NCBI GenBank assembly: GCA_015065285.1
Contig: SVQP01000007.1
Location: 1 to 64,000 of the forward strand
Reading direction: 5' to 3'
Source: Oscillospiraceae bacterium
GTDB taxonomy: Bacteria > Bacillota > Clostridia > Oscillospirales > CAG-272
Length of the DNA stretch: 64,000 nt
Below are positions 1 through 64,000 of the stretch, piece by piece. The position numbers and the translations under genes are program-made. Each line of letters begins with the position of its first letter. The first letter of the stretch is position 1. Below the pieces are notes generated by a model. It ran no database searches. It was not told the origin of the DNA and saw nothing but the letters and a program-made list of their open reading frames with translations.

Positions 1-364
1 ACATACATTACTACAACAACGAAAGAATTTCTCTTAAACTAAAAGGAATGAGCCCAGTGCAGTACCGAGCTCATTCGCAAACAACTTAATATTTAATTTT
101 TGTCTAAACTTTTGGGTTCACTTCATTTACGGGGGGATATTTATTTGTCAAAATCAGACATACATTGCAAATATGGCAAAAAAACATTGTTGTAATGCTT
201 AAAAATCGCGTTCAATAATTGTGCATATAAACAAAAATATTCAGTTATATGCGAAAATTCTTATGTAACTATTGCAATTTGAAATGGCGTGTGCTAATAT
301 GTTAACATACCCATATTTGAAATATATGGGTAAATTCGAAGATCTTTGGAAAGGAATTCACACG

Positions 365-3277
365 ATGAAAAAGTTGCTTGTTTTGCTGGCACTTTGCATG
401 GTTCTGTCTGTGGTTCTGGTAGCATGTACCGAAGATACCCCCACCGATGAGACCACCGATGTGACCACCGAAGCCCCCGGTACCGATGCTCCTACCGAAG
501 CACCCGGCACTGACGATCCCACTGAGGGAACTACTGAATCTCCCACTACCGAAGAGCCCACCACCGAGGCTCCCACCACCGAGGCTCCCACTACCCAAGA
601 GCCCACCACTGAAGTGCCCGTTCCGGATCCCGATCCCGTAACCACCCACCTGTCCTTCGACGAGCTGGATAAGTGGATCGACATCAGCGGTGACATCACC
701 AACAGCGCAAACTCCCTGGGCAGCATTTTCACTCCCGGTCAGTCCGCAGGTTGGGATAAGATCGCAACCGTAGACGACTACACCATCGCATACCTCAGAG
801 TATGGGGTTGGGTAGGCTTCTTCGCTGAAGAAGTTGGCGAATTCGGTTACCAGATCGACGATCAGGACCCCGTATTCTCCGCTGATTTCGCTGTTGTAGC
901 AGGTCAGGATGTTGTTCAGGCTGCTGCAGGCACCGGCGCTAAGTGCGCTTCCAGAATGACCATCATGATCCCTGTCAGAGACCTGTCCGGTGAGCACACC
1001 ATCAAGGCTCTGGTTAAGGATGCTGCTGGTACCATCGAAGAGCTGACTGTCTTCACCCTGAACAAGGCTGTTGACCCCGATGCTCCCGTATTCATGCTGA
1101 CTCCCGCCGTTATCGCTGCCACCGGTACCGGTGCTCCCGACGTTGCTTCCGCAACCATCAGCGAGGATGGCGCTTACGTTACTCTGGTAAACGGCACTGT
1201 TGGTGACCCCTACATCACCTTCCGCCAGATGGGCTGCAACGTTCGTTACGTAGCAGTTAAGTACCGCACCACCGTTGCAGGCTCCGGCTTCAACTTCTTC
1301 GCAGCTTCCACCGGTAACGACGCTACCGGTCAGGGCGACCAGCTCGCAGGCCAGAGCTATGAGGCTGACGGCATGTGGCACACCGTTGTAACCGACCTTG
1401 ATCCCGCAGAAGCTATCAACGAAGAATGGGCTCTGTCCTTCCTGCGTTACGACTTCTACACCAACGGCACCAACCAGGCTATCGACGTAGCTTACATCGC
1501 AGGCTTCAACTCTGCCGAGGCTGCACAGGCTTACTTCGAAAAGACCCTTCCTGCACCTGATCCCGGTGCCATTACTGCTCCCGCACAGACCTTCACACCC
1601 GAAACCTTTGCACAGCCTACGATCGAAGAGATCAAGGCAGGCTATACCTATGACATCGGTGCAGGTCAGTTCTTCCCGACCATTGCGGGTGACTGCACCT
1701 ACGCTGATCTGACCCAGCTTAGCGAGGACGCACAGGCTGCTCTTCAGGCTGCAGGCTTTGGTCAGTACGCTTACTATGCTAAGGATCACATCAGCATCGC
1801 TCCTCCCATGACCGGTGAGAAGCTGATCGTGACCATGAAGGTATTTGACGTTCAGGGCAACATGAACAATACGAACTTCCTGCTGCTCAACATGACCGGT
1901 GGTCAGCAGAACAGCGCGCAGGTCAACCCTGTTGTCGAGGCTGATCCCGAGATCGCAGGTCTGTACACCTATACCTTTACCGAGATCGTTCCCGGTGGCA
2001 CCGATGAGTTGAAGTTCTACATGACTGAGTCTCTTGGCTTCTACGTTGCATCCGTTTACGTAGAGGTCTACATTCCCGGCGAAGACCCCAACTTTACCAA
2101 CCTGAACTTTGATTCCAACATAGCCGGTAACTTTGAAAATAGCCAGGCTGACCTGGATCCCAGCCGGTCTGACCTTGCAAATCTGTTCGATCAGATGGTT
2201 CATGCAGCAGGCGATCCCATGGTTGTTGCATATAATGGCGGCAACTCCTTCTACCGCGTTGCGGGCTTCAGTGCAATCCACACCCGTCCCAGCGGCAACT
2301 ATGCATTTACGATCAACGTAACCGGTACCGCGGGCACCGAGGGCTTTGCAGGCTGGTTTGTTCGCGGCTTCCAGCAGGCTGTTGAAGAAAAGAACTTCTA
2401 CGGTGGCGACGGTAACGATAACGGCGGCGTCAGCTACGGTGGCTCAGGCATTTACCTCAACTACTTCGCAAGAGGCCTTGGCCACGTAGTTCGTATCAAT
2501 ATCAAGACCTATGAAAACGGCGTATGGATCCCCAACATTTATTACGTATCTGTTGAAAGCTCCGAAATTACCGTTGTGGATGATGGTACGGTAGTAACCA
2601 TTCTTGCAGGCGGCAAGAAGGTTGCAACCATTGAGATCTTTGGTACCAAGGACTACGGCATCGACGGCGTTGCTGCAGATGCTCTTGCAGAAAAGGTTGT
2701 TCTGACTCTGGCTGACGGCACTGTTGCAGAGCTTGCAAATGCAGCTGTTGCAGCTTCTGTTCGTTCGTCCGATCTGGGTGTTGCAACCAGAACCGGTGTC
2801 ATCGAGTTCAACCGCATATCCCTCAAGCCCGCTGAGTCCGTTGAAATTCCTGCAGATTTCTATCTGCCCGAAGAGAAGGACAACTTAGCAGAAGGCAAGC
2901 CCGCATCCGCTGACAGCGTTGAAAACGATACCAATATTGTATCCAATGCAACCGACGGCAACGCCGGCACTCGTTGGGGCGCAACTCCCACCGGTGAGGC
3001 AAACCTGATTGTTGACCTGGAAGCAGTTTACACGCTGGAGGAGATCGTTGGATCTTTTGAGAATGCAGGCTATGACTATGAGGTTTCCGTTTCTGTTGAT
3101 GGTGAGAACTATGAAGTGGTTCACTCCAGCGCAGCACACGGCGGCATCGTTGTAAGAATCCCCGTAAACGTTGATGCGCGTTACATCAAGTTCACCCGTC
3201 TGGATGACTCCGCTCACCCCGGCTCTCACTGGTTCTCTCTGTGGGAGGTTTACGCTTTCGGTACGCTGAAGGCATAA
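365..3277 (+). CDS. Large secreted lipoprotein with T/P/E-rich linker and C-terminal F5/8 type C (discoidin-like) domain
   Basis: Start re-set to ATG at 365 (MKKLLVLLALCMVLSVVLVAC, lipobox); PTTEA-type repeats; C-terminus NLAEGKPASADS...DGNAGTRWGA...ARYIKFTRL is discoidin-like. Confidence 0.85.
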   Translation: MKKLLVLLALCMVLSVVLVACTEDTPTDETTDVTTEAPGTDAPTEAPGTDDPTEGTTESPTTEEPTTEAPTTEAPTTQEPTTEVPVPDPDPVTTHLSFDELDKWIDISGDITNSANSLGSIFTPGQSAGWDKIATVDDYTIAYLRVWGWVGFFAEEVGEFGYQIDDQDPVFSADFAVVAGQDVVQAAAGTGAKCASRMTIMIPVRDLSGEHTIKALVKDAAGTIEELTVFTLNKAVDPDAPVFMLTPAVIAATGTGAPDVASATISEDGAYVTLVNGTVGDPYITFRQMGCNVRYVAVKYRTTVAGSGFNFFAASTGNDATGQGDQLAGQSYEADGMWHTVVTDLDPAEAINEEWALSFLRYDFYTNGTNQAIDVAYIAGFNSAEAAQAYFEKTLPAPDPGAITAPAQTFTPETFAQPTIEEIKAGYTYDIGAGQFFPTIAGDCTYADLTQLSEDAQAALQAAGFGQYAYYAKDHISIAPPMTGEKLIVTMKVFDVQGNMNNTNFLLLNMTGGQQNSAQVNPVVEADPEIAGLYTYTFTEIVPGGTDELKFYMTESLGFYVASVYVEVYIPGEDPNFTNLNFDSNIAGNFENSQADLDPSRSDLANLFDQMVHAAGDPMVVAYNGGNSFYRVAGFSAIHTRPSGNYAFTINVTGTAGTEGFAGWFVRGFQQAVEEKNFYGGDGNDNGGVSYGGSGIYLNYFARGLGHVVRINIKTYENGVWIPNIYYVSVESSEITVVDDGTVVTILAGGKKVATIEIFGTKDYGIDGVAADALAEKVVLTLADGTVAELANAAVAASVRSSDLGVATRTGVIEFNRISLKPAESVEIPADFYLPEEKDNLAEGKPASADSVENDTNIVSNATDGNAGTRWGATPTGEANLIVDLEAVYTLEEIVGSFENAGYDYEVSVSVDGENYEVVHSSAAHGGIVVRIPVNVDARYIKFTRLDDSAHPGSHWFSLWEVYAFGTLKA
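541..615 (+). repeat. In-frame 15-bp tandem repeat encoding PTTE(E/A/Q/V) linker
   Basis: Five consecutive PTTxx units (PTTEE PTTEA PTTEA PTTQE PTTEV). Confidence 0.8.
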
Positions 3278-3310
3278 GGTAAGATTCGTCTTTTTCACAA
3301 AACAAAAAAG

Positions 3311-3342
3311 GGGCTCTCCTTCGGGAGAGCCCTTGTTTTTTT
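3311..3342. terminator. Intrinsic terminator between convergent genes
   Basis: GGGCTCTCC-TTCG-GGAGAGCCC followed by T-rich tract, A-tract upstream. Confidence 0.9.
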
Positions 3343-3343
3343 G

Positions 3344-4261
3344 TTATTTGATCCAAAGCAGCTGTGCCTTGCCGGTCAGCGTAACTGCAAGACCCTCGGG
3401 GATATATACGGTCGAGGCGGGAGAGAGAGAGATGTCCTCGCAGCCCTCGCAGCGCAGCGTTGCCGTTCCGCTTGTGCAAAGCACGCTTCGCACGTCGCAG
3501 GGCAGGGATGCCGTGCCGTCCAGTGACATAGCGCGTGTGTCAAAATAGGGGCAGGAGGCAAGCGTGCGCAGCGTGCCGCCTGCAATCTTTTCGCCCGCAT
3601 CTTGGTTATTTTTAATGGGATAAGGCTCGGTGTTGGAAACCGCCAGCGCCTGCTCGATATGTAAGGGGCGTCCTTTTCCGTCCGCACCCACGCGTCCCCA
3701 GTCCCAAACGCGGTAAGTAATGTCCGAATTCTGCTGTACCTCAGCAAGCAAAATGCCTGCTCCGATGGCGTGCACCGTGCCGGGGGAGATAAAGAACACG
3801 TCACCCGGCTTGACGGGCACGTGGCAAACCACCTGCTCAGGCGTGCCTGAAGCAATGTGAGCGGCAAATTCCTCGGTGGAGATCTTTTTTTCAAAGCCAC
3901 AGATCAAGGTAGCGCCCGGCTCTGCGTCCAGTACGTACCACATCTCGGTTTTTCCAAGGCTTGCGTGGTGCTCCTTGGCATAAGCGTCATCGGGGTGCAC
4001 CTGCAAAGAAAGGCGGTCGCGCGCGTCGATCAGCTTGACTAAAATCTCGGGCTGCTGCTGATCCCACGCAGCAAGCGCTTCTTTGAGCGTCATGCCGGCA
4101 AGCTGCCCGTTTTGCACCGTGCTCGGTCCGTTGGGGTGGCATGAAAGCACCCATGCTTCGGCAGCAATATCAAGATCGGTTTCAATGTGATAAACGGTTT
4201 TGAGCCTCTGACCGCCCCAGATGTAGTCCTTGACGGCAGGCTTTAAAAGCAAAGGATACAT
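3344..4261 (-). CDS. manA: Class I mannose-6-phosphate isomerase
   Basis: MYPLLLKPAVKDYIWGG...; LQVHPDDAYAKEHH; PGTVHAIGAGILLAEVQQNSDITYRVWDW. Confidence 0.9.
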   Translation of the reverse strand: MYPLLLKPAVKDYIWGGQRLKTVYHIETDLDIAAEAWVLSCHPNGPSTVQNGQLAGMTLKEALAAWDQQQPEILVKLIDARDRLSLQVHPDDAYAKEHHASLGKTEMWYVLDAEPGATLICGFEKKISTEEFAAHIASGTPEQVVCHVPVKPGDVFFISPGTVHAIGAGILLAEVQQNSDITYRVWDWGRVGADGKGRPLHIEQALAVSNTEPYPIKNNQDAGEKIAGGTLRTLASCPYFDTRAMSLDGTASLPCDVRSVLCTSGTATLRCEGCEDISLSPASTVYIPEGLAVTLTGKAQLLWIK

Positions 4262-4285
4262 ATCTCCTCCAAAAGAATCTTTTTG

Positions 4286-4314
4286 TTGACTTATCGTTGC
4301 TTTTATTATATAAT
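4286..4314 (+). promoter_or_regulatory. Sigma-A-like promoter
   Basis: TTGACT (4286-4291), 17-bp spacer, TATAAT (4309-4314), upstream of the HD-domain gene. Confidence 0.65.
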
Positions 4315-4354
4315 AAAGTGTAGAGAAAAGTCAAGATTCAAAGGGGATAAAGAG

Positions 4355-4951
4355 ATGAAACCTGCACAATTGATTGAGTTTCTGGGCGTGATCGAAAAGC
4401 TGAAATGCAACACGCGTCATTCCTGGACCTCGTCGGGGCGCCGCGAATCTGTTGCGGAGCACACCTGGCGCCTGGCGGTGCTTGCCATGCTTTGCAAGGA
4501 TGAATATCCCGACATGGATAATGATAAGCTGATCCGCATGTGCCTTGTGCACGATCTTGGTGAGGCGCTGACGGGTGACGTGCCCTCGTTTTACAAGACC
4601 GAGCAGAATGAGCTTAGCGAAGCAGAGGCGTGGGAGCAGATTTTTTTGATGCTGCCCGAGCCTTATGCGTCCGAAATCCGCGCGCTGTATGAGGAAATGG
4701 AGAAGAGGGAAACGCCTGAGGCAAAGCTGTACAAGGCGCTGGACAATATGGAGGCGGTCATCTCGCACAACGAGGCATCCCTGGATACATGGATTCCCTT
4801 GGAATACACGTTGAACCTGACCTACGGCGAGGAAAATGCCGCGTGGTCGCCCTACACACGCGAGCTGCGTGCGTATTTGACAGAGCAAACCAAGCAAAAG
4901 CTGGAGAAGGCGGAGGCAGAGCATGAAAGAAAGCAAGATCAGAACAATTGA
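4355..4951 (+). CDS. HD-domain phosphohydrolase (YfbR/HDDC2-like)
   Basis: RHSWTSSGRRESVAEHTWRLAVLAM...LVHDLGEALTGDVPSF motif set; start at 4355 after AAAGGGG. Confidence 0.8.
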   Translation: MKPAQLIEFLGVIEKLKCNTRHSWTSSGRRESVAEHTWRLAVLAMLCKDEYPDMDNDKLIRMCLVHDLGEALTGDVPSFYKTEQNELSEAEAWEQIFLMLPEPYASEIRALYEEMEKRETPEAKLYKALDNMEAVISHNEASLDTWIPLEYTLNLTYGEENAAWSPYTRELRAYLTEQTKQKLEKAEAEHERKQDQNN

Positions 4952-6758
4952 TTATTCCAACACGCGCATTACGGGTGGCTTTTGGAAGCAAAAGCAGCAG
5001 TTGGTCAGACGCGTGACCGCCAAGGCGGTATACGATCGCTTTTCGGATACGGGCAGAATTCGCGCCTTTCGCTTTGATTGGAAAGAGGGCATGCCTGATA
5101 AGCCCCATTTTTTCTGGGATAGCGACGTAGCCAAGTGGATGGAGGGCGCGGCATATATGCTGGCGCAAAAGCCTGACGCGCGACTTGAGAAAAAGGTGGA
5201 CGATCTGGTGGATCTGATTGAGAAAAATCAGTGCGAGGATGGCTATTTCAATATCTTCTTTACCGTGGTTGACCCCGAAAGTCGCTTTAAAAACAGAGAT
5301 TGGCACGAGCTTTACTGCGCAGGGCACCTGACCGAGGCTGCGGTTGCGTATTATCAGGCAACCGGTAAGCGCAAGTTTTTGGACTGCATGTGCAGATACG
5401 TGGATTATATTGAAAAGAGATTTGTCACGGATGCAGATACGCCGTTTGCCACGCCCGGTCATGAAGAGATCGAGCTCGCCTTGGTGCGTCTGTACGAATG
5501 CACGAAAGAGGTGCGCTACTTAAATCTTGCCAAGCATTTTGTGGACATGCGCGGTCATGATGAGCTCTGCCTCCCCGATTGGATGGCACCCTCGTATGCG
5601 CAAAGCCATCTGCCTGTGCGCGAGCAGAAAACGGCAGAGGGACACGCGGTGCGTGCCATGTATTTGTATTGCGGCATGGCAGACGTGGCATGGCATACGG
5701 ACGACGCGCAGCTGCGCGCTGCCTGCGAAGCCATTTTTGATAACGTAGCAGAGAAGCGTATGTATATCACGGGCGGCATTGGATCAAGCGGTTCGGGCGA
5801 GGCTTTTACGGTGGATTACGATCTGCCCAATCTGATCTCGTATACCGAATCCTGCGCCGCGCTTGCGCTTGCGCTGTTTGCCAATCGCATGCTGCGCTTT
5901 GGCGCGGATTCCAAGTATTCGGACGTGGTGGAGAGAGTGATTTATAACGGATTTTTGTCCTCGCTCTCCTTGGACGGAAAGAGCTTTTTCTATCAGAATC
6001 CGCTTGAGATTCTGCCGGGTATGCACACGCGTGACGTCAGCGTCAAGCACAAAAGTGTCCATCTGCCGCCCATGCAGCGAAGCGAGGTGTTTGCCTGCTC
6101 CTGTTGCCCGCCCAATATTGTCAGATTCATTCCGTCTATCGCCAACATGCTGTACTCGGATGACGGCGAGGTGATCTACGTGCACCAGTTTATGCAAAGT
6201 CTGACCACCATTGAGCGCGACGGTAAGATGCTGGTGCTGGAGCAGAATACGCGTTATCCCGAAAACGGCAAGGTCAAAATCAAGCTGACTGGCGGTGACG
6301 CACGCGTGGCGGTTCGTATTCCGGGCTGGTTTGAGGGATATACGGGCAAGACCGAAAAGGGATATGCCTATTTTGATCTCTCGGACGGAGACGAGCTGAG
6401 CTTTGATTTTACCATGAAGCCGATCTTTGTCGAGGCAAGACCCGAGGTAGTCTTTGATTGCGGACGCTATGCCGTCATGCGCGGCCCCGTGCTGTATTGC
6501 ATGGAGGGCGCGGATAACGGAGCGGTGCTACGCGATATTGCGCTGGATAGCCACGCAAGATTCAAATATGAAAAGCACCCCGTGCTGGGCGTGCCGCAGC
6601 TGAGCATCAGGGCATGGCGCACCGTGCGCGAGCCGAATGCACCGCTGTATCGCAGAAAAACACAGAATAAGGAGCAGGTGCGTGCCGTACTCATCCCGTA
6701 TTACGCCTTTGCCAATCGCGGTGAGAGCGAAATGCAGGTATGGCACTTTGTAAAATAA
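4923..6758 (+). CDS. Glycoside hydrolase family 127-like (beta-L-arabinofuranosidase/DUF1680)
   Basis: ITGGFWKQKQQLVRR...; ITGGIGSSGSGEAFTVDYDLPN; EVFACSCCPPNIVRF motif typical of GH127. Confidence 0.85.
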   Translation: MKESKIRTIDYSNTRITGGFWKQKQQLVRRVTAKAVYDRFSDTGRIRAFRFDWKEGMPDKPHFFWDSDVAKWMEGAAYMLAQKPDARLEKKVDDLVDLIEKNQCEDGYFNIFFTVVDPESRFKNRDWHELYCAGHLTEAAVAYYQATGKRKFLDCMCRYVDYIEKRFVTDADTPFATPGHEEIELALVRLYECTKEVRYLNLAKHFVDMRGHDELCLPDWMAPSYAQSHLPVREQKTAEGHAVRAMYLYCGMADVAWHTDDAQLRAACEAIFDNVAEKRMYITGGIGSSGSGEAFTVDYDLPNLISYTESCAALALALFANRMLRFGADSKYSDVVERVIYNGFLSSLSLDGKSFFYQNPLEILPGMHTRDVSVKHKSVHLPPMQRSEVFACSCCPPNIVRFIPSIANMLYSDDGEVIYVHQFMQSLTTIERDGKMLVLEQNTRYPENGKVKIKLTGGDARVAVRIPGWFEGYTGKTEKGYAYFDLSDGDELSFDFTMKPIFVEARPEVVFDCGRYAVMRGPVLYCMEGADNGAVLRDIALDSHARFKYEKHPVLGVPQLSIRAWRTVREPNAPLYRRKTQNKEQVRAVLIPYYAFANRGESEMQVWHFVK

Positions 6759-6763
6759 GAAAA

Positions 6764-7603
6764 ATGAGAGAGTTTACCCTTCAGAATTACGATCAGGAAA
6801 GAGCCTTTTACGGCGAGCACAACATTTTTGTGCACGAGTGCCGCTTTGCAGGTCCTGCGGACGGTGAGAGTGCGTTCAAGGAGTGCGCGGACGTCCGCGT
6901 GCAGGAGTGTGAATTTGATCTTCGCTATCCCTTCTGGCACGTACATGGGCTGGAAATCGACCGCTGTCAGCTGTCCGAAACCTGTCGCGCGGCGCTTTGG
7001 TATTCGGATGATATTACCGTTTCCAATACCGAGCTGCACGGCATCAAGGCGCTGCGCGAGTGCCATGCGGTGCGCATTCACGATTGCAGCATCCGCTCTG
7101 CCGAGTTTGGTTGGATGAGCAGTGACGTGACGATCAGGAACGCGCGCGCTGAGGGTGAGTATTTTATGCTGCGCTCAGAGGATCTGCACTTTGAAAATAT
7201 GACCTTCAAGGGCAAGTATTCCTTCCAGTACGTCAAAAATGCCGTGTTCGAGCATTGCGATCTGGATACGAAGGATGCCTTTTGGCATGCCGAGAACGTG
7301 CTGGTCAGAAATTGCCGTGTAAAAGGAGAGTATCTGGCTTGGTATTGCAAGAACGTCACGTTTGAGCATTGCACCATCATCGGTACGCAGCCGCTTTGCT
7401 ATTGCGAGGGCTTGAAGCTGATCGACTGCGAGATGCACGAGTGCGATCTGGCATTTGAGCGCAGCGAGGTAGAGGCAGAGGTGACCACGCCCGTCATCAG
7501 CATCAAAAATCCGCTGTCCGGCAGCATTTCGGTGCCCTCTGTGGGTGAGATCATCCGCGATATTGCGCAAGCCGGGGGCGAGATCGTGATTACAAATCAG
7601 TAA
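6764..7603 (+). CDS. DUF3737-like beta-helix protein
   Basis: MREFTLQNYDQERAFYGEHN...; repeated short FEHC/VRNC units typical of beta-helix. Confidence 0.75.
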   Translation: MREFTLQNYDQERAFYGEHNIFVHECRFAGPADGESAFKECADVRVQECEFDLRYPFWHVHGLEIDRCQLSETCRAALWYSDDITVSNTELHGIKALRECHAVRIHDCSIRSAEFGWMSSDVTIRNARAEGEYFMLRSEDLHFENMTFKGKYSFQYVKNAVFEHCDLDTKDAFWHAENVLVRNCRVKGEYLAWYCKNVTFEHCTIIGTQPLCYCEGLKLIDCEMHECDLAFERSEVEAEVTTPVISIKNPLSGSISVPSVGEIIRDIAQAGGEIVITNQ

Positions 7604-7610
7604 AATGAAA

Positions 7611-7635
7611 AACAGCCCCCATGGGGCTGTTTTTT
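7611..7635. terminator. Bidirectional intrinsic terminator
   Basis: AACAGCCCC-CAT-GGGGCTGTT + T7. Confidence 0.85.
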
Positions 7636-7871
7636 TAGCACATCATGCAATTTTCCGTATCATCCTCGCATTCGGCTCCCGAAAGCAGCTGCAAAGCCGA
7701 GCCGAATTTATAAAGCCCACGGCTGACCGATCGCATATTGGCGCGGATCTTGGCGGTCTGCCTGTGCAGCATAATGCCTGCTGCCACCACCACCGCCGCG
7801 CACAGCACCACGCCGCCTGCCGCCATGATCAAGGTTTTCTTATCAAACACGTCCATCCACCTCTCTTTCAA
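7635..7871 (-). CDS. Small single-TM protein, unknown function
   Basis: 78 aa; hydrophobic TLIMAAGGVVLCAAVVVAAGIM; lies against terminator. Confidence 0.5.
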   Translation of the reverse strand: MKERWMDVFDKKTLIMAAGGVVLCAAVVVAAGIMLHRQTAKIRANMRSVSRGLYKFGSALQLLSGAECEDDTENCMMC

Positions 7872-7912
7872 GAGTATTTTGGACGCGCGCGGAAAATTTT
7901 ATGCAAAAGGAC

Positions 7913-7941
7913 TTGCAAAATCTTTGCCTGCGTGCTATAAT
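7913..7941 (+). promoter_or_regulatory. Sigma-A-like promoter upstream of queT-like gene
   Basis: TTGCAA (7913-7918), 17-bp spacer, TATAAT (7936-7941). Confidence 0.75.
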
Positions 7942-7946
7942 GTGGT

Positions 7947-8022
7947 GCGTTGCCAGTGGCAACACGGTGAGTTCGTGACCATCCTCACCGCAAAAACAAA
8001 ACTACGGAAAGGGTTCCCCAAA
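7947..8022 (+). ncRNA. Structured leader of the QueT-like transporter; candidate preQ1 riboswitch, class undetermined
   Basis: Two perfect hairpins (GTTGCC-AGT-GGCAAC 7949-7963; CGGTGAG...CTCACCG 7965-7990), an A-rich linker, then a G-rich RBS region before ATG 8024. QueT-family genes are known preQ1 riboswitch targets. Confidence 0.5.
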
Positions 8023-8023
8023 A

Positions 8024-8554
8024 ATGAAAAGAAACGTTCAATCTTCAAAGCGACTTGCGCTGTATCTTGCGCAGGGAGGACTGATTGCCGCCATGTACGT
8101 GGTGCTGACCATGCTGGCAAATGCCGTAGGGCTTGCCAATTACCCCATTCAGCTGCGCCTTTCCGAGGCGCTGTGCATTCTGCCCGTGTTCACCCCCGCC
8201 GCCATTCCGGGGCTGTATATCGGCTGTCTGTTGGCAAATCTGCTCAGCAATTGCATCTGGCAGGACGTGGTGTTCGGCTCGCTGGCAACGCTGGCAGGCG
8301 CGCTTGGCGCGTATCTGATCGGCAAGTGGCTGGGCGATAATCCGCGCCTTTGCGCATGGAGCGCAGGTGTTCCTACGGTGATCGCCAACGTATTGATCGT
8401 ACCGCCCGTACTCAAGTTTGCCTACGGCATTCCCGGCAGCATCTGGTATTTTTACCTGACTGTGTGCGCAGGTGAGGTTTTGTCCGCATGGCTGCTCGGT
8501 GCTTTGCTGTACCTGGCGCTTTATAAAAGAAAAGACAAGATTTTTAAGACGTAA
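8024..8554 (+). CDS. queT: QueT-family queuosine-precursor transporter (ECF S-component-like)
   Basis: LAQGGLIAAMYVVLTMLANAVGLANYPIQLRLSEALCILPVFTPAAIPGLYIGCLLAN, hallmark of the family. Confidence 0.85.
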   Translation: MKRNVQSSKRLALYLAQGGLIAAMYVVLTMLANAVGLANYPIQLRLSEALCILPVFTPAAIPGLYIGCLLANLLSNCIWQDVVFGSLATLAGALGAYLIGKWLGDNPRLCAWSAGVPTVIANVLIVPPVLKFAYGIPGSIWYFYLTVCAGEVLSAWLLGALLYLALYKRKDKIFKT

Positions 8555-8556
8555 AA

Positions 8557-8584
8557 AAGAGACCGAGCATGCTCGGTCTCTTTT
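8557..8584. terminator. Bidirectional intrinsic terminator
   Basis: AAAAGAGACCGAGCATGCTCGGTCTCTTTT palindrome. Confidence 0.9.
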
Positions 8585-8588
8585 AATT

Positions 8589-11549
8589 TTATTTTCTCTT
8601 TTTCTTGTTTGCAATGGCAGCACCTGCGGCAGCCATGGCAATGACGGGGATTGCGCCAAGCGCGGATTTGCAGCCGCCCTCGCTCTTGCCCTCGCTCTCA
8701 CTCTCACTCTCACTCTTACCTTCGGTCTGCTGCTCGCTGCTCTCGGTCTCGGGAGCATTCGTTTCGGGCTGAGTCGTTTCGGTTTGGTCGGGCGTGTAGG
8801 GGGTGTTATCCACCTTGTTGTCGTCCTCGCGCATGATCAGCACCGCGCAATAAGCGGGCAGATCGATCGAAACGCTGCTGCCGCTTCCGCTGACGATCAT
8901 GCCGTCGTGCGGATAGTAAACGGTGTAAGCGCCCGCATAGCCATCGGTAAATTCCAGCGTTGCCTTGCCGTTTTGGTCAGTAGAGTTTGCGATGTAAGCA
9001 ATGTCGTGCGCCTCGTCCATAAACTCACCGTACAGAACGGTCTGAGAGGTCAAGGTATCAAGTGCGGTCAGCTTCATAAAGTGGTTTGCCATCTTGGAGA
9101 TGCGCGTCGCTGCCACGGAGGACTTGAACTGGTCGCAATCCGCCAAAGATGCCATAGCGGCACTGACGCGTGCGTCACCGTCAACGTCGGTTGCCTTGTA
9201 GTCGTCGTAGGCGGTTGCCACGAATACCACGTTGCCGCCTGCCTTTTTGAACAGCGCCAGCTTTTCTGCCGCATCAGCCGAAATGTATTCGCCAAATGCC
9301 AGCACAATGGTGCGGTAAGAGCCGTTGCCGATCACCAGTCTGCCGTCCGCGGTCACGGTTGCAGCGCAAATGCTCTGATCGTCAATGATGGTGTAGAGCA
9401 CGCGTCTTTGCAAAAGCTCGAGGCAGAAGTTGGTGTAGTTATCGTTGAGCGTCACAGCCTCGGTGCCCTCGCCAAATGCCGAGGAATGCACGTCGTCTGC
9501 GTTGTGCAGTGCCTGCACGGTGGCAATGGGATAGAAGATTGCAAGGTCGCCTGCCTCCACCGTTCCGTCAAGAATGGTGTTGAGTCTGCCTACGTAGGTG
9601 TTGATCTGATTGATCTCCTTGCTTGTGTAGTCCCTTTGCGGGTTGATGACGTTATAAATCGTGGTGCCGAACAGTCTGGTCAGGGTTGCGCCACCGATCG
9701 AAGCGCCCATCTTGTCGTTCTGGAAGCTTTCGGTCGGGACAGCCGAGGGGTTGTATTCAATCATCACGTCGCTCTTGCCTGCATTGCGCGCAGCACTTGC
9801 CACAAAGCGAATGCCCAGGTGGTTGCCCACGAAGCACTGGGAGAGCAGATCGTTGGGATGAATATGCAGCACGTCTACACCGGGGATGGTCATGCCGCCA
9901 ATAATCTGCATGAAATCGCCACCGTAGGTTTCTACGTGGTCGTTCATGTTTTCCTCAAACAGCAAGTGTCCCGAGGAAGCCATACCGTTTGCCTGGCACC
10001 AAGCATCGATCTGGTCAATATAGGACTGTTTGAACAGAGAAGCAACCAGGGAATAGTAGTGGATGCGCATGCGCTCCGCCTTGGCGTCGCGACCCTCGAA
10101 CAATAAGGGCAGCTCCAGCTCATAGCCATAGGTTTCCTTGAACTTTTGGTCCAAGCCCTCGGTCCAAACGATATAATTCTCAATATCGCGGTTGCCTTGA
10201 CTCGGCTCGTCGGTAAAGAATGCCTCGACCATGGAGAAATCCTTGCCAAACGAGGTCTTGTAGTGGTTGTGCGTCAGCTCAATAAAGCGCGCAACCGAAT
10301 CGGGGCGCAGCGTGTCTACGTGATACAGGGTGGAGAAATCGTTTCTGTCCTGCTCGTGATCGTCGGTATAACGCAGCACGTAAATGTCCAAGAGGCACTC
10401 GCCCGAGATCTCACCCGTCAGGTCAAAGGAAAGGGTCGCACCGTCTGCTTGGGGGGTCCAGACCTTGCCGGATTGCTTGACGGTTGCCAGCATGATCTCA
10501 ATATCCAACCCTGCGCGAGGGATATAGGTGTATTTTGCTCTGTCCAAAAGAATCTGAATATGCTCAATGCCGGTGGCACGCCAAGCCTCGTTGGTGTCCA
10601 GCACCTGACCAAAGGCGGAGCCGCTGGGCCACTGATATTCGTCATAGATCCAAAGCGTCATGTCTTTGCTGTCGGCATACAGGTAGGTGTCCTTAAGCAG
10701 CGCAAATTCCGCTTCGTCCTTGAGGTACTGCGGGGTGAAATTGACGTTGGAGACAATGCCGCCGTAGCCTTGGCTCAAAAGATCCTCCACCTGCGTTTTG
10801 TAGGTGCCGTTAAAGCCGTAGGCTACCCAGTTCATGCGGTAAGCGTTGAGAGGGGAGAAGAAATTTTCGCCTCTGTAGAATGCGTTGTAATCAATGTCAG
10901 GCTTCACGGGACCGTTTACAACCTCGCTTTCAAAATGGATAAAGGTCTGTGCGTCGCTGGCATTATCGTACAAGCCGTATGCCTTGATAAAGTATTGCAC
11001 ATCGGGGGTGCAGAAGTTATCGAACATGTCAATGCGCAAATTGGTCAAGCCGCCTGCGATCTGCATGCCGGGAGGGAACGCACCCGCCTTGGATACGTCG
11101 GTCAGGTCAATCACCACTACCTGCCAGTCGTCGGTGTTTTGGTAGGTGAAGTTGAAAAAGGGGTACTGGTCAGCCGTGGTGGTGGAGCGCAGGCGCATCT
11201 GACCGCCCTTGCCGGTATAATCGGATTTGATCAGCAGCGCCAGATAGTGGTATTTGCCAATATCCACCATGCCACTTGGCAGGGTAAGCCCCAGGTAGGG
11301 GTCAACGCAATAGCCCGGCTGCGTTTCTTCAAATCGAACCTGCATCGCCTGCTCCTGATTGCTGTGTGCTAAGGAGCAGTAAAACACGTCGTACGTGTGC
11401 GCGATGTTGTCGGAATCGTTGAAATCCACCAGATATGCAGGGGCTACGTAGCCCTCCTTGGCGGCAAGCGAGGGAAGGGCGAGCGCAGTGACTGTGCAAG
11501 CCAATGTCGCAAGCACGATCGTAAGGATCAGAATTTTCTTTTTGCTCAT
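8589..11549 (-). CDS. Secreted/surface glycoside-hydrolase-like protein (GH106-like architecture), C-terminal TM tail
   Basis: N-terminal signal peptide; FFTDEPSQGN and GHLLFEENMNDHVETYGGDFMQI also found in the 53345..55447 protein; Ser/Glu-rich linker; C-term ALGAIPVIAMAAAGAAIANKKKRK. Confidence 0.65.
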   Translation of the reverse strand: MSKKKILILTIVLATLACTVTALALPSLAAKEGYVAPAYLVDFNDSDNIAHTYDVFYCSLAHSNQEQAMQVRFEETQPGYCVDPYLGLTLPSGMVDIGKYHYLALLIKSDYTGKGGQMRLRSTTTADQYPFFNFTYQNTDDWQVVVIDLTDVSKAGAFPPGMQIAGGLTNLRIDMFDNFCTPDVQYFIKAYGLYDNASDAQTFIHFESEVVNGPVKPDIDYNAFYRGENFFSPLNAYRMNWVAYGFNGTYKTQVEDLLSQGYGGIVSNVNFTPQYLKDEAEFALLKDTYLYADSKDMTLWIYDEYQWPSGSAFGQVLDTNEAWRATGIEHIQILLDRAKYTYIPRAGLDIEIMLATVKQSGKVWTPQADGATLSFDLTGEISGECLLDIYVLRYTDDHEQDRNDFSTLYHVDTLRPDSVARFIELTHNHYKTSFGKDFSMVEAFFTDEPSQGNRDIENYIVWTEGLDQKFKETYGYELELPLLFEGRDAKAERMRIHYYSLVASLFKQSYIDQIDAWCQANGMASSGHLLFEENMNDHVETYGGDFMQIIGGMTIPGVDVLHIHPNDLLSQCFVGNHLGIRFVASAARNAGKSDVMIEYNPSAVPTESFQNDKMGASIGGATLTRLFGTTIYNVINPQRDYTSKEINQINTYVGRLNTILDGTVEAGDLAIFYPIATVQALHNADDVHSSAFGEGTEAVTLNDNYTNFCLELLQRRVLYTIIDDQSICAATVTADGRLVIGNGSYRTIVLAFGEYISADAAEKLALFKKAGGNVVFVATAYDDYKATDVDGDARVSAAMASLADCDQFKSSVAATRISKMANHFMKLTALDTLTSQTVLYGEFMDEAHDIAYIANSTDQNGKATLEFTDGYAGAYTVYYPHDGMIVSGSGSSVSIDLPAYCAVLIMREDDNKVDNTPYTPDQTETTQPETNAPETESSEQQTEGKSESESESEGKSEGGCKSALGAIPVIAMAAAGAAIANKKKRK

Positions 11550-12766
11550 GAGTTTTGTCCTTTCTTGTAGGCGTTCACGTCAGCCCACCAGGGGGATTGA
11601 TCGCCAAGTAAAAAGCATTTGATCTGCTCTGCTTCGGCACGTGCCGAGGCGCAGGCAGCGGGATCGGGGTGCTTTTTGCGTACACCGCGCAAAAGTACGT
11701 TCTTAGGGGTCTCCTCGGGGTCAATCAGCTCAAGTGCCGCAGTGGTATATCCGTGTGCCTCCAGAATTTTGAGGCGCAGCGCGTCGGTGGCTGCATCGCA
11801 AAGCTTCTGCCGCAGCATGGAGTGCTTGGCAATAAAGTCCAGCGAGGGGCAGGCAAGGGAGGGGCTCATGGCGTGGTGGCAGCAGGGCGTGGAGAGAATC
11901 ACGTCTGCCTCCCAAGCAAGCGCACGAGAGAGCACAAGGTCGGTGGCAATATCGCATGCGTGCAGGGAAATGACCAGATTGACGTGGTCGTCGGTGTCGT
12001 ATTTTCCCACGTCACCGCATAAAAATTCCAGCCCGTCAAAGCCAAGGTCGCGCGCGGTTGCCGAGCAGAAATCAATCACGTCCTGCTTGAGATCCACACC
12101 GGTCATGCGCACCTGCCTTTGCTTGATGACGGCAAAATAGTGATATACGGCAAAGGAAAGGTAGGATTTGCCGCAGCACAAATCGCAAATACGTAAGGTG
12201 CCCGTGGCGGGCAGCTTATCCTCTACGTCGCGCACCAGCTCCAAAAAGCGATTGATCTGTCTGAACTTGGCGCGCTTCTTGTCGTGTACGCGCCCGTTTT
12301 TGTCACTGACCTCCAGCTTGATCAGAAAGGGCTCGTTACCGCTGAGAATGTATTGCTTTTCACGGTTGTTGAACAAGGTTGCCACAGTGGGAGCGGCAGG
12401 GGATGCGCCCTGCAGGCGCTTGAGCAGCGCCTCACCGCCCAGCAGAGCGGTCTTGCCGGATTTACTTGTGCGGTATTCGCTCTCACCAAGCGTAGTCAGA
12501 ATATTGATCTGCCCTGCGGTAGAGAGCAGCGCAAGCAACGCGTCCGCGTCACCAATCTCCAGGTTCTTGTGCTTGGCTTTGTTGTCTTTATGTAAGGATT
12601 CGGCTTGCAGGCAGGGTCTGCCGCCAATTGAGCGCACGGTCAGCGTGGTTTTGATCGCGTCGCCCTCGGTATGGCGGGATAATACCGCCTTTTTGAGCAG
12701 GCTTGCGCGTGCCGCCAGCGTGATCAGCTGCGCAGCTGATTGCAAATGCGCGTTGGCTTCCATCAT
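11546..12766 (-). CDS. SAM-dependent methyltransferase (Methyltransf_32-like)
   Basis: ICDLCCGKSYLSFAVYHYF; GVDLKQDVIDFC; LHACDIATDLVLSRAL; CCHHAM. Confidence 0.75.
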   Translation of the reverse strand: MMEANAHLQSAAQLITLAARASLLKKAVLSRHTEGDAIKTTLTVRSIGGRPCLQAESLHKDNKAKHKNLEIGDADALLALLSTAGQINILTTLGESEYRTSKSGKTALLGGEALLKRLQGASPAAPTVATLFNNREKQYILSGNEPFLIKLEVSDKNGRVHDKKRAKFRQINRFLELVRDVEDKLPATGTLRICDLCCGKSYLSFAVYHYFAVIKQRQVRMTGVDLKQDVIDFCSATARDLGFDGLEFLCGDVGKYDTDDHVNLVISLHACDIATDLVLSRALAWEADVILSTPCCHHAMSPSLACPSLDFIAKHSMLRQKLCDAATDALRLKILEAHGYTTAALELIDPEETPKNVLLRGVRKKHPDPAACASARAEAEQIKCFLLGDQSPWWADVNAYKKGQNS

Positions 12767-13536
12767 TGCTCCTCCTGCTTCTTTTTCTTTTTTCCAAATT
12801 CCAGTCGGGGCTCCTGACGCTCCATCATAGCGCGGATATTCTTCCAGTGCGTGAACAGCATCACAGCCACCACGCCTACCGAAAGCAGCACTAAGGTGGG
12901 GTTGAAGGCATTCATGAAAGCCGAGGCGATCAGGGGATAGAGCAGCACGGGGAACAGTCTTGCTGCGGTGGAATAGCGCATGCCGATCAGCACGATCAGA
13001 TAGATGACAAGCAGAACGGCAAACACCAAGGGTGCCAGAATGCAGACCGTAATAGCGGCAATTTCAAAGCCGCGCGTGCCGCGCATTTTGTGCCATACGG
13101 GCATGGCATCACCGAGAATGCAGAAAAAGGCTGCAATGGCAGCACCGTCCGCGCCTGCGCCTCTGCCCAGCGTAAAGTAGCCAAGCGCAAGGCAAACGAG
13201 CACCTTGAGAAATTCCAGTGCAAAGCATGCCACGGCATGTCCCTTGCCCACGTGGCGCCACACGTCCAAAAGCTCACCCTTTTGCCCACCGATGGCGTAA
13301 ATATCCACGCCTTTGACGCGGCGGCAGTAAAAGCGGGGAACCGAAATCGAGCCCAACAGGTAGGGGATCACGGCAGCACCGATCAGAAGCAGGATCAGGT
13401 GCAGCGCCTGCGCAGCAACGCCCGTGTATTCCAGCGTGAAGAAATTCTCTTCAATCTCCTTCCACGAAGCAAGATTCAGCCAAACGATCAGGTCGGGCAA
13501 GCCAACGATATATTGGCTCAATATATCCAGATACAT
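12763..13536 (-). CDS. Divergent PlsY (glycerol-3-phosphate acyltransferase)-like membrane protein
   Basis: Multi-TM; GSISVPRF... resembles the PlsY N-terminal GSxxxA motif; other motifs altered. Start re-set to 13536 after GGAAAGAG. Confidence 0.5.
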   Translation of the reverse strand: MYLDILSQYIVGLPDLIVWLNLASWKEIEENFFTLEYTGVAAQALHLILLLIGAAVIPYLLGSISVPRFYCRRVKGVDIYAIGGQKGELLDVWRHVGKGHAVACFALEFLKVLVCLALGYFTLGRGAGADGAAIAAFFCILGDAMPVWHKMRGTRGFEIAAITVCILAPLVFAVLLVIYLIVLIGMRYSTAARLFPVLLYPLIASAFMNAFNPTLVLLSVGVVAVMLFTHWKNIRAMMERQEPRLEFGKKKKKQEEQ

Positions 13537-13637
13537 GTAAACACTCTCTTTCCGGGGCATTTCGCCCAATACTTATCTATTTTATATTATAACACAGCTC
13601 GCATGATCTTGCAATAGCCCAAGTGTAAAGTTTTTGC

Positions 13638-13666
13638 TTGACAAAGAAAGGGGGGCATGCTATAAT
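13638..13666 (+). promoter_or_regulatory. Consensus sigma-A promoter of the paralogous membrane-protein cluster
   Basis: TTGACA (13638-13643), 17-bp spacer, TATAAT (13661-13666). Confidence 0.8.
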
Positions 13667-13710
13667 GCAGGTGTATACCCTCGAATATTGTAATGAAATG
13701 GAGAATGACA

Positions 13711-14499
13711 ATGGAAGAAGCAAGCTACTCATTTTTAGAATGGTTAATCCAGCTCCTGATCGATTCGGGATTGCTGAGCGCACTGGGCGATGAAGCCTCC
13801 GACATGATCTCGCAGATCTTTATTGAGATCGGCAACTGGGCAATTGCCATGTTCTGGGAATTGATCAAAACCAGCACCGTTTTCTTGGTCGGCGTCATTA
13901 TTGCGCTGGTTGTAGCAGTGCTTGTTATGATTGCAGGTATTGTGATCTACATTTTGCACGCGATCGGCTTGATGCGCATGGCAAAAAAGCTGGGTGTCAA
14001 GCACAGATGGCTGGCATGGATCCCCTATGGCAGAGAATTTCTGACCGGTGCATGCGCTGAAAAGTGCATTGAAAGAAACGGCAAAAAGCCCGCTAAGTGG
14101 TCTGCGATCCTGTTCCTTGGTTATCTTGCCACCACCATTGGTAAGTATATCATTCAGATCGTCATTATGGTGGTACTGTCCGTACTCCCCGGCTTGAACG
14201 CACTTCTGACGCTGGCATTTGAGCTGCTGCCGTTTGTCTTTATTGGCTTGTATGCATATTGTACCTGGCGCCTGTTCAAGGAGTTCGTGGGCTCTTCGGG
14301 CTCTACGATTATGACGATTGCTATGATTCTGACCGTTTGGTTTGAAGGCTTGTTCTTCTTTATCGCCAGCTGCTTCAAGCTGCGCGACCTTGAGTCTGCT
14401 GAGCAGACCAAAGCAGCAGAAGTAGCAGAAGCAGCAGAAGTAGCAGAAGCAGCAGAAGTAGCAGAAGCAGTCGTACCCGCTCAAAACACAGAAGCTTAA
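13711..14499 (+). CDS. Membrane protein, paralogue 1 of tandem family
   Basis: GLMRMAKKLGVKHRWLAWIPYGREFLTGACAEKCIER; multi-TM; C-terminal AAEVAE repeats. Confidence 0.75.
   Translation: MEEASYSFLEWLIQLLIDSGLLSALGDEASDMISQIFIEIGNWAIAMFWELIKTSTVFLVGVIIALVVAVLVMIAGIVIYILHAIGLMRMAKKLGVKHRWLAWIPYGREFLTGACAEKCIERNGKKPAKWSAILFLGYLATTIGKYIIQIVIMVVLSVLPGLNALLTLAFELLPFVFIGLYAYCTWRLFKEFVGSSGSTIMTIAMILTVWFEGLFFFIASCFKLRDLESAEQTKAAEVAEAAEVAEAAEVAEAVVPAQNTEA
14411..14469 (+). repeat. In-frame short tandem repeat (agcagaagtagcagaagc) encoding AAEVAE
   Basis: 18-bp period, about three units. Confidence 0.8.
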
Positions 14500-14572
14500 G
14501 AGGACCCCTTCGCAGTCTGACGTCTTGGAATTTTTTGAACAAGAAAATTTTTGAACAAGGAAGGTAATCATT

Positions 14573-15232
14573 ATGGGAGGCTTTGGACCTTTTGAACTCT
14601 TTGATGTTTTTGAAGAGCTTTTTAATGGCATCATTGATATTTTTGAAGACGGCGTATTCACCGTCGGAGGCATCGTTGCGCTTGTGCTTCTGCTGGTTGC
14701 AGGGCTTAGTTCGATGATCGGCTCGCTTACGGGACTTGTGTTCTACGTGATGTACAGCCTTGGCATTCACCGCATGGCAAAGCGACTGGATGCTTGCCAT
14801 CCCGTGCTTGCATGGCTGCCCTTTGCCCAGTATTTTGCTCTTGGTAAGGTGACGGAAAAGTGCGATGAGCGCAGAGATCTGCCGGTCAAGGCATGGGGCA
14901 AGACGCTGCTCTGGTGCAGCATTGGCGGTATCGTGGGCGTGCTGGTGCTCAGCGTGCTGGCAGCCTTGTGCTACCTTACCATTGGCTTGCTTGGCATCAT
15001 CAGCCTGCTTGGCGCGCTCTTGTTTGAACTGCTGGCGGTTGCCGTCTCTGTGATCCCGCAGATTCTGAGCTTTGTGTGTCTTTGGAAGATTTTCAGAGAA
15101 TTCTATCCCTCGCCCTTCAATATCATTCTGTTTATCGTGTCGCTGTTGCTGAGCATTCAGCCCATCACGGTGCTGATCGCAAGTTTCCGTACCCCTTCGC
15201 CTGCTGCTGAGCAGGAGGACGTGTTTGCCTGA
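14573..15232 (+). CDS. Membrane protein, paralogue 2
   Basis: GIHRMAKRLDACHPVLAWLPFAQYFALGKVTEKCDERRD; C-term VLIASFRTPSP. Confidence 0.8.
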   Translation: MGGFGPFELFDVFEELFNGIIDIFEDGVFTVGGIVALVLLLVAGLSSMIGSLTGLVFYVMYSLGIHRMAKRLDACHPVLAWLPFAQYFALGKVTEKCDERRDLPVKAWGKTLLWCSIGGIVGVLVLSVLAALCYLTIGLLGIISLLGALLFELLAVAVSVIPQILSFVCLWKIFREFYPSPFNIILFIVSLLLSIQPITVLIASFRTPSPAAEQEDVFA

Positions 15233-15257
15233 TCCGATTGCCTGAAAGGAGTTTTGT

Positions 15258-15866
15258 ATGGGTGTTTTGATTCCTTTGATCTATCTATTGATGCTCGTGA
15301 TCTTTTTCGGCATCTTTGGTATCGTGTTTTTGTGTGCGATGGTGCTTGATTACGCGATTTCGGGCTTTGCGCTTTACAGGATCGCCAAGCAGACGGGCGC
15401 GTGCAAGCCGGGGTTTGCGTGGATTCCCGTCGTGCAGGCATGGGTGCGCGGTAAGTGTGCCGAGGCATGCGAGGTGCGCTGCGCTCAAAAGCAGCATAAC
15501 TGGGGCAAGATTGCGCTGATCCTTCAGATCGTGCATCTTTGCTGTGTGATCTTTATTATGCCCATCGGCATGATTCTTTCCATTTTCGGCGGCGGCTTTT
15601 TGCTCAACCTGTTGTCTTATCTGGCGATTGCCGTGAGCGTTGTGACCTGGGTATGTACTTATAAGATCTACCACTACTACGTCAGCGATCCCATTGACAT
15701 CGTGCTGACGCTTTTGCACACGCAGCTTGGCTATACGGATGCAGGACTTCTGATCGCGTCGTTTATCAAGCCCCGCGGTGCATCACAAGAGGAGATGCCG
15801 AGCGCAGAGGCTTGTGAGAAAACGGATGACGCTGCGCAGGATGGCGCTGTGATCGATGTGGAATAA
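15258..15866 (+). CDS. Membrane protein, paralogue 3
   Basis: ALYRIAKQTGACKPGFAWIPVVQAWVRGKCAEACEVRC; C-term LLIASFIKPRG. Confidence 0.8.
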   Translation: MGVLIPLIYLLMLVIFFGIFGIVFLCAMVLDYAISGFALYRIAKQTGACKPGFAWIPVVQAWVRGKCAEACEVRCAQKQHNWGKIALILQIVHLCCVIFIMPIGMILSIFGGGFLLNLLSYLAIAVSVVTWVCTYKIYHYYVSDPIDIVLTLLHTQLGYTDAGLLIASFIKPRGASQEEMPSAEACEKTDDAAQDGAVIDVE

Positions 15867-16653
15867 GATAGCCGCCACCACCTCAAGCGGGGATGGCGCG
15901 CAGTGGGAACTTCCTGAATTTTTTGACGATATTTCAAGGTTTCTCGCAGATCTGATCGAGGATCTGGGGCAGGAGGATCTGATCTTTTTGCTCTCTGTTT
16001 GCGTCATTGTTGCGCTCTTGTGCATGATTGCCGGTCTTGTGGGCTACGTGCTGCAAAGCACCGCTCTTGGAAGGATTGCCAAGGGGCAGGGGGCGATCAA
16101 AACGATTTCCCGCCTTGTATGGGTTCCCTATGCGCGGTATTATGCAATTGGCAAGCTGGGTGAGCGGTGCGAGGCGCGACGCGCCAAGCACGCACGTGTG
16201 CGCGGAAAGCCGATGGTTGCCATCTGCACGCCGCTCTCTGTCCTTGCTGCAATTTGTGCCGTTGCCTCGTTTGTGCTGATCGTGTTGCCCCTTTTGCTGC
16301 TGCTGCTGATCCGGCTGCTGAATTCGGACGAATTGCCCGGCATTCTGCAAATCATTGCATACGTTTTCGCTTTCGCAATATTTTTGTTTGCGTTGGTTGT
16401 AGAGGATGGCGCACTGCTTTTGATCGGGCTGTGCTTTATGCTTGGCATTTTGCTGCTTGTGGCATCGCTTGCGCTTTCCCTGGCTGCCCGCATTCCTCAA
16501 TACGTGTGCTTTGCCAAGATCCTGCGCGAGTATTTTGAGCCGCCTCTATGTTACGTGCTGACCGTGCTGTCGGTGCTGCTTGGCGCATTCCCTGTTGCGC
16601 TGCTGATTGCAAGCTTCAGAAATCCCGTGCCGGCTGCGGCATATCAAGAATAA
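15856..16653 (+). CDS. Membrane protein, paralogue 4
   Basis: ALGRIAKGQGAIKTISRLVWVPYARYYAIGKLGERCEARR; C-term LLIASFRNPVP; start overlaps stop of paralogue 3. Confidence 0.8.
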   Translation: MWNKIAATTSSGDGAQWELPEFFDDISRFLADLIEDLGQEDLIFLLSVCVIVALLCMIAGLVGYVLQSTALGRIAKGQGAIKTISRLVWVPYARYYAIGKLGERCEARRAKHARVRGKPMVAICTPLSVLAAICAVASFVLIVLPLLLLLLIRLLNSDELPGILQIIAYVFAFAIFLFALVVEDGALLLIGLCFMLGILLLVASLALSLAARIPQYVCFAKILREYFEPPLCYVLTVLSVLLGAFPVALLIASFRNPVPAAAYQE

Positions 16654-16666
16654 ATGCATAAAAAAG

Positions 16667-17050
16667 AAAACGTCGCTTCCCAATGTGTGATGTCCTTATC
16701 GGAGAAATAAGATAGGGGTATGGGCGCAGCCGATGCATTTGTAAAACAAATGCGAAACTGGCAATAAATACAGAAAGAGAGAGTAACACGGTTACAAAAT
16801 TCCGTGAAGCTCTCTCTTCTTCGCTTTTTTAGTGATATTCTTTGCTTTCGCAAAGAGTGATATTGCCCTTGCGAGCAGTGATATTGTTCGGCTACGCCTC
16901 ACAGTGATATTCTATTCGCCCATAAACTCGCGAAGCGAATAACACTCGGCGTAAGCCGAATATCACTGCGTAGCAATATCACTCGCCAAAGGCGAATAGA
17001 ACTGGCGTGATACTCCGTTAAGAGTATCACGCCAAGGGAAGCGACGTTTT
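16667..17050. repeat. Palindromic repeat element with AGTGATATT/AATATCACT words separated by hairpins, bounded by a 15-bp perfect inverted repeat
   Basis: AAAACGTCGCTTCCC (16667-16681) / GGGAAGCGACGTTTT (17036-17050). AGTGATATT at 16831, 16856, 16877, 16903; AATATCACT at 16959, 16975. Terminal hairpin GGCGTGATACTC-CGTTAA-GAGTATCACGCC (17004-17033). Confidence 0.85.
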
Positions 17051-17060
17051 TTTGTTGATC

Positions 17061-18383
17061 TTAGAAAATGGGATAGCCTGCAGCCTCGTGAGCAGCGCGC
17101 AGCTCATCGCACATTGCAACGATCTCGTCGGTGGAAAGCTGGCTGCCGGTGTGGGGATCCAGCATAGCTGCCTGATAAACGTGCTCCATGTTACCGGTTA
17201 CGGCTGCCTCAATGGTCAGCAGCTGCACGTTGATGTTGGTCATGTTCATAGCGGCAAGCTGAACGGGCAGGCGACCTGCGTAGGTGGGATGCACGCCGGT
17301 GCGGTCAACCATGCAGGAAACCTCAACGCAAGCCTCGTCGGGCAGGTTGGGGATCAGACCGTTGTTGAGCACGTTACCGCCAATGCGGTAGGGCACGTCG
17401 GTCAGGATCGCTTCCATGATGTGAGAAGCGTACTCGCGGGAGCGGGTATGGGTGATCTGACCGCCTGCCATGAGCTCTTCCTTCTGGCGCTCCCAGTGTG
17501 CGATCTGGTTGACGCAGCGACGGGGATATTCATCCAGCGGAATGTTGAACTTTTCAATCAGCTCAGGACGGTTTTCCTTGATGTAGAGGTAGTTGTATTC
17601 AGCGTTATGCTCGCTGGATTCGGTGCAGTAGTAGCCAAGCTTGTCGATGTAGTCGAAGCGGACCATATCGTAGTGCTTTTCGGTGGCATTCTTTTCCTTT
17701 GCGCGCTTCTTGATCTCGGGATAGAGGTCATTGCCGTCCTTATCCTGAATCTCAAGCAGCCAAGCCATGTGGTTGATGCCGGCAATCTTTTCGCGTCTGC
17801 CTTCCAGCTTGTCCTCCATGCCCAGGTGGCGCAGAAGACCCTCGGAGCAGACCTGAACGCTGTGGCAAAGACCAACGGTCTTGATCTTGGTGTATCTCTG
17901 CATGTAGCCGGAGAGCATTGCCATGGGGTTTGTATAGTTCAAGAACCATGCGTCGGGGCAAACCTCTTCCATGTCTGCAGCAAATTCCTTGAGCACGACA
18001 ATGGTACGCAGCGCGCGGAAGATACCGCCGATGCCCAGCGTGTCGCCAATGGTCTGGCGCAGACCGTACTTCTTGGGAACTTCAAAGTCAATGATGGTGC
18101 AGGGGTCGTAAAGACCAACCTGAATCGCATCCACTACGAAGTCAGCGCCGCGCAGCGCATCCTTGCGGTTTTCCACGCCAAGGTACTTGCCAATCTTTGC
18201 GCGACCCTCGTTGATGTTCTCATTGAGCTTGGTGATCATCAGATAGGATTCGTCCAATCTGTTGGGGTCAATGTCATAAAGCGCAATTTCTGCGTCATGC
18301 AGGCAAGGGGTCATCATCGCGTCGCCCAGTACGTTCTTGGCGAAAACGGTGCTGCCCGCACCCATAAAAGTGATTTTTGCCAT
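17061..18383 (-). CDS. Glycoside hydrolase family 4 (6-phospho-alpha-glucosidase/alpha-galactosidase-like)
   Basis: MAKITFMGAGSTVFAKNVLGDAM; DIDPNRL; GIGGIFRALRTI; NYTNPMAMLSGYM; GLCHSVQ; GINHMAW. Confidence 0.88.
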   Translation of the reverse strand: MAKITFMGAGSTVFAKNVLGDAMMTPCLHDAEIALYDIDPNRLDESYLMITKLNENINEGRAKIGKYLGVENRKDALRGADFVVDAIQVGLYDPCTIIDFEVPKKYGLRQTIGDTLGIGGIFRALRTIVVLKEFAADMEEVCPDAWFLNYTNPMAMLSGYMQRYTKIKTVGLCHSVQVCSEGLLRHLGMEDKLEGRREKIAGINHMAWLLEIQDKDGNDLYPEIKKRAKEKNATEKHYDMVRFDYIDKLGYYCTESSEHNAEYNYLYIKENRPELIEKFNIPLDEYPRRCVNQIAHWERQKEELMAGGQITHTRSREYASHIMEAILTDVPYRIGGNVLNNGLIPNLPDEACVEVSCMVDRTGVHPTYAGRLPVQLAAMNMTNINVQLLTIEAAVTGNMEHVYQAAMLDPHTGSQLSTDEIVAMCDELRAAHEAAGYPIF

Positions 18384-18558
18384 AATGGTTCTCCTTTGCA
18401 TTATCTGGATGATTTCATTATACTGTTTTTTGCCCAAAAAATCAATAGATAAGGCGTACTTTTCATGGATTTTTTTGCATGAGTTTTTGCGCCTATACTC
18501 TTTTATTGTGAGCAAAAGTATGATATAATAAAAATAGTTTGACGAATGGAGCAGGGCG

Positions 18559-19971
18559 ATGAAAAAGGGATTTCTGAAACGAATGCAATGGGGGCTGTTG
18601 CCCACTGTGGTGGCACTGGCTGTGCCCACCATGCTTGAGCAGCTGATGCACACGGCGGTGCAATACATCGATACTGCCATGGTCGGCTCTCTGGGCACGC
18701 AGGCATCTGCCGCGGTTGGCTCAACAAGCACGGTTGGCTGGCTGGTCGGCAGCTCGCTCTCTGCCTTGGGCGTGGGCTTTTTGTCCTTTATTGCACGCGC
18801 CAACGGAGCAGGGGATAAAGCTTTGTGCCGTCGCGCCTCTGCACAGGCGGTGCTGGCAGTGCTGGTTTCGGGCATTCTGTTTACTATCCTGACGCTTTCG
18901 CTCTCTCCCGTCGTGCCCGTGCTGATGCAGGTGGATCCCGATATCCGCGATACCACAAGCACGTATTTCTTTATTTTGTATACGCCTATGCTGTTCCGCG
19001 CGGCATCCATCATCTTCGGTGCCGTGTTGCGCGGCGCGGGGGATACCAAAACCCCCATGCGCGCAGGCATTATTGTCAACGTCGTCAATGTTGTGCTCAA
19101 CTTTTTCCTGATCTATCCTACAAGAACGGTCGAGCTACCGTGGTTTTCGGACGGTATTTTACTGGTCACCATCCGCGGAGCGGGACTTGGTGTTGTGGGT
19201 GCGGCTCTGGCAAGTGCCATTGCCTTTGCCGTGGGCGGTGTGGTCATGACCGTGACGCTGTGGCGTCATCCGCTTGTTTCTCCCCGTGGGCAGAGATTTC
19301 GCCCCGATCGCGAGGTGCTCTTTCCCTGCTTGAAGGTTGCCATGCCCAACATGGCGCAAAGATTTGCCACCTCGCTTGGCTACGTGGTATTTGCCTCCAT
19401 GATCAATTCGCTTGGTGACGTTTCCACCGCAGCGCACAACTTTGCAAACACCGTGGAAAGTGCGTTTTATATCCCCGGCTACGGCATGCAGGCGGCTGCC
19501 GCTACGCTGGCAGGCAACTGCGTAGGCGCCAAGGATAAGAATCGGCTGGACGATCTTGGCAGACTGATGTTGTTTTGCGAGGTGCTGCTCATGATCGCCT
19601 CGGGTGGTCTTTTGTTCTTGCTGGCACCGTATATGCTGCGCCTGTTCTCGTCTGATCCCGCAGTCATTGATCTTGCCACGATCGTGCTGCGCATGGTGGC
19701 GGTATCCGAGCCCTTCTACGGTGTCACCATTATCACCGAGGGCATGATGCAGGGCGTGGGAAATACCAAAACACCGTTTGTTTTCAACGTCATCGGCATG
19801 TGGGGCTTACGCATTTTCGGAACGCTGCTTTGCACCCTGCTTGCGCCCGAAATGTCGCTGGTCTATGCCTGGGCATGTATGATCGCGCATAATCTTGCGC
19901 TTTTCTGCATGTTTTCGGTGTATTACAAAAAGGGAAAATGGAGCCCCTTGCACACACAGCCACCGGGATGA
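18559..19971 (+). CDS. MATE-family efflux transporter
   Basis: 12-TM-type protein; VALAVPTMLEQLMHTAVQYIDTAMVGSLG; RAASIIFGAVLRGAGDTKTPM; EGMMQGVGNTKTPF. Confidence 0.9.
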   Translation: MKKGFLKRMQWGLLPTVVALAVPTMLEQLMHTAVQYIDTAMVGSLGTQASAAVGSTSTVGWLVGSSLSALGVGFLSFIARANGAGDKALCRRASAQAVLAVLVSGILFTILTLSLSPVVPVLMQVDPDIRDTTSTYFFILYTPMLFRAASIIFGAVLRGAGDTKTPMRAGIIVNVVNVVLNFFLIYPTRTVELPWFSDGILLVTIRGAGLGVVGAALASAIAFAVGGVVMTVTLWRHPLVSPRGQRFRPDREVLFPCLKVAMPNMAQRFATSLGYVVFASMINSLGDVSTAAHNFANTVESAFYIPGYGMQAAAATLAGNCVGAKDKNRLDDLGRLMLFCEVLLMIASGGLLFLLAPYMLRLFSSDPAVIDLATIVLRMVAVSEPFYGVTIITEGMMQGVGNTKTPFVFNVIGMWGLRIFGTLLCTLLAPEMSLVYAWACMIAHNLALFCMFSVYYKKGKWSPLHTQPPG

Positions 19972-19979
19972 AAAATTTA

Positions 19980-20008
19980 TTGACAAGTGTGCCATAATAT
20001 GATAAAAT
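19980..20008 (+). promoter_or_regulatory. Sigma-A-like promoter
   Basis: TTGACA (19980-19985), 17-bp spacer, TAAAAT (20003-20008). Confidence 0.6.
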
Positions 20009-20040
20009 AAAATCAAATAGGCGTTTTTCGGAGGATTTTG

Positions 20041-20700
20041 ATGATCACCTACGAGCAGCTTCGGCAAAGCCCGGAGATCAGAACCTATATTACCCGCGCA
20101 GATGAGTCTCTGCGCGCGCTCGGCTTTACCGAGCACAGCTTTGCACACGTCACGCGCGTGTCTGAAACGGCAGCATATATTCTGGGCGAGCTGGGATATG
20201 ACGCGCACGAGATCGAGCTTGCCAAAATTGCGGGATACCTGCATGATATCGGCAACTTAGTCAACCGCGTGGAGCACTCGCAAAGCGGTGCAGTCATGGC
20301 ATTCCGTATTCTGGATCATATGGACATGCCGCCCGAAGATATTGCCACAATCGTCACCGCCATCGGGAATCACGATGAGGGCACGGGCGTACCGGTCAAC
20401 GGTGTGGCTGCCGCGCTGATCTTAGCCGACAAATCCGACGTGCGACGCAGCCGCGTGCGCAACGAGGACTTTGCGACGTTCGACATTCACGACCGCGTCA
20501 ATTATTCGGTCACCGATTCGGCACTGGTGCTGGATACGCAGAAAAAGACCGTGACGCTGACGCTGACCATCGATCCCGAGGTTGCACCGGTCATGAACTA
20601 TTTTGAAATCTTTCTTGGCAGAATGATCATGTGCCGCAAGGCTGCGGACAAGCTCGGACTGCAATTCAAGCTGGATATAAACGGACAGACGTTGATTTGA
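20041..20700 (+). CDS. HD-domain phosphohydrolase
   Basis: SFAHVTRVSETAAYI...KIAGYLHDIGNLV. Confidence 0.8.
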   Translation: MITYEQLRQSPEIRTYITRADESLRALGFTEHSFAHVTRVSETAAYILGELGYDAHEIELAKIAGYLHDIGNLVNRVEHSQSGAVMAFRILDHMDMPPEDIATIVTAIGNHDEGTGVPVNGVAAALILADKSDVRRSRVRNEDFATFDIHDRVNYSVTDSALVLDTQKKTVTLTLTIDPEVAPVMNYFEIFLGRMIMCRKAADKLGLQFKLDINGQTLI

Positions 20701-20713
20701 AAGGAGAAAAGAC

Positions 20714-22537
20714 ATGCAAGAACTACTGCACAATTTTCAAGCGGTTGTAACACACGAGAGCGTTGACATTTTTATGGTGCTCAATCTGCTTTTGGGTCTG
20801 GCACTGTTCTTGTTCGGTATGGACGTCATGGGCGATGCCTTGAAAAAGAGCGCGGGCAATAAGCTCAAGATCATTCTGGGTAAATTGACTTCCAATCGCT
20901 TTAAGGGCTTTTTGCTGGGCCTTGGCGTGACAGCCATCATTCAGTCCTCGTCTGCTACCACGGTTATGGTCGTGGGCTTTGTTAACTCCGCGACAATGAC
21001 GCTCTCTCAGGCTGTGGGCGTGATTCTGGGTGCAAACGTAGGTACGGCGGTGACGGCATGGCTGACCGCTATGACAGGCATGGAGGTTGACGGTGCAGAG
21101 GGCGCAATGAATATTTTGCAGTACCTCAAGCCGGATTTCTGGATGCCTATTCTGGCACTGATCGGCATTGTGTTCTGCATGTTCGCAAAAAAGAACAGAT
21201 ACAAGCAGGTCGGCTTTATTCTGCTCGGCTTTGGCGTGCTGATGACCGGTATGAATATCATGTCGGATGCGGTTGCGGTCTTTAAGTCGATTCCCGAGTT
21301 CGGTGAGATCCTGGTCATGTTTGAAAACCCCTTCTTGGGTATTCTGGCAGGTACTGTGCTGACCGCAATCGTGCAGTCCTCCTCCGCTTCCGTGGGTATT
21401 TTGCAGGCACTGACCATGTCGGGCGCAATTTCGTACGGTATCGCGATCCCGATCGTTATGGGTCAGAACATCGGTACTTGCGTGACCGCGATGCTGTCCT
21501 CCATGGGCTCGTCCAAGAACGGTAAGAGAGCCGCGCTTGTACACTTGTACTTTAATATTATTTCGGTAGTCGTGGTGTTGAGCGGTTACTATATTCTGGA
21601 TGCGATCATCGGCTTTGGCCTCAACAGCATGATTGCCGACATGTGGTCTATTGCGATTATTCACACGGTATTCAAGATCATCGCAGTTGTTCTGATGTTC
21701 CCGTTCACCAATCTCTTGGTCAAGCTGGCTACCGTATCGGTGCCCGAAAAGTCCAAGAAAAAGAAGGACGAGCAAGGCATTATCCTGGACGAGCGTTTGT
21801 TCATCACCCCTGCGGTTGCAGTGGAGCAGGCAGAGGCTGCCGCACGTAAGATGGCGGTCGTGTCCTGTGACGCGTTGGACCGTGCGCTGATGTTGCTTAG
21901 TAATTATGACTCCAAATCCGCGGATCTGGTACGCAAATACGAGGATGACGTGGATAAGATGGAGGATAAGATCGGCTCGTACTTAGTCAAGCTGGCTGCA
22001 AAGAACAGCTCGGGCGAGGGCTCGCGTGAGATTACAAAGCTCTTGCACCTGATCGGTGACTTTGAGCGTATTTCGGACCATGCGGTCAATATTGCCGAGT
22101 CTGCCGAAGAGATGAGAGATAAGCAGATCCAATTCTCTCCTGCGGCGCAAAAGGAGATCAACACCATGGTTGCCGCTGTGCGCGAGGTGCTTTGGAATGC
22201 ACGTGAGGGCTTTGTCAACGACGACTTTAACATAGCTGCTTCGGTTGAACCGCTGGAGGAGGTCATTGACGATCTGCGCGATGCCATCAAGCTGCATCAT
22301 ATCGTGCGTCTGCAGAACAACGAGTGCACCATGGAAATGGGCTTTATCCTGTCCGACCTTTTGACCAACTGCGAGCGCGTGGCAGACCACTGCTCCAATA
22401 TCGCAGGCTGCATGCTGGAGCTTTCTACGGAAAAGTCGCTGGATATGCATAAGTACCTGTACGATCTCAAGCACGGGAACCCCGAGTTCGATCGCAGATA
22501 TCAGGAATACAAGGAAAAGTATCCCATCGAGGATTGA
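20714..22537 (+). CDS. Na/Pi cotransporter family protein with C-terminal PhoU-like domain
   Basis: LGVTAIIQSSSATTVMVVGFVN and AIVQSSSASVGILQAL duplicated QSSS motifs; PhoU-like helices FERISDHAVNIAE, CERVADHCSNIA. Confidence 0.9.
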   Translation: MQELLHNFQAVVTHESVDIFMVLNLLLGLALFLFGMDVMGDALKKSAGNKLKIILGKLTSNRFKGFLLGLGVTAIIQSSSATTVMVVGFVNSATMTLSQAVGVILGANVGTAVTAWLTAMTGMEVDGAEGAMNILQYLKPDFWMPILALIGIVFCMFAKKNRYKQVGFILLGFGVLMTGMNIMSDAVAVFKSIPEFGEILVMFENPFLGILAGTVLTAIVQSSSASVGILQALTMSGAISYGIAIPIVMGQNIGTCVTAMLSSMGSSKNGKRAALVHLYFNIISVVVVLSGYYILDAIIGFGLNSMIADMWSIAIIHTVFKIIAVVLMFPFTNLLVKLATVSVPEKSKKKKDEQGIILDERLFITPAVAVEQAEAAARKMAVVSCDALDRALMLLSNYDSKSADLVRKYEDDVDKMEDKIGSYLVKLAAKNSSGEGSREITKLLHLIGDFERISDHAVNIAESAEEMRDKQIQFSPAAQKEINTMVAAVREVLWNAREGFVNDDFNIAASVEPLEEVIDDLRDAIKLHHIVRLQNNECTMEMGFILSDLLTNCERVADHCSNIAGCMLELSTEKSLDMHKYLYDLKHGNPEFDRRYQEYKEKYPIED

Positions 22538-22631
22538 TCCGGGAACCGAAATTTTTAACCGAATATAAGAGTGGGGAAAGTTGTCCTGCCGCATGGCGGG
22601 ACGCTTTTCCCGTGCTTGTTTTGAAGGGGGG

Positions 22632-23327
22632 ATGACCGTGAGACAAACAAAAGCGCAAAAGGCTGTCAAGCAGCGGTTTTGCGAGGCTGCCAAGCGCCTG
22701 GAGGCGCTGTATCCGGGCGCGGAATGCGCACTGGAATGGCGGACCGATGCACCTTGTGCGGCGGACGACGGGTGGCGACTTCTGATCATGGGTCGTCTTT
22801 CTGCGCAGTGCACCGATGCAAGAGTGAATATCGTGTGCCGCGAGCTGTTTGCCGCGTATCCGAGCGCGCAAGCCATTGCAAATGCCCCCATCGAAGAGCT
22901 GGAAAGGCTGGTACACTCCTGCGGATTCTACCGTGCCAAGGCGCAGAACATCAAGGATTGCTGCCGCATGCTGGTAGAGGACTTTGATGGGCGCGTGCCT
23001 GCCGATCGCGAGGTGCTGTTGACCTTCCCGGGCGTAGGGCGCAAGATCGCCAACCTTCTTTTGGGAGATCTGTACGGCATTCCCGGCATTGTGGCGGATA
23101 CGCATCTGATCTGCATTGGCGGCAGACTGGGCGCATATCCCACCACACTCAAGGACCCGCACAAGGTCGAAAAAATACTTGATACACTGATTGACCCCGC
23201 ATCGCAAAGTGATTTTTGTCACCGCGCGGTGCAATTCGGCAGAGATTATTGCACGGCAAGGTCGCCTCACTGCGACGCATGCCCCTTGGCGGATATCTGC
23301 CCTTACGATAAAGGAAAGAAATCATGA
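22632..23327 (+). CDS. nth: Endonuclease III
   Basis: LLTFPGVGRKIANLLLG...VADTHL; C-terminal C-x6-C-x2-C-x5-C Fe-S motif (CTARSPHCDACPLADIC). Confidence 0.88.
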   Translation: MTVRQTKAQKAVKQRFCEAAKRLEALYPGAECALEWRTDAPCAADDGWRLLIMGRLSAQCTDARVNIVCRELFAAYPSAQAIANAPIEELERLVHSCGFYRAKAQNIKDCCRMLVEDFDGRVPADREVLLTFPGVGRKIANLLLGDLYGIPGIVADTHLICIGGRLGAYPTTLKDPHKVEKILDTLIDPASQSDFCHRAVQFGRDYCTARSPHCDACPLADICPYDKGKKS

Positions 23328-25171
23328 AAACGAAAAACGTACAACGAAAAACGTATGGCAATGCCGCGCGGCTTTGGCAGTTTTTAAGAAAGAGCCGCTG
23401 GTGGTTTGCCTTGGGCATTCTGTTTGCCTTTGCCATGACGGGACTGGAAATGATCGCACCGCAGATCGTTGCCTTTACGGTGGATAATCTGCTGGGGGAT
23501 GAAGCATTGGAGCTGCCTGCATGGTTGTTGCAGCACGTGGATCTTGATGCCGTCATCGGGTATCTGCGGGATCGACTGTGGCTGGTGGCAGTTGCCGTGA
23601 TTGTCACGGGCGGCTTGTCGGTGCTTTGCCGCTTTTCCAATATGTACTTCAACAATCTTGGCGGTGAGACGCTGGTCAAAACCATCCGAGACGATCTGTT
23701 CTCGCACATCGGTCGCCTGCCGCAAAGCTTCTATTCGCAAAATAAGACGGGAGATCTGATCCAGCGATCCACCTCAGACGTGGAAATGGTCAAAAATTTC
23801 GTGGCAGAGCAGTTGGTGCCCTTGTTCCGCGTCATCATTTTGCTCACGGTTTCACTGACCGTCATGTTTATGATGAATCCGCTCTTGGCTTCGGTTTCTG
23901 CGGCATTTGTGCCCATTGTGCTGACCTATTCGCTGGTGTTCCGCCACTTTATCAGCAAGCACTTCGAGGCTTGTGACGTATGCGAGGCGGAGCTTTCCTC
24001 GATCACGCAGGAAAACCTGACCGGCGTACGCGTGGTGCGCGCGTTTGGCAGAGAGAGAAGCGAGATTGAAAAATTCGACCGCAAAAACACCGAATACGGT
24101 GACCGAAACGTGCGCCTGACCTGGCTGTTCACGTGGTTCTGGATCATCGGTGACTTTTTCTCCGGCATGCAGGTGCTGGCAGTGCTGGGCTTTGGCACGT
24201 ACCTGTGCGTTACGCAGGGCATGGAGCTTGGCGATCTGCTTGCGTTTGTCACCTATAACGCCATGATGCTGTGGCCGGTGCGCTCTCTTGGCAGAATCGT
24301 GTCCGAGATGAGTAAGGCGGGCGTAGCACTTGGCAGAATCAATCATATTCTCAATACACAGCCCGAGCTGCAAAAGGAGCAGGTCACAGCACCCGATTAT
24401 GCGGGCGACGTGGTGTTTGATCACGTCAGCTTTCGCTACGAAGCGGACGGTGCACAGATTCTGGACGACGTCAGCTTTTCGGTCAAGGGCGGCAGCGTGA
24501 TCGGTATCATGGGCGGTACGGGATCAGGCAAAAGCACCCTGATGGGGCTTTTGGACCGTCTTTACGAGCTGGATGAGGGCAGCATTACCATTGGCGGCGT
24601 GCCCATCGGTCAGATCGACCGTGCCGAGCTGCATAAGCACGTGGGATACGTGCTGCAGGATACGTATTTGTTCTCGGGCACCATTGCTGAGAATATCTGC
24701 ATGGGAATTGATGCTTTGGATATGGAAAAGGTTGAGCATGCTGCACGTGTGGCTTGCTTTGAAGGCGCGGTATCCGAGTTCAAGGAAGGATACGAGACCT
24801 TTGTAGGTGAGCGCGGTGTGACGCTTTCGGGCGGTCAGAAGCAGCGTTGCTCGATTGCCAGAATGCTTGCCACCAAGCCGGATATTATGATTTTTGACGA
24901 TTCTCTCTCTGCGGTAGACAGCGAGACCGATGCTGCCATTCGTCACGCGTTGCGCCACGAATTCGAGGGCAGCACGGTGATTCTGATCTCACACCGCATC
25001 ACCACGCTCTCGCATGCCGACCACATTGTGGTGCTGGACGAGGGACGCGTGGCAGAGCAGGGCACGCATGCGCAGCTGCTTGCCGCGGGCGGCATTTACA
25101 GCCGCGTGTGCGCAATGCAGGGCAGAGATGATGCGATAAAGGCGATCGCAGCAGGGGAGGTGACGGCATGA
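23324..25171 (+). CDS. ABC exporter half-transporter A (degenerate Walker B/catalytic position)
   Basis: Type IV exporter TMD; GGTGSGKST; LSGGQKQR; IMIFDDSLSAVD (D in place of catalytic E). Confidence 0.9.
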   Translation: MKTKNVQRKTYGNAARLWQFLRKSRWWFALGILFAFAMTGLEMIAPQIVAFTVDNLLGDEALELPAWLLQHVDLDAVIGYLRDRLWLVAVAVIVTGGLSVLCRFSNMYFNNLGGETLVKTIRDDLFSHIGRLPQSFYSQNKTGDLIQRSTSDVEMVKNFVAEQLVPLFRVIILLTVSLTVMFMMNPLLASVSAAFVPIVLTYSLVFRHFISKHFEACDVCEAELSSITQENLTGVRVVRAFGRERSEIEKFDRKNTEYGDRNVRLTWLFTWFWIIGDFFSGMQVLAVLGFGTYLCVTQGMELGDLLAFVTYNAMMLWPVRSLGRIVSEMSKAGVALGRINHILNTQPELQKEQVTAPDYAGDVVFDHVSFRYEADGAQILDDVSFSVKGGSVIGIMGGTGSGKSTLMGLLDRLYELDEGSITIGGVPIGQIDRAELHKHVGYVLQDTYLFSGTIAENICMGIDALDMEKVEHAARVACFEGAVSEFKEGYETFVGERGVTLSGGQKQRCSIARMLATKPDIMIFDDSLSAVDSETDAAIRHALRHEFEGSTVILISHRITTLSHADHIVVLDEGRVAEQGTHAQLLAAGGIYSRVCAMQGRDDAIKAIAAGEVTA

Positions 25172-26988
25172 AGCAGCAAAAGAAAACGCGCAAGGGATTG
25201 CCGTACCCCAAGGTCCTTGCCTTCTTCAAGCCCTATTTATGGGTGTTTGCCGTGATTTTGGTGCTGGGCATTTTCAGTGGTGTGGTAGATATCTGCCTGC
25301 CCTTGTTCCAGCAATATGCCATTGACAATTTTATCATCCCGGATACCGTTTCGGGACTTGGTATGTTCTGCTTGTGCTACGCGCTGTTTTTGCTCTCGCG
25401 TATCGTAGCGGATTTCATCTCGTCCTACCAGACCGGCAGGATCGAGGTGCTGATCGCAAGAGATATGCGCAGTGCGTGCTTCAAGCACCTGCAAACGCTT
25501 TCCTTCTCGTTCTTTAATCAGAACAGTGTGGGATATCTGCACTCGCGCATTATGAGTGACACCAGCCGCATCGGCGGCGTGGTGGCATGGGATTTTATGA
25601 GCGGTGTGTGGAATCTTTCATACCTGATCGGTGCAGCAATCGTGATGTTCGTGCTGGACTGGAAGCTTGCCTTGTGCGTCATGGTCATCGTACCGGTCAT
25701 TGCACTGGGAGCTGCGCTGTTTGAGCGCAAGCTGCGCGGGCTCAATCAAGAGGTCAGAGAGCTCAATTCGCAAATCTCGGGCAAGTTCAACGAAAGCATT
25801 ACCGGCTCGCGCACGGTTCGCGTGCTGGGTGCGGAAGAAAAAATGCGCACAGGCTTTGTTTCGCTGACAGGTAAGATGCGCAAGACCGCCGTGCTGACCG
25901 CACGTGTGCGTGCAAGCTTTATTTGCCTGATCGCGTTCTCCACCTCCATGGCACTGGCACTGGTGCTGTGGCGTGGCGGTATCATCGCGCGCGAGAATGT
26001 GGAATTCCTTGGCAAGCTCTCTGTGTTCATGACCTATGCCATGAACATGATGGAGCAGGTGCAGTGGGTGGTCAACGCCATGGCGGACATGATCTTTGTG
26101 CGCGTCAATATGGAGCGCGTATCCAAGATCCTGGAGACCGAATCCGACGTACCGGACAGCCCCGAGGTAGTGGAGAGGTACGGAGATACCTTCCATCCCA
26201 AAAAGGAGAACTGGGAGCCCTTGCATGGAGATATCACCTTCAAGGACGTTTCGTTTATGTACCCGGACGGCAACGAATGGGTGCTGGAGAATTTTGATCT
26301 GCACGTGCCGCGCGGCACAAACGTTGCCATTGTAGGTGAGACGGGCGCGGGCAAATCCACGCTGGTCAATCTGGTGTGCAGATTCTACGATCCCACCAAG
26401 GGTCAGGTGCTGATCGACGGCAGAGATGCCCGAGAAAGAAGCCAGCTCTGGCTGCATTCCTCGCTTGGCTACGTGCTGCAAACACCGCATCTGTTTTCGG
26501 GCAGTATTGCCGAAAATTTGCGCTACGGTAACCCGAGCGCCACCGAGCAGGAGATGGAGGCAGCGCTGCGCGAAATCGATGCATGGCGCATTGTGGAGCG
26601 CATGGGCAAGGGTCTTGAGAGTGACGTGGGCGAGGGCGGAGATCTGCTGTCCACGGGCGAAAAGCAGCTGCTTTCGTTTGCGCGCGTTATGCTTGCAAAC
26701 CCCTCGATTCTGGTGCTGGATGAGGCAACCTCCTCGGTTGACAGCCACACCGAGCAGCTGATCCAGCGCGCAACCGAGCGCGTCAGCCAAGGGCGCACCT
26801 GCTTTGTCATTGCGCACCGTCTGTCCACCATCAGGCAAGCGGATATCATTCTCGCGGTCAAGGATGGCAAGATCATTGAACGCGGTAGCCACGCAGAGCT
26901 GATGGCAGCAAAGGGCTATTATTACCGCCTGTATACACGTCAGTATGAGGACGAGCAGACCCAGATCGTGCTGGATAAAAAGGAATAA
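25168..26988 (+). CDS. ABC exporter half-transporter B
   Basis: GETGAGKST; LSTGEKQLL (non-canonical signature); LVLDEATSSVD; overlaps preceding gene. Confidence 0.9.
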   Translation: MKQQKKTRKGLPYPKVLAFFKPYLWVFAVILVLGIFSGVVDICLPLFQQYAIDNFIIPDTVSGLGMFCLCYALFLLSRIVADFISSYQTGRIEVLIARDMRSACFKHLQTLSFSFFNQNSVGYLHSRIMSDTSRIGGVVAWDFMSGVWNLSYLIGAAIVMFVLDWKLALCVMVIVPVIALGAALFERKLRGLNQEVRELNSQISGKFNESITGSRTVRVLGAEEKMRTGFVSLTGKMRKTAVLTARVRASFICLIAFSTSMALALVLWRGGIIARENVEFLGKLSVFMTYAMNMMEQVQWVVNAMADMIFVRVNMERVSKILETESDVPDSPEVVERYGDTFHPKKENWEPLHGDITFKDVSFMYPDGNEWVLENFDLHVPRGTNVAIVGETGAGKSTLVNLVCRFYDPTKGQVLIDGRDARERSQLWLHSSLGYVLQTPHLFSGSIAENLRYGNPSATEQEMEAALREIDAWRIVERMGKGLESDVGEGGDLLSTGEKQLLSFARVMLANPSILVLDEATSSVDSHTEQLIQRATERVSQGRTCFVIAHRLSTIRQADIILAVKDGKIIERGSHAELMAAKGYYYRLYTRQYEDEQTQIVLDKKE

Positions 26989-26997
26989 ATAATCAAA

Positions 26998-27033
26998 AAG
27001 GAATCCCCCAATAAGGGGATTCCTTGCTTTTTT
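26998..27033. terminator. Bidirectional intrinsic terminator
   Basis: AAGGAATCCCC...GGGGATTCCTT with T tract. Confidence 0.85.
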
Positions 27034-27035
27034 AT

Positions 27036-27770
27036 TTATTCCATGTTCTTAAGATACAATTCTGATTCCATGCAGGTCTGCCCGTTCTGATTGACCAGAC
27101 GGAACAAATACCCGTTCTCGCTCTCTGCACGCAGAATGGTCAAAACGTCACCGTAGGCAGCCTCGTGCAGATAGGAAAGGGAAAAGCCACTGACAAACTT
27201 GCCAAGCATATCCGGCACGTAATCGCACAGCATGTCGGGGTATTTGGTATTGTTCATGTGCATGTTATAGTCCAGATCCGAGTAACGTACCTCGCGCTTG
27301 CCAACCTCTTGCAGCTGTGCCGAGGAGGTAATGCGCGCACGACGGGGCAGCTCACTGCGATCGATCTGCTCGTCCACGGGGAAGAGCGATGCAGCGGGAA
27401 AATCCTCCGCCTTGATAAATCTTTTGTCCTCCAGGTGCACCAGCGCCCATTCCGAGGAGGCGCGGGCGTAAACCTTGCCCTCGTATTCGATCTCAAAGCA
27501 ACGGTTAAAGGAATAGGAGCGGGAGGGCGGGCACCAGGTATTGACCCAGATGCGGATGTATGGGGGGAGCGGCGCGTCAATGCTGACCTGAATGCGGCTC
27601 ATGATAAAGCCGATGCCGTCGCGCTGGTGGATCTCGTCAAGGTCCAGGTCGGCCGCGCGGCACTGGCGGTTGGCGCATTCCTGCATGTACATCAGCACCT
27701 GCGAGGGGCGGATGATCAGATCAGGGTCGGTATCGTGCCACTTGGTTAAAAAATGCTCTGTGTGTTTCAT
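27036..27770 (-). CDS. Acyl-ACP thioesterase
   Basis: GIGFIMSRIQVSIDAPLPPYIRIWVNTWCPPSRSYSFNRCFEI; YSDLDYNMHMNNTKYPDML. Confidence 0.85.
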   Translation of the reverse strand: MKHTEHFLTKWHDTDPDLIIRPSQVLMYMQECANRQCRAADLDLDEIHQRDGIGFIMSRIQVSIDAPLPPYIRIWVNTWCPPSRSYSFNRCFEIEYEGKVYARASSEWALVHLEDKRFIKAEDFPAASLFPVDEQIDRSELPRRARITSSAQLQEVGKREVRYSDLDYNMHMNNTKYPDMLCDYVPDMLGKFVSGFSLSYLHEAAYGDVLTILRAESENGYLFRLVNQNGQTCMESELYLKNME

Positions 27771-27781
27771 GGATTTCCTCC

Positions 27782-27817
27782 AAAAAGCGGAGCTGATTTG
27801 AAGTAAGTCAGCTCCGC
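27782..27817 (-). terminator. Terminator-like hairpin directly upstream of the thioesterase RBS
   Basis: On minus strand GCGGAGCTGA-CTTACTTCAAA-TCAGCTCCGC-TTTTT then GGAGG...ATG. Confidence 0.7.
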
Positions 27818-27884
27818 GGATGGGTAAGAGTGAAGGAGCGTCGGAAGATGCGAAAATGCATCGTCGTCGGCAATCCGGCTAAGA

Positions 27885-28820
27885 TTAAAGGGTGTTAGAG
27901 GAGCCCAGCACGTTCTTGATCTTGTGCTGAACCATCTTCTTGACCTCGCTGCGTGCAACGGTCAGGTAGCCTCTGGGGTCAAAGATCTCGGGGGACTCGT
28001 TGAATACGCGGCGAATGCCTGCGGTCATAGCCAGACGGATATCCGAGTCGATGTTGATCTTGCAAACTGCCATGGAAGCAGCCTTGCGCAGCATTTCCTC
28101 GGGAATGCCGATCGCGTCGGGCATCTTGCCGCCCAGTGCGTTGATCTCGCGAACGTATTCCTGGGGAACAGAGGAAGCACCGTGCAAAACGATGGGGAAC
28201 TCGGGCAATCTCTTGGAGATCTCCTCCAGCACGTTGAATGCAAGCTGAGGCTTGGTGCCGGGCTTGAACTTATATGCGCCGTGGCTAGTGCCGATCGCAA
28301 TTGCCAGAGAGTCAACACCGGTGCGGGAAACGAATTCCTCAACCTCGTCGGGGTTGGTGAACATTGCGTCCTCAGCGGAAACGTTGACGTCATCCTCAAT
28401 GCCTGCCAGCTGGCCAAGCTCACCTTCTACCACAACGCCGTGTGCGTGTGCGTATTCCACAACCTTGCGAGTCAGGGCAATGTTGTCCTCAAAGGAGTGG
28501 TGAGAGCCGTCGATCATAACAGAGGTAAAGCCGCCGTCAATGCAAGCCTTGCAGATCTCAAAGTCTGCGCCGTGGTCCAGGTGCAGTGCCAGGTCAATAT
28601 CGGTATCGCGGATCGCAGCCTGCGCCAGAGCCATCAGATATTCGTGCTTTGCGTACTTACGTGCGCCTGCGGAAACCTGCAGAATAACGGGAGACTGCTC
28701 TTCCTTAGCTGCCTCGGTGATTGCCTGAATAATTTCCATGTTGTTGATGTTGAAAGCACCGATGGCGTAGCCGCCGCGGTAAGCCTTTTTGAACATTTCA
28801 GTCGTTGTTACAAGTGCCAT
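27885..28820 (-). CDS. fba: Class II fructose-1,6-bisphosphate aldolase
   Basis: AYRGGYAIGAFNINNMEIIQAI; LALHLDHGADFE; MIDGSHHSFEDNI; VEGELGQLAG. Confidence 0.93.
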   Translation of the reverse strand: MALVTTTEMFKKAYRGGYAIGAFNINNMEIIQAITEAAKEEQSPVILQVSAGARKYAKHEYLMALAQAAIRDTDIDLALHLDHGADFEICKACIDGGFTSVMIDGSHHSFEDNIALTRKVVEYAHAHGVVVEGELGQLAGIEDDVNVSAEDAMFTNPDEVEEFVSRTGVDSLAIAIGTSHGAYKFKPGTKPQLAFNVLEEISKRLPEFPIVLHGASSVPQEYVREINALGGKMPDAIGIPEEMLRKAASMAVCKINIDSDIRLAMTAGIRRVFNESPEIFDPRGYLTVARSEVKKMVQHKIKNVLGSSNTL

Positions 28821-28908
28821 TTGGAATTCCTCCGGATAAAAAATACTACAATTATTTTATCATAAAGTGTGCCCAAAATCAATAGGAAATCCGTATTTTA
28901 CCAAATTT

Positions 28909-29310
28909 TTATCCAAGCGTTTGATTGTGCTCGTCACCGTTCGAAGCAACGGCGGCATCGTGTCCGCCAAGCCCGAAGCTGACCGCAATGGCATTGTCCA
29001 CGCGCTGCATGACCGATTCGTCCAAATGTCCCATTTTCTCCTTCAAGCGGCGTTTGTCCAGTGTGCGGATCTGTTCCAGCAGGATAACGGAATCCTTGGA
29101 AAGCCCCGCCTTGTCGGCATATATGTCAATATGGGTGGGCAGGCGTGTCTTGCCCATGCGCGAGGTAATGGCAGCGGCAATCACGGTGGGGCTGTAGCGA
29201 TTGCCAACGTCGTTTTGTATGATCAGGACGGGGCGCAAGCCCCCTTGCTCCGAGCCCACAACGGGCGAAAGATCTGCATAGTAAATATCTCCGCGTTTCA
29301 CGGTCATCAT
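28909..29310 (-). CDS. mazF: MazF/PemK-type endoribonuclease toxin (no adjacent MazE ORF)
   Basis: [47 protein letters not shown]. Confidence 0.88.
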
Positions 29311-29451
29311 GGTATATAGCCTCCCTTATGTGTTTGTAAAGCAGTATTGCCACGCACGTCGGCGCTTTAGTCATTCTTTTTATATTGCAGTATATACAAA
29401 AGTTCGACAAAATGCCCAACCTAAAAATCAGCAAAAAGATGCGACGGGTGC

Positions 29452-29481
29452 TTTACAAAGGCAAGGTGTGTGTGGTATAAT
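29452..29481 (+). promoter_or_regulatory. Sigma-A-like promoter of pyk
   Basis: TTTACA (29452-29457), 18-bp spacer, TATAAT (29476-29481). Confidence 0.65.
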
Positions 29482-29511
29482 AAAAGCAGAATATAAAAGT
29501 GGAGGCGTTTT

Positions 29512-30924
29512 ATGCGCAAAACGAAAATTATTTGTACCATCGGACCTGCAACGCAAAGCGAGGAGACCCTGCGCGGACTTTGCAAGGCAGGCATGAACGT
29601 AGCAAGACTCAACTTTTCCCATAATACACACGAGGATCATCTGCAGAGAATCGAGAGCATCAAAAAGGTCAGAGCGGAGCTGGATATGCCCATCGCCATT
29701 ATGCTGGATACCAAGGGCCCCGAGTACCGTATCAAGACCTTTGAGCACGACAGCGTGACGCTGGAGGAAGGGCAGGAATTCACCTTTACCACCGAAGAGG
29801 TGCAGGGCAACGAGAGCATCGTATCGGTCAGCTATGCAGATCTTGTACACGAGCTGGTTCCCGGTGACACCATTCTGCTCAACAACGGCTTGCTGATCTT
29901 CCGCGTAGAGGAGATCGAGGGCAAGAATATACACTGCCGCGTTACTTGCGGTGGCGAGCTTTCCAACCGCAAGAGCATGAGCTTCCCCGGCAAGGTGATG
30001 AAGCAAAAGTATCTGTCGGATCAGGATAAGAGCGATATTGCCTTCGGTATCAAACACGGGGTGGACTTTATTGCCTGCTCGTTCGTGTCCTGTAAGCAGG
30101 ATCTGATCGACGTGCGCAATTATCTTGCCGAGATTGGTGGAGAGGGCGTGGACCTGATCGCCAAGATCGAAAACCAGTCGGGCTACGACCACATTGAGGA
30201 GATCTGCGAGGTGTGCGACGGTATTATGGTCGCGCGCGGAGATATGGGCGTTGAGGTGCCCTTCGAGCAGTTGCCTGCTATGCAGAAAACGCTGATCACC
30301 AAGTGCAGAATGCTTGGTAAGCGCGTCATCACCGCAACCGAGATGCTGGAGAGCATGATCTACAATCCCAGACCCACCAGAGCTGAGATTTCGGACGTGG
30401 CAAATGCCGTGTACGACGGCACCAGTGCCATCATGCTGTCGGGCGAGACTGCAATGGGCAAGTACCCCGTGCAGACCGTGCAGGTCATGTCCAAAATTGC
30501 CGAGACTGCAGAGAACAGCATTGATTATACTGACATTTTCTATGGTACCGAGTTCAAGATCAAGAACACGGTAGACGCCATTTCACACGCAACCTGCGCC
30601 GTCGCCATTGACATTGGCGCAAAGGCAATTGTCGCATGCTCGCTGTCAGGCATGACTGCGCGCATGGTATCGCGCTTCCGTTGCCCCGTGGATATCATTG
30701 GTCTGACTACCGATGAGAGCACCTACCGTAAGCTGGCGCTTTCCTGGGGCGTGACTCCCGCGCTGTGCGAAAAGTATCCCTCGACCGACGTGCTGTTCTA
30801 CACCGCTACCAAAATGGCGCCCAAGCTGCTGCCCATGGAAAAGGGCGACAGCATCGTCATCACGGGCGGTGACACCACCGGCGTTTCCGGCAAGACCAGT
30901 CTGATCAAGGTAGAGCAAATTTAA
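29512..30924 (+). CDS. pyk: Pyruvate kinase
   Basis: RKTKIICTIGPATQSEETL; MLDTKGPEYR; KIENQSGYDHIEEI; RGDMGVEVP; LSGETAMGKYP. Confidence 0.95.
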   Translation: MRKTKIICTIGPATQSEETLRGLCKAGMNVARLNFSHNTHEDHLQRIESIKKVRAELDMPIAIMLDTKGPEYRIKTFEHDSVTLEEGQEFTFTTEEVQGNESIVSVSYADLVHELVPGDTILLNNGLLIFRVEEIEGKNIHCRVTCGGELSNRKSMSFPGKVMKQKYLSDQDKSDIAFGIKHGVDFIACSFVSCKQDLIDVRNYLAEIGGEGVDLIAKIENQSGYDHIEEICEVCDGIMVARGDMGVEVPFEQLPAMQKTLITKCRMLGKRVITATEMLESMIYNPRPTRAEISDVANAVYDGTSAIMLSGETAMGKYPVQTVQVMSKIAETAENSIDYTDIFYGTEFKIKNTVDAISHATCAVAIDIGAKAIVACSLSGMTARMVSRFRCPVDIIGLTTDESTYRKLALSWGVTPALCEKYPSTDVLFYTATKMAPKLLPMEKGDSIVITGGDTTGVSGKTSLIKVEQI

Positions 30925-30943
30925 AATTGAAAATTTGGCACAA

Positions 30944-30976
30944 AAAAGCCGTCACGGAACGTGGCGGCTTTTCGTT
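30944..30976 (+). terminator. Intrinsic terminator after pyk
   Basis: AAAGCCGtCAC-GGAAC-GTGgCGGCTTTT + T-rich. Confidence 0.8.
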
Positions 30977-31139
30977 TTTCACAGCATCCTTGTCATGTGG
31001 CGATCTGATGAGTTGCAGCTCCCCATCTGTGTCATCCTGCCTGCGGCAACAAATCCGGTAGGGGGCGGCGCCCTCGACGCCCCGTCTTGCAAACGGTTTA
31101 TGATCATGTCACCCGAACGCTGATCCGTTATCACCGCGT

Positions 31140-31164
31140 GCGGGAGGCGAAACGCCTCCCCTAC
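31140..31164 (-). repeat. 25-mer GTAGGGG-N5-N3-N5'-CCCGC, copy 1
   Basis: Plus strand: GCGGG AGGCG AAA CGCCT CCCCTAC. Confidence 0.9.
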
Positions 31165-31798
31165 ACAAAATTACTTTGGCGCAGCCTCCCTCTATGTGTC
31201 ATCCTGAGCGAGAAAACATCCCTGTGCGGATGTTTTCGAGTCGAACTTTCAAAAATCTGCAACGAATTGCTGATTTTTGAAAGTCAAAGTGCAAGGATTG
31301 CACTTTGAGGATCCAGCAAACGATTTACAACACGCGAAAAAAGCCTCCCCTTTAGGGGAGGGGGACCGCAGTGAAGCGGCGCAGCGTGCCGCTTCGCGAT
31401 TGCGGTGGAGGGGTTGCCTCCCTTTTAAGGGAGGTGGCAAATGCTTCGGCATTTGCCGAAGGGTTCTCTTTTCCAATCATATAGGATCGGAAAATTGGTG
31501 AAAGAGCGTCCTTACGGTGACCCACTCCACCGCTGTTCGCTTACGCTCACTGCGGTCCCCCTCTGCCCGGCGGGAGAGGCTTAGTTACTCCGGCTAAACA
31601 GACATCTTGCAAACCCATCGCAGATCCCGCTGCGCGCTACCGCACTTGCGCTTTTGCTCGCTCAATTTCGCGGCTCTGCCGCGAAATATTCGACCCGCAA
31701 AAGTTCGACTGCGCGCGTACACCACAACGCGGTGTCCGCGCTCCGCTCAGGATGACACATAGTGGGGAGCGCGTCTGAGGCGGTTTGTGATGTGCCAT

Positions 31799-31823
31799 GT
31801 AGGGGAGGATATCATCCTCCCGC
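31799..31823 (+). repeat. 25-mer, copy 2
   Basis: GTAGGGG AGGAT ATC ATCCT CCCGC. Confidence 0.9.
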
Positions 31824-31953
31824 ACGCGATGATAACGGATCAGTATTCGGGTAAAAAAATCATAAATCGTTTGCGAAACGGGTCGTCGAGGGTGCCGACC
31901 CCTGCCGGGGTTGTTGACGCGGGCAGGAGGACAGATGGCGGTTACCGGCAGCA

Positions 31954-31988
31954 GAAAAGGCAGAGAGCTTTGTGCTCTCTGCCTTTTC
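31954..31988 (-). terminator. Intrinsic terminator for the minus-strand Opp operon
   Basis: GAAAAGGCAGAGAGC-TTTGT-GCTCTCTGCCTTTTC. Confidence 0.8.
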
Positions 31989-31990
31989 TC

Positions 31991-32254
31991 TTATCTTGCC
32001 AGTGTAAAGAAGATCCACGTGACCAAAAAGGACACGAAAATGATGCCCAGTGTGACCATCATAGGCCAGAACATCAGCTTGACTGCCGCAAAATACGTGC
32101 GGAATTGCTCGCGCAGCGTACCCTTAGCACCGGGATCTCTTGGCTTTTCGCCCGGGCGGCGACGGCTGTCCTGCAGCGGCTGCATATCAACCACGGTCGA
32201 GCCGTCGTCCACGTAGCGGATCTTTTGCTTTTTTTCCTTATTCTTGTTCGCCAT
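31991..32254 (-). CDS. Small TM protein at end of Opp operon, unknown function
   Basis: Start re-set to MANKNKEKKQKIRYVDDG...; one TM (LMFWPMMVTLGIIFVSFLVTWIFF); overlaps end of oppF-like gene. Confidence 0.6.
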   Translation of the reverse strand: MANKNKEKKQKIRYVDDGSTVVDMQPLQDSRRRPGEKPRDPGAKGTLREQFRTYFAAVKLMFWPMMVTLGIIFVSFLVTWIFFTLAR

Positions 32255-33377
32255 TGCTTGCGTCCTCTGCATACATGTGGCAGGCTGCAAAGTGACCCGG
32301 CTCAACCTCGCGGTACGCGGGGGTCACGTGCTTGCAAATCTCTTTGGCATAGGGGCAGCGCGTATGGAAGCGGCAGCCCTTGGGGGGATTTGCGGGAGAG
32401 GGAATGTCTCCGCCCAGCACCATGCGCTGCATCTTGGCATCGGGATCGGGATTGGGGATCGCCGAGAACAGTGCCTGCGTGTAGGGGTGCAGGGGATTGC
32501 CGAAGATATCCTTCTTGGCACCGAACTCTACCATTGAGCCAAGGTACATCACACCGATCTTATCCGAGATAAACTTGACCACCGACAAATCGTGCGAGAT
32601 GAACAGGTAAGTCAGGTTCATGGATTTTTGCAGCTCCTTGAGCAGATTGATGATCTGCGCCTGAATGGAAACGTCCAGCGCGGATACGGGCTCGTCACAA
32701 ATCACCAGCTTGGGCTTGACCGAAAGCGCACGCGCAATGCAGATACGCTGACGCTGACCGCCCGAGAATTCGTGGGGATAGCGCTCATAGTAATAATCGC
32801 GCAGACCGCACTTTTCCATCAGATCCAGCACGTAAGCCTTGACCTGTTTTTCGGGCACGATCTTGTGCACGCGCACGGGCTCGGAAAGAATGTCGCCAAC
32901 CGTGCTTCTGGGGGGCAGGGAGGAATAGGGGTCCTGGAAAATGATCTGCATCTCGGTGCGCAGCTTACGCATCTTGGAAGGGGGATATTTGGTAATATCC
33001 TGACCGTCAAACAAAATCTGACCGCCGTTGGAGGGATGAAACTTGAGAATGGTTCTGCCCATGGTGGTCTTGCCACAGCCGGATTCACCAACGATACCCA
33101 GCGTTTCACCGGGGTTGAGCACAAAGGAAACATCATCCACTGCAATCAACTCCTGCTGCACCTTGCCCATCAGAGATTTCTTGATGGGGAAGGCTTTTCT
33201 TAAGTGGCGCACCTCCAAAAGGGCGTTGGGATCGGGCTGCTTGCCTGCATCCGTTTCAATTGCCGCAGCCTTTTTCTCTGCCAGCTCGGCAGCAAGCGCT
33301 GCGTCGTCAAAGGAGGTCTCGGTATCGGGCATGCTCTGCCAGCGCGCAAGTGCGCGCTCGTAAGTAATATCAGCCAT
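32238..33377 (-). CDS. oppF: Oligopeptide ABC transporter ATP-binding protein (OppF-like)
   Basis: GESGCGKTTMGRTIL; FSGGQRQRICIARAL; CDEPVSALDVSIQ; C-terminal Cys-rich region. Confidence 0.9.
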   Translation of the reverse strand: MADITYERALARWQSMPDTETSFDDAALAAELAEKKAAAIETDAGKQPDPNALLEVRHLRKAFPIKKSLMGKVQQELIAVDDVSFVLNPGETLGIVGESGCGKTTMGRTILKFHPSNGGQILFDGQDITKYPPSKMRKLRTEMQIIFQDPYSSLPPRSTVGDILSEPVRVHKIVPEKQVKAYVLDLMEKCGLRDYYYERYPHEFSGGQRQRICIARALSVKPKLVICDEPVSALDVSIQAQIINLLKELQKSMNLTYLFISHDLSVVKFISDKIGVMYLGSMVEFGAKKDIFGNPLHPYTQALFSAIPNPDPDAKMQRMVLGGDIPSPANPPKGCRFHTRCPYAKEICKHVTPAYREVEPGHFAACHMYAEDASNGEQE

Positions 33378-34515
33378 TTACCTCTTCCTCCTTATCGTAA
33401 AGGTGGCAGGACACAAAGTGGGTGGGGCTGACCTGAATCATATCGGGGTAGTCGCCGCCGCACTTGTCGCAGCATCTGTCGCATCTCTCCTTGAAGAAAC
33501 AATGCGTGGGCATGTTCACGGGGTTGGGAACGTTGCCGGGAATATTGAACAGCACGTCGCTGTCGCTTTGCATGGTGGGCTTGGATTTCTGAAGTCCGAT
33601 GGTGTAGGGGTGCAGGGGATTCTTGAAGATCTCCTGAACAGTGCCCTTTTCGATCACCTTTCCTGCATACATGACCACCACGTAATCCGCCATCTCGGCA
33701 ATGACACCAAGGTCGTGCGTGATCAGCATGATCGAGCCGTTGATCTTGTCCTTCAGATCGCGCAAAAGGTCAAGGATCTGTGCCTGAATGGTCACATCCA
33801 GCGCGGTGGTGGGCTCGTCCGCAATGATCAGACGGGGATTGCACACCAGAGCCATGGAGATCATCACGCGCTGTCTCATACCGCCCGAAAGCTCGTGGGG
33901 ATAGGAGTTGTACACGCGCTCGGGCGCGGCAATACCAACCAGCTTGAGCATCTCAATCGAGCGTGCCTGCGCCTCCTCGGCAGTTGCCTCGGGTCTGTGA
34001 ATGTACGTTACCTCGTCAAGCTGGTCACCGATGGTGAAGATGGGGTTGAGCGAGGTCATGGGCTCCTGGAAGATCATGGCGATCTCCTTGCCGCGGATAC
34101 GGTAGATCTCGCTGATCGGCATCTCGGCAATATCATAGGTCTTATCCTCGGCTGCAAAACGGATCGAGCCGGAGTAGATCTGACCGGTCGGACCCTGCAA
34201 AAGTCTCATGACTGACATGCTTGTCACGCTCTTGCCGCAGCCGGATTCGCCCACGATGCCCACGGTTTTGTTTTTGGGAATATCAAAGGAAACGCCGTTG
34301 ACCGCCTTGACCACGCCCTGATCGGTGAAGAAGTAGGTGTGCAGGTCGTCAATCTCAAGGATGTTGTCTGCGTTCTTCATCTCGCAAACAAATTCCTCTT
34401 CCTTTGCTCTGCGGTGCTTTTTGGCTTCCAGAGCCATCATCACCTTTTTGTTCTGCTTGGCAATGGCACGGATCTCCTTGCCCGAGAGATAGGAGGATTT
34501 TTTCTTTTCTTTCAT
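33370..34515 (-). CDS. oppD: Oligopeptide ABC transporter ATP-binding protein (OppD-like)
   Basis: [46 protein letters not shown]. Confidence 0.9.
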
Positions 34516-34528
34516 GGTCTCATCCTCC

Positions 34529-35590
34529 TTATCTTCTCATTTTGGGGTCAAGCGCGTCGCGCAAGCCGTCGCCCACAAAGTTGAAGCCCAGCACCGCCAT
34601 GATGATGCAAAGACCGGGAGGGCCCCAGATATTGAAATAGTTTTGCAGAATGTTGGAGTCGTTGGCAGCGTTGATCATGGTACCCCATGCGGCAAACTGC
34701 TCGGGCGCACCCAGACCAAGGTAGGTCAGGGAAGCCTCGTAAAGGATCATGGAGCCAAGGCTGAGCGTCATGGAAACGATCAGCTGAGGCATGACGTTGG
34801 GCACCAGGTGCTTGAAGATCTTGCGCACGGTGCTGTATCCCATTGCCTCTGCAGCCACCATGTATTCCTGCTCACGCAAGGAGAGGATCTGACCTCTGAC
34901 AAGGCGAGCGGTGCCGGGCCAGGAGATCAGCGACAGGAATGCCATCAGGTAATAAATGCGGTGCTGCGGCTCAATCGGAATGGGAAAATCGGGCGTTTTG
35001 CTCCACGCATCCAACACCGTACCTACAACCAGCATGATCGGGATACCGGGCAGACACATCAGCACGTCGCACACACGCATGATAATGTTGTCGATCAAGC
35101 CACCAAAGTAGCCTGCAATGCCACCGAATACCACGCCGATGGCAGCGATGACGAATACGGTCAAAAAGCTGATGGTCAGCGAGATTCTGCCGCCGTACAT
35201 CAGTCTTGCCAGCACGTCCTTGCCCGTCTTGTCAGTGCCCAAGGGGTGCTCCCATGAGGGTTTGGCAAGCGTGTTGGTGTCCTCGCGGGTTTCCTCAAGC
35301 TGATAGTAGGAGTGCTCCACGCCGTTTTCGTCCACGTAGGTGATCAGGGTCTGCACGTATTCCACTCTGCCGTTGTAGTCCACCTCGGTCTGATCCCACT
35401 GGGTATAGAACACGGGACCCAGCCAGCAGAAAGCGAACAGAAATACGATCAGCACAAGACCCAGTACGCTGAGCTTGGAGCGGAAGAAGCGGCGCACCAC
35501 CATTCTACCCGGAGACATCAGGCGCACGTTCTTATCCAGTGGTTCTTCCTTTTCGGGGGCGTTTTGAATTTTGATTTCTTTTTCGCTCAT
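34529..35590 (-). CDS. oppC: Oligopeptide ABC transporter permease (OppC-like)
   Basis: HPLGTDKTGKDVLARLMYGGRISL; EYMVAAEAMGYSTVRKIFKHLVPN. Confidence 0.9.
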   Translation of the reverse strand: MSEKEIKIQNAPEKEEPLDKNVRLMSPGRMVVRRFFRSKLSVLGLVLIVFLFAFCWLGPVFYTQWDQTEVDYNGRVEYVQTLITYVDENGVEHSYYQLEETREDTNTLAKPSWEHPLGTDKTGKDVLARLMYGGRISLTISFLTVFVIAAIGVVFGGIAGYFGGLIDNIIMRVCDVLMCLPGIPIMLVVGTVLDAWSKTPDFPIPIEPQHRIYYLMAFLSLISWPGTARLVRGQILSLREQEYMVAAEAMGYSTVRKIFKHLVPNVMPQLIVSMTLSLGSMILYEASLTYLGLGAPEQFAAWGTMINAANDSNILQNYFNIWGPPGLCIIMAVLGFNFVGDGLRDALDPKMRR

Positions 35591-35603
35591 ATCAATCGCC
35601 TCC

Positions 35604-36599
35604 TTAACCAAGCTTGACTCTGGGGTCAACCACAGCGTACATGATATCGGCGAGCAGCACGCCCACGATACTCAGCACAGCCAAGAACAGGTTGTAGCCC
35701 ATGATAAAGGGAATATCGGCAACCAGTGTGGCTTGGTAAGCCATGTTACCGATGCCGGGCAGACCAAACACCTGCTCGGTGATGATCGCACCCGAGAACA
35801 GCGAGGGCAAAAGCCCTGCCAGGGAGGTGACCAGAGGAATGAGCGTGTTACGGAAGGCGTGCTTGTAAATCACCTTGGTCTCGCTCAGACCCTTGGCGCG
35901 TGCGGTACGGATGTAATCCGAGCCCAGCACCTCCAGCATATTGGTTCTGGTCATTCTCATTCTGCCGCCAATGCTCAGCACCACCACGGTCAACACGGGG
36001 ATGACCAGATAGGAAACGTAGTCCAGTATCAGCCAGATGCCCGTGTAGTCCATGGTTGCCGATCCAAGACCTGAGGATGGGAACCATCCCAGCTGCATGG
36101 CAAGCATGTTTTTGAGTATCTGCCCGAAGAAGAAGGATGGCAGGGAAATACCGATCATAACCAGTACCGTTACGAAGTAGTCACGGAAGGAATATTGGTG
36201 GGTTGCTGCCGTGATGCCAAGAGGAATGGCGATCATGAACTCAAACACGGTTGCAATGGCTGCGACCGCGAACGAGACCCACATGTTTTTGGCAATGACG
36301 TCCGCAACCGGCTGCTGGAACTTGAAGCTTGTGCCAAAGTCCAGTCTGAGCGTTGCGCGCAGCCAGGTGAAATAACCGCGGAACATGCCGCCAAGCGTGC
36401 CGTCCGTACCGTATCCGTATTCGCTCATCAGCGCCTGAACCGTTTCTTCGCTGACTGCCTCGCCCTTGGTTTCAATGGCGGCAATCTGCTGAGTAACGTA
36501 GTCCATAGGCATCAGCTGAATCAGCACGAACATGATCACCGATACGCAGAACAGAATCAGAACCGACAGTGCAAGGCGCTTAATAATATATTTTATCAT
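35604..36599 (-). CDS. oppB: Oligopeptide ABC transporter permease (OppB-like)
   Basis: MIKYIIKRLALSVLILFCVSVIMFVLIQLMPMD; DYIRTARAKGLSETKVIYKHAFRNTLIPLVT. Confidence 0.9.
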   Translation of the reverse strand: MIKYIIKRLALSVLILFCVSVIMFVLIQLMPMDYVTQQIAAIETKGEAVSEETVQALMSEYGYGTDGTLGGMFRGYFTWLRATLRLDFGTSFKFQQPVADVIAKNMWVSFAVAAIATVFEFMIAIPLGITAATHQYSFRDYFVTVLVMIGISLPSFFFGQILKNMLAMQLGWFPSSGLGSATMDYTGIWLILDYVSYLVIPVLTVVVLSIGGRMRMTRTNMLEVLGSDYIRTARAKGLSETKVIYKHAFRNTLIPLVTSLAGLLPSLFSGAIITEQVFGLPGIGNMAYQATLVADIPFIMGYNLFLAVLSIVGVLLADIMYAVVDPRVKLG

Positions 36600-36617
36600 A
36601 TCTTTATACCGCCTTTC

Positions 36618-39188
36618 TTACTGTGCAAATTCAATTTCCCAGATGTGCTCCAGGGGAGAGGTGTAGGGGTTGATCTCGGATGGCAGGGAGGATGCGTCAA
36701 TCACGTTTGCGTTGTAAGCGTACAGGGTTTTTCTCTGATATACGGGCAATTCGATTGCCAGATCCAGTACGTAGCCCATCGCTTCCTTGTAAAGCTCTGT
36801 GCGCTCCTCTTGGTCGGTGGTTTCGCGTGCCATGTCGATGACCTCGCTGAGCATATCGAGAATGGCATTTTCCTCGGGATAAGCAGCGGGTGCTGCCAGA
36901 ATCTCGCGGTATCCCCACGCCAGCGTGCTGGACGCGGTGGAATTCTTATGGTAGACCTGATACATATCGGGGTCAACCGTGGTGCCCCAAGCGGCAGCCC
37001 ATACTGCCAAGGATCCTGTGGAGAGCTTGGTCAGCGCCTGCGTATCGGGCACGATCTCAATATCCCATCCGCATTCGTTGAGCAGTGCCTGCGCACTCTC
37101 AAATACCTTGTAGGCGGGGTGGTCGGTCAGGTCAGCGCCTGCGATGGTAAAGGTGATGGAAAGCTGACTGTCACCCTCGGAAACGCCTGCAGCTGCCATG
37201 TAATCCAGAATGGTCTGCTTTGCAATCTCACGGTTGAAGTTGATTGCGGGGTATTCGTGTCCGTTGTCGCGGCTGGGAATGCCATCCTCGGTGGGATATG
37301 CCCAGCTGACCGTGGACATGGGCCAGTAAATGGTGCTTGCAGTACCCGTGCTGTAGTATTCCAGTGCAAGGTCAATGTTCATGGCACACATAATGGCTTT
37401 GCGCAGGTTGATGTCGGGCACCTTGCCTGCATTGATGCCGATGTAACCGTAGCCAAGCTGGTCGGTATACGTGCTCTGAATGCCCTTGGCACCAAGATTG
37501 TTGATTCTCTCAATGTTTTCCTGCGTGTACTGGGGTGTGACGAAGTGCACCTCACCCTTCTCCAGCGTATCCAGCGCGTTGGTGGCGCTGACCACCTGAT
37601 AACGCAGCTTTTCGATCTTGGGAGTGCCCATCATGAATTTGTCGTTTGCCTTGAAATACACGATGTTGTTGACGTAGAAATCTGCGCCCTTGGGGTTATC
37701 CTCGTTGTTTCTGTTGGTTGCCTTGTAAGGACCTGCGCCAACAGGCACCTTGGTCACCTCACTTGCGCGGATGGTGTTGGACATAAAGTCAAAGGAGCCG
37801 TAGTCCACGCCGAATTTGTTGTTGGGGATATCCACGGTGTAGCCCTGTCCGTAGTAGTGCTGGGGAGCAACCGAGAACGCGAAGTTCCAGATCGCCTTGG
37901 GGTCCACACCGTTGATGGTGATCTGCAGCACGTCGTATTCGTCTCTGTTGACGGGTGTGCCGTCGGGGTTGTGCTCGTGCGCTACGGTGTAGGTGCCGTT
38001 GTTCGCCTCTACCTCAAAGACGTCGGTGGTGTGACCGAGCGAGACAATGCCCGCGATGTTGGGAACCAGAAGCGTGCCGTCCTCGGACATGTTTTCACGC
38101 AGGATGACTGTGGTAGCCTGCGCGCTGTATTCGGTCATCAGCGTGTTGGCGGTAGCCCAGTATTGCAGGATGATGTGCAGCTCTTGCTCAATCTTCTGGT
38201 TGTAAACGTACTCGATCGCCTTTTCCTTGGAGGTTACAACGTCGGAAGAGTAGTTGCGGGTCACCTTTTTGATCTGTGTTTTGATGTCCTTGTTGGTCAC
38301 GGGGTCCTTTTCGAACTCGATGGTCACAAAGCCCTCTGCGAACATGAAGGAGGTGATCTCGTCAAACTCACCGGTTTCCTTATAAGGCGTTTCGGTGTAA
38401 GCGCTCGATGCGGAGGTGTAGTCGGATTCCAGCTCCTTTTTGAACTCCTCAAGCGCCTTTTCGTAGTCCTTGCGCAGCTGATCGGTGGTAACAGACGCGT
38501 AGTCGCTCGAAATGGCTTCCTTGTAGCCCTTGGAAAGCCCTGCGGTCGCAATAGCAGCGATCATAGTGTCGTAATCGGCACTGTAAGAGCCTGCGGTATC
38601 GGTTCTGCCCACCTGCTTGTACAGGTTGATCAGCTCGTTGATGCGGTTTTTGGCGCGGGTGTTTGCCAGCTCTGCGATAATCTCGCTGGTATCGTCGGTA
38701 CCCGAGCCCCTGGTCTGGGTTCTGTAGTTTTGCAGACCCACAATGTCGGTGGAGTACATGGTGGAGGAGCCGGTGTACACGGGGTCGAGGTAGACGTACA
38801 TGTTAAACAGCACGTCCTCAATGGTCAGGGGCTCTCCGTCCGAGTACAGAATGTCGTTTTTGATGACGAAGGTGTAGGTGGTCGTGTCTGCGATGTCATC
38901 GTATTCGATGGCATAGTCCATCGCCACGACTGCCTCTTCGGGACCGCAGGCAACCGTGACCTGACCGTTTTCATAGCCGGTGGTCAGCATGGCGATCTGG
39001 GTCATGGCAACAATGGTGCCGTCAGACGCGGTGGTGGAATAGAAGGGGTTGAATACGCCGTCCAGCGCGTCGGTCATCACAACCAGCGCATCGGGCTTTG
39101 TGGGACGCTGTCCGCAGCTGCCCAGTACGCTAAGCGTACCAAGCAGCATGGCAGCACAGAGAAGCATGCAAAGAATTCTTTTATTCAT
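36618..39188 (-). CDS. oppA: Peptide ABC transporter substrate-binding lipoprotein (SBP_bac_5-like), with large insertion
   Basis: Lipobox LGSC; FNPFYSTTASDG; GPYKATN; LRKAIMCAMN; 856 aa. Confidence 0.85.
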   Translation of the reverse strand: MNKRILCMLLCAAMLLGTLSVLGSCGQRPTKPDALVVMTDALDGVFNPFYSTTASDGTIVAMTQIAMLTTGYENGQVTVACGPEEAVVAMDYAIEYDDIADTTTYTFVIKNDILYSDGEPLTIEDVLFNMYVYLDPVYTGSSTMYSTDIVGLQNYRTQTRGSGTDDTSEIIAELANTRAKNRINELINLYKQVGRTDTAGSYSADYDTMIAAIATAGLSKGYKEAISSDYASVTTDQLRKDYEKALEEFKKELESDYTSASSAYTETPYKETGEFDEITSFMFAEGFVTIEFEKDPVTNKDIKTQIKKVTRNYSSDVVTSKEKAIEYVYNQKIEQELHIILQYWATANTLMTEYSAQATTVILRENMSEDGTLLVPNIAGIVSLGHTTDVFEVEANNGTYTVAHEHNPDGTPVNRDEYDVLQITINGVDPKAIWNFAFSVAPQHYYGQGYTVDIPNNKFGVDYGSFDFMSNTIRASEVTKVPVGAGPYKATNRNNEDNPKGADFYVNNIVYFKANDKFMMGTPKIEKLRYQVVSATNALDTLEKGEVHFVTPQYTQENIERINNLGAKGIQSTYTDQLGYGYIGINAGKVPDINLRKAIMCAMNIDLALEYYSTGTASTIYWPMSTVSWAYPTEDGIPSRDNGHEYPAINFNREIAKQTILDYMAAAGVSEGDSQLSITFTIAGADLTDHPAYKVFESAQALLNECGWDIEIVPDTQALTKLSTGSLAVWAAAWGTTVDPDMYQVYHKNSTASSTLAWGYREILAAPAAYPEENAILDMLSEVIDMARETTDQEERTELYKEAMGYVLDLAIELPVYQRKTLYAYNANVIDASSLPSEINPYTSPLEHIWEIEFAQ

Positions 39189-39210
39189 TTTTTAATCCTC
39201 CTCTGTAAAA

Positions 39211-42200
39211 TCAGTCTCGCACGGTGACGGTAATCTCACCGGTGTCGCGGTCGACGGTCAGTATCACTCTGTTCTTGTTGTCACCCGTTGCTTCTACGCG
39301 GATGTTGTCAAGGCTGATGCCTTGTGCGCTGCCCGAGCCGCACAGCATGCCGTAGGTGGCAAAGTCCATGTTCTCAAGGAGCAGCGAGGGATCGATGAGA
39401 AGTTTACCCGAGATGGTGACGTTCTCAAGCGTTGCCTTGTCGGAAAGCGTACCGCACAAAAGTCCGAAGGTCGAGCCCTGAATTCTGGAGCCGGTTGCGG
39501 TGTAGGTGACGTTTTCAAAGTGCAGGTCGGTAATGGATGCGCCCTCACCGATGTAGCCGAACAAGCCGCCCTGCTGAGCGCCGTCGGGCTGGAGCACGGT
39601 AACGTTGGAAATCTTGTGGCCGTTACCGATGATCTGACCTGTAAACTGTGTCTGACCCTTATAAAGGTTGGTGGGCCAGATCGCACCCTTGACCGAGAAG
39701 TCAAGGTCTGCTTCAATGATGTAGTTGCCGTCGGGTCTTGCGTGCTTGTAGAATTGCTTTGCCGAGCTGATCTTGAACCACTGACCCTCCCACAAGTCAA
39801 CGTAAACGTCGATCGCGGGGGTGTTGGTGGTGCCGTTTTCATAATTGATCTCCAGCTTGATAGGCTCGGTGACCGGCTGCGTCATAGCCGCGTCGGAGTA
39901 AATGGCGTTGGGCGTGCCGTCCAGCTTGGGGAAGTTGCCGCCAAGCGAGATCGCGCCGTTTTTCCAGGTGGGAACGGACAGCTTGGAGCCGGTGTAGGTC
40001 TCTAACAGAACGGGGTTGTTGTTCTCATCCAGCTCGTTTGCATTGTAAATGTTGAATTGTACGTGAGGTACCCATGCCGCATAAAGCGTCAGCACTGCAT
40101 CGGCACCGGTGGTCACGCTTTCGGGGTCAACCGCAACGGTGTCGGAATCAAAGGTCCAGCGACCGGAGTAGATCCAGCCCTGCTCTCTGCCCGAAACGCT
40201 GGTCAGCTCACCGTAAGCGTCCAGAGGATTGCCCTGTTCATCGGTCCTGGGCTGACGGTCGGTGTACCAGCCTGCCAGCACGTAGCCGGGGTTATCCACA
40301 ATGTAAGCCTGCGCGCCGCGCAGCTTATCCTGCGGGTCAAGCAGCGGGATGTGCACCTTGCCGTCCTCACCGATCTCGTAATCGTCCAGTGAGAAGACGT
40401 CTACGACCGTGACGTCGCGGTTTGCAAACTTACCCTCGCCCGCATCGAATCGGATGCTGACCGAGTAGCCCTGCTTGTCAAACTGCTTGTAGGGGTCTTT
40501 CCACTGCGAGCCGGTAGAGGAGAACAGCGTAATTGCCATGAGCACAAGCGCTGCGCTGATCGAAATGACTGCGATAAAGGTAAAGATCTTGCCAAGCGGG
40601 ACGCGCGCAGCCAGCTTTGCAAGCTTGCTTTGCTGACCCTGCTTGCCCATGCCTCTGGGCTTGTGGGGCTTGTTGAGCTTGATCGGCTTTTCTGCCTCTG
40701 CTCTCTTTTCTGCCTCCTTTGCTGCCTTTGCAGCCTCGGCAGCCGCTTTATTCTCAGCGGAGTATACCTTGGGAAGCATTGCCACACACAGCACGGCAAG
40801 AGCCAGTGAGATGATGCCAAGCACTGCCAGTGCGATCGAGAGCACAAAGGTCACGGAAACGCCCTTGGGTCCCTCGGGAACGGGCTCGGTCTCTCCCTGA
40901 TTACCCGAAATGGCTTCCAGGTCGGAGATTCTGCGCTCTGCTGCGAGCAGCTTGTCATAGTTGTAAACCAGCGCCTGCTGCTCCTTGGTGGAAATTTTGT
41001 CGTAAGCGGCTCTTGCAGCCTGTACCAGTGCCTTGTCCGAAAGAGAAACGGTTTCGGGAAGCGCGTTGATGGCTTGAATTGCTGCCAGCGTGATCTCGTC
41101 AGCAGCTGCGCTGCCGTCAATCATGGTGTCAAAGTACTGTGAGAAGATAAAGGAATCGTAATGGTTGCCGTTGACGGGTCTGACCATGGTAATGGGAGAG
41201 GTAACGTGACCGATGTAATCCACAAAGGTTGCACCGTAGTAGGTGTTGTGGTAGCTGGTATCGGCATTCCACATGTAGTAGGGGATAATGCCAAGACCGG
41301 GCTTGGTCAGCGTCGATCCGTCTGCGGCGTAGAAGGAGTAATCGCCGGTTGCGGGGATGTTGTCAAAGCTTTCGTGGTACAGCGCGTCAAATTCCTCTTC
41401 CAGAATGGGCGCGTTGTAGGAGGAGAAGGTGACAAGTCTGAGAGAGTCACAGTCAAAGAACGCCTTGTGACCGATCGCGCGCAGCGTATAGGGCAGGATG
41501 ACCTGCTTGACGGGCGTGCCCGCAAATGCCATAGCAGAGATGCGGACGGTGCCGTCTGCCACGTGCACGACGTCGTCACCGCTTGTGTACGTGATCAGCT
41601 CAAGACCCTTGGGCACGACACGGTAGATGTGACCGTCAATGACGCGGATGCTGTGGCTGACGTCATAGGTGTAGGTGATTGTCTCGTAATCCTTGCCGTT
41701 GAAGCTTTCTACCTCAACCGAGGAGAATTTTTCAAGGCGACACATTGCAAACGGGTTGTCACCCATGTCGGCAAGCGCTTCGCCCAGCACCACGGTAAAG
41801 TCGGCAACCGTATCCTTGTAGAATGCGTGGGTACCGATGTAGGTAGCAAAGCGCAGATCAGCGCCGGGCAGGATGGTGTATGCAAACGCATAATCGCCAA
41901 CGTAGGAAAGGTTTTGCATGCCAATCACGCTTGCAAGAGAAGTGTCGTATGCAAACGCACCCTCGCAAAGGGTGGTGTCGGCAGTGCCGAAGGTCACGGC
42001 TGCGAGCTGCTCGCAGTAAGCAAAGGCGTAAGTGCCGATGTGGGTGGCAGCGCCAAGATCTGCGCTTTGCAGCTTTGTGGTGTAGAAGGTGTTGCTGCCG
42101 ATCTTTTCTACCTTGCCAAGATTGATATCGGAAAGGTTGCGGCAGTACAGGAAGGCTTTGTCGGGAATTTCGCTCACAGCGTCGCCAAGCGTCACCTTTT

Positions 42201-45200
42201 GCAGCAGCTGGCAGTAAGCAAATGCTTCTTCGCCAAGGGAGTAGAGACTGTCAAGGTGAACCTCTTTGAGCACGGGGGCAAAATATCTGTAAACGTATTC
42301 GCCGTTGACGTCAATGACGGGAGAGGTGAAGGCTTCGTCGTAGTAATCGTTGTAAACGTCACCCGAGAAAGCGCCCTTGCCGATCGAGACGACCTGCGAA
42401 AGATCGATATCCGAAAGAACCGCTGCGTTGAAGAACGCATAGTCGCCAATCACAGCGCCCTTGCCAAGCGTTACGCTTTCCAGCTCGGCAGCGCCGTAGA
42501 AAGCGTAGTTGCCGATCTTGACGTCCTCGCCAATGGTCAGGGAGTGCAGGGGAGACTTGTAAACAACGTAGTAGAATGCGTTGAGCATGTCGGGGTTCAT
42601 AAGGAACTCGCGATTGGTAAAGCTGTTGAGGTAGAATGCGTTGTCGCCCAGCGTGACGCCCTTGCCGATCGTTACGCTTTCCAGCTTGGTGCACTCTGCG
42701 AATGCGCCCTTGCCGGTGCTCATGCCGTCGGGCAGGGTCAGCGAGGTCAGGGCTGTGTTGGAAAAGGCGTAAGCGCCAATATAGTCCAGATGTGCAAACG
42801 AGGGGGTCTGCTTGAGTGCGGTGTTTGCAAATGCATAGTCACCGATCAGCGTCAGATCGCCAAGCGATACGCTTGTAAGCTTTTTGCAATCCGCAAATGC
42901 GTAAGGCTGCAGCTGCGTGACGCTCGGCAGTACCACTGCCGTGATATTGGCGTTGCCCGAGAAGGCACCGGTGCCGATGGTGGTCACGTTCAAATCAGGC
43001 GCGAATACGCCCGAGGTTGCGGGAGCAACCAGAATCAGCGTGCTGCTGGTCTTGTCTACAACGTAGGAAAGATTTTCACCCGTCACAAAGCGGGTGTTTG
43101 CCGCGTCTACGTTGATGGATTCCAGCTTTGTACCGCCAAAGGCGTTTTCATTGATGACTGCCACGTCCTTACCCAGTGTGATCTTGGTAAGCTTCTTGGC
43201 ACCCTGGAATGCACCGGTCGGAATCACGGCTGCATTGATTGAGACCTCAGTCAGTGCTTCGCAGCCTGCAAAGGCGTATTTACCGATCTTGTAAATGGGT
43301 GCCTTGATGGTCAGGGTGCGCAGCGAAGAGTTGTTGGCAAAGGCGTGCATACCGATCGACTGAATGCTCTCGGAAAGCGTAACGCTTGTCAGAGAGGAGC
43401 AGCCTGCAAAGGCATAGTCGGCAATTGCCACTGCGCTCTTGAGGTTGATTGTGCCACTCATAGCCGAGCATCCCTCAAACGCGCCCTCGTTGATAAACTT
43501 GACGTGTTCAAGTCCTACCACCGTCTTGAGTGCGGTACATCCGTAGAATGCGCCCCAGTCAATACGGGTCAGGGTGGAGGGCAGAACCACGCGCTCAAGC
43601 GCGGTCAGGTTTGCAAAGGCGTATGCGGAAATGGTCTCCACGCCCTCGGGAATGATGACCTCCTTGATGGTGTTCTCACCGATATACCAGATCTTGGTGC
43701 TTTCGGGATCCTCATCGGTAATTTCCTCGGGAGATTTGTCAATATAGTCGTAGTTGGAGAATGCGAATTGTCCGATCTCGGTAATGGAAAGGCTTTCGGG
43801 AATGACGACCGTGCCGCCAAGACCGAAATAGTTCTGCAGAATGGGACCCTGCGTGACGTAAGGATCCTTGACCTCAATGCTGATCGACTTGGAATAGTAG
43901 GTGGACTTGCCGTCCATCTCCACCATAGCCGAGATCGAGGCAAAGCCTTCCTTCTGGGCTGTGATGGTGCCGGTCTTTGCATCGACCGTCACGATATCGG
44001 GGTTGGAGGATTCGAATACCACCTTGGTGGTCTCGGGGAAATATGCGTTGAGCTTGTAGCGTACCGTGATCGATTCGGAGGGGTACATTTCAAGCGCATA
44101 GTTGGTAGAGCCAAACTTGGCTTCGTCACCGGTCACGCCCAGTCCGCGGTCAGCCGAGTTGACAAAGTAGAACGCCTTGTCCACGCGATATCCGGTCAGC
44201 TCAAAGGAGTCGGTGACGGGCTTGTCGTATTCCACGTAGCCGGGCTCACCTTCGGAGAGCACCTTGACGCGGAATTCGTAGAAGTTCTTGTTGTCGTTGG
44301 GGTCGGTGATGCGGATACGCGTCAGCGTTCCGGGGGTAACGGGAACCAGCGTGTTGCCCACGATGGCAACGTTTTCGGGTCTGTAGGTATCGTAGATCAG
44401 CAGATCTGCCCAGGATTCTCCGGGATAGAGCACGGGATTGAGCTCGTAGATCTGATAGGGGGAGAGGTAGAGGGTGGGCATATCCTGCTCTGCGTCGGGC
44501 TCAAAGTCCGCAAATTCGGGCAGGTAGAAGTCCACGTATTCGTCGGGCAGACCAATCTCGTAGGTTGCCTCGTTCATGGCGTAGTCGTAGCAGGTCAGCG
44601 CAAAGGTGTTCTTGTGTGCCGAGCCCGACTTGATGTCGTCAATGTAATCGGTCAGCTCAATGATGACCTCGGTGGTGGAGTTGTACTCCGAATAAATGGC
44701 GGTTACGTACTTGCCAAAGGACTTGAATATGTAGCCGGATTCCTCCAGGGCAACGTAGCCTGCCTGCAAGCCCATCGCATAGTGGTTGTCGTAGATCTTG
44801 ACCTTTGCGTACAGGCGGTTGATCTTCTCGGACTTGTCGTACTCGGTGTAGAACTCGGTGTCCGTGACAGCCGGAGCTTCAAAGTCGGTGTAGAGCGGGA
44901 AGGTCATGGTGTTGCGCAGGTTGGTATCCGCGCCGCCGTCACCGTAGTCAAGCAGACCCTTGATGGTCACGGTGTATTTGGTGTTGTTCTTGAGTTTTTG
45001 CTCAATGGCGGAGAAGCCCACGTCCAGATTTGCGGGATAGATCGAAGCACCGCCGTCCGAATAGGACTTGCGGATCCATTGCTCGGTGCGCTCGAACACC
45101 ACCTCGCCGGTGGAATCGTCGGTAATGGTGATCTGCATTTCCTTTGCACCGCGCAGCATACCCATCCAAACGTATTCCAGCGAGTTGATCGCGCCCTCCT

Positions 45201-47979
45201 GGTTGGAAAGCGAGATGTAATCGCGGTTTGCGGAGATCTTCTTGGATGCGGGATCCTGAATGAAGTAGAAGGAACCAAGGTAGCTGACGTAGTCACCGTA
45301 CAAGGAGCCGATGGGGCGGGAAGCGTACGCGTCGGGCATGGTCTTGTCTTCAAAGTCGATGGCGTCGTCCAACTCGTCCTTATTGGTCTCAAAGTATTCG
45401 ATATCGAACATGGGTGCACGGGTCCAGTCGCCGTAGAAAGCAAGGAAGGGGCAACCCAGATCCACCGTGCCCTCGCCCTGTGCGTCGAGCTGTACAAAGC
45501 CCTCAACGTACATGCCGTTGGCAAAGGAATCGTCCAGATACTTGCGATCCTGCTCGCTAAGCGTCAGGGTCAACTCCACGTCAGCCGTGCTGCCCGCAGC
45601 GACGGTCACGCTCTGAGAGTTTTGTTCTGCGCCCGCAACTGCGGTGACCTTGACGCCCACGCCCTCGAGCAGGTAGCCCTCCTCGGTGACGACGGTCTGA
45701 CCGTCCACAGTCTTGGTCTCGCTGACGCCCTCGGTCATCACCGTGGCGGAAATATTGTATGTTAAGGCAGTAGAACCAAAGTTGACAATCGAGAATTTCA
45801 GAACGTACACGCCCACCTTATCGGGGTCATCGCCAAGCTCGATCTTGGATTTGTCCATGATAGAGCCGTCGAGTCTGTTGTAGGTCTGAATATATGCGGT
45901 GGTCAGTGCGCATTCGTCCAGGTTGGCAAGTCCTGCACCCTGCTTTCTGACCGAGTAGGGGAGTCCGTTCTTGGCAAACACCACGTCGGAGGTGGACATC
46001 AAAAGGCGATTGACCAGCGCTGCAACCTCTTTGTCGTTATCTGCAATTTCGGGGAAGTTTTCCTTGACGTACTGACGCAGCAGCGCCACTACGCCGGACA
46101 TGTTGGGGCAAGCCATCGAGGTGCCCGAAATGCGGTCGTAATCCTGACCGGGAACAGCCGAGAGGATCGAGCCACCGTGTGCGGTGATCTCGGGCTTGAT
46201 CTCAAGGTCGGGGGTAGGACCCCAGGAGGAGAAGCCGGACATGAAGGGACCGGAGGTCTGTGCGCGGCTGAAGGTAATGGTACCCTTGCCCGCAGCCTCC
46301 AGCATCTCACCGTCGTCCTGGCTGATTGAGCAGGAGGGAATGGTAGCGTCGCCCACGTTCATGCGGATCTCACCGGATACGTTGTTGTAAACGATCACGG
46401 CGGCAGCGCCCTTTGCCTGCGCCACGTTGACCTTTTCTTCAAAGGTGGTGGAGCCTCTGGCAACCAGCGCCACCTTGCCTGCAATATCAATGCCTGTATA
46501 GTCGGCAGATCGACCCGCACCGGGAATGACCACGTATTCCAGCGTCAGGGAGTCTGTGCCCTCGGGCAGAATATCGTCGATCAGGTGCTTTTCCTTGCCC
46601 GCTCTGTTTGCCGAGTCGGTAAAGTAGATGATCTTGCCGTCATAGGTCATGTAAGGAGTCTTTGCGCCTTCAATCGAAGCCACGCAAAGCGCACCTGCGT
46701 AGGTGGAGGGAGAGCCGACGGTTGCGGAGTCGGGGTTGCTGGTCAAGCCAAGGTTGCCGTTTTTCTCCGAGCCGTAGGTGGAGTTGTAGCTGTTGGAGGC
46801 TGCAACCACCAGGCTGATGCCCGCTTCGCGGATATGATCGTACACGCCTGCGATCTGTTCCTTGTCGTTCTCGGTGGAGAAGCCGCACGAAGTACCGATC
46901 GAGAGGTTGATGACGTCAACGCCCAGTACTACGCAGTCCTCCAGCGCGCCCAGAATCCATGAGGTACGTGCGCTGGTCTCGGTATCCGAGAAGATCTTCA
47001 TGGAAACCAGCTGCGCGTTGGGCGCAACGCCCGTGATGGTATCGTCGCGACCTGCGATGATGCCCGAGACGTGCGTGCCGTGGTCGGACTGAATGGGATA
47101 TACGTCCGAGTCTCTGTCCGCGTAGTCAAAGCTGTAGGGAACCTTTTCGCTGATGTAAACGTCGGAGGCGGTAAGCCCGCTCTGAATGCCCGACGCCTCG
47201 GTCTTGCCAACCAAGCCCTCTACGTCGGAGAAGGTCATGCCAAGCTTATCTCTGTCTGCGGTAAAGTTCTCCACAGAGAACGCGGAGTGGTAGTAGTCAA
47301 GACCGGTGTCAAGCACAGCCACGACCATGCCGGTGCCGTCGTATGCAAAGTCGGAGCTGTCAAAAATACCGGTGTCGTAAACGTCAACCGTGTTTTCCAC
47401 CAGCTTGGTCTCTGCGGGGAGGTAGACTTCGCCGACAATGGCGGTAGCCTTGCCGTCAAGCAGCTCGTCTACGCGTGCTAAGTCCTTTGCCTGCACCGTG
47501 ATCTCAAAGCCGGAGAGAACGGTGTTGTAGCAAAGGCCAAGGTCATAGTCGAGTCCCGATGCATCCAATTCTGCCAGCAGGGCTGCTTGCTTGTCGGCAA
47601 TACTCTGCTTGATGGCAGCGGCGTCAGCGGAGCTTGCATACTCGGAAAGCGACAGGTCGGTGTCAGCTTTCTTGTAGGCGTCCATGACGCTGGGAAGATC
47701 GGTTCTGATGATCAACGAGATAATGTCCGTGTCCGAAACCGTGTCGGGCAGCTTATGCACCACGTTGCTGTCAAGCAGGCTCTCGAGGTTTGTCTGAATA
47801 TCCCCGTCGAACAGTCCGATATATCCGGTCTGCTCTGTGCCCGAGACGGACAGGGAGGACATGGTCAGGAGCGTTGACACCACCATGGCAAGGGCAATGA
47901 TGCACGTGATCACTTTTGCAATTGTTTTGCTCTTCATTTGGTGTTTCTTGCCTTTCGTGTTTTTGTTCTTTTTACTCAA
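39211..47979 (-). CDS. Giant surface subtilisin-like (S8) protease with PA-type insert, BspA-type LRRs, mid-protein two-TM hairpin and C-terminal InlB/GLUG-like domains
   Basis: Catalytic triad VAVLDTGLDYYHSAF / DHGTHVSGIIAGR / GTSMACPNMSGVVAL; many AFAGCSSLTSVTLSESIQSIG repeats; two hydrophobic segments with KR-rich loop; FDAGEGKF...AGWYTDR; GNGHKISNVTV...GGLFGYIGEG. Confidence 0.9.
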   Translation of the reverse strand: MSKKNKNTKGKKHQMKSKTIAKVITCIIALAMVVSTLLTMSSLSVSGTEQTGYIGLFDGDIQTNLESLLDSNVVHKLPDTVSDTDIISLIIRTDLPSVMDAYKKADTDLSLSEYASSADAAAIKQSIADKQAALLAELDASGLDYDLGLCYNTVLSGFEITVQAKDLARVDELLDGKATAIVGEVYLPAETKLVENTVDVYDTGIFDSSDFAYDGTGMVVAVLDTGLDYYHSAFSVENFTADRDKLGMTFSDVEGLVGKTEASGIQSGLTASDVYISEKVPYSFDYADRDSDVYPIQSDHGTHVSGIIAGRDDTITGVAPNAQLVSMKIFSDTETSARTSWILGALEDCVVLGVDVINLSIGTSCGFSTENDKEQIAGVYDHIREAGISLVVAASNSYNSTYGSEKNGNLGLTSNPDSATVGSPSTYAGALCVASIEGAKTPYMTYDGKIIYFTDSANRAGKEKHLIDDILPEGTDSLTLEYVVIPGAGRSADYTGIDIAGKVALVARGSTTFEEKVNVAQAKGAAAVIVYNNVSGEIRMNVGDATIPSCSISQDDGEMLEAAGKGTITFSRAQTSGPFMSGFSSWGPTPDLEIKPEITAHGGSILSAVPGQDYDRISGTSMACPNMSGVVALLRQYVKENFPEIADNDKEVAALVNRLLMSTSDVVFAKNGLPYSVRKQGAGLANLDECALTTAYIQTYNRLDGSIMDKSKIELGDDPDKVGVYVLKFSIVNFGSTALTYNISATVMTEGVSETKTVDGQTVVTEEGYLLEGVGVKVTAVAGAEQNSQSVTVAAGSTADVELTLTLSEQDRKYLDDSFANGMYVEGFVQLDAQGEGTVDLGCPFLAFYGDWTRAPMFDIEYFETNKDELDDAIDFEDKTMPDAYASRPIGSLYGDYVSYLGSFYFIQDPASKKISANRDYISLSNQEGAINSLEYVWMGMLRGAKEMQITITDDSTGEVVFERTEQWIRKSYSDGGASIYPANLDVGFSAIEQKLKNNTKYTVTIKGLLDYGDGGADTNLRNTMTFPLYTDFEAPAVTDTEFYTEYDKSEKINRLYAKVKIYDNHYAMGLQAGYVALEESGYIFKSFGKYVTAIYSEYNSTTEVIIELTDYIDDIKSGSAHKNTFALTCYDYAMNEATYEIGLPDEYVDFYLPEFADFEPDAEQDMPTLYLSPYQIYELNPVLYPGESWADLLIYDTYRPENVAIVGNTLVPVTPGTLTRIRITDPNDNKNFYEFRVKVLSEGEPGYVEYDKPVTDSFELTGYRVDKAFYFVNSADRGLGVTGDEAKFGSTNYALEMYPSESITVRYKLNAYFPETTKVVFESSNPDIVTVDAKTGTITAQKEGFASISAMVEMDGKSTYYSKSISIEVKDPYVTQGPILQNYFGLGGTVVIPESLSITEIGQFAFSNYDYIDKSPEEITDEDPESTKIWYIGENTIKEVIIPEGVETISAYAFANLTALERVVLPSTLTRIDWGAFYGCTALKTVVGLEHVKFINEGAFEGCSAMSGTINLKSAVAIADYAFAGCSSLTSVTLSESIQSIGMHAFANNSSLRTLTIKAPIYKIGKYAFAGCEALTEVSINAAVIPTGAFQGAKKLTKITLGKDVAVINENAFGGTKLESINVDAANTRFVTGENLSYVVDKTSSTLILVAPATSGVFAPDLNVTTIGTGAFSGNANITAVVLPSVTQLQPYAFADCKKLTSVSLGDLTLIGDYAFANTALKQTPSFAHLDYIGAYAFSNTALTSLTLPDGMSTGKGAFAECTKLESVTIGKGVTLGDNAFYLNSFTNREFLMNPDMLNAFYYVVYKSPLHSLTIGEDVKIGNYAFYGAAELESVTLGKGAVIGDYAFFNAAVLSDIDLSQVVSIGKGAFSGDVYNDYYDEAFTSPVIDVNGEYVYRYFAPVLKEVHLDSLYSLGEEAFAYCQLLQKVTLGDAVSEIPDKAFLYCRNLSDINLGKVEKIGSNTFYTTKLQSADLGAATHIGTYAFAYCEQLAAVTFGTADTTLCEGAFAYDTSLASVIGMQNLSYVGDYAFAYTILPGADLRFATYIGTHAFYKDTVADFTVVLGEALADMGDNPFAMCRLEKFSSVEVESFNGKDYETITYTYDVSHSIRVIDGHIYRVVPKGLELITYTSGDDVVHVADGTVRISAMAFAGTPVKQVILPYTLRAIGHKAFFDCDSLRLVTFSSYNAPILEEEFDALYHESFDNIPATGDYSFYAADGSTLTKPGLGIIPYYMWNADTSYHNTYYGATFVDYIGHVTSPITMVRPVNGNHYDSFIFSQYFDTMIDGSAAADEITLAAIQAINALPETVSLSDKALVQAARAAYDKISTKEQQALVYNYDKLLAAERRISDLEAISGNQGETEPVPEGPKGVSVTFVLSIALAVLGIISLALAVLCVAMLPKVYSAENKAAAEAAKAAKEAEKRAEAEKPIKLNKPHKPRGMGKQGQQSKLAKLAARVPLGKIFTFIAVISISAALVLMAITLFSSTGSQWKDPYKQFDKQGYSVSIRFDAGEGKFANRDVTVVDVFSLDDYEIGEDGKVHIPLLDPQDKLRGAQAYIVDNPGYVLAGWYTDRQPRTDEQGNPLDAYGELTSVSGREQGWIYSGRWTFDSDTVAVDPESVTTGADAVLTLYAAWVPHVQFNIYNANELDENNNPVLLETYTGSKLSVPTWKNGAISLGGNFPKLDGTPNAIYSDAAMTQPVTEPIKLEINYENGTTNTPAIDVYVDLWEGQWFKISSAKQFYKHARPDGNYIIEADLDFSVKGAIWPTNLYKGQTQFTGQIIGNGHKISNVTVLQPDGAQQGGLFGYIGEGASITDLHFENVTYTATGSRIQGSTFGLLCGTLSDKATLENVTISGKLLIDPSLLLENMDFATYGMLCGSGSAQGISLDNIRVEATGDNKNRVILTVDRDTGEITVTVRD

Positions 47980-48180
47980 TCGAAGAAAAAGGTAAAAAAG
48001 TCGATATACATTATTATTATATCACATCTCGCGCGCGTGCGCAAGGGCGAGCGCGTATTTCTCTTTGGGCATGTAGCATAAAATAAGCATGTATTAAGTA
48101 AAGATTGCGTGGAATTGCTACAAAATTATTATAGAAAAAAGCACAATAAAAGTAATGCTCTTGATTTTTGGGGCAGAATA

Positions 48181-48199
48181 TGTTAGAATATGACTAACA
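48181..48199. promoter_or_regulatory. Operator-like dyad between divergent protease and lipoprotein genes
   Basis: TGTTAG-AATATGA-CTAACA. Confidence 0.35.
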
Positions 48200-48287
48200 A
48201 TTACTATTTTACAATCGGAGAGTCTGCGCAAGTGTGATTTTCCGGCAAGACATTGCGATGAAAAATGTATGTAACAGGAGAAAACAG

Positions 48288-51071
48288 ATGAGAATTTTCA
48301 AAAAGACAACGGCACTGATGCTCGTGTTGTTTTTGACTCTGAGCATGCTGCTGACTGCCTGCACCACGCCCGGTGAGGGTGAAGAGTCCACGTCGCAGGG
48401 CGGTTCGGATCAGACCACGCAGCAGGGCACGACACAGGCGCCCGATGATCAGCCCACAGGCGAGAAAAAGGCGTATACGGTTGAGGTCAAGACCGTGGGC
48501 GGCATGGCACTTGAGGGCGTGACCGTCAAGGTGTACACCGACAGCACCATGGCGGATCTGGTCAACTTCGGCACCACCGATGCCGATGGCAAGGCTGTGA
48601 TCGAAATGCCTGCCAAGGAAGGCTACGTAGCAGAGCTTTCGGGTCTGCCCGCAGGCTATGAGTGCGAGCCCTATTATGAGTTTGTTGGCAACGGCGTCAG
48701 CATTTACGTAGTATCCCGCGTGATTGCGGATACCAATATCAACGGCGTTTCCTATAAGGTTGGCGACGTCATTCGTGATTTCACGGTTGTGGACAGCGAC
48801 GGCACGTCTCACACCCTGTCCGAGATCCTGAAGGAAAAGGAACTGGTTGTGCTCAACTTCTGGTACACCACCTGCTCCTGGTGTGTAGAGGAATTCCCCT
48901 ACCTGGAGGCGGCATACCAGAACTATGGCGACAAGGTCGAGGTTCTGGCGCTTGACCCCTACGGCACCGATTCCGAGAGTGCCATTGCCGAATTCAAGGC
49001 AAGCATGGGTCTTTCCTTCCCCATGATCAAGGATTATAACGCGCTGTACGCTGCATTCGGCGTTACCGCATTCCCCACCTCGGTATTTATTGACCGCTAC
49101 GGTGTGATCTGCCTGATCGAGACAGGCGCGCTGATCGGTGATCAGCCCTTTACCGTGGCATTTGATCACTTTACCGGTGACGATTACGTACAGGGACTTT
49201 ATTCCAGCGTGGACAGCCTGGTTCCCGAGGTTGAGGTCAACGTTTCCATGCCTGATCCTTCCGAGATCGCGGCTGCTGTGAACGGTGAGGGCTTCAACTG
49301 CACCTATCGCGCAGAGGAGAGCGAGGAGTTTGCTTCGATCACCTGGCCCTTCGTGCTTGGCGAAAAGGACGGCTATACCTGCCTGAAGCCTGCAAATTCG
49401 GGCGTGACCAACTCCTTCTCGATCATTTATATGGACGTTGAGCTTAAGGCGGGCGAGGCGCTCTGCTTTGATTTCTATTCCTCGAGCGAGGCGTATTGCG
49501 ACGTGCTTTACACCATTGTCAACGGGGTGGACGTCAACAGCATCTCGGGCGAGATGGGCTGGAGAAGCTGCTATCCTTACGTTGCAACTGCGGACGGCAC
49601 CTACGAGATCGCGCTGACCTACGTCAAGGACGGTGACAGTGACGTGGGTGAGGATACCGTTTATATCAGAAATCTGCGCATTGTGGATATGGAGAACATT
49701 GATTCTCCCACGTATATCCCCCGCTATGCGGCAACCGACAGAGCCGAGGACGGCTTTGGCTATAACAATTACGTCACCGTTGTGTTCAACGAGCAGGACG
49801 GCTACTACCACGTTGGTACCGAGGATGGACCTCTGCTGCTTGCAGATTTGATGAACTACACGCAGTTCAGCCAGCAGACTGTGTTTGACATGGCGTATAA
49901 CGGTTTGCTTGGCGATGATTTCTATGATCTTGCTGTGGATTATTTCTCCTTTGCATCCAACTCTCAGCTTGTCGGTATCTGTACGGTCAACCAAGAGCTT
50001 GCGGAGCTGCTCAAGAGAGTGACCGCAACGCTTGGCTCCGAGGGTCACGATCAGGAATGGCTGCAGCTGTGCATGTATTATGATGCGTACGGCACAGAGT
50101 ACCAGCTTGAGGACCCCATCAAGGGTCTTGCTCCTTTCTGCGCGTACAAGGCTGAGCTTGGTGACAACAATGCCTTTGTTTATAACCGCGTGATCATGCC
50201 CAGAGGCTTGCTTGCCGAGTTTATTCCCACAGTTTCGGGTGTATATCGTATTACCTCGTACAGCGATCAGGACGTGGATGGCTGGATCTTTGACGAAAAC
50301 CGCGTGGAGCTGCTGGTTTACGAGCACTGCGAGAGAATGTATTTCGATATGAGCAACGTTTCCATGGTTCTCTACATGGAAGCGGGCACTCCTTATTATA
50401 TCGACATTGCATACTGGGACGTTTACGGTGCGGGCACCATTCCGTATTCCGTTGAATATATTGGCGAAAGCTATGAATATTTCCGCACCTGCGCGCCCGG
50501 TTATTTTACCTACTATGAGACCGAGGACGAGAACGTGACCAACGAGATCGTCGGCGGCGGCATCAAGGTAGCCCTTGGTGAGGATGGCTACTACCATGAG
50601 CTGCGTGCGGACGGTAGCCTTGGCAGTATCGTTTACGCTGACTTTACAAGCGTTTCCTCCATCTTCAGTCACTCTTTGGTACAGATGATCGACATGAAGT
50701 CCTTCAATTTCAAGTACAGTGAGGGCGACTTGCTGATTCTGAGCTATTATGAGAGATATCAGGAAAACACCAAGGAAAAGCTGCAGGAGCTCTGGGGCGA
50801 TGCTTATGAGGAGTATGCCGAGGAATATCAGCTGGACGAGGTGCTTGCAGGCACGTATCACGGTACGGGCGACGATATGACCGAGATCGCCAAGAAGTAT
50901 GCGGCACTGGTTCTGCCCACAAGCGAAGAGGCTCCCGAGCTGGAGGGCTGCGTGGCAGTCAATGCAGAGCTTGCGGATCTTTTGCAGAAGCTGATGGATA
51001 AGTACACGTTTGAGGGCGTGGATGATTCCTGGATCAAGCTGTGCTTCTACTACCAGCATCTGGGCGCATAA
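48288..51071 (+). CDS. Lipoprotein with N-terminal beta-sandwich domain, TlpA-like thioredoxin domain and two C-terminal DGYYH modules
   Basis: Lipobox LLTAC; VLNFWYTTCSWCVEEFPYLEAAY; AFPTSVFIDRYG; repeats EQDGYYHVGTEDGPLLLADL and GEDGYYHELRADGS. Confidence 0.85.
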   Translation: MRIFKKTTALMLVLFLTLSMLLTACTTPGEGEESTSQGGSDQTTQQGTTQAPDDQPTGEKKAYTVEVKTVGGMALEGVTVKVYTDSTMADLVNFGTTDADGKAVIEMPAKEGYVAELSGLPAGYECEPYYEFVGNGVSIYVVSRVIADTNINGVSYKVGDVIRDFTVVDSDGTSHTLSEILKEKELVVLNFWYTTCSWCVEEFPYLEAAYQNYGDKVEVLALDPYGTDSESAIAEFKASMGLSFPMIKDYNALYAAFGVTAFPTSVFIDRYGVICLIETGALIGDQPFTVAFDHFTGDDYVQGLYSSVDSLVPEVEVNVSMPDPSEIAAAVNGEGFNCTYRAEESEEFASITWPFVLGEKDGYTCLKPANSGVTNSFSIIYMDVELKAGEALCFDFYSSSEAYCDVLYTIVNGVDVNSISGEMGWRSCYPYVATADGTYEIALTYVKDGDSDVGEDTVYIRNLRIVDMENIDSPTYIPRYAATDRAEDGFGYNNYVTVVFNEQDGYYHVGTEDGPLLLADLMNYTQFSQQTVFDMAYNGLLGDDFYDLAVDYFSFASNSQLVGICTVNQELAELLKRVTATLGSEGHDQEWLQLCMYYDAYGTEYQLEDPIKGLAPFCAYKAELGDNNAFVYNRVIMPRGLLAEFIPTVSGVYRITSYSDQDVDGWIFDENRVELLVYEHCERMYFDMSNVSMVLYMEAGTPYYIDIAYWDVYGAGTIPYSVEYIGESYEYFRTCAPGYFTYYETEDENVTNEIVGGGIKVALGEDGYYHELRADGSLGSIVYADFTSVSSIFSHSLVQMIDMKSFNFKYSEGDLLILSYYERYQENTKEKLQELWGDAYEEYAEEYQLDEVLAGTYHGTGDDMTEIAKKYAALVLPTSEEAPELEGCVAVNAELADLLQKLMDKYTFEGVDDSWIKLCFYYQHLGA

Positions 51072-51185
51072 ATTCCGAATTTTTTGCCGAACCCTTTGCA
51101 AAAAGGGTTCGGCAATGCCGTCTTTTGCTTGTATTTTCGGTGGCACCGAAAAATCAACCGGGGATGGAAAATTTAACAAACGATA

Positions 51186-52559
51186 ATGAAATCGAGGCTT
51201 TTTATCATGCTTTTTGCAAAAAACAAAGCGATTATCGCACTGCTTTGCCTGCTTTTATGCCTTGGCATATTGCTTGCTGCATGTGAGAACGGGCAGGAAA
51301 ATGTGCCCGACGGCAGCGAATCAACAAGCGCGGAGCAAAGCGAATCTGTCGGTACCGAGAGCGAATCGGATGCCGAGGATGACGTGACCGGGCAGGGCAG
51401 CGACACGGACTCCGAGAGCGAGAGCGAGACCCAGCCCGCAATCGAAACGCTGGCTTATACCGTGACCGTCATCGGCTCGGATGGTAACCCTCGTCAAGGC
51501 GCAATGGTGGTGATCCTTAAGAATGGTGAGGCGATCGTTACCTCTCCCACGTTGGCTGACGGCACACTGACAGCCGAGCTCGAGGTGGGCGAGTATGAGG
51601 TCAAGCTGCTCAATTTGTTGGGCGAGGCATATCGCACAGAGGGCTGTGTGCTGACTCCCGAATCCACCGCCTTGACCATTTCACTCTGCGGTCTTCCCAC
51701 TGCAGGCGAGGAGATCTTTGCGTACAGTGCGTCTGCTGACGACTATATTGCATATGACGCCAAGAGAGTGGTGGAAGGGCGCACGATGGTGACACTGAGC
51801 GCTGACGACATGACCTATTATCTGTTCGTCTCCTCTCGTGGCGGCACCTTCAAGCTGTCCATGGACGAGGATCTGCCGGTTTCGATCGGCTATTTCGGCT
51901 CTACCTCGTACGTCATGACCGAGTCGATTGCGACGGAGCAGGACAACGCCATTTGCGTGGACGTTTATGACGATATGGTGTTCAATTATGCTTTCGTCAT
52001 TGGCATTCGTGCCGAGGATGCATCGCTTAAGGAGTGCGAGCTGACCGTAGAATACGTGTCCGAGCGTGAGACTACCGAGCATGATCTGCCCTGGAATGAT
52101 CTGATGCCGGATCACGAGCTGCTCAAGTACACCATGGGCGCGGGCACGGTGACGAATTTTGCCGTAGACAGTGCCGAAATTGTGCTGGTATACAGCGAGT
52201 CCGACGGCTATTATCACGTGGGCAGCGAAAGCGGTCCTGTGGTGTTGGTCAATCTGAATAACAATTCGAAGTATATGGATGCGCTGACCACGGTTTGCTC
52301 CAACATGCGTCTGGGTGTTTACGTGTACGACGAGGATGGCAAGCTGGTATCCAAGGATAGCTATAACGAGCTGATCTGGGCGTACAACGAGGTGGCGGAC
52401 GGCGGCTATTATCCGCTGGATGATACCTTGCTGGATATGCTCAAGACGGTGGGCGACTATATGGGCTGGTACGATCCCGCATCTCCCATGTATTTGTTTG
52501 AGGGTGTGGCGCTCGAGCCTGCCAACGCGTATTTGTTCGCGTGTGTTTATTTGCAGTAA
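51186..52559 (+). CDS. Lipoprotein with beta-sandwich domain and DGYYH module
   Basis: Lipobox LLAAC; YTVTVIGSDGNPRQGAMVVI; SESDGYYHVGSESGPVVLVNL. Confidence 0.8.
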   Translation: MKSRLFIMLFAKNKAIIALLCLLLCLGILLAACENGQENVPDGSESTSAEQSESVGTESESDAEDDVTGQGSDTDSESESETQPAIETLAYTVTVIGSDGNPRQGAMVVILKNGEAIVTSPTLADGTLTAELEVGEYEVKLLNLLGEAYRTEGCVLTPESTALTISLCGLPTAGEEIFAYSASADDYIAYDAKRVVEGRTMVTLSADDMTYYLFVSSRGGTFKLSMDEDLPVSIGYFGSTSYVMTESIATEQDNAICVDVYDDMVFNYAFVIGIRAEDASLKECELTVEYVSERETTEHDLPWNDLMPDHELLKYTMGAGTVTNFAVDSAEIVLVYSESDGYYHVGSESGPVVLVNLNNNSKYMDALTTVCSNMRLGVYVYDEDGKLVSKDSYNELIWAYNEVADGGYYPLDDTLLDMLKTVGDYMGWYDPASPMYLFEGVALEPANAYLFACVYLQ

Positions 52560-52587
52560 TTTTTTGAAAATATAAGGAGAATTGATT

Positions 52588-53031
52588 ATGAACTTCAAGA
52601 GAATCGCACTGCTGCTGGCAGCAGTTCTTGTGCTTGGCGCTATGATGAGCTTTGTCGCATGCGACGGCGGTGAGGGCGAGCAGACCACCGAGGCTGCAAC
52701 CGAGGCGCCCGAGCAGACTACTGCGGGCACGCAGACGCCTGCCACCGAGCAGACCACCGAGGCAGAGACCGAGAGCGGCAAGGTAACGTACACTGTTACC
52801 GTTGTGGATGCAAACGGTGCGCCCGTTAAGGACGTAGCCGTTCAGTTCTGTGATGATAACGGTTGCCGCATGCCGGTTGCCACCAACGCACAGGGCGTCG
52901 TAACCTTGACTGAAGCAGAGAGTAACTTCCACGTCACGCTGGCAAGCGTTCCCGCAGGCTATGCGGCAGATGCTACCGAATATTATTTCGATGGCGCGCT
53001 TGAGCTGACCATCACCCTGCAGGCTGAGTAA
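52588..53031 (+). CDS. Small lipoprotein with single beta-sandwich (carboxypeptidase regulatory/SpaA-like) domain
   Basis: Lipobox SFVAC; TTE linker; YTVTVVDANGAPVKDVAVQFCDDNGC...PAGYAAD. Confidence 0.8.
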   Translation: MNFKRIALLLAAVLVLGAMMSFVACDGGEGEQTTEAATEAPEQTTAGTQTPATEQTTEAETESGKVTYTVTVVDANGAPVKDVAVQFCDDNGCRMPVATNAQGVVTLTEAESNFHVTLASVPAGYAADATEYYFDGALELTITLQAE

Positions 53032-53159
53032 TCCCTTTGCCAAAAAAGAAAAAGCAGCCCAATGAGGCTGACAAATTAGCGGAGATTTTCGCAAAAATCA
53101 AGGACTGTATCGTTTTGATGCAGTCCTTATTTGCTTTTTTATGAATAGTTGCCGCAAAA

Positions 53160-53184
53160 GCGGGCGATCACTGATCGCCCCTAC
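53160..53184 (-). repeat. 25-mer, copy 3
   Basis: GCGGG CGATC ACT GATCG CCCCTAC. Confidence 0.9.
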
Positions 53185-53233
53185 AAGTGTCTGTGCTGTG
53201 GCTTTAATACGTAAAACCCAAACAAAAACAGCC

Positions 53234-53258
53234 GTAGGGGCGATCTGTGATCGCCCGC
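53234..53258 (+). repeat. 25-mer, copy 4
   Basis: GTAGGGG CGATC TGT GATCG CCCGC, nested in AGCCGTAGGGG...CCCCTACGGCT. Confidence 0.9.
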
Positions 53259-53344
53259 CCCTACGGCTATTACTATTTGAAAGTATTGGTTTTTGATAAT
53301 TTTACCGTTATTTACGCAGCCCCATCGGCAGCTTTTTTCTTTTT

Positions 53345-55447
53345 TTATTGCACGTTTGCTTTGCCTGTCACAATGACGGTCTGCAGCGCATCCATGGTGA
53401 AGGTGGCGCTCCATATCTGCTCGTCGACCTGCTCAAAGGTGGCGGACAGGGTCTTTTGCGTAAAGGGATCGTACAAAACGGGGTCGGGCAATTTGCCGCG
53501 CAGCGTGACTTGTACGGTCTGCTCGGACTCCCGGGCATTGACAAACAGGTATCTCTTGCCGCCTGCGCCCGTGGTGCACTTGCAAACCACACCGTTCGTG
53601 GGCTGCGAAGCGAAGCAGGGAAGCGCGTGGGTGGGGAGCTTTTCAAATAATTCCGCCTCGTTTTGGGTCACGGTGGCGAAGCTGTACTTGGAAATGGCGG
53701 GGAACATATTGCTTTGTGGGGAAAGAACGGTCAGCCCCTGATCTGCAAGCTTTTGCAGAACGGCACGTGCGCGATCGCAAAGCTCCATGGGTGGCAGGAG
53801 CAGCGCGCTGTAGAGGTAGCCGGTGGGGGTATTCAGATATCCGTCCGTCATATGGCACTTTTCCAAGTATTCGCAGTCGGTAAAATCAAAGTCGATCTGG
53901 CGGTCAAGCAGTCCGTAGAACAGGCTGCGCAAGCCGTCTGCACAGGTATTTTCCTCTGCGCAATACGCGCCGTAGGGCTGATCCGAGCCCTTGTGGTGCA
54001 TCTGGAAGGTCTCGATGGGGTAGTAGAGCATAATGCCTGCCTGATGTCTGCCCTTTGTGATCGCATCGGCTCTGCCCAGCGCCTCGTTGATCTGCTTGTA
54101 AAGTGCGGGCTCTGCCTGCTGCTCGCTGTAATACGAGGTAAAGATATCTACGCCCAGCGCATACTGCAGGCTCATGGAGGCATACATCTGCATAGGTGTC
54201 ACGTTTCCGCCCTGCGCGTGTGCCGAAACCTCACTCATGACGTGCGGCCTGCCGTAAGCGTGCGCAATCGAGGAGACCAGCTTGGGTGTAAAGGCGTCGT
54301 TGTGCACCTTCATGGGAATCGAGTGCAGCATATCAATGCCGGGGGTGTGCATATGGCGCAAAAGCGAGAAGTAATTTCCCTCAAAAACCGTGTGGTAGCG
54401 GATGTCATCCTCAAGCAGGATGTGACCCGAGAAGGGCAGACCGTGCGCGCAGCACCAGTTGGAGAGCTGCGCAAAGTAGCTTTGCTCGTAAAGATCCGAG
54501 ATCAGGCGGTAATAATCGTATCTGACCTGCTTTGCCCGGTCGTTCTCGCCAAAGAACAGGTATACAAGGTTGGGGGCGAGCGGATAGCCGTAGCGCGCGG
54601 AGAACTGGTTTTCTACGTCGCGACCAAAGCTGACCACGGGATAGAGCGGCAGCGTGTCGTCATACGCGTCGTGCGCGCGAGGCGGATAGAGTCCGAAATT
54701 GATATAGCAGCCCATCAGAGAGGGCTCGTCGGTGAACATGGCTTCGATCTTGCCGTCTCCCTCTGCCAAGTGGTGCTTGGTGTAGTCGTAGCAGGGCTTG
54801 TAGGTGTTGCGAATGAATTCGCGAACAGCGTCGGGATTGGTTACGTCAATGTAGCGGCGTGCATCACACACGTTGTGCTGCGCGTGTGTGCCCTCGTAAA
54901 GGCGCTTTTTGAGAAAGAAGCAGGCAAGGGCGGGGGCGTCGGAGGGGTTCTCCAGCGTCACGGGCTGCGTCGATTTGCCAAATACGGCGTGCAGGCAGGA
55001 AAAATCGGTGATCTTACCCTCGGCATAGGGGTAGGTGGCGGCGAACATAAAGCATTCGTGTCCGCGCGGCAACTCCCGCGTCACGCTCTCGCCGGGGGCA
55101 AGCTCGCAGGTCATCATGGCAATGCCCAGCGCCTCATAGTCGGGGTCTGCATCCACGGTAAGTCCTCCCGCGCCACCGCTGGGGTAGCCCTTTTCGTCGT
55201 ACAACCAAACGCGCATACCCATCTCGCAGGCGGTATCAATGGCAAGCGCCATCTTTCTCCATTCCTCGGGATCGGTGGCGTAGTTTCTCCAGGAAACGTT
55301 GGTCACCACGCCGCCAAAGCCGCGGTCGGCAAGGTATTGCAGGTGGCGGCGCACCGATTCCTTGAGTGCTGCATCGTCAAGATTTGGGTCGTGTACCAGC
55401 TCGTGCGTGATCTTGAGCGGCAGGTGCATGTTATCAATTGCTTTCAT
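53345..55447 (-). CDS. Cytoplasmic glycoside-hydrolase-like protein, paralogue of 8589..11549
   Basis: MFTDEPSLMG; SGHILLEDDIRYHTVFEGNYFSLLRHMHTPGIDMLHSIP; no signal peptide; start re-set to 55447. Confidence 0.7.
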   Translation of the reverse strand: MKAIDNMHLPLKITHELVHDPNLDDAALKESVRRHLQYLADRGFGGVVTNVSWRNYATDPEEWRKMALAIDTACEMGMRVWLYDEKGYPSGGAGGLTVDADPDYEALGIAMMTCELAPGESVTRELPRGHECFMFAATYPYAEGKITDFSCLHAVFGKSTQPVTLENPSDAPALACFFLKKRLYEGTHAQHNVCDARRYIDVTNPDAVREFIRNTYKPCYDYTKHHLAEGDGKIEAMFTDEPSLMGCYINFGLYPPRAHDAYDDTLPLYPVVSFGRDVENQFSARYGYPLAPNLVYLFFGENDRAKQVRYDYYRLISDLYEQSYFAQLSNWCCAHGLPFSGHILLEDDIRYHTVFEGNYFSLLRHMHTPGIDMLHSIPMKVHNDAFTPKLVSSIAHAYGRPHVMSEVSAHAQGGNVTPMQMYASMSLQYALGVDIFTSYYSEQQAEPALYKQINEALGRADAITKGRHQAGIMLYYPIETFQMHHKGSDQPYGAYCAEENTCADGLRSLFYGLLDRQIDFDFTDCEYLEKCHMTDGYLNTPTGYLYSALLLPPMELCDRARAVLQKLADQGLTVLSPQSNMFPAISKYSFATVTQNEAELFEKLPTHALPCFASQPTNGVVCKCTTGAGGKRYLFVNARESEQTVQVTLRGKLPDPVLYDPFTQKTLSATFEQVDEQIWSATFTMDALQTVIVTGKANVQ

Positions 55448-55667
55448 CGCTCTCTCCTTTTTCCTCGTACAGTGCAAGGTCAATCCTGGCAAGCTCCGCG
55501 GGGGAGATCCTGCCCTTGGTTTTTTCATAGTAGGCGATATTGTTGCGCAGCATGAAAAGGAACTGGTTGTTGGGGCTTCTGCCCTCCTTTTCGCTGATCA
55601 GGATAAACTTGCGCAGCATGTCCTCGGACATGTGCAGTGTGAATTCTTTTTGGTTTTTCTGTGCCAT
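55434..55667 (-). CDS. Arc-type ribbon-helix-helix-like small protein
   Basis: EFTLHMSEDMLRKFILISEKEGRSPNNQFLFMLRNNIAYYEKTKGRI. Confidence 0.65.
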   Translation of the reverse strand: MAQKNQKEFTLHMSEDMLRKFILISEKEGRSPNNQFLFMLRNNIAYYEKTKGRISPAELARIDLALYEEKGESDESN

Positions 55668-55674
55668 GCTGTCC

Positions 55675-56196
55675 TCATTTCTCGGTCGGAACCACTACGG
55701 TGCCGATGTTGTAGTATTTCATGATCTTCAGAGCCTTTTGGGTTGCCTCAAAGTACACCACGCACTTCTCGTCGCCCAGCATAAAAATACCGTAGTAAAG
55801 GTCGGGCGCCTGCAGCGAGGACATGCATTGGAAATCTCGCTTGCATTTCTGCGCACTCACGTAAGCCTCGGCAGCCTCGTCGTAAGGGGCGATCTTCTGA
55901 AAATCGCGGATGTTGATGGTAAAAAGCTTCTTTCTGGTCTTGCCACCCCAGATGGTGGTAAAGGTGATCTCGCCTGAAAGGGTGGAGTACTCGTATTCGG
56001 GGCAAACAAAGCGCCAGGTAAAATAGATCAGCGCCCAGTCAAGCAGCGGCAAAAAGGTGATGACCCAGGGAAAGGTGAGAAGAAAGGCGGACAGGTAAGC
56101 CACGTTGAATATCACGTAAAGCGCGATCATCATAAAGCGGCGCCATCTCCACTTGCCCTCGTTTTTTTGTTTGACGATATATTCGTATTGATTCAT
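55675..56196 (-). CDS. Uncharacterised two-TM membrane protein
   Basis: Start re-set to MNQYEYIVKQKNEGKWRWRRFMMIALYVIFNVAYLSAFLLTFPWVITFLPLLDWALIYF. Confidence 0.65.
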   Translation of the reverse strand: MNQYEYIVKQKNEGKWRWRRFMMIALYVIFNVAYLSAFLLTFPWVITFLPLLDWALIYFTWRFVCPEYEYSTLSGEITFTTIWGGKTRKKLFTINIRDFQKIAPYDEAAEAYVSAQKCKRDFQCMSSLQAPDLYYGIFMLGDEKCVVYFEATQKALKIMKYYNIGTVVVPTEK

Positions 56197-56294
56197 GGTG
56201 ACCTCCACGCATTTTCTGTTTAAATTATACCATACGGCAGGCGTGATTTCAACCGATTTGTGCGATTTTTTGCGTGAATTCTTGCTGCCCCCTC

Positions 56295-56323
56295 TTGCAA
56301 CGCGCGCGTAATTATAGTATAAT
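56295..56323 (+). promoter_or_regulatory. Sigma-A-like promoter
   Basis: TTGCAA (56295-56300), 17-bp spacer, TATAAT (56318-56323). Confidence 0.7.
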
Positions 56324-56360
56324 AATTTATAATCAATTAAAGTGTACACGGAGGTGTGAC

Positions 56361-56630
56361 ATGAAAGCAGTAATTACTGTAACCGGTAAGGACAGCATGG
56401 GCATTATCGCGGGCGTGGCAGGCAAGTGCGCAGAGCTCGGCGCCAACATTGTGGATATTTCGCAAAGCGTTCTGCAGGAGTATTTCGCCATGATCATGCT
56501 GGCGGATATTGACCATCTGCAGGTGGATTTCGCGCAGTTTGTAGATGAGCTGGAGGCGTTTGGCAAGGAGAAGGGTCTGAGCGTTCAGACCATGCACGAG
56601 GATATTTTCAACACCATGCACCATATCTGA
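56361..56630 (+). CDS. ACT-domain protein
   Basis: MKAVITVTGKDSMGIIAGVAGKCAELGANIVDISQSVLQEYFAM. Confidence 0.9.
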   Translation: MKAVITVTGKDSMGIIAGVAGKCAELGANIVDISQSVLQEYFAMIMLADIDHLQVDFAQFVDELEAFGKEKGLSVQTMHEDIFNTMHHI

Positions 56631-56645
56631 CGCGAGGGCTTTATC

Positions 56646-58004
56646 ATGATTGAAACCAGAGATATTTTAGAAACCATCAACATGATACGCGAAGAAAATC
56701 TGGATATCCGCACGGTCACCATGGGCATCTCGCTTTTGGATTGCGTCAGTGACGACGTGGACGTGCTGTGCACGCGTATCTATGATAAGATCACGACCAA
56801 GGCTGAGCGCTTGGTCGAGACCGGCAATAAAATCGAGAAAAAATACGGTATTCCGATCGTCAACAAGCGTGTCTCGGTCACGCCCGTGTCGCTGATCGGC
56901 GGCAGGGCGAATCGCGAGGGCTACCTTAAGATTGCGCATACGCTGCAAAGAGCGGCAGAGCAGACCGGCATCAACTTTATCGGCGGCTATTCTGCGCTGG
57001 TACATAAGGGCATGACGCCGGGCGAGAGAGAGATGATCGCCTCGATCCCCGAAGCGCTTGCACAAACGCAAATGGTGTGCTCCTCGGTCAACGTGGCGAC
57101 AACCAAGGCGGGCATCAATATGGATGCCATTGCGCTGATGGGAAAAACCATCAAAGAGGCAGCGTATCTGACGCGTGACAATCAGTCCATCGGCTGTGCA
57201 AAGCTGGTGGTGTTTGCCAACGTGCCCGAGGATAACCCCTTTATGGCGGGTGCGTTCCACGGAACGGGCGAGCCGGATACGGTCATCAACGTGGGCGTTT
57301 CGGGGCCCGGTGTGGTATCCAGCGCCATTGCAAGAGCAGGGGATTGCGATCTTTCTGCGCTTGCGGACGTGATCAAAAAGACCGCGTTCAAGATCACGCG
57401 CGTCGGTCAGCTGGTGGCAAGCGAGGCATCTGCCGCGCTGGACGTACCCTTTGGCATTGTAGACCTTTCCTTGGCGCCCACGCCTGCCGTGGGTGACTCG
57501 GTCGCACATATTCTGGAGGGCATGGGGCTTGAGAGCACCGGCGCGCACGGCACCACTGCATGCCTTGCCATGCTCAATGATGCGGTCAAAAAGGGCGGTG
57601 TCATGGCGTCCTCGCACGTGGGCGGCTTATCGGGCGCATTTATTCCGGTGTCCGAGGATGCGGGCATGATCGCGGCGGTCGAAAAGGGTGCTTTGTCGAT
57701 CGAAAAGCTGGAGGCAATGACGGCGGTGTGCTCGGTCGGACTTGATATGATTGCAGTGCCGGGAGACACCGATGAAGCGGTGATCTGCGGTGTGATCGCA
57801 GATGAAATTTCTATCGGAGTGGTGAATAATAAGACCACTGCGGTGCGTATTATCCCTGCTTATGGTAAGAAAGTGGGGGATAGCGTTGATTTTGGCGGAC
57901 TTTTGGGCACAGCTCCCATTATGCCGCTGCGCGAGTACTCGCCTGCTAAGTTTATCGGGCGCGGCGGACGCATTCCTGCGCCTATTCATAGTCTGCGTAA
58001 CTGA
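56646..58004 (+). CDS. PFL family protein (UPF0210/DUF711-like)
   Basis: Adjacent to ACT protein, usual pairing; [31 protein letters not shown]. Confidence 0.85.
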
Positions 58005-58027
58005 TATTTTGATAAAAGGAGTGTCTT

Positions 58028-58507
58028 ATGAAATTTGAAAAAGACACGGGCGGCATTGACAAAGTGGTGGATGCAGCCACGAAATGCGTTAATACTGCCG
58101 ATAAAGTGGTGAATATATTCTCTAAAGCTGACAATGTTGGTCGGAAAGTGGGAGGAATGAAGACGGGCACAAAGGTTGGACTGCTTGTCGGAAGCGCGCT
58201 GGCGCTTTCTCTCTTCCCGTTGCGGCTTGCTTACGACAGCGAAAGCGGCGAGGGCGAATATAAATCCCTTTTGGTGGGCGTCAAGCGTACGCAGCGCCCC
58301 GAACGCACCACACAAGGAAAAACACACAGTGTTTCCTGGGAAATGTTCCCCACCGTGCGTGTAAAACCTTCGGATATTGATCCTTCTGCGCTGCCGCCTG
58401 CAAGCAAAAAAGCCCCCATCAAGGCAGTGCCCATGCAGGTGCACCACGTGCAAAAGGCAAAGCCGTGCGTGCCGGTAAAGCTGTGTGTACAGGAGGATGA
58501 GGCATGA
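58028..58507 (+). CDS. Uncharacterised small membrane-associated protein
   Basis: 159 aa, one hydrophobic segment; no recognised family; overlaps next gene. Confidence 0.5.
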   Translation: MKFEKDTGGIDKVVDAATKCVNTADKVVNIFSKADNVGRKVGGMKTGTKVGLLVGSALALSLFPLRLAYDSESGEGEYKSLLVGVKRTQRPERTTQGKTHSVSWEMFPTVRVKPSDIDPSALPPASKKAPIKAVPMQVHHVQKAKPCVPVKLCVQEDEA

Positions 58508-59061
58508 CGCCCGCACAAATCGAACTGACGGGGCAGATCGTCGGCGTCGCGGCAATGGCGCTGATCATTCTTTCGTTCCAATTCAAGCGTCGTTCCATGT
58601 ATTATATCATGCAAATCAGCGGCAACGTGCTGTTTGCCGTCAGCTTTTTGCTGCTTGGCAACGTGGCTGCATGCCTGATGAACGCCATCGGCATTGTGCG
58701 CGGTATTATTATGATTTTGCTTGGAAACAAGCGAAAGACCTGGGCACTGGTGCTGATCAACGCATTGTTTGTTGCGGGTACGGTGTTTGCGGGCACGGTC
58801 GGAGGCGGCGGTTGGGGCTGCGTAGTCTCGCTGATCCCTCAGGTTGCGGGCACGTTTTCCATGTGGTATGGATCGGACAACGCCATTCGCTGGATCCAGC
58901 TGTGCATCATTTCCCCGTTGTGGCTGGTCAATAATATCTTTATCTCGCTGTCTTACGGCGGAATTATTTGTGAAGCGTTCTGTATGGTTTCGGCTGCACT
59001 TTACCTTATCCGCATGACCGATTGGAAAAAAATGCGCGAAGGGCTTGCAAAACGGAAGTAA
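58504..59061 (+). CDS. YgjV-family membrane protein
   Basis: GQIVGVAAMALIILSFQFKRRSMYYIMQISGNVLFAVSFLLLGNVAACLMN. Confidence 0.75.
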   Translation: MTPAQIELTGQIVGVAAMALIILSFQFKRRSMYYIMQISGNVLFAVSFLLLGNVAACLMNAIGIVRGIIMILLGNKRKTWALVLINALFVAGTVFAGTVGGGGWGCVVSLIPQVAGTFSMWYGSDNAIRWIQLCIISPLWLVNNIFISLSYGGIICEAFCMVSAALYLIRMTDWKKMREGLAKRK

Positions 59062-59111
59062 ACGATGTATAATGGTATTCAATACCACGAAAAATCGTAA
59101 GGAGAACGAAA

Positions 59112-59765
59112 ATGGAAGCACAAAAGTTTCAAGAAATGATCGAGTCGGCTGTAAAAGATGCGGATCTGGTCAGCACCGAGATTCCTTCCATCGATTTGTA
59201 TCTGGAACAGATTTTGTCGCTCGTTGCCGATAAAAATAAAGAGGGAAGCGCTACGGCAGACCGTACGCTGACCAAAAATATGATCAACAATTACTCCAAG
59301 GACGGGCTGATCACCCCGGTCAAGGGTAAAAAATATTCCAAGGAGCAGATCGTGCAGATGCTGGTGGTGTATTCACTCAAGAATACGCTGTCCATCGATG
59401 AGATCAAGCGCGCCATGCAGGCAGTATATGCCAAGGAAGATTATTCCGGGCAAAAGCTGATTGAGGCGTATGATCACGCCATGGAGATCAAGCAGTCGCA
59501 AAAGCACCGCTGCCCCGAGATCGTACAGGAAATGCTGGCGGCAGAGGGACTGGACGTGCAACAGGGCGAGGATTATTTCGTCGCACTTCTGACCGTGGCG
59601 TCGCTGTCGGTGTATTTCCGCAACATCGCCAAGGCAATGCTGGAGGAATATCCGCAGCTGGAGAGCGATGAGGAGAAAAGGCAGCGCGAAAAGGAAGAAA
59701 AGCGCGAGAGAAAGGCAAGAAAAAAGGCGGAGAGCACTGAAGCTGCCGCAAAGGAGCAGGAATGA
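59112..59765 (+). CDS. DUF1836-family protein
   Basis: RTLTKNMINNYSKDGLITPVKGKKYSKEQIVQMLVVYSLKNTLSIDEIK. Confidence 0.8.
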   Translation: MEAQKFQEMIESAVKDADLVSTEIPSIDLYLEQILSLVADKNKEGSATADRTLTKNMINNYSKDGLITPVKGKKYSKEQIVQMLVVYSLKNTLSIDEIKRAMQAVYAKEDYSGQKLIEAYDHAMEIKQSQKHRCPEIVQEMLAAEGLDVQQGEDYFVALLTVASLSVYFRNIAKAMLEEYPQLESDEEKRQREKEEKRERKARKKAESTEAAAKEQE

Positions 59766-60142
59766 AGCCGGTCAATGAACTCACAACTCCCGCACTGGCG
59801 TATCTGGGTGACGCGGTCATCGAGCTGTACGTGCGCGAGCGATTGGTTGCAGCGGGGTATTCCACCTCTGCGTCTTTGAATCAGAAATCGTTGGATTTTG
59901 TCCGCGCAGGCGCGCAGGCAGAAGCAATGCAAAAAATTCTGCCGCTTCTGAGCCAAGAGGAAATGGGCGTGTTCCGCCGAGGCAGAAATATGGGGCATGG
60001 AAACGTGCCCAAGGGCGCAACGGTTGCGCAGTACAGAGCCGCTACCGGCATGGAGGTCTTGGCAGGGTATCTGCACGTGCTTGGCAGAGAGCAAAGACTT
60101 TATGAGCTGCTGGATGCGGGCTATGCACAGGAAGATATATAA
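59762..60142 (+). CDS. mrnC: Mini-ribonuclease 3
   Basis: LAYLGDAVIELYVRERLV...RRGRNMGHGNVPKGATVAQYRAATGMEVLAGYLHVLG. Confidence 0.9.
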   Translation: MKPVNELTTPALAYLGDAVIELYVRERLVAAGYSTSASLNQKSLDFVRAGAQAEAMQKILPLLSQEEMGVFRRGRNMGHGNVPKGATVAQYRAATGMEVLAGYLHVLGREQRLYELLDAGYAQEDI

Positions 60143-60164
60143 TAAAGGAAAGGATCAGATAGAA

Positions 60165-60665
60165 ATGAGCAATCCAAAGGTTATTTTGCATATTAAGGAA
60201 TACGGTGATATCACCGTAGAGTTGTATCCCGATAAGGCGCCCGAAACGGTTGCCAACTTTGTTGGGCTGGTAAGTGAGGGCTTTTATTCGGGCCTGATCT
60301 TCCATCGCGTCATCCGCGGATTCATGATCCAGGGCGGCGGCATGGATGAGGGCTTTAATCAGAAGCCCGCAAAGTCGATCAAGGGAGAGTTCCGTTCCAA
60401 CGGCTTTGCGCAGAACGATCTGCACCACGCCAAGGGCGTAATTTCCATGGCAAGAACGCAGGTCAAGAACTCGGCTTCCTCTCAGTTCTTTATCATGCAC
60501 GCAGATGCAGGATATCTGGACGGTGAGTATGCCGCATTCGGCGCTGTTGTCGAGGGAATCGAGGTCGTGGACGCCATTGCCGCAACCAAGACCCGCAGCG
60601 TGGGCTGGTATGATGACGTGCCGGTCTCTCCCATCGTCATTGAAAGCGCAGAGGTTATTGCCTGA
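60165..60665 (+). CDS. Cyclophilin-type peptidyl-prolyl isomerase
   Basis: GDITVELYPDKAPETVANFVGL...FHRVIRGFMIQGG...SASSQFFIMHAD. Confidence 0.93.
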   Translation: MSNPKVILHIKEYGDITVELYPDKAPETVANFVGLVSEGFYSGLIFHRVIRGFMIQGGGMDEGFNQKPAKSIKGEFRSNGFAQNDLHHAKGVISMARTQVKNSASSQFFIMHADAGYLDGEYAAFGAVVEGIEVVDAIAATKTRSVGWYDDVPVSPIVIESAEVIA

Positions 60666-60678
60666 ACGCAATGAAAAC

Positions 60679-60710
60679 GCCCCGCAGGGTAGTCTTGCGG
60701 GGCATTCTTT
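60679..60710 (+). terminator. Intrinsic terminator
   Basis: GCCCCGCA...TGCGGGGC followed by T-rich. Confidence 0.8.
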
Positions 60711-60772
60711 TCGCTTTTGGCACTTTTCATAAAAATAATGTGGAAAAATTGTAGAAAAATTTCAAAAAACTA

Positions 60773-60802
60773 TTGACAAGCCCTTGCATTTGGTGGTATA
60801 AT
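60773..60802 (+). promoter_or_regulatory. Consensus sigma-A promoter of the rpmG-secE-nusG-rplK-rplA cluster
   Basis: TTGACA (60773-60778), 18-bp spacer, TATAAT (60797-60802). Confidence 0.8.
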
Positions 60803-60953
60803 AGCCGTACCTCTGCAAAAGGGCTTTTTTATTGCGCCCATTTTGCGCCGCCCGAAAGGGCAATGGACGCTTCCGTTTTCAGAGGGAGGTACACGGGTTT
60901 TTTCGTGTATAACGGAAAAAACCAAATAAATTTTAATGGGAGGTGCCGAACAA

Positions 60954-61115
60954 ATGGCTAATGACGTAAGAGTCAAGGTAACTCTGGCATGCACCGAGTG
61001 CAAGCAGAGAAACTACAACACCAAGAAGAACAAGAAGAACGACCCTGACAGACTCGAGCTCAAGAAGTACTGCAAATTCTGCCGCAAGCACACTCTTCAC
61101 AGAGAAACAAAGTAA
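60954..61115 (+). CDS. rpmG: 50S ribosomal protein L33 (CxxC type)
   Basis: [53 protein letters not shown]. Below the track's length cutoff. Confidence 0.93.
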
Positions 61116-61131
61116 TCTGGGGGGAGAGATA

Positions 61132-61734
61132 ATGACTGCTTTTAACACAAGAAGAAACCTCTTAGCTCTTTTGCTTGCAGTTGTTCTCGCTTGCTCTCTG
61201 TTCACCGTAGGCGTTTTCGCAGGTGAGGAATCCACCACCACCGCCGCAGAGGAAACTACCACTGCAGCAGAGGAAACCACTACCGAAGCAGAGACCACTG
61301 AGGGTGAAACTACCGAGGCAGGATCTACCGAAGGAACCACCGCACAGGGTACTACCGAAAAGGAGTCTGAAGAGACTACCGAAGAGGATCCCTGGTATGT
61401 ATCTATGTGGCTCGACAATAACAACAAGCTGAACGTACCCAAGATTATCGTTTGGGCGCTGGTTGTTCTCGGTCTGATCGCAGGCGTTGTATTCTGCATT
61501 ATCAAGAGAGAAAAGGTTGGCGAATTCCTGCGCGCTCTGAAGAGCGAGAACAAGAGAATCGTATGGAGCTCTTGGAAGGACACCCGCAAGAACACTCTGG
61601 TTGTTCTGGCTGTGGTTATCGCAATCACTCTGATCATCGCACTGTTCAACTTTGCACTTGAGATGATTCTGGGTGGATCTAAGGCAAGCTTCGGAACAAG
61701 CCTGCTTGACCTGATCGTATCTCTTTTCAAGTAA
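61132..61734 (+). CDS. secE: SecE-like preprotein translocase subunit with signal peptide and Thr/Glu-rich N-terminal extension
   Basis: Position between rpmG and nusG; core EFLRALKSENKRIVWSSWKDTRKNTLVVLAVVIAITLIIALFNFALEMIL; N-terminal LLALLLAVVLACSLFTVGVFA + TTE repeats + additional TM. Confidence 0.8.
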   Translation: MTAFNTRRNLLALLLAVVLACSLFTVGVFAGEESTTTAAEETTTAAEETTTEAETTEGETTEAGSTEGTTAQGTTEKESEETTEEDPWYVSMWLDNNNKLNVPKIIVWALVVLGLIAGVVFCIIKREKVGEFLRALKSENKRIVWSSWKDTRKNTLVVLAVVIAITLIIALFNFALEMILGGSKASFGTSLLDLIVSLFK

Positions 61735-61750
61735 GCGGCGGTATTGAGCG

Positions 61751-62293
61751 ATGAGCGATATCGATGCTATGAACGTTGGCCCAAGATGGTATGTGGCGCA
61801 CACCTATTCGGGTTACGAAAACAAAGTTAAGACCAGCCTTGAAAAAATCGTTGAAAACCGCGGCTTGGGAGATCTGATTTTTGATGTCAGAGTTCCTGTA
61901 GAAACCGTCGTGGAAAAGAGCGGAAGCGAAGAAAAGATCACCGAGGTCAAGATCTTCCCCAGCTACGTGCTGATCAAAATGGTCATGACCGATGAATCCT
62001 GGCACGCTGTCCGCAACATCACCGGAGTCACCGGCTTTGTCGGACCCGGATCCCGTCCTACTCCTCTGACCCCTGAAGAGGTCGAGGCGCTGAACATTGA
62101 AGAGGTCAAGGTAAAGCTGTCCTTCAACGTAGGCGACACAGTAGAGGTTGTCAACGGCCTGTTCGAAGGCTACAGTGGCGTTGTCCAGTCTATCTCGGAC
62201 GACCTGAAAAACGTTACGGTACTCGTTAAGAGAGGTCGCCGTGACATGCCTGTCGAGCTTGATGCATCCATGATCAAGCCGGCAAATCAGTGA
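61751..62293 (+). CDS. nusG: Transcription termination/antitermination factor NusG
   Basis: PRWYVAHTYSGYENKVKTSLEK; FPSYVLIKMVMTDESWHAVRNITGVTGFVG; C-terminal KOW GDTVEVVNGLFEGYSGVV. Confidence 0.95.
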   Translation: MSDIDAMNVGPRWYVAHTYSGYENKVKTSLEKIVENRGLGDLIFDVRVPVETVVEKSGSEEKITEVKIFPSYVLIKMVMTDESWHAVRNITGVTGFVGPGSRPTPLTPEEVEALNIEEVKVKLSFNVGDTVEVVNGLFEGYSGVVQSISDDLKNVTVLVKRGRRDMPVELDASMIKPANQ

Positions 62294-62394
62294 TCCGATC
62301 AAGGATCAAAGCTGTCCTATGATAGGGCAGGAACAGTGGGAGGGAGAAAAATTCTGCAATTCTCCCGCACAAGTACCACATATGGAGGTTAAGT
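62294..62394 (+). promoter_or_regulatory. Candidate ribosomal-protein leader (L1/L11 autoregulation)
   Basis: GTGGGAGGGAGAAAAATTCTGCAATTCTCCCGCACAAGTACCACA hairpin between nusG and rplK. Confidence 0.4.
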
Positions 62395-62398
62395 AAAA

Positions 62399-62824
62399 AT
62401 GGCAAAGAAAGTATTAGGGTATATCAAGTTGCAGCTGCCCGCAGGTAAGGCTACTCCTCAGCCTCCCGTAGGTCCCGCTCTGGGTCAGTACGGTGTTGCA
62501 ATTCCCGTATTTACAAAAGAGTTCAACGAAAGAACCAAGAATGACATCGGTCTGACGATCCCCGTTGTTATTACCGTATATGCAGACCGTTCCTTCACCT
62601 TTATCACCAAGACTCCTCCCGCACCCGTTCTGATCAAGAAGGCTTGCGGTCTGGAATCCGGTTCGGCTAAGCCCAACAAGGATAAGGTTGCAAAGATCAC
62701 CAAGGAACAGGTCAGAAAGATCGCAGAGACCAAGATGCCCGACCTGAACGCTGCTGACATCGAAGCTGCTATGAGCATGATCGCCGGCACCGCACGCAGC
62801 ATGGGCGTTGTGGTTGAAGACTAA
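62399..62824 (+). CDS. rplK: 50S ribosomal protein L11
   Basis: [43 protein letters not shown]. Confidence 0.96.
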
Positions 62825-62841
62825 GAAGGAGGTATGGCGTA

Positions 62842-63537
62842 ATGGCAAAGATGGGTAAAAAGTATTCCGATAGCGTAAAGCTGATCGAGAAGTCCAAGTT
62901 GTATGATACCGCAGAAGCTCTTGCATTGGTATGCCAGACTTCCAAGGCAAAGTTTGACGAGACTGTAGAAGTACACGTTCGTCTGGGTGTTGACTCCCGT
63001 CACGCTGACCAGCAGGTCAGAGGTGCAGTAGTTCTGCCCAACGGTACCGGTAAGACCGTAAGAACCCTGGTATTCGCTAAGGGTGACAACGTTCAGGCTG
63101 CTATTGATGCAGGCGCTGATTACGTTGGCGGCGCTGAGTACGCTGAAAAGATCCAGAAGGAAAACTGGTTTGATTTTGACGTTGTAATCGCATCTCCCGA
63201 TATGATGGGCGTTATCGGCCGTCTGGGTAAGGTTCTGGGTCCTAAGGGCCTGATGCCTTCTCCTAAGGCAGGCACCGTTACCCCTGACGTAGCTCGCGCA
63301 GTTCGCGAGGCTAAGGCCGGTAAGATCGAGTACCGTCTTGACAAGACCAACATCATCCACTGCCCCATTGGCAAGGCATCCTTCGGCGCTGAGAAGCTGC
63401 AGGAGAACTTTGACACTCTGCTGGGTGCCATTATCAAGGCAAAGCCCGCAGCAGCAAAGGGTCAGTATATCAAGAGCTGTGTTGTGGCTTCCACCATGGG
63501 CCCCGGCATCAAGATCAACGGCGCAAAGCTGAGCTGA
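62842..63537 (+). CDS. rplA: 50S ribosomal protein L1
   Basis: [61 protein letters not shown]. Confidence 0.96.
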
Positions 63538-63554
63538 TTTTAGCTTTTGGATAG

Positions 63555-63591
63555 AAAAAACGCACGATGCATTTGCATCGTGCGTTTTTTT
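63555..63591 (+). terminator. Intrinsic terminator after rplA
   Basis: CGCACGATGCA-TT-TGCATCGTGCG with A/T tracts. Confidence 0.9.
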
Positions 63592-63617
63592 GTTTACTTC
63601 ATAACATTTTTTCATCC

Positions 63618-63642
63618 GTAGGGGAGACCTGTGGTCTCCCGC
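63618..63642 (+). repeat. 25-mer, copy 5
   Basis: GTAGGGG AGACC TGT GGTCT CCCGC. Confidence 0.9.
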
Positions 63643-63665
63643 GGGCGAACACAGTTCGCCCCTAC
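63641..63665 (-). repeat. 25-mer, copy 6
   Basis: GCGGG CGAAC ACA GTTCG CCCCTAC. Confidence 0.9.
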
Positions 63666-63742
63666 CGTGTGGTTTAGGTAAATGTTTCGTATTTTTCCGA
63701 TAAGAACATCACCCATTTGCATCGTGCGTTTTTTTGTTGTGA

Positions 63743-63879
63743 AGTGATATTTGCCCTTTGGGCAGTGATATTTTGGCTTTGCCAAAGTGATATTGAAGCC
63801 TTGCGGCTTCAGTGATATTCTGTTCGCCGCGGGCGAACAGAGTTGGCATACTGTTCCGATTTTATCGGAACAGTATGCC
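63743..63879. repeat. AGTGATATT-word/hairpin array, second locus
   Basis: AGTGATATT at 63743, 63764, 63786, 63811; spacers GCCC-TTT-GGGC, TTGGC-TTT-GCCAA, GAAGCC-TTGC-GGCTTC; terminal 17-bp stem TGGCATACTGTTCCGAT-TTT-ATCGGAACAGTATGCCA. Confidence 0.9.
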
Positions 63880-64000
63880 ATACCCCCAGCCAACTCTGCC
63901 ACCGCTTTTCAGACGCTGTACAAACGCGCGTCGCAGCGAGGTATTTGTGGGCAGACGATCGGGGTTGCGCTCTGCCGTGTCAAACAAGCACCAAAGGCTC
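63862..64000 (-). CDS. Possible C-terminal end of a CDS truncated by the window edge
   Basis: Open minus frame SLWCLFDTAERNPDRLPTNTSLRRAFVQRLKSGGRVGWGYGILFR* to the window edge; composition protein-like, no homology test possible. Confidence 0.3.
   Translation of the reverse strand, partial: SLWCLFDTAERNPDRLPTNTSLRRAFVQRLKSGGRVGWGYGILFR

Follow-up and report, generated by a model that had tools for sequence, protein, structure and literature searches.

The 64,000-nucleotide stretch of DNA analysed here (the window) carries a secE gene whose product is about three times the usual length and probably has the architecture of a cleavable secretory preprotein. We put the probability of this reading, cleavage included, at roughly 0.75. 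The gene layout is conserved, evolves in frame and is distributed over at least 18 genera. SecE is among the most conserved small membrane proteins and has been described as having either one transmembrane helix (TM; Gram-positive bacteria) or three (E. coli). The one-TM form has no signal sequence and inserts as a tail-anchored protein (PMC3087755), a 2024 paper describes all Gram-positive SecE proteins as single-TM, even those longer than 140 aa (PMC10903887), and the E. coli protein has three TMs (PMC9360617). A cleavable signal followed by a long outside tail would break this one- or three-TM picture. No description of a SecE with a signal peptide was found in the open-access literature searched, and we regard the long SecE as a variant of a known protein that has good support at the sequence level and a function that is putative.

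Gene, locus and identity of the long SecE

The secE ORF is intact in both the ORF list and the sequence, with an ATG start and 200 codons. It begins 16 nt after rpmG and ends 16 nt before nusG, which is followed by rplK and rplA. The series rpmG-secE-nusG-rplK-rplA runs in one direction and constitutes the standard secE locus, confirming the position between rpmG and nusG given by the first-pass annotation, and nusG lies downstream of the long secE in relatives too. A strong Shine-Dalgarno-like sequence, GGGGGGAG, precedes the ATG. The product reads, in order, MTAFNTRRNLLALLLAVVLACSLFTVGVFA, the expected cut, GEESTTTAAEETTTAAEE, an intervening stretch, TEEDPWYVSMWLDNNNKLNVPK, TM2, KREKVGEFLRALKSENKRIVWSSWKDTRKN, the core TM and a C-terminal segment ending in LFK (Table 1). 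An antisense ORF across secE is taken as codon-bias noise.

Table 1. Coordinates of the long secE, its parts and its neighbours in the window.
Feature	Position	Strand	Basis
rpmG (ribosomal protein L33), upstream neighbour	60954..61115	+	ORF, sequence, position
GGGGGGAG, Shine-Dalgarno-like sequence of secE	61119..61127	+	Same GGGGGGAG in congeners
secE, long form, 200 aa	61132..61734	+	Pfam SecE and TIGR00964 above cut-offs
Predicted signal peptide, residues 1-30 (n-region RR, h-region, c-region VFA)	61132..61221	+	Ala30 conservation, AxA-type site
Thr/Glu-rich acidic linker, residues 31-85, predicted disordered and extracytoplasmic	61222..61386	+	Composition, AlphaFold
Predicted extra transmembrane helix TM2, residues 105-123	61444..61500	+	Hydrophobicity, AlphaFold, relatives
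Predicted cytoplasmic Lys/Arg-rich amphipathic SecE clamp helix, invariant E139 and W145	61501..61572	+	Pfam, alignment, AlphaFold
Pfam SecE core, residues 131-179, core TM 156-174 included	61522..61668	+	Pfam, TIGR00964
C-terminal extension, genus-specific, short terminal helix	61669..61731	+	AlphaFold
nusG, downstream neighbour	61751..62293	+	ORF; used in tree

The assignment to SecE is supported by two curated families. Residues 131-179 match PF00584 with 42.7 bits (cut-off 22.7, E 5.4e-11), and the TIGR00964 match scores 35.6 bits against a cut-off of 27.55, in agreement with the C-terminal, Gram-positive-type core claimed earlier. The Glu and Trp of the clamp helix, E139 and W145, are invariant across 32 aligned long SecE sequences. 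No second SecE above the family cut-off was found in the window's genome, a MAG that is 76% complete and comprises 69 contigs; SecY and signal peptidase I were likewise not found in it, so that absence from this MAG proves little. Its congener G068, which is 96% complete, has a single SecE, likewise of the long form, together with SecY, SecG and signal peptidase I. A check for another secE, proposed with the first-pass annotation, has therefore returned a single gene in both genomes, and the long form is most likely the ordinary, functional and sole SecE of the organism.

Two side observations were also made. The bin G130 holds two SecE genes, both one-TM, on contigs C49 and C83 (L066 and L065), which may reflect strain mixing in the MAG. 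On contig C51 of G068, an ORF of ~620 aa (L165) combines phosphoglycerate mutase with type I signal peptidase, as seen from Pfam matches to PF10143 and PF01676 (2,3-bisphosphoglycerate-independent phosphoglycerate mutase) and to PF10502 (signal peptidase).

Distribution in relatives and evolutionary history

A family-wide search, together with the fetched loci, identified the same order of parts in 42 SecE genes, that of the window included. The window's family contributes 33 genomes from 15 genera, and a second family of the same order contributes 7 genomes from 3 genera (sampling in other families of the order favoured weak-scoring and long-frame matches, and frequencies outside the window's family are not estimates); the remaining 2 are unplaced MAGs. 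Those records that carry names are MAGs of Clostridia, Ruminococcus and Oscillospiraceae, and most come from ruminant guts. Similar N-terminal extensions, which the first-pass annotation had proposed to look for in relatives, are thus present in at least 18 genera; its description of the protein as unusual holds relative to published SecE proteins, but not in the sense of a peculiarity of one genome. In a class-wide profile search, none of the matches listed except the window's own reached the signal peptide, and the open frames among the matches listed were mostly 60-150 aa long.

Comparison of congeners indicates that the reading frame is maintained throughout the gene. All indels in a frame-blind DNA alignment of four congeners are 3, 9, 12, 15 or 24 nucleotides long, that is, multiples of three. 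Furthermore, pN is lower than pS in nearly all region-by-pair comparisons, those of the linker included (for example, 0.22 versus 0.62), the exceptions being one pre-TM2 and one C-terminal comparison (14 and 25 codons).

Long-form history was examined on a species tree of NusG and RplK from 105 loci (quick IQ-TREE run, SH-aLRT support, midpoint root). The long form occurs in three clusters, a large one that includes the window and two others; one of these belongs to the window's family and is interspersed with one-TM forms, and the other belongs to the second family. Parsimony requires 10 changes of the long form, and at least 4 are forced by well-supported branches; gains and losses are indistinguishable on this tree. 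A single clade of all signal-peptide forms (with the two-TM forms) was rejected (AU p 2e-30), as was a single clade within the window's family alone (AU p 1.6e-4). Differences are seen even within genera. One genus has the full form in L060 and, in L072 and L073, a form with TM2 that lacks the signal peptide and linker, showing that both are dispensable for SecE function; another has the long forms L056 and L058 beside the one-TM form L015. Members with short linkers (L038, L069, L085 and L113) retain the signal peptide. The signal peptide and tail, as judged from these genes, come and go while the core stays.

Other SecE architectures were encountered as well. Proteins of 225-233 aa in which the core is preceded by three or four additional hydrophobic helices are encoded at L074, L075 and L079 (family f22) and at L080 (family f16), and the L074 protein has a weak DUF4293 match below cut-off. 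Two loci of family f22, L082 and L088, encode a one-TM SecE with a T/D/E-rich C-terminal tail predicted to lie outside the membrane, possibly a second route to a tail at the channel exit.

Signal peptide, linker and predicted membrane topology

Only five positions, M1, A30, E139, W145 and V158, are conserved at 90% or more in the 32-sequence alignment, and A30 is the residue before the expected cut (VFA-GEE in the window's SecE). An Ala preceded two places earlier by a small residue lies no more than 3 residues from the first acidic residue in 41 of the 42 proteins, compared with a mean of 16.5 and a maximum of 28 when the 14 residues before the first acidic residue were shuffled over 2000 rounds (custom script; the 42 genes represent many genera and all three tree clusters and, being related, are not 42 independent trials). 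Automatic selection of the cut site is biased towards Ala by design and in a few proteins places the cut within the linker, so the cleavage-site evidence is taken only from the shuffle-controlled test and the alignment column. The n-regions contain on average 2.5 K/R and 0.02 D/E. The features of a signal peptidase I substrate, namely a basic n-region, an h-region and small residues at -3 and -1, are present, and the signal peptidase I domain was matched in 10 of 10 relatives with the signal-peptide type of SecE that were searched, strongly in 9. E. coli SecE, whose sequence matches PDB 5gae chain h exactly, has a TM1 that ends in VAIVGNYLYRD, without a site of the signal-peptidase type. The conserved Ala30, the AxA-type site in 41/42 proteins and the basic n-region bear out the earlier suggestion of a signal peptide with plausible cleavage at VFA-GEE, and we infer that the signal peptide is cleaved from SecE by signal peptidase I.

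The segment that follows is Thr/Glu-rich, net acidic and about 55 residues long in the window's SecE; the low complexity noted in the first pass is upheld, and the term 'mucin-like' stands as an analogy only. Across the 42 proteins the linkers span 15-92 residues (median 69) with a median net charge of -16, and consist of T 23%, E 18%, A 14%, S 11%, D 9%, G 8% and K+R 3%. In contrast, the cytoplasmic tails of one-TM SecE proteins from the same order are K-rich (27%). TTE repeats gave 41 pattern matches in the window's genome versus 2 for the reversed control, mostly after lipoprotein signal peptides or before C-terminal anchors, which marks them as ordinary outside spacers in this organism. 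A large lipoprotein-like protein encoded at 284-3274 of the window has a TTE spacer following its signal peptide. His/Asp clusters that look like metal-binding sites occur in the SecE linkers of L035 (EHEGHDHEE), L037 (EDEHDHDHE), L053 (DGHDHSDD) and L093 (EDEHDHDHS). Candidate roles for the linker are an exit spacer or brush, a sugar or metal site, or nothing.

Hydrophobic 19-mers of the long SecE are located at residues 10-28, 105-123 and 156-174. AlphaFold, run with an 11-sequence alignment, placed helices at 3-29, 104-124, 126-140 (clamp) and 148-179 (core), and disorder (pLDDT <50) at 28-83, in a low-confidence model (mean pLDDT 56, pTM 0.33) that is usable as secondary structure only. 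A Foldseek search with this model returned no match, probably because of its low confidence. The 19-mer at 105-123 and the helix at 104-124 coincide with the additional TM that had been claimed before the core. In 42/42 proteins the 20 residues that follow TM2 are richer in K/R than the 20 that precede it, and this charge bias predicts that the linker lies outside and the clamp inside. The distance from the start of TM2 to the core Trp is 40 residues in the window's SecE, 39-46 in the set and 41 in E. coli, suggesting that TM2 occupies the place of E. coli TM2. Substitution for SecG by the extra helix was rejected as an explanation, since a search of 38 genomes, covering both SecE types, recovered SecG in 37. 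No T/E insert was found in the readable SecY sequences of genomes with the signal-peptide type, and loop differences were modest.

Proposed biogenesis, competing explanations and implications

The first-pass reading as a whole (a SecE with a signal peptide, a T/E-rich outside linker, an extra TM and a Gram-positive-type core) passed every test made. In the explanation that we favour, the signal peptide (residues 1-30) would direct SecE to a Sec channel already in place, signal peptidase I would cut after VFA, the net acidic T/E-rich stretch of ~55 residues would be carried across the membrane, and TM2 would anchor the chain N-out/C-in. The Lys/Arg-rich amphipathic helix and the core TM would clamp SecY as in every SecE. 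Once mature, SecE would span the membrane twice with both termini outside, and its disordered acidic tail would sit at the translocon's exit side. A plain N-out TM would probably not suffice to bring an acidic N-tail of 50-90 residues across the membrane, which would make a signal peptide necessary; in L072 and L073 the tail is ~12 residues long and the signal peptide is gone, which fits a need set by tail length. Most likely the tail would serve at the channel exit as a spacer or brush of the type seen on the organism's lipoproteins, and this spacer role, taken alone, is a tentative proposal.

A different account of the first helix, which we think unlikely, is that it remains uncleaved as TM1, yielding an E. 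coli-like three-TM SecE with an outside TM1-TM2 loop stretched by the T/E linker. The E. coli-like spacing between TM2 and the core fits this account, PDB profile matches to E. coli SecE reach over TM2, and the remaining parts would keep the same topology. However, a near-invariant Ala with a small residue at -3 is unexpected for a plain TM and is missing from E. coli TM1, a helix with a basic n-region is characteristic of signal peptides of the cleavable kind, and relatives possess signal peptidase I. An in-frame ATG 109 codons before the stop could yield a short canonical SecE, with the long form minor or regulatory; this is very improbable, since that ATG has no Shine-Dalgarno-like sequence and internal starts led by such sequences are not conserved in relatives. 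Fusion of a secreted-protein gene to secE by an assembly or sequencing error, which the first-pass annotation had named as one possible refutation and which the fragmented state of the MAG (69 contigs, 76% complete) might invite, is excluded by indels that are all multiples of three and by the recurrence of the layout across at least 18 genera, in MAGs independent of one another.

A further alternative concerns function only and is compatible with the preprotein architecture. The linker may be functionless, T/E repeats having expanded lineage-wide in extracytoplasmic segments and been tolerated here after the gain of the signal peptide and TM2, and we give this a substantial chance of being right. 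Linker length varies from 15 to 92 residues with composition alone kept, TTE repeats are common in the genome (41 versus 2 in the reversed control), and two species of one genus lack the signal peptide and linker. Arguing against it are the lower value of pN than of pS within the linker (for example, 0.22 versus 0.62), the retention of the signal peptide and TM2 by most members of the main cluster, and the recurrence on the species tree of acidic, K-poor, signal-peptide-led tails, beyond what drift would easily produce.

The preprotein form shares parts with three known systems. With Gram-positive one-TM SecE (59 aa in B. subtilis; SCO4646 in S. coelicolor) it has in common the clamp helix, the core TM, the rpmG-secE-nusG order and membership of TIGR00964/PF00584, and to these it adds a further TM and a predicted signal peptide followed by an outside tail; where that class has a single TM and no signal sequence, three hydrophobic helices and a signal peptide were found. 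It shares with the E. coli-type three-TM SecE (PDB 5gae chain h, 127 aa) the place of TM2, a near-equal Trp spacing and the topology of TM2, clamp and core TM. The first helix of the E. coli protein is uncleaved and followed by a short periplasmic loop, whereas that of the long forms ends in a conserved site of the signal-peptidase type, and 15-92 T/E-rich residues precede their TM2. In the window's genome, lipoproteins and anchored proteins bear spacers with the same TTE/TTEA composition, directly after a signal peptide or before an anchor, but these tether extracellular domains, while the SecE tail carries no domain and is joined to the translocon itself.

If the preprotein reading is true, SecE biogenesis in these bacteria needs Sec as well as signal peptidase, and the export channel has an acidic, intrinsically disordered tail at its exit. 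The occurrence of tailed and tailless relatives, even in one genus, allows a direct test of the role of the tail. More speculatively, in several uncultured lineages of gut Clostridia a cleavable SecE would mean that each new channel needs a working channel and signal peptidase, and the T/E brush at the exit may act on emerging proteins or on the wall.
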